Shown here piece after piece: positions 1 to 7,874 of a stretch of DNA of 7,874 bases (its first letter is position 1; each line of letters starts with the position of its first letter). Under the pieces are notes generated by a model that worked only from the letters and a program-made list of their open reading frames with translations, did no database searches and was not told the origin of the DNA. The stretch is from Oscillospiraceae bacterium (lineage in GTDB: Bacteria; Bacillota_A; Clostridia; Oscillospirales; Ruminococcaceae): the NCBI GenBank assembly GCA_900766795.1, contig CAAFWX010000160.1, positions 1 through 7,874 on the forward strand, in the 5' to 3' direction. A program made the translations under genes and the position numbers.

Positions 1-154
1 CAACGGCGCAGCTGAGCGGCTTTTCATTGCCGGCGGCCGTTGGGCTAATTCCGTGGGGGCTGGTGTGTTCGGGGTCTACTGCGATAGTCCTCGCTCGGGC
101 TCGGGCGGCTACCTTGGTTTCCGCTCCGCTTTTGTTAATCTGCCGACTGTGTAA
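1..154 (+). CDS. C-terminal end of DGR target (variable C-type-lectin-like) protein, partial
   Basis: The frame is open from base 2 to a TAA at 152-154, giving the last 50 residues; the start lies outside the window. The peptide has the hallmarks of a DGR variable region: LFIAGGRW near the start, AGVFGVY in the middle, an SGSGGYLGFRSA stretch, and a short tail ending NLPTV. The W-x-N-S and GFRSA parts are the conserved frame of the C-type-lectin (CLec) fold used by DGR target proteins such as Mtd of Bordetella phage BPP-1; the residues between them form the ligand-binding face. Eleven residues differ from the peptide the TR would encode, and ten of these come from TR codons containing adenine. 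Beside phage lysis genes, a tail or receptor-binding protein is the likely identity, but the N-terminal part is unseen, so this is inference. The family role (binding a variable ligand) is established knowledge. Confidence 0.9.
   Translation, partial: NGAAERLFIAGGRWANSVGAGVFGVYCDSPRSGSGGYLGFRSAFVNLPTV
17..132 (+). repeat. DGR variable repeat (VR)
   Basis: This 116-base segment aligns without gaps to 676-791 (offset 659). It differs at 13 of the 20 positions where the template has A (10 to G, 2 to T, 1 to C) and at 9 of the 96 other positions. The last stretch (119-132) is identical in both copies and would hold the initiation-of-mutagenic-homology sequence. The VR lies in frame in the end of the target gene, 20 bases before its stop codon. 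The 5' edge is approximate because identity ends gradually. Confidence 0.95.
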
Positions 155-166
155 CTGTGTTCTGAA

Positions 167-186
167 GACTTCGCGACAGCGAAGTC
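167..186. other. Post-VR hairpin/cruciform with GACA tetraloop
   Basis: GACTTCGC (167-174) and GCGAAGTC (179-186) form a perfect 8-bp stem around a GACA loop. It lies 12 bases after the target stop codon and about 35 after the VR. In the BPP-1 DGR a hairpin or cruciform of this size, just 3' of the VR and with a GRNA-type loop, is needed for efficient target recognition; GACA fits that pattern. No similar stem follows the TR, as expected if it marks recipient rather than donor. The assignment by position and shape is inference. Confidence 0.75.
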
Positions 187-194
187 CACTATCT

Positions 195-224
195 CCCGCC
201 GAAGGCGGGTCGCGCGATTTTTTT
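195..224 (+). terminator. Probable terminator of the target gene
   Basis: CCCGCC (195-200) and GGCGGG (204-209) form a 6-bp GC stem with a GAA loop. Eight bases later comes a run of seven T (218-224). The gap before the T run is longer than in a classic intrinsic terminator, so it may work less well or fold differently: 209-214 can also pair with 172-177 in the preceding hairpin. Confidence 0.6.
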
Positions 225-231
225 GGGATAA

Positions 232-260
232 CGCATTTCGTTATTTTGTAACAAAATGCG
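232..260. other. AT-rich 12-bp inverted repeat upstream of avd
   Basis: 232-243 pairs with 249-260 at 11 of 12 positions (one C/A mismatch) around a 5-base loop. It lies between the target-gene terminator and the avd promoter, ending about 20 bases before the -10 box. It could be an operator, a second terminator-like stem or a structure linked to the DGR. No function can be assigned from sequence. Confidence 0.4.
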
Positions 261-277
261 AAATTATCGAAAAAATA

Positions 278-286
278 TGCTATAAT
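278..286 (+). promoter_or_regulatory. Extended -10 promoter for avd-TR-RT
   Basis: TGCTATAAT is a perfect TATAAT (281-286) with the TGn extension. No good -35 box lies 16-18 bases upstream (258-263 reads GCGAAA), which an extended -10 can tolerate. It is 28 bases before the avd start and would give a short leader. Since no terminator is visible between avd and the RT gene, one transcript may carry avd, the TR RNA and the RT message. Confidence 0.6.
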
Positions 287-300
287 AGGCGTATGCGGTG

Positions 301-308
301 AGGAGGGG
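301..308 (+). promoter_or_regulatory. Ribosome binding site fixing the GTG start of avd
   Basis: AGGAGGGG lies 5 bases before GTG at 314. An overlapping out-of-frame ATG at 312 would produce only MWRN, so the site supports GTG as the true start. Confidence 0.7.
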
Positions 309-313
309 TAGAT

Positions 314-661
314 GTGGAGGAACTGAAAATCGAACAAAAAATCTTTGATATGATGAAGTACGGTTATTCAGCCCTCGCGCAATTCCCTAAATCAGAAAAA
401 TTCGCCCTTGCGACCGACATCAAGAAATGTATGGACGTGATGCTTGAACGCTGCATTGAGGCAAAGAAAAAGTATTACAAAAAATCCACACTGCAAGAGC
501 TTGATGTGGAGAACGAAAAACTAAAGGCTTATCTGCGGCTTTCCCACGAGCTTGGATTTCTGCCAACTAAGAAATACAGCGTATGGAGCGAAAAGTCTTT
601 AGAAATTGGTAAGATGTTAGGGGGCTGGCTTAAATCCGTCAGTGCCGGTCCCAAAGCATAA
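314..661 (+). CDS. avd: DGR accessory variability determinant (Avd), four-helix-bundle protein
   Basis: This 115-residue basic helical protein matches the Avd family: FPKSEKFALATDIK near residues 24-37, an A-KKKYYKK basic helix near 50-57, LDVENEKLKAYLRL in the third helix, then an ELGFLPTKKY turn and the C-terminal LGGWLK motif. Avd forms a pentameric barrel that binds the reverse transcriptase and TR RNA and is required for cDNA synthesis and mutagenic homing in BPP-1. The length is normal for the family (about 110-130). The start is GTG at 314, five bases after AGGAGGGG (301-308). An ATG two bases earlier (312) is in another frame and ends after four codons. Its stop codon is 14 bases before the TR, the usual DGR order. 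Confidence 0.93.
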   Translation: MEELKIEQKIFDMMKYGYSALAQFPKSEKFALATDIKKCMDVMLERCIEAKKKYYKKSTLQELDVENEKLKAYLRLSHELGFLPTKKYSVWSEKSLEIGKMLGGWLKSVSAGPKA

Positions 662-675
662 GGAGCAAATCGTTA

Positions 676-791
676 CGGCTTTTCATTGCTGGCGGCAATT
701 GGACTAATTCCGTGAGGGCTGGTGTGTTCGAGGTCAACGCCAACAACCCCCGGTCGAATTCGAACGGCAACCTTGGCTTCCGCTCCGCTTT
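676..791 (+). repeat. DGR template repeat (TR)
   Basis: This is the invariant donor copy of the VR. Read in VR phase it would encode a peptide with RLFIAGGNW at the start and SNSNGNLGFRSA near the end; eight codons are AAC or AAT. Adenines in the first two positions of AAY codons let mutation reach many residues without making stop codons, a known design feature of DGR templates. It lies between avd and the RT gene on the same strand, so its RNA can be made with them. The 3' end, identical to VR, would carry the IMH* sequence where cDNA synthesis meets the target. Confidence 0.95.
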
Positions 792-943
792 ACCCAAAAT
801 CGTCAGATACGGTGGACTCAAGGGTTCTCCGTCAGTACAATGGGAATAAAGGGATTTGCCCCTTCTGTCAGCAATGGCAGAAAAAAGCAGACTGGCTGTA
901 TATTCCGCTTCGGCTGAAAAGTGCAGCAAGAGAGGAGTTGTGT
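792..943 (+). other. TR-RT spacer, probable structured part of the TR RNA
   Basis: No gene is supported here. Two small hairpins lie directly back to back: 849-853 with 860-864, and 865-869 with 876-880 (one G-U pair), each a 5-bp stem with a 6-base loop, followed by A6 (881-886). In BPP-1 the RNA just downstream of the TR binds RT-Avd and primes cDNA synthesis, so this segment is the natural candidate for that role. The functional assignment is by position only. Confidence 0.45.
931..937 (+). promoter_or_regulatory. Ribosome binding site fixing the RT start at 944
   Basis: AGAGGAG lies 6 bases before ATG at 944. The frame is open further back to an ATG at 722, but that start is inside the TR and has no ribosome site, so it would add 74 unrelated residues. 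Confidence 0.8.
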
Positions 944-2056
944 ATGGACAAGCACGAACACGTTTTCGAGAGATTTGTTGATTTCGAGAACCTGTATGGC
1001 GGATACCTGCTTGCGCGAAAGAACAAGCGCTACAAGGACGAAGTGCTGTCATACACGGCGAATCTTGAGGAGAACTTGATAACCGCACAGAATCAGCTGA
1101 TATGGAAAACATATCGGGTGGATAAAATGCACGAGTTTATTGAGTATTATCCCAAAAAGCGTATCATAACAGTAATGCCGTTCGCGAATCGCGTTGTAAA
1201 CTGCGCGGCTTATAATGTTCTATTCCCGATATACCGGAAATCATTCTATGAACACTCCTATGGCTCAATTCCCGGGAGAGGTCCGTTGAAAGCTGCCCAG
1301 CAATTACAATATTGGCTTAAGCTCGTCGGAAACAAGCCCGAAAAATGGTATCTCTGCAAAATGGACATTGCAAAGTTCTTCTTTCGCGTCCCTTTTGATG
1401 TACAGATGGAGTGCCTCGGAAGGCAGATTAACGACGCACAGATGATGTGGTTCTTAGAGCAGGCAATAAAATGCGATGGTAGAGCTTTCGGGCTTCCCGT
1501 TGATGCAACAGATGTCACCGAATGCGAACGGATTTCCGGCATAGGAATGCAGGTCGGCAGCTTAATTTCTCAGATGACAGCAAATGTTGTAATGACACCG
1601 GCAGACCACTACATCAAGCGAGAGTTAAGAGCACCGTATTACATCCGCTATATGGATGATATGATATTCCTTGCACCGAGCAAAGAACAGGCGCAGGATA
1701 TTCTCGGATTGTTCAGCGAGTTCCTGAACAAGAATTTCGGACTTGAACTGAACAGCAAAACATCAATAATGCCGTACAATGAAGGGGTTGAGTTTGTAGG
1801 GAAACGAGTGTTCCCGGACAGAATCCAACTTCGGAAATCAACCTCTTTACAAATGAAACGGCACTTGAAATACATAATGGACCACTACAGCACCGGAGAA
1901 ATCCCACTCGATTACGCCTTGGCAACAATACGGGCTTATCTTGGGTTGATGAAGCATTGCGACTGCGATGCGCTGCGCCGAAAGGTTCTCCAAGATTGGG
2001 TCTTGGTGCGACATTACGCTAATTCACAGGAAGATAATGATAGCCTCGATTATTAA
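944..2056 (+). CDS. DGR-type reverse transcriptase
   Basis: This 370-residue RT makes the adenine-mutagenised cDNA from TR RNA together with Avd. Visible RT blocks, numbered from ATG 944: block 1 near KKRIITVMPFANRVV (71-85); block 2 SYGSIPGRG (105-113); block 3 with the first catalytic aspartate, KMDIAKFFF (D141); block 4 GMQVGSLISQMTANV (201-215); block 5 YMDD (236-239); blocks 6-7 LNSKTS through FVGKRV. The G-xxx-SQ form of block 4, rather than the SP of group II introns, is typical of DGR RTs. There is no intron maturase or endonuclease domain. Length is normal for DGR RTs. The catalytic residues are intact, so it should be active. The context (VR, Avd, TR) makes the subtype assignment firm. 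Confidence 0.94.
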   Translation: MDKHEHVFERFVDFENLYGGYLLARKNKRYKDEVLSYTANLEENLITAQNQLIWKTYRVDKMHEFIEYYPKKRIITVMPFANRVVNCAAYNVLFPIYRKSFYEHSYGSIPGRGPLKAAQQLQYWLKLVGNKPEKWYLCKMDIAKFFFRVPFDVQMECLGRQINDAQMMWFLEQAIKCDGRAFGLPVDATDVTECERISGIGMQVGSLISQMTANVVMTPADHYIKRELRAPYYIRYMDDMIFLAPSKEQAQDILGLFSEFLNKNFGLELNSKTSIMPYNEGVEFVGKRVFPDRIQLRKSTSLQMKRHLKYIMDHYSTGEIPLDYALATIRAYLGLMKHCDCDALRRKVLQDWVLVRHYANSQEDNDSLDY

Positions 2057-2070
2057 GTTAATCGGGGCTT
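2042..2070 (+). terminator. Possible terminator overlapping the RT stop codon
   Basis: 2042-2052 pairs with 2059-2069 over 11 bp (one G-U pair) around a 6-base loop that includes the RT stop codon (2054-2056). The tail is only TTCGTTAT, so it may be a weak terminator, letting some transcription reach the lysis genes, or simply an mRNA 3'-end stabiliser. Confidence 0.5.
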
Positions 2071-2090
2071 TCGTTATGCGAAAAATTATT

Positions 2091-2106
2091 TTGCAATCAA
2101 TTGCAA
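2091..2106. promoter_or_regulatory. Perfect 16-base palindrome, operator-like
   Basis: TTGCAAT (2091-2097) and ATTGCAA (2100-2106) form perfect arms around CA. It lies 14 bases before the start of the first lysis-region gene and abuts its ribosome site (AGGGGG, 2108-2113). It could be a regulator binding site or a small hairpin that hides the ribosome site. No clear -35/-10 pair was found beside it. Confidence 0.4.
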
Positions 2107-2120
2107 TAGGGGGTACTTAA

Positions 2121-2480
2121 ATGGATAGTGCAATAATTTGTGCGCTCATCAGCGCTGCTGTCACAATCGGGAATGTGGTTTTTACTACGGTAATGAGTCA
2201 CATATCAGAAAAGAAGCGCCGTGAGGATGTCGAGACAATGCGGCAGAACGACCGCACCAAACAGCTTGAGAGCGGCTTGCAGTCGCTTTTAAGAGCGGAG
2301 ATAATCCGCTCCCATGAGAAATACATGGACAGAGGCTATTGCCCTGTTTATGCGAGAGAAGCGCTTACGCGTGCGTATGAATCGTATCATGCGCTCGGCG
2401 GAAACGGTACCATCACAGGGCTATATAATCAGATTATGGCTCTGCGGACAGACGATAAGGAGGACGAACATGAAAATTGA
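2121..2480 (+). CDS. Phage protein of lysis region, N-terminal membrane anchor
   Basis: This encodes 119 residues, starting at ATG 2121, 7 bases after AGGGGG. Residues 4-24 (AIICALISAAVTIGNVVFTTV) are a membrane segment; a highly charged helix follows (residues 30-55, rich in K, R, E, Q). A conserved-looking core follows with RGYCPVYAREAL and YHALGGNGTITGLYNQI. Proteins of this architecture commonly sit directly upstream of the holin in Firmicutes prophages, and this one overlaps the holin gene by 11 bases, implying translational coupling. A role in lysis timing or holin function is likely from context, but no biochemical activity is known to me. Confidence 0.75.
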   Translation: MDSAIICALISAAVTIGNVVFTTVMSHISEKKRREDVETMRQNDRTKQLESGLQSLLRAEIIRSHEKYMDRGYCPVYAREALTRAYESYHALGGNGTITGLYNQIMALRTDDKEDEHEN

Positions 2481-2691
2481 TTGGAAACGCAAACTGACAT
2501 CACGCAAGTGGTGGGTATCTGTGGCAGCGCTGGTGTCTGGTTTGATTCTTGCGTTCGGCGGCAACGATGAGATTGCGACCACCGTCAGCGGTTGTATCAT
2601 GGCGACTGCAGCAGTGGTAGGTTACACCATAGGCGAGGGACTGGCCGACGCGGCGAACAGCGGCAAGGACGGTGATGACGATGTCATGTAA
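2470..2691 (+). CDS. Holin-like phage protein
   Basis: This encodes 73 residues from ATG 2470, 6 bases after AAGGAGG (2457-2463). The N-terminus IDWKRKLTSRKWWVS resembles the INWK-x-R-KN-FW opening of phi-LC3/SPP1-type phage holins. Two hydrophobic stretches follow (about 14-28 and 33-53), then a short charged tail, DGDDDVM. Holins collect in the cytoplasmic membrane and form lesions that release or activate the endolysin. Overlaps with the gene before (11 bases) and the amidase after (17 bases) make a tight lysis operon. An earlier in-frame start at 2314 would be buried inside the upstream gene and is not supported. Confidence 0.82.
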   Translation: MKIDWKRKLTSRKWWVSVAALVSGLILAFGGNDEIATTVSGCIMATAAVVGYTIGEGLADAANSGKDGDDDVM

Positions 2692-3514
2692 GGTAACCAT
2701 TGATCCCGGGCATAATGCTGTGAGCAATGTTTCGCCCACAAACAAGAAATACATTGAGGGCGTTCAGATGTTCAAGCTGGCATTGTTTCTTGCCGAAGCT
2801 CTGGAGGAATATGGCATTGAATCTGAGATTACTCGTAAGAGCGTCCAGGAAGACCCGTCCCTCGCAGAGCGCGGAAAGCTGGCGGGTAAGAACGGAAGCA
2901 AGTTGTTCCTCTCCCTGCACAGTAATGCTCCGGGTACGAATAAGGATGGCTCTTACGATACCTCCATTTCGGGCACTTATGTGTATTATAGCCTTACAGA
3001 CTCCGGGAACAAAGCTCTTGCTGACAGCCTAGGCAAGGCTATTGCTTCGGTGATGGGGCATACATTCCGGGGTTCTCTGACGCGCGAGTATTCGGAGCAG
3101 CATAAGGATTGGGATTATTATGGGGTCGTTCGCAATGCCGCACAGAGCGGCTGCAAGGCTGCGTATCTCATTGAGCACGGCTTCCATACCAACCTTAAGG
3201 ATTCCAATTTCCTGCTCAGTGACAGCAACTTAACAAAGCTTGCTCAAGCAGAGGCTAAGGTTATCGCTGAGTATTTTGGGGCGACAAAAAGGCTTTACCG
3301 TGTACAGATAGGAGCATTTTCTACAAGCGCCAGCGCCAAGAAGTACCTCGCTCAAGCAAAGGCGAAGGGGCTGAACGGTTTCGTAATTAAGATATCGAGC
3401 AAGCTCTACCGCGTTCAAATCGGTTCATTCGCCGTCAAAGCAAATGCCGAGGACTATCTTGCACAGGCAAAATCAGCAGGATTTAACGGGTTTGTCGTGG
3501 AAGCAAACGCGTAA
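2675..3514 (+). CDS. N-acetylmuramoyl-L-alanine amidase (Amidase_3) with two SPOR-like repeats; phage endolysin
   Basis: This protein of 279 residues cleaves the bond between muramic acid and the peptide stem of peptidoglycan. The zinc site is visible: H13 in IDPGHN, E28 and H82 in SLHSNAP. The catalytic glutamate is E167 in LIEHGFHTN. The enzyme domain spans about residues 5-202. Two near-identical units follow, starting LYRVQIGAF (207-215) and LYRVQIGSF (244-252). Each continues with YLAQAK and ends NGFV; they are SPOR-like and would bind cell wall glycan. The start is uncertain: GTG 2672, ATG 2675 and ATG 2681 are in frame. AAGGA at 2665-2669 gives 5-base spacing to ATG 2675, which I chose. 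It is the last gene of the lysis operon and ends before a strong terminator. Confidence 0.92.
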   Translation: MTMSCKVTIDPGHNAVSNVSPTNKKYIEGVQMFKLALFLAEALEEYGIESEITRKSVQEDPSLAERGKLAGKNGSKLFLSLHSNAPGTNKDGSYDTSISGTYVYYSLTDSGNKALADSLGKAIASVMGHTFRGSLTREYSEQHKDWDYYGVVRNAAQSGCKAAYLIEHGFHTNLKDSNFLLSDSNLTKLAQAEAKVIAEYFGATKRLYRVQIGAFSTSASAKKYLAQAKAKGLNGFVIKISSKLYRVQIGSFAVKANAEDYLAQAKSAGFNGFVVEANA

Positions 3515-3531
3515 TTTATATCAATACAATG

Positions 3532-3572
3532 TGCCGCCCTCGGTGAGAAATCTCCGAGGGCGGCATTTTTTT
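3532..3572 (+). terminator. Strong intrinsic terminator after the amidase
   Basis: TGCCGCCCTCGG (3532-3543) pairs perfectly with 3554-3565 (12 bp, GC-rich), followed by seven T (3566-3572). The T run overlaps the stop codon of the converging minus-strand regulator, so the stem may stop transcription from both sides, though the minus-strand U run is poor. Confidence 0.93.
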
Positions 3573-3897
3573 ACTTGATTTCTTCAGAAGTGAGCTTTCC
3601 GGTCTTTTTGTACCTCAAGCCTTCGGGTGAAGAAAAAACTTCCTCTCCGAAAACATACTCGCCGTGATAAAACTTTGTAATATCCATTTCTAAAGCCTCG
3701 ATAATCCTACAGGCAATCTGAAACGAACAAGTCATAATGCTGCGCTCTCCGCTCTCAAACTTCTGGTACTGCTGAAGAACAATACCGGCTTTATCCGCAA
3801 CCTGATTCTGCGTAAGACCTAAAACAAGTCTTTTTTCCCTCAATATAGTGTGACCATCATCGGACAGGTGGCACATCTGAAAACCGCTAAGATCCAT
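3571..3897 (-). CDS. XRE/Cro-CI family transcriptional regulator (lysogeny region)
   Basis: This encodes 108 residues. A helix-turn-helix of the XRE family spans about residues 19-75: LREKRLVLGLTQNQVADKAG, then VLQQYQKFESGER, then IACRIIEALEMDITKFY. A 30-residue tail follows with no recognisable peptidase or oligomerisation domain. The start is ATG at 3897, 9 bases after AAAGGAG; the in-frame ATG at 3921 is rejected because that ribosome site would then lie inside the gene. Its promoter carries paired palindromes, so self-regulation is likely. In a phage setting it would act as a repressor or Cro-like switch; which of the two cannot be told. Confidence 0.85.
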   Translation of the reverse strand: MDLSGFQMCHLSDDGHTILREKRLVLGLTQNQVADKAGIVLQQYQKFESGERSIMTCSFQIACRIIEALEMDITKFYHGEYVFGEEVFSSPEGLRYKKTGKLTSEEIK

Positions 3898-3918
3898 ATA
3901 ACATTTCTCCTTTCTATG

Positions 3919-3932
3919 CACTCACTTGAATG
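3919..3932. promoter_or_regulatory. Operator-like palindrome O2
   Basis: CACTCA-CT-TGAATG is a near copy (one arm mismatch) of the perfect palindrome at 3947-3960, with centres 28 bases apart. It lies between the -10 box and the ribosome site of the minus-strand regulator, where bound repressor would block transcription. Confidence 0.6.
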
Positions 3933-3940
3933 TGATATAT

Positions 3941-3969
3941 ATTATACACTCAAATGAGTGCTTTGTCAA
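3941..3969 (-). promoter_or_regulatory. Promoter of the XRE regulator at 3571-3897
   Basis: On the minus strand TTGACA (3969-3964) and TATAAT (3946-3941) are both perfect consensus boxes with a 17-base spacer. This is the strongest promoter in the window and would need repression, which fits the palindrome filling its spacer. Confidence 0.9.
3947..3960. promoter_or_regulatory. Operator-like palindrome O1
   Basis: CACTCA-AA-TGAGTG is a perfect inverted repeat in the spacer between the -35 and -10 boxes of the regulator promoter. Together with the related site at 3919-3932 it forms a two-operator arrangement typical of Cro/CI-like autoregulation. Confidence 0.7.
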
Positions 3970-3990
3970 TAGGATAAATTCATTGTTTCA

Positions 3991-4039
3991 GGAAAAACTA
4001 AAAAGAAAATCCCCAATCAGCCTAAGCCGATTAGGGATT
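3991..4039 (-). terminator. Terminator of the XRE regulator at 4043-4300
   Basis: On the minus strand 4039-4026 pairs with 4021-4008 (about 14 bp with two G-U pairs), followed by a U-rich tail (TTTTCTTTTTAG then TTTTT). It starts a few bases after the stop codon at 4043, so the two regulators are separate transcription units. Confidence 0.8.
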
Positions 4040-4042
4040 GCT

Positions 4043-4300
4043 TTACACCTTCTGCTTATAAACGCTATGGCTTTCGCATCTGTCAACCGTTCTCTGTGTA
4101 TTGGGGGTATACACAACGATTTCCGACAAATCGCAATTCAGCGCCTCGCAGATTTTATCAAGGTGTTCGAGGTTCACTCGCTCTGCAACATTGTGGAATA
4201 GGTCGTTTATGGTGTTTGGCCGTATCCCTGTCTTTTCAGCGAGTTCTGCTTGCGTTACCCGAAGCTCGCCCAGCTTGCGCGATAACATTATTGTAATCAT
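4043..4300 (-). CDS. Small XRE/Cro-like DNA-binding regulator
   Basis: This encodes 85 residues and is almost entirely one helix-turn-helix domain (about residues 5-65): LSRKLGELRVTQAELAEKTG, then IRPNTINDLFHN, then LEHLDKICEALNCDLSEIV. This arrangement is close to the short Cro-like XRE proteins of the YozG/HTH_26 type. The ATG at 4300 lies 10 bases after AAGAGGAG (4318-4311). A TTG at 4306 would be 4 bases from it and is an alternative start adding two residues. It lies between the recombinase and the other regulator, on the same strand, with its own promoter and terminator. It probably controls the lysogenic state or the recombinase; the target is unknown. Confidence 0.85.
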   Translation of the reverse strand: MITIMLSRKLGELRVTQAELAEKTGIRPNTINDLFHNVAERVNLEHLDKICEALNCDLSEIVVYTPNTQRTVDRCESHSVYKQKV

Positions 4301-4323
4301 CTGCAATACACTCCTCTTGATAA

Positions 4324-4332
4324 ATTATACCA
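4324..4332 (-). promoter_or_regulatory. Extended -10 promoter of the XRE gene at 4043-4300
   Basis: The minus strand reads TGGTATAAT, a consensus -10 with TGn extension; the -35 position (CAGACA) is weak. Transcription would begin almost at the ribosome site, giving a very short leader. Confidence 0.5.
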
Positions 4333-4368
4333 CCAAGAGTTAGATGTGTCTGCGTTTTGTTGAAAATC

Positions 4369-4407
4369 AACGAATGTCGTTAGAAAATAACAAATAATGT
4401 ATGTTAT
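4369..4407. promoter_or_regulatory. Two small inverted repeats upstream of the small regulator
   Basis: AACGA-ATG-TCGTT (4369-4381) is a perfect 5-bp inverted repeat, and ATAACA (4387-4392) mirrors TGTTAT (4402-4407). They lie 40-80 bases upstream of the small-regulator promoter in a stretch without genes (4301-4531) and may be binding sites. They are short enough to be chance. Confidence 0.3.
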
Positions 4408-4471
4408 CATTTCGGGTCGTATGAGTGGGGATATACGCTCGGCTTTGATGATTATAGTAATCCCCCGAACG

Positions 4472-4505
4472 AGAAAATCCCGACAGGACACAAAACCTGT
4501 CGGGA
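4472..4505 (-). terminator. Terminator of the recombinase gene
   Basis: TCCCGACAGG (4478-4487) and CCTGTCGGGA (4496-4505) form a perfect 10-bp stem with an 8-base loop. Read on the minus strand it is followed by TTTTCTC and starts 26 bases after the recombinase stop codon. Confidence 0.8.
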
Positions 4506-4531
4506 GGTTTATTTGTGATTTTGCGCCGTCC

Positions 4532-6103
4532 TCATTTCGGAACTTCCTGCGGTAAAAGCGGCATAACGTCCAGCGTGAAGCTGCATTTGTAGGGCTCGCC
4601 GCGCGTGTTGCGCTCTGACTTTATGTAGTCAGCTCTGCTGATGATGGTTTTCAGCAAGCGGTTCTTTTCGGTTGGTGAGGACTCGGCGTAGATTTCCATA
4701 ACGCTATTTACCCGCGGGATTATATCGGCGTAAAGGCGGCAGTTTTCTTTTGCCTGCGCTTTTTCCCGCTCACATTGCTCAAGCCGCTTAGCAAGCTTTC
4801 CGCGCTGCTTTTCCTGCGCCGAAATGCGCTCGCTGAAAACCTCGGGAGTGTAGACGCCCTGTTCCAAAAGCCGGTAAATCCTCTCCCGCTGAGTATCCAG
4901 AGCCGAAAGCTCCTGCTTCAGCTTCCGTATGCTGTCTTTTTGGGCGGAGGGAAATTCGGGCGCAGATGGTTTTACTTCAATGCAAACGCCGTCAAGCCAA
5001 AGCGACAAAGCCTCAATCAGTGCACTCTCAACCTGTTTCAGCTTTGCCGAAACGTTTCGGCAGCTTTTGTTCGGGCAGCGTAATATTTCGCTGCGATTTC
5101 TTGCGCCTGTCCCAAGCCTTGTCATCATCCTGCCGCATAAGCCGCAGAAAATCAGTCCCGAAAGAGGATTTTTAAGCTCGGTGCTGTTCTTGTTCCGTGC
5201 TGCTTTCCTAGTGCAGATAACTGTCTGCGCCTTTGCAAATTCCTCCTCGCTTATAAGCGCCGCGTGAAGCCCCTGCGCCAGAATACAGTCGGGATTCTGG
5301 CGCCTGCGCACGATTACGGTGCCGTCGATAAGGTTTTTTTCTTCCCTGCGGAACTGCCAGCGAATCTTTCCGCAGTAAACGGGATTTCTAAGGATATCTG
5401 ATACCGCAGAGCCGCTCCACGCTTTGCCGCTTCGCGTGGGGATTCCCATGCTGTCAAGCCGCCGTGCAATGGCGCTTCTGCCAAGCCCGCCAATGCACAG
5501 CGAAAAAATCAGCTTTACCGTACCGCTTTCTTCGTTTGGCTTCAGGGTGTAACCTCTGCCGCCTTCGACCTTCACCTTGTCATAACCATATGGCGGAGTG
5601 CTGCCGATGAAATGACCCTCCTTTGCCGAAGCAATGCGCCCGCGCATTATTCTTCGGGAGATAGCCTTGTATTCACGCCTTGCCATGAACAGCTCAAAAT
5701 CGACGTATTCCTCGTCGCAGTCCTGCGTGGTGTCGTATATCCGCGCGGGAGTGATGATAAGCGTTTTGGCAATGCTGAAAGTGCGGGTTATCCTTGCCTG
5801 GTCTGCGCTGTCGCCTCTTGCAAGGCGGTCTATATCCATGCAGAGTACCCCTGCCCATCGTCCTTCCTCAACGTCCGAAAGCAGCCGCAGCATTTGCGGG
5901 CGCGAGTCAATGCTGTCGCCCGAAACTATCTCCTTGTAAACTGCGCCGATTTCGAGCCGATTGCGCTCGGCGTATTCCATAAGAGCCTTTGTGTGCCGCG
6001 AAAGGGTTTCGCCCTGACCCATGGCTTCTGCGTCCTTGTCCGCCCGCGACTTTCGCAGGTAAATTGCGTATTGTATAGCGCTTTCGCCCCCTTTCCGAAA
6101 CAC
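4532..6103 (-). CDS. Large serine recombinase (site-specific integrase)
   Basis: This encodes 523 residues and catalyses integration and excision through a serine-DNA link. The resolvase-type catalytic domain is near 10-150: the nucleophile is probably S19 in IYLRKSRADK, with the SRP (67-69) and DIDRLARGD (90-98) motifs. The Recombinase domain follows near 160-300, including PPYGYDKV and ILRNPVYCGKIRW. A zinc ribbon has C320, C323, C343 and C348. A coiled coil lies near 385-465, as in large serine integrases. Size and layout are normal and no break is seen. The GTG start at 6103 has no ribosome site before it. AAAGGGGG lies inside the frame (6094-6087), 10 bases before an ATA codon at 6076. 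Relatives I recall begin at that point, so ATA may be the real start, or a lost ATG. Confidence 0.93.
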   Translation of the reverse strand: MFRKGGESAIQYAIYLRKSRADKDAEAMGQGETLSRHTKALMEYAERNRLEIGAVYKEIVSGDSIDSRPQMLRLLSDVEEGRWAGVLCMDIDRLARGDSADQARITRTFSIAKTLIITPARIYDTTQDCDEEYVDFELFMARREYKAISRRIMRGRIASAKEGHFIGSTPPYGYDKVKVEGGRGYTLKPNEESGTVKLIFSLCIGGLGRSAIARRLDSMGIPTRSGKAWSGSAVSDILRNPVYCGKIRWQFRREEKNLIDGTVIVRRRQNPDCILAQGLHAALISEEEFAKAQTVICTRKAARNKNSTELKNPLSGLIFCGLCGRMMTRLGTGARNRSEILRCPNKSCRNVSAKLKQVESALIEALSLWLDGVCIEVKPSAPEFPSAQKDSIRKLKQELSALDTQRERIYRLLEQGVYTPEVFSERISAQEKQRGKLAKRLEQCEREKAQAKENCRLYADIIPRVNSVMEIYAESSPTEKNRLLKTIISRADYIKSERNTRGEPYKCSFTLDVMPLLPQEVPK

Positions 6104-6118
6104 TGCTGAAGAATATGT

Positions 6119-6313
6119 TCAGGCATTCTCGGGGGAGTTCGGCTGCTTCTCACGAATACGCTGAAGGTCGTTTTTCAGCGCAATCTGCTGCGCAGTTTTT
6201 GTCAGATTTTCGTGGCGCAGCGCAAGCTCAGATTCGCCCGCTCCGATGTAGCTCAAATCATGAAACTTCACCTGTGCGCCGCAGCTTGCGGAATAAGCCA
6301 TAATCAAACTCAT
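6119..6313 (-). CDS. Small hypothetical protein upstream of the recombinase
   Basis: This encodes 64 residues from ATG 6313, preceded by GAGGTGAGG; the GTG at 6322 would place that site inside the gene. The N-terminal third contains MAYSASCGAQVKFHDLSYIG; the rest is a charged helix (about 31-58, ELALRHENLTKTAQQIALKN). It is not membrane bound and has no HTH that I recognise. It ends 15 bases before the recombinase start and should be co-transcribed with it. A partner of the recombinase, for example a directionality factor, is possible from position only. It could also be an unrelated small element gene. Confidence 0.6.
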   Translation of the reverse strand: MSLIMAYSASCGAQVKFHDLSYIGAGESELALRHENLTKTAQQIALKNDLQRIREKQPNSPENA

Positions 6314-6572
6314 ATTCCTCACCTCATGAAAAGTATATGGCGGCAGGTTTGTACGTTTTCTTCATGTTTATATACCGGCATTTGAGATTTCGTAATTTGA
6401 TAATTCTTGAGGCAGGGGATACGCTTTGCTTCTGCAAAAATAGAATATGACACATGTTCCAAGTAGTTTTGACCTGATAGAACGAGCATAGAAAACCTAT
6501 CAAATTGCTTCTAAAATATGCACAAATTATGATGAATTATTTGTAGAAATGCTCAAAAAATTACACATGATG
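6314..6572. other. AT-rich region without genes, probable element-host junction
   Basis: No open frame worth calling is found on either strand. The promoter of the recombinase operon should be here: TATACT on the minus strand at 6337-6332 is a candidate -10, but the -35 is weak. Because the recombinase lies to the left and a chromosomal-looking chemoreceptor with an intact promoter to the right, an attachment site is most likely in this stretch. It cannot be pinned down without the other end of the element. Confidence 0.4.
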
Positions 6573-6601
6573 TTGACCTGCCAATTATTTAGTGATATAA
6601 T
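6573..6601 (+). promoter_or_regulatory. Sigma-A type promoter of the chemoreceptor gene
   Basis: TTGACC (6573-6578) and a perfect TATAAT (6596-6601) have a 17-base spacer. The leader to the start codon is about 67 bases. No sigma-28 type motility promoter was noticed. Confidence 0.85.
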
Positions 6602-6674
6602 GAGTTAAACAGGTGGCTTGTGTTGGTTATTATCGACAAAACCTGCGTATTCATAATAATAAAGGAGAAAAGAT

Positions 6675-7874
6675 ATGTCGTTTCTGTCAAAACTGCCTAT
6701 CAAAAAACACATTATTGTAGTAATACTAATACTGGTGCTGCTTCCGCTGTTGATTTGCGGTAACGTTGCCATGGTGCTGAATTACAGCACCTCAATAAAC
6801 TCAACGCAAACAGATATGCAAGCAATGGTGAATCTGTGCGCCGAGCGGATTTGCTGGGAACTGCAAACATTCTCTGCTATTGCGAGAGAAGCCGGCTGCA
6901 ATACGGCACTTTGCGACCCTGATGTGTCTAACGACGAAAAGGAGGCAATCCTTGATGTCAGAGTGAGGGAGAACAACTTCCAGCGCGGCGACATAATCGG
7001 TGCTGATGGAAAATGTATCTTCGATGGTGAGAGCTTCAATGATGAACCCTGCTATATTGAGGCTATGAAAGGAAATATGTACATTTCCGAGCCGATGGTG
7101 GACCCCGAAACAGGAAAGCTTACCTCGTATGTTTCAGCTCCTCTGTGGGAGAACGGCGTTGAGGATTCCACGCCCATCGGCTGTGTGTACTTTGTCCCCG
7201 ATGAGGAGTTCCTCAACGATATAATGCGCGAAATCAACTTCAGCGACACCAGCGCCGCTTACATAGTTGACAAGAACGGCAACACAATCGCTGACGTGAG
7301 CACCGAGCTTGTAAAGAACGGCGAGAATATTGAGGCGCTTGCTCTTGAGAACAGCGGCTATGCTGAGCTTGCCGAAACTCATGCTAAGATGAGAAACGGC
7401 GAAACCGGCTTCTATGATTACTACGAGAACGGCACGAGAATGTTCATGAGCTATGCGCCCATTCCCGGCACCGACGGCTGGTCGCTTGGAATATATGCAA
7501 ATGCAAATGACTTCCTTGGCGATACAATGCTCACAATCATCATTACGGTTATTCTTATCGCAGTTGCGGCGGCAATCTCGGTTGTCAGCGCAAACATAAT
7601 CGGAAATCACATCGGCAATCCCATCAAGCAGTGCGCCGACCGACTTGTTAAACTCGCGCACGGCGACCTTACAAGCCCTGTTCCCGAGGTAAAGTCCAAG
7701 GACGAAACAGGTTTGCTTGCAGATACAACACAGACTCTTGTCAATGACTTCAACCGAATCATCAGCGACATGGACAATATCCTTGTCAATATCTCGAACG
7801 GAAACTTCGATGTCAGAAGCGAGAACGCCGAGGAGATATACGCAGGCGACTTCAGCAGTCTGCATGATTCCGTG
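6675..7874 (+). CDS. Methyl-accepting chemotaxis protein, N-terminal part (Cache sensor, HAMP), truncated by window end
   Basis: The frame is open for 400 codons to the window edge. ATG 6675 lies 7 bases after AAAGGAG (6661-6667). Transmembrane helix 1 spans about residues 12-35 and the extracellular sensor about 38-280. The sensor is double-Cache-like, with EPMVDPETGKLTSYVSAPLW near 139-158 and a second lobe from AAYIVDKNGNTIA to YAPIPGTDGWSLGIYAN. Helix 2 is about 284-306. A HAMP domain begins at NHIGNPIKQC and includes LAHGDLTSPVPEV; a second HAMP-like unit seems to begin at ILVNISNGNFDV. The signalling domain would lie beyond the window. Such receptors sense small extracellular ligands and control CheA. 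The ligand is unknown. It is probably host, not phage. Confidence 0.9.
   Translation, partial: MSFLSKLPIKKHIIVVILILVLLPLLICGNVAMVLNYSTSINSTQTDMQAMVNLCAERICWELQTFSAIAREAGCNTALCDPDVSNDEKEAILDVRVRENNFQRGDIIGADGKCIFDGESFNDEPCYIEAMKGNMYISEPMVDPETGKLTSYVSAPLWENGVEDSTPIGCVYFVPDEEFLNDIMREINFSDTSAAYIVDKNGNTIADVSTELVKNGENIEALALENSGYAELAETHAKMRNGETGFYDYYENGTRMFMSYAPIPGTDGWSLGIYANANDFLGDTMLTIIITVILIAVAAAISVVSANIIGNHIGNPIKQCADRLVKLAHGDLTSPVPEVKSKDETGLLADTTQTLVNDFNRIISDMDNILVNISNGNFDVRSENAEEIYAGDFSSLHDSV

What the first reader, a model, noticed from the sequence alone, without database searches (positions are those of the whole stretch)
1..2056. Diversity-generating retroelement with target end, Avd, TR and RT
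Four parts in canonical order are visible: a variable repeat at the 3' end of a lectin-like gene, avd, an adenine-rich template repeat, and an RT with the SQ form of block 4. Ungapped VR/TR comparison gives 13 of 20 A positions changed against 9 of 96 others. This is direct evidence of adenine-specific mutagenesis, and the RT catalytic residues are intact, so the system may still be active.
Basis: partly seen in the sequence, partly recalled or inferred. Interest (0 to 1): 0.95.

Follow-up and report, generated by a model that had tools for sequence, protein, structure and literature searches.

The report
Phage mutator with a mismatched template
This is a phage cassette of a known kind, predicted to rewrite the end of one phage protein from a nearby template copy, but the rewritten stretch does not fit the template beside it and so was likely last written from a different one.

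Summary
The count is exact: 13 of 20 A sites and 9 of 96 other sites differ (p=3.8e-7). Neighbours (lysis genes, repressors, integrase) are prophage-like. As a DGR it is ordinary; the 9 is not. Among 55 TR/VR pairs (window included), 52 have 0-3 non-A mismatches. Over the last 55 nt of the VR the resident TR is the best fit in 36 of 39 loci; in the window 13 other phages' TRs fit better. Relatives L001/L002 carry one and the same VR beside two different TRs. So the VR's 3' half was probably written from another template, and nothing shows that the resident TR has fired into it. Separate drift of a dormant element is the main rival; a free-breakpoint test of the mosaic is only marginal (p=0.054). 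RT and Avd look intact. 'DGR' is supported; 'may still be active' is weakened. The TR is not adenine-rich (20 of 116).

The parts
2..154 (+). 3' end of the target gene (last 50 codons and TAA; start lies outside the window)
   Evidence: frame and stop; translated 2-151 matches the last 46 positions of PHROG 2889, 39 bits
17..132 (+). variable repeat (VR)
   Evidence: 13 of 20 A-opposed and 9 of 96 other sites differ from TR
119..132 (+). 14 nt at the VR 3' end identical in TR (778-791), presumed homing-initiation end
   Evidence: alignment; role inferred from BPP-1
167..186 (+). 8-bp inverted repeat with GACA loop, 34 nt after the VR: target-recognition hairpin/cruciform
   Evidence: hairpin found in 52 of 55 loci, shuffles 0.5%; role from PMC3240598 passages
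195..224 (+). second hairpin (195-209) and T run (218-224), probable terminator of the target gene
   Evidence: sequence and DNA fold; function inferred
314..661 (+). avd (115 aa, GTG start)
676..791 (+). template repeat (TR), 20 A of 116
792..943 (+). spacer between TR and RT, presumed part of the template RNA
   Evidence: position; closest to L083 (70%); function inferred from BPP-1
944..2056 (+). DGR reverse transcriptase (370 aa)
2121..2480 (+). small conserved phage protein of unknown function (neighbour)
   Evidence: PHROG 4105, 4257
2470..2691 (+). holin-like protein (neighbour)
   Evidence: PHROG 297 holin, 28 bits
2672..3514 (+). amidase endolysin with SPOR repeats (neighbour)
3571..3921 (-). 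HTH repressor-like protein (neighbour)
4043..4306 (-). HTH repressor-like protein (neighbour)
4532..6103 (-). large serine recombinase, phage-integrase-like (neighbour)
   Evidence: Pfam Recombinase/Resolvase, PHROG 95 integrase 351 bits

Best explanation
This is a DGR with RT, Avd, template, variable repeat and target hairpin in place, whose variable repeat was likely last written from a template other than the one now beside it. In the working cycle (inferred from BPP-1, not tested here) RT and Avd copy the TR RNA into cDNA, misread its adenines, and the cDNA replaces the VR next to the hairpin, changing the end of a predicted phage tail or receptor-binding protein. Here the resident TR agrees with the VR in the 5' half (1 of 53 non-A mismatches) but not in the 3' half (8 of 43). 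The simplest account is that recombination between related phages brought together a TR (or its 3' part) and a VR of different descent after the VR was last rewritten. Shown: the parts, the mismatch, its rarity among relatives, the L001/L002 precedent. Inferred: recombination as the cause in the window, and that the resident TR has not fired since.
For: Non-A mismatches: 0-3 in 52 of 55 pairs, 9 in the window, 12 in L002, 5 in L070. Own TR is the best fit to the last 55 nt of the VR in 36 of 39 loci; the exceptions are the window (13 foreign TRs better), L002 (2 better, L001's TR with 0 mismatches) and L070 (5 better). In the 5' half the window's own TR is the best of 55 (1 mismatch, next 7). 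Non-A mismatches cluster (7 of 9 within 21 nt, p=0.0016; other widths p=0.004-0.014) and 7 of 9 lie at third codon positions (p=0.018). Precedent: L001 and L002 differ at 1 of 890 target sites and 0 of 125 VR sites but at 20 of 125 TR and 289 of 1294 RT-side sites (profile). RT and Avd show no decay.
Against: No perfect parent template was found: the best foreign TRs still have 5 mismatches over 55 nt and three pattern scans of viral contigs found nothing. With a free breakpoint the mosaic is marginal (p=0.054). Foreign TRs resemble one another most in the 3' half, which eases a better fit there. At the nine sites relatives side partly with the TR and partly with the VR, as drift of both copies would also give. 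L082 is the closest to the window's TR and VR alike, so the two alleles are kin. L002 could be an assembly chimera.
Confidence: 0.6

Rival explanations
1. Dormant DGR: this same TR wrote the VR long ago, homing stopped, and both copies have since drifted apart by ordinary point mutation.
For: Both copies seem to carry derived bases: by inspection of the alignment of 15 loci, VR 31 and 100 look derived in the TR, VR 85 in the VR. Third-position bias also fits a VR drifting under selection on its protein. Free-breakpoint clustering is only marginal.
Against: RT and Avd show no sign of decay: 1 deviation at 84 invariant RT columns, 0 at 8 Avd columns, pN 0.10 and pS 0.77 against L097. 13 foreign TRs fit the VR's 3' end better than the resident one. 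Seven of nine mismatches crowd into 21 nt.
Confidence: 0.32
2. Active DGR with a less faithful RT that also errs at non-adenine template bases.
For: Non-A-to-N changes are reported in 46.3% of 1,874 TR-VR pairs, about 1.5 per pair on average, and called underestimated (PMC6642488, passages).
Against: RTs in the same supported group have pairs with 0-2 non-A mismatches except L002. Third-position bias and clustering are not expected of RT errors.
Confidence: 0.04
3. Assembly artefact: target end and TR-RT from two co-occurring phages were joined.
For: The window's source is unknown and no genome is held.
Against: Part order and spacing are as in relatives; the 5' half of the TR fits the VR better than any of the other 54 TRs.
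Confidence: 0.04

Closest known systems
Bordetella phage BPP-1 DGR (RT matched as 8ub7; that 8ub7 is the BPP-1 enzyme is recalled)
   Same: Order target/VR, avd, TR, RT; GSLxSQ and YMDD motifs; hairpin of 8-bp stem and GRNA loop after the VR
   Different: Target is not shown to be Mtd-like; hairpin lies 34 nt after the VR (BPP-1 is at the short end of the 4-34 bp range); 9 non-A mismatches
DGRs of Clostridia phages and prophages (L001-L048, L070, L081-L097)
   Same: RT 54-83% identical; the same layout in the 55 loci with a VR-TR pair; hairpin in 52 of 55
   Different: 52 of the 55 pairs (window counted) have 0-3 non-A mismatches, the window 9
DGR of viral contig L002 (IMGVR_UViG_3300018494_002562)
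   Same: VR does not fit the resident TR (12 non-A mismatches); 9 of 12 at third codon positions
   Different: Its parental template is known (L001's TR, 0 mismatches over 55 nt) and the exchanged stretch can be seen
Bacillus phage BalMu-1 RT (best named phage in INPHARED)
   Same: RT 41.6% identical over 96%
   Different: Distant; its TR/VR was not examined

Membership tests
Diversity-generating retroelement | RT of the DGR clade with the (I/V/L)GxxxSQ block | tested here: met
   VGSLISQ and YMDD; best solved match 8ub7 ahead of group II intron RTs; nests among RTs with their own TR/VR pairs. No tree with non-DGR RTs was built.
Diversity-generating retroelement | TR/VR repeat with substitutions concentrated at TR adenines | tested here: met
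   13 of 20 against 9 of 96, p=3.8e-7
Diversity-generating retroelement | VR at the 3' end of a protein-coding target | tested here: met
   VR ends 19 nt before the stop at 152-154; the gene's start lies outside the window
Diversity-generating retroelement | accessory protein Avd (common, not universal; recalled) | tested here: met
   bAvd and PHROG 3206
Diversity-generating retroelement | hairpin/cruciform with 4-nt loop after the VR (phage DGRs) | tested here: met
   167-186, GACA loop, fits GRNA
Diversity-generating retroelement | mutagenic retrohoming | not testable with these tools
   Seen indirectly in relatives (L015/L016: 10 of 26 A-opposed VR sites differ, flanks 0), not in the window
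DGR whose VR matches its resident template (the usual state, not a defining feature) | at least 75% of mismatches at TR adenines, and own TR the best fit to the VR | tested here: not met
   13 of 22 = 59%; 13 foreign TRs fit the last 55 nt better. PMC8144416 section 7: overwhelmingly >=75%, 7 seemingly genuine clusters below.
C-type lectin fold target | lectin-fold variable domain | tested here: inconclusive
   The window holds 50 codons only; 3 of 3 full-length relatives match FGE-sulfatase below Pfam's cut-off; L082's target matches 5vf4 outside the VR; no fold was predicted

The most novel reading that the evidence does not exclude
DGRs change templates: phages exchange the TR by recombination, and a VR can outlive its template and keep its imprint, so that clusters of non-A mismatches are a fossil record of lost templates rather than RT errors. 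The window, L002 and L070 are three such cases among 55 pairs, and in L070 the template itself appears to have been mutagenised at its own adenines.
Probability: 0.5. Interest if true: 0.55.

Novelty: new member of a known kind. Interest (0 to 1): 0.38.

Why it matters
The element itself adds one more phage DGR. The mismatch matters because non-A changes in TR/VR pairs have been read as a property of the mutagenesis or as possible sequencing and assembly error, and pairs with four or more are filtered out in one survey (PMC6642488, passages). If templates are replaced between phages, such pairs would instead record template turnover, and would show how DGRs come to serve new receptor-binding genes. 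The test (does the own template fit best?) can be run on any DGR catalogue.

Tried and rejected
Further VRs in the window's own genome: no genome is held, so this check could not be made. A near-identical phage was not found: the exact TR pattern gave 0 hits in viral contigs, three degenerate VR/TR patterns 0 hits. The closest RT in the protein search is 92% identical (P0001) but comes without context; 1268 proteins matched and 120 are listed. In 297 genomes drawn from the family of L097's genome, 59 had an RT match; the best was that genome itself (82%), the next 42%. A further match in G003 (L167) looked like a second VR of L082's phage; it sits beside another TR-like copy and is probably a separate element. 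Rfam: no match at gathering score. Avd: no relative of solved structure at E 0.01. Loose RT fidelity was rejected as the main cause. The idea that the window's template had been mutagenised like L070's was not borne out: the window is not among the deviants at the six conserved AAY codon columns. No structure was predicted.

Selection and rows left out: one search took 69 of 161 sequences then held (window, L001-L048, L059, L065, L070, L081-L097); 14 of 69 gave no pair above the threshold. The 55 include duplicates or near-duplicates (L010/L011, L017/L018, L031/L093). The two or three mismatches in L001, L009 and L045 come from longer ends; one search has 0 for them. One search used 39 of 55 (anchor found, at least 50 nt); one search used 34 distinct TR ends. 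Codon positions for the window were in a wrong frame and were redone. Of the 52 hairpins, 5 begin 63-70 nt after the VR and may be another hairpin; 46 of 52 loops fit GRNA.

Full report
Observation. The window begins inside a gene whose last 50 codons (2-154) hold a 116-nt repeat, VR 17-132, with a second copy at 676-791, TR. Of 20 TR adenines 13 differ in the VR; of 96 other bases 9 differ (Fisher p=3.8e-7). Between the repeats lies avd (314-661), after TR the RT (944-2056). The best solved relative of the RT is 8ub7, ahead of group II intron RTs; the alignment runs through GSLxSQ and YMDD. That 8ub7 is the BPP-1 enzyme is recalled.

An extra part. 34 nt after the VR stands a perfect 8-bp inverted repeat with a GACA loop (167-186). 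Hairpins with a 4-nt loop and a stem of at least 7 bp lie within 90 nt after the VR in 52 of 55 loci, against 0.5% of shuffled stretches; 46 of the 52 loops fit GRNA, and 5 of the 52 begin 63-70 nt away and may be another hairpin. A hairpin or cruciform with a 7-10 bp stem and a GRNA loop, 4-34 bp after the VR, is described for phage DGRs and is needed for BPP-1 homing (PMC3240598, passages). A second hairpin with a T run (195-224) looks like a terminator.

Setting. Downstream follow a small phage protein of unknown function, a holin-like protein, an amidase with SPOR repeats, two repressor-like proteins and a serine integrase on the other strand, then a Cache/HAMP gene that is probably host DNA. 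The loci with the closest RTs are viral contigs and mostly Clostridia MAGs; titles name sheep, goat, deer and rabbit samples among others. This suggests a prophage of a gut Clostridia bacterium (inference). Full-length targets of relatives match PHROG 2889 (unknown function) and weakly a tail-protein family (2 of 2), and FGE-sulfatase below Pfam's cut-off (3 of 3); L082's target matches one solved chain, 5vf4, outside the VR. 'Lectin-like' is plausible, not shown.

The subfamily diversifies. In L015/L016 the target upstream (0 of 900), the avd region (0 of 559), TR (0 of 117) and the RT side (0 of 1300) are identical, while 10 of 26 VR sites opposite TR adenines differ and 1 of 91 others. With more diverged flanks, L039/L040 show 18 of 25 and 1 of 92, L095/L096 11 of 21 and 1 of 99, L042/L043 14 of 24 and 2 of 89. 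L010/L011 and L017/L018 show no VR difference.

The window is an outlier. In 55 pairs found among 69 sequences, non-A mismatches number 0 in 35, 1 in 10, 2 in 5 and 3 in 2; then L070 has 5, the window 9, L002 12. With 59% of mismatches on A the window is below the 75% that DGRs overwhelmingly reach; 7 seemingly genuine clusters below it were reported (PMC8144416, sections 7 and 10 read, the rest in passages). A survey that allowed fewer than four non-A changes found some in 46.3% of 1,874 pairs, about 1.5 per pair (PMC6642488, passages), so one to three are common; nine are not. Since programmed non-A changes of the template were incorporated at 100% in a reconstituted DGR (PMC12875486, passages), the resident TR has probably not rewritten VR 80-118 since the two diverged.

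Why another template. I scored TRs against VRs over the last 55 nt by non-A mismatches. The own TR is the best in 36 of 39 loci; the exceptions are the window (8 mismatches, 13 foreign TRs better, best 5), L002 (5; 2 better, L001's TR with 0) and L070 (5; 5 better, L090's with 3). In the 5' half the window's own TR is the best of 55, with 1 mismatch against 7 for L082. The halves differ, 1 of 53 against 8 of 43 (p=0.0098, breakpoint chosen after seeing the data); with a free breakpoint the permutation p is 0.054. Clustering within 21 nt has p=0.0016, other widths 0.004-0.014. Seven of nine differences lie at third codon positions, p=0.018; in L002 9 of 12, p=0.017.

Precedent. L001 and L002 are nearly identical from the target through the VR and most of the avd region, then fall to 50-98% per 40-nt block across TR and RT and return to 90-100% near the end of the shared stretch. 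In numbers: target 1 of 890, VR 0 of 125, TR 20 of 125, RT side 289 of 1294 sites differ. L002 thus carries a VR that L001's template explains, beside another TR; an assembly chimera is not excluded. In L004 against L005 and L007 the TR falls to 55-85% per block while the blocks just before and after are 95-100%, and the target is diverged too. So templates and targets seem to change more freely than avd and RT. The window is mixed: its VR and TR are closest to L082 (77%; TR 5' half 83%, 3' half 89%, the last shared with L029 and L033), its spacer and RT to L083 (70%, 68-80%). In the RT tree the window pairs with L097 (SH-aLRT 91) near L083 and L082 (90), inside a group of 10 (99).

Is it alive? 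RT and Avd look functional: one deviation at 84 invariant RT columns, none at 8 in Avd; pN 0.10 and pS 0.77 against L097. The 14 nt shared at the 3' ends of VR and TR and the hairpin are present. Nothing found prevents activity, and nothing shows that the present template has been used. Dormancy with drift stays possible (0.32).

Literature. Recombination of target genes and transfer of a DGR cassette are known (PMC3521204, passages). I saw no account of template replacement that leaves a mismatched VR in the listings of six searches or the passages read; subscription papers and supplements were not searched.

Verdict. A genuine and largely ordinary phage DGR; the mismatch between its VR and its template is the part worth following.

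Noticed in passing
L070:7702-7817: Its TR seems to have lost adenines: against sister L090's TR it has TTC, CAC and GGC in place of three AAC codons, and all 5 of its non-A TR/VR mismatches fall where L090's TR has A. The template itself may have been mutagenised (self-homing or copying from VR to TR).
   Followed up: partly
L004:7709-7821 against L005 and L007: The TR is an island of low identity (55-85% per 40-nt block) between flanks of 95-100%, and the target is diverged too: TR and target exchanged, avd and RT kept.
   Followed up: partly
L015/L016, L007-L008 kb: Two viral contigs identical over 900 nt of target, 559 nt of avd region, TR and 1300 nt of RT side differ at 10 of 26 A-opposed VR sites: a natural snapshot of DGR action.
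   Followed up: yes
L167:953-1593: A second element in the genome that holds L082, with its own TR-like and VR-like copies on another contig.
   Followed up: partly
window 722-943: The RT reading frame is open upstream through the spacer into the TR (ORF 722-2056); probably without meaning.
   Followed up: no
window 6119-6675: The right prophage end should lie between the integrase and the Cache/HAMP gene at 6675; no attachment site was sought.
   Followed up: no
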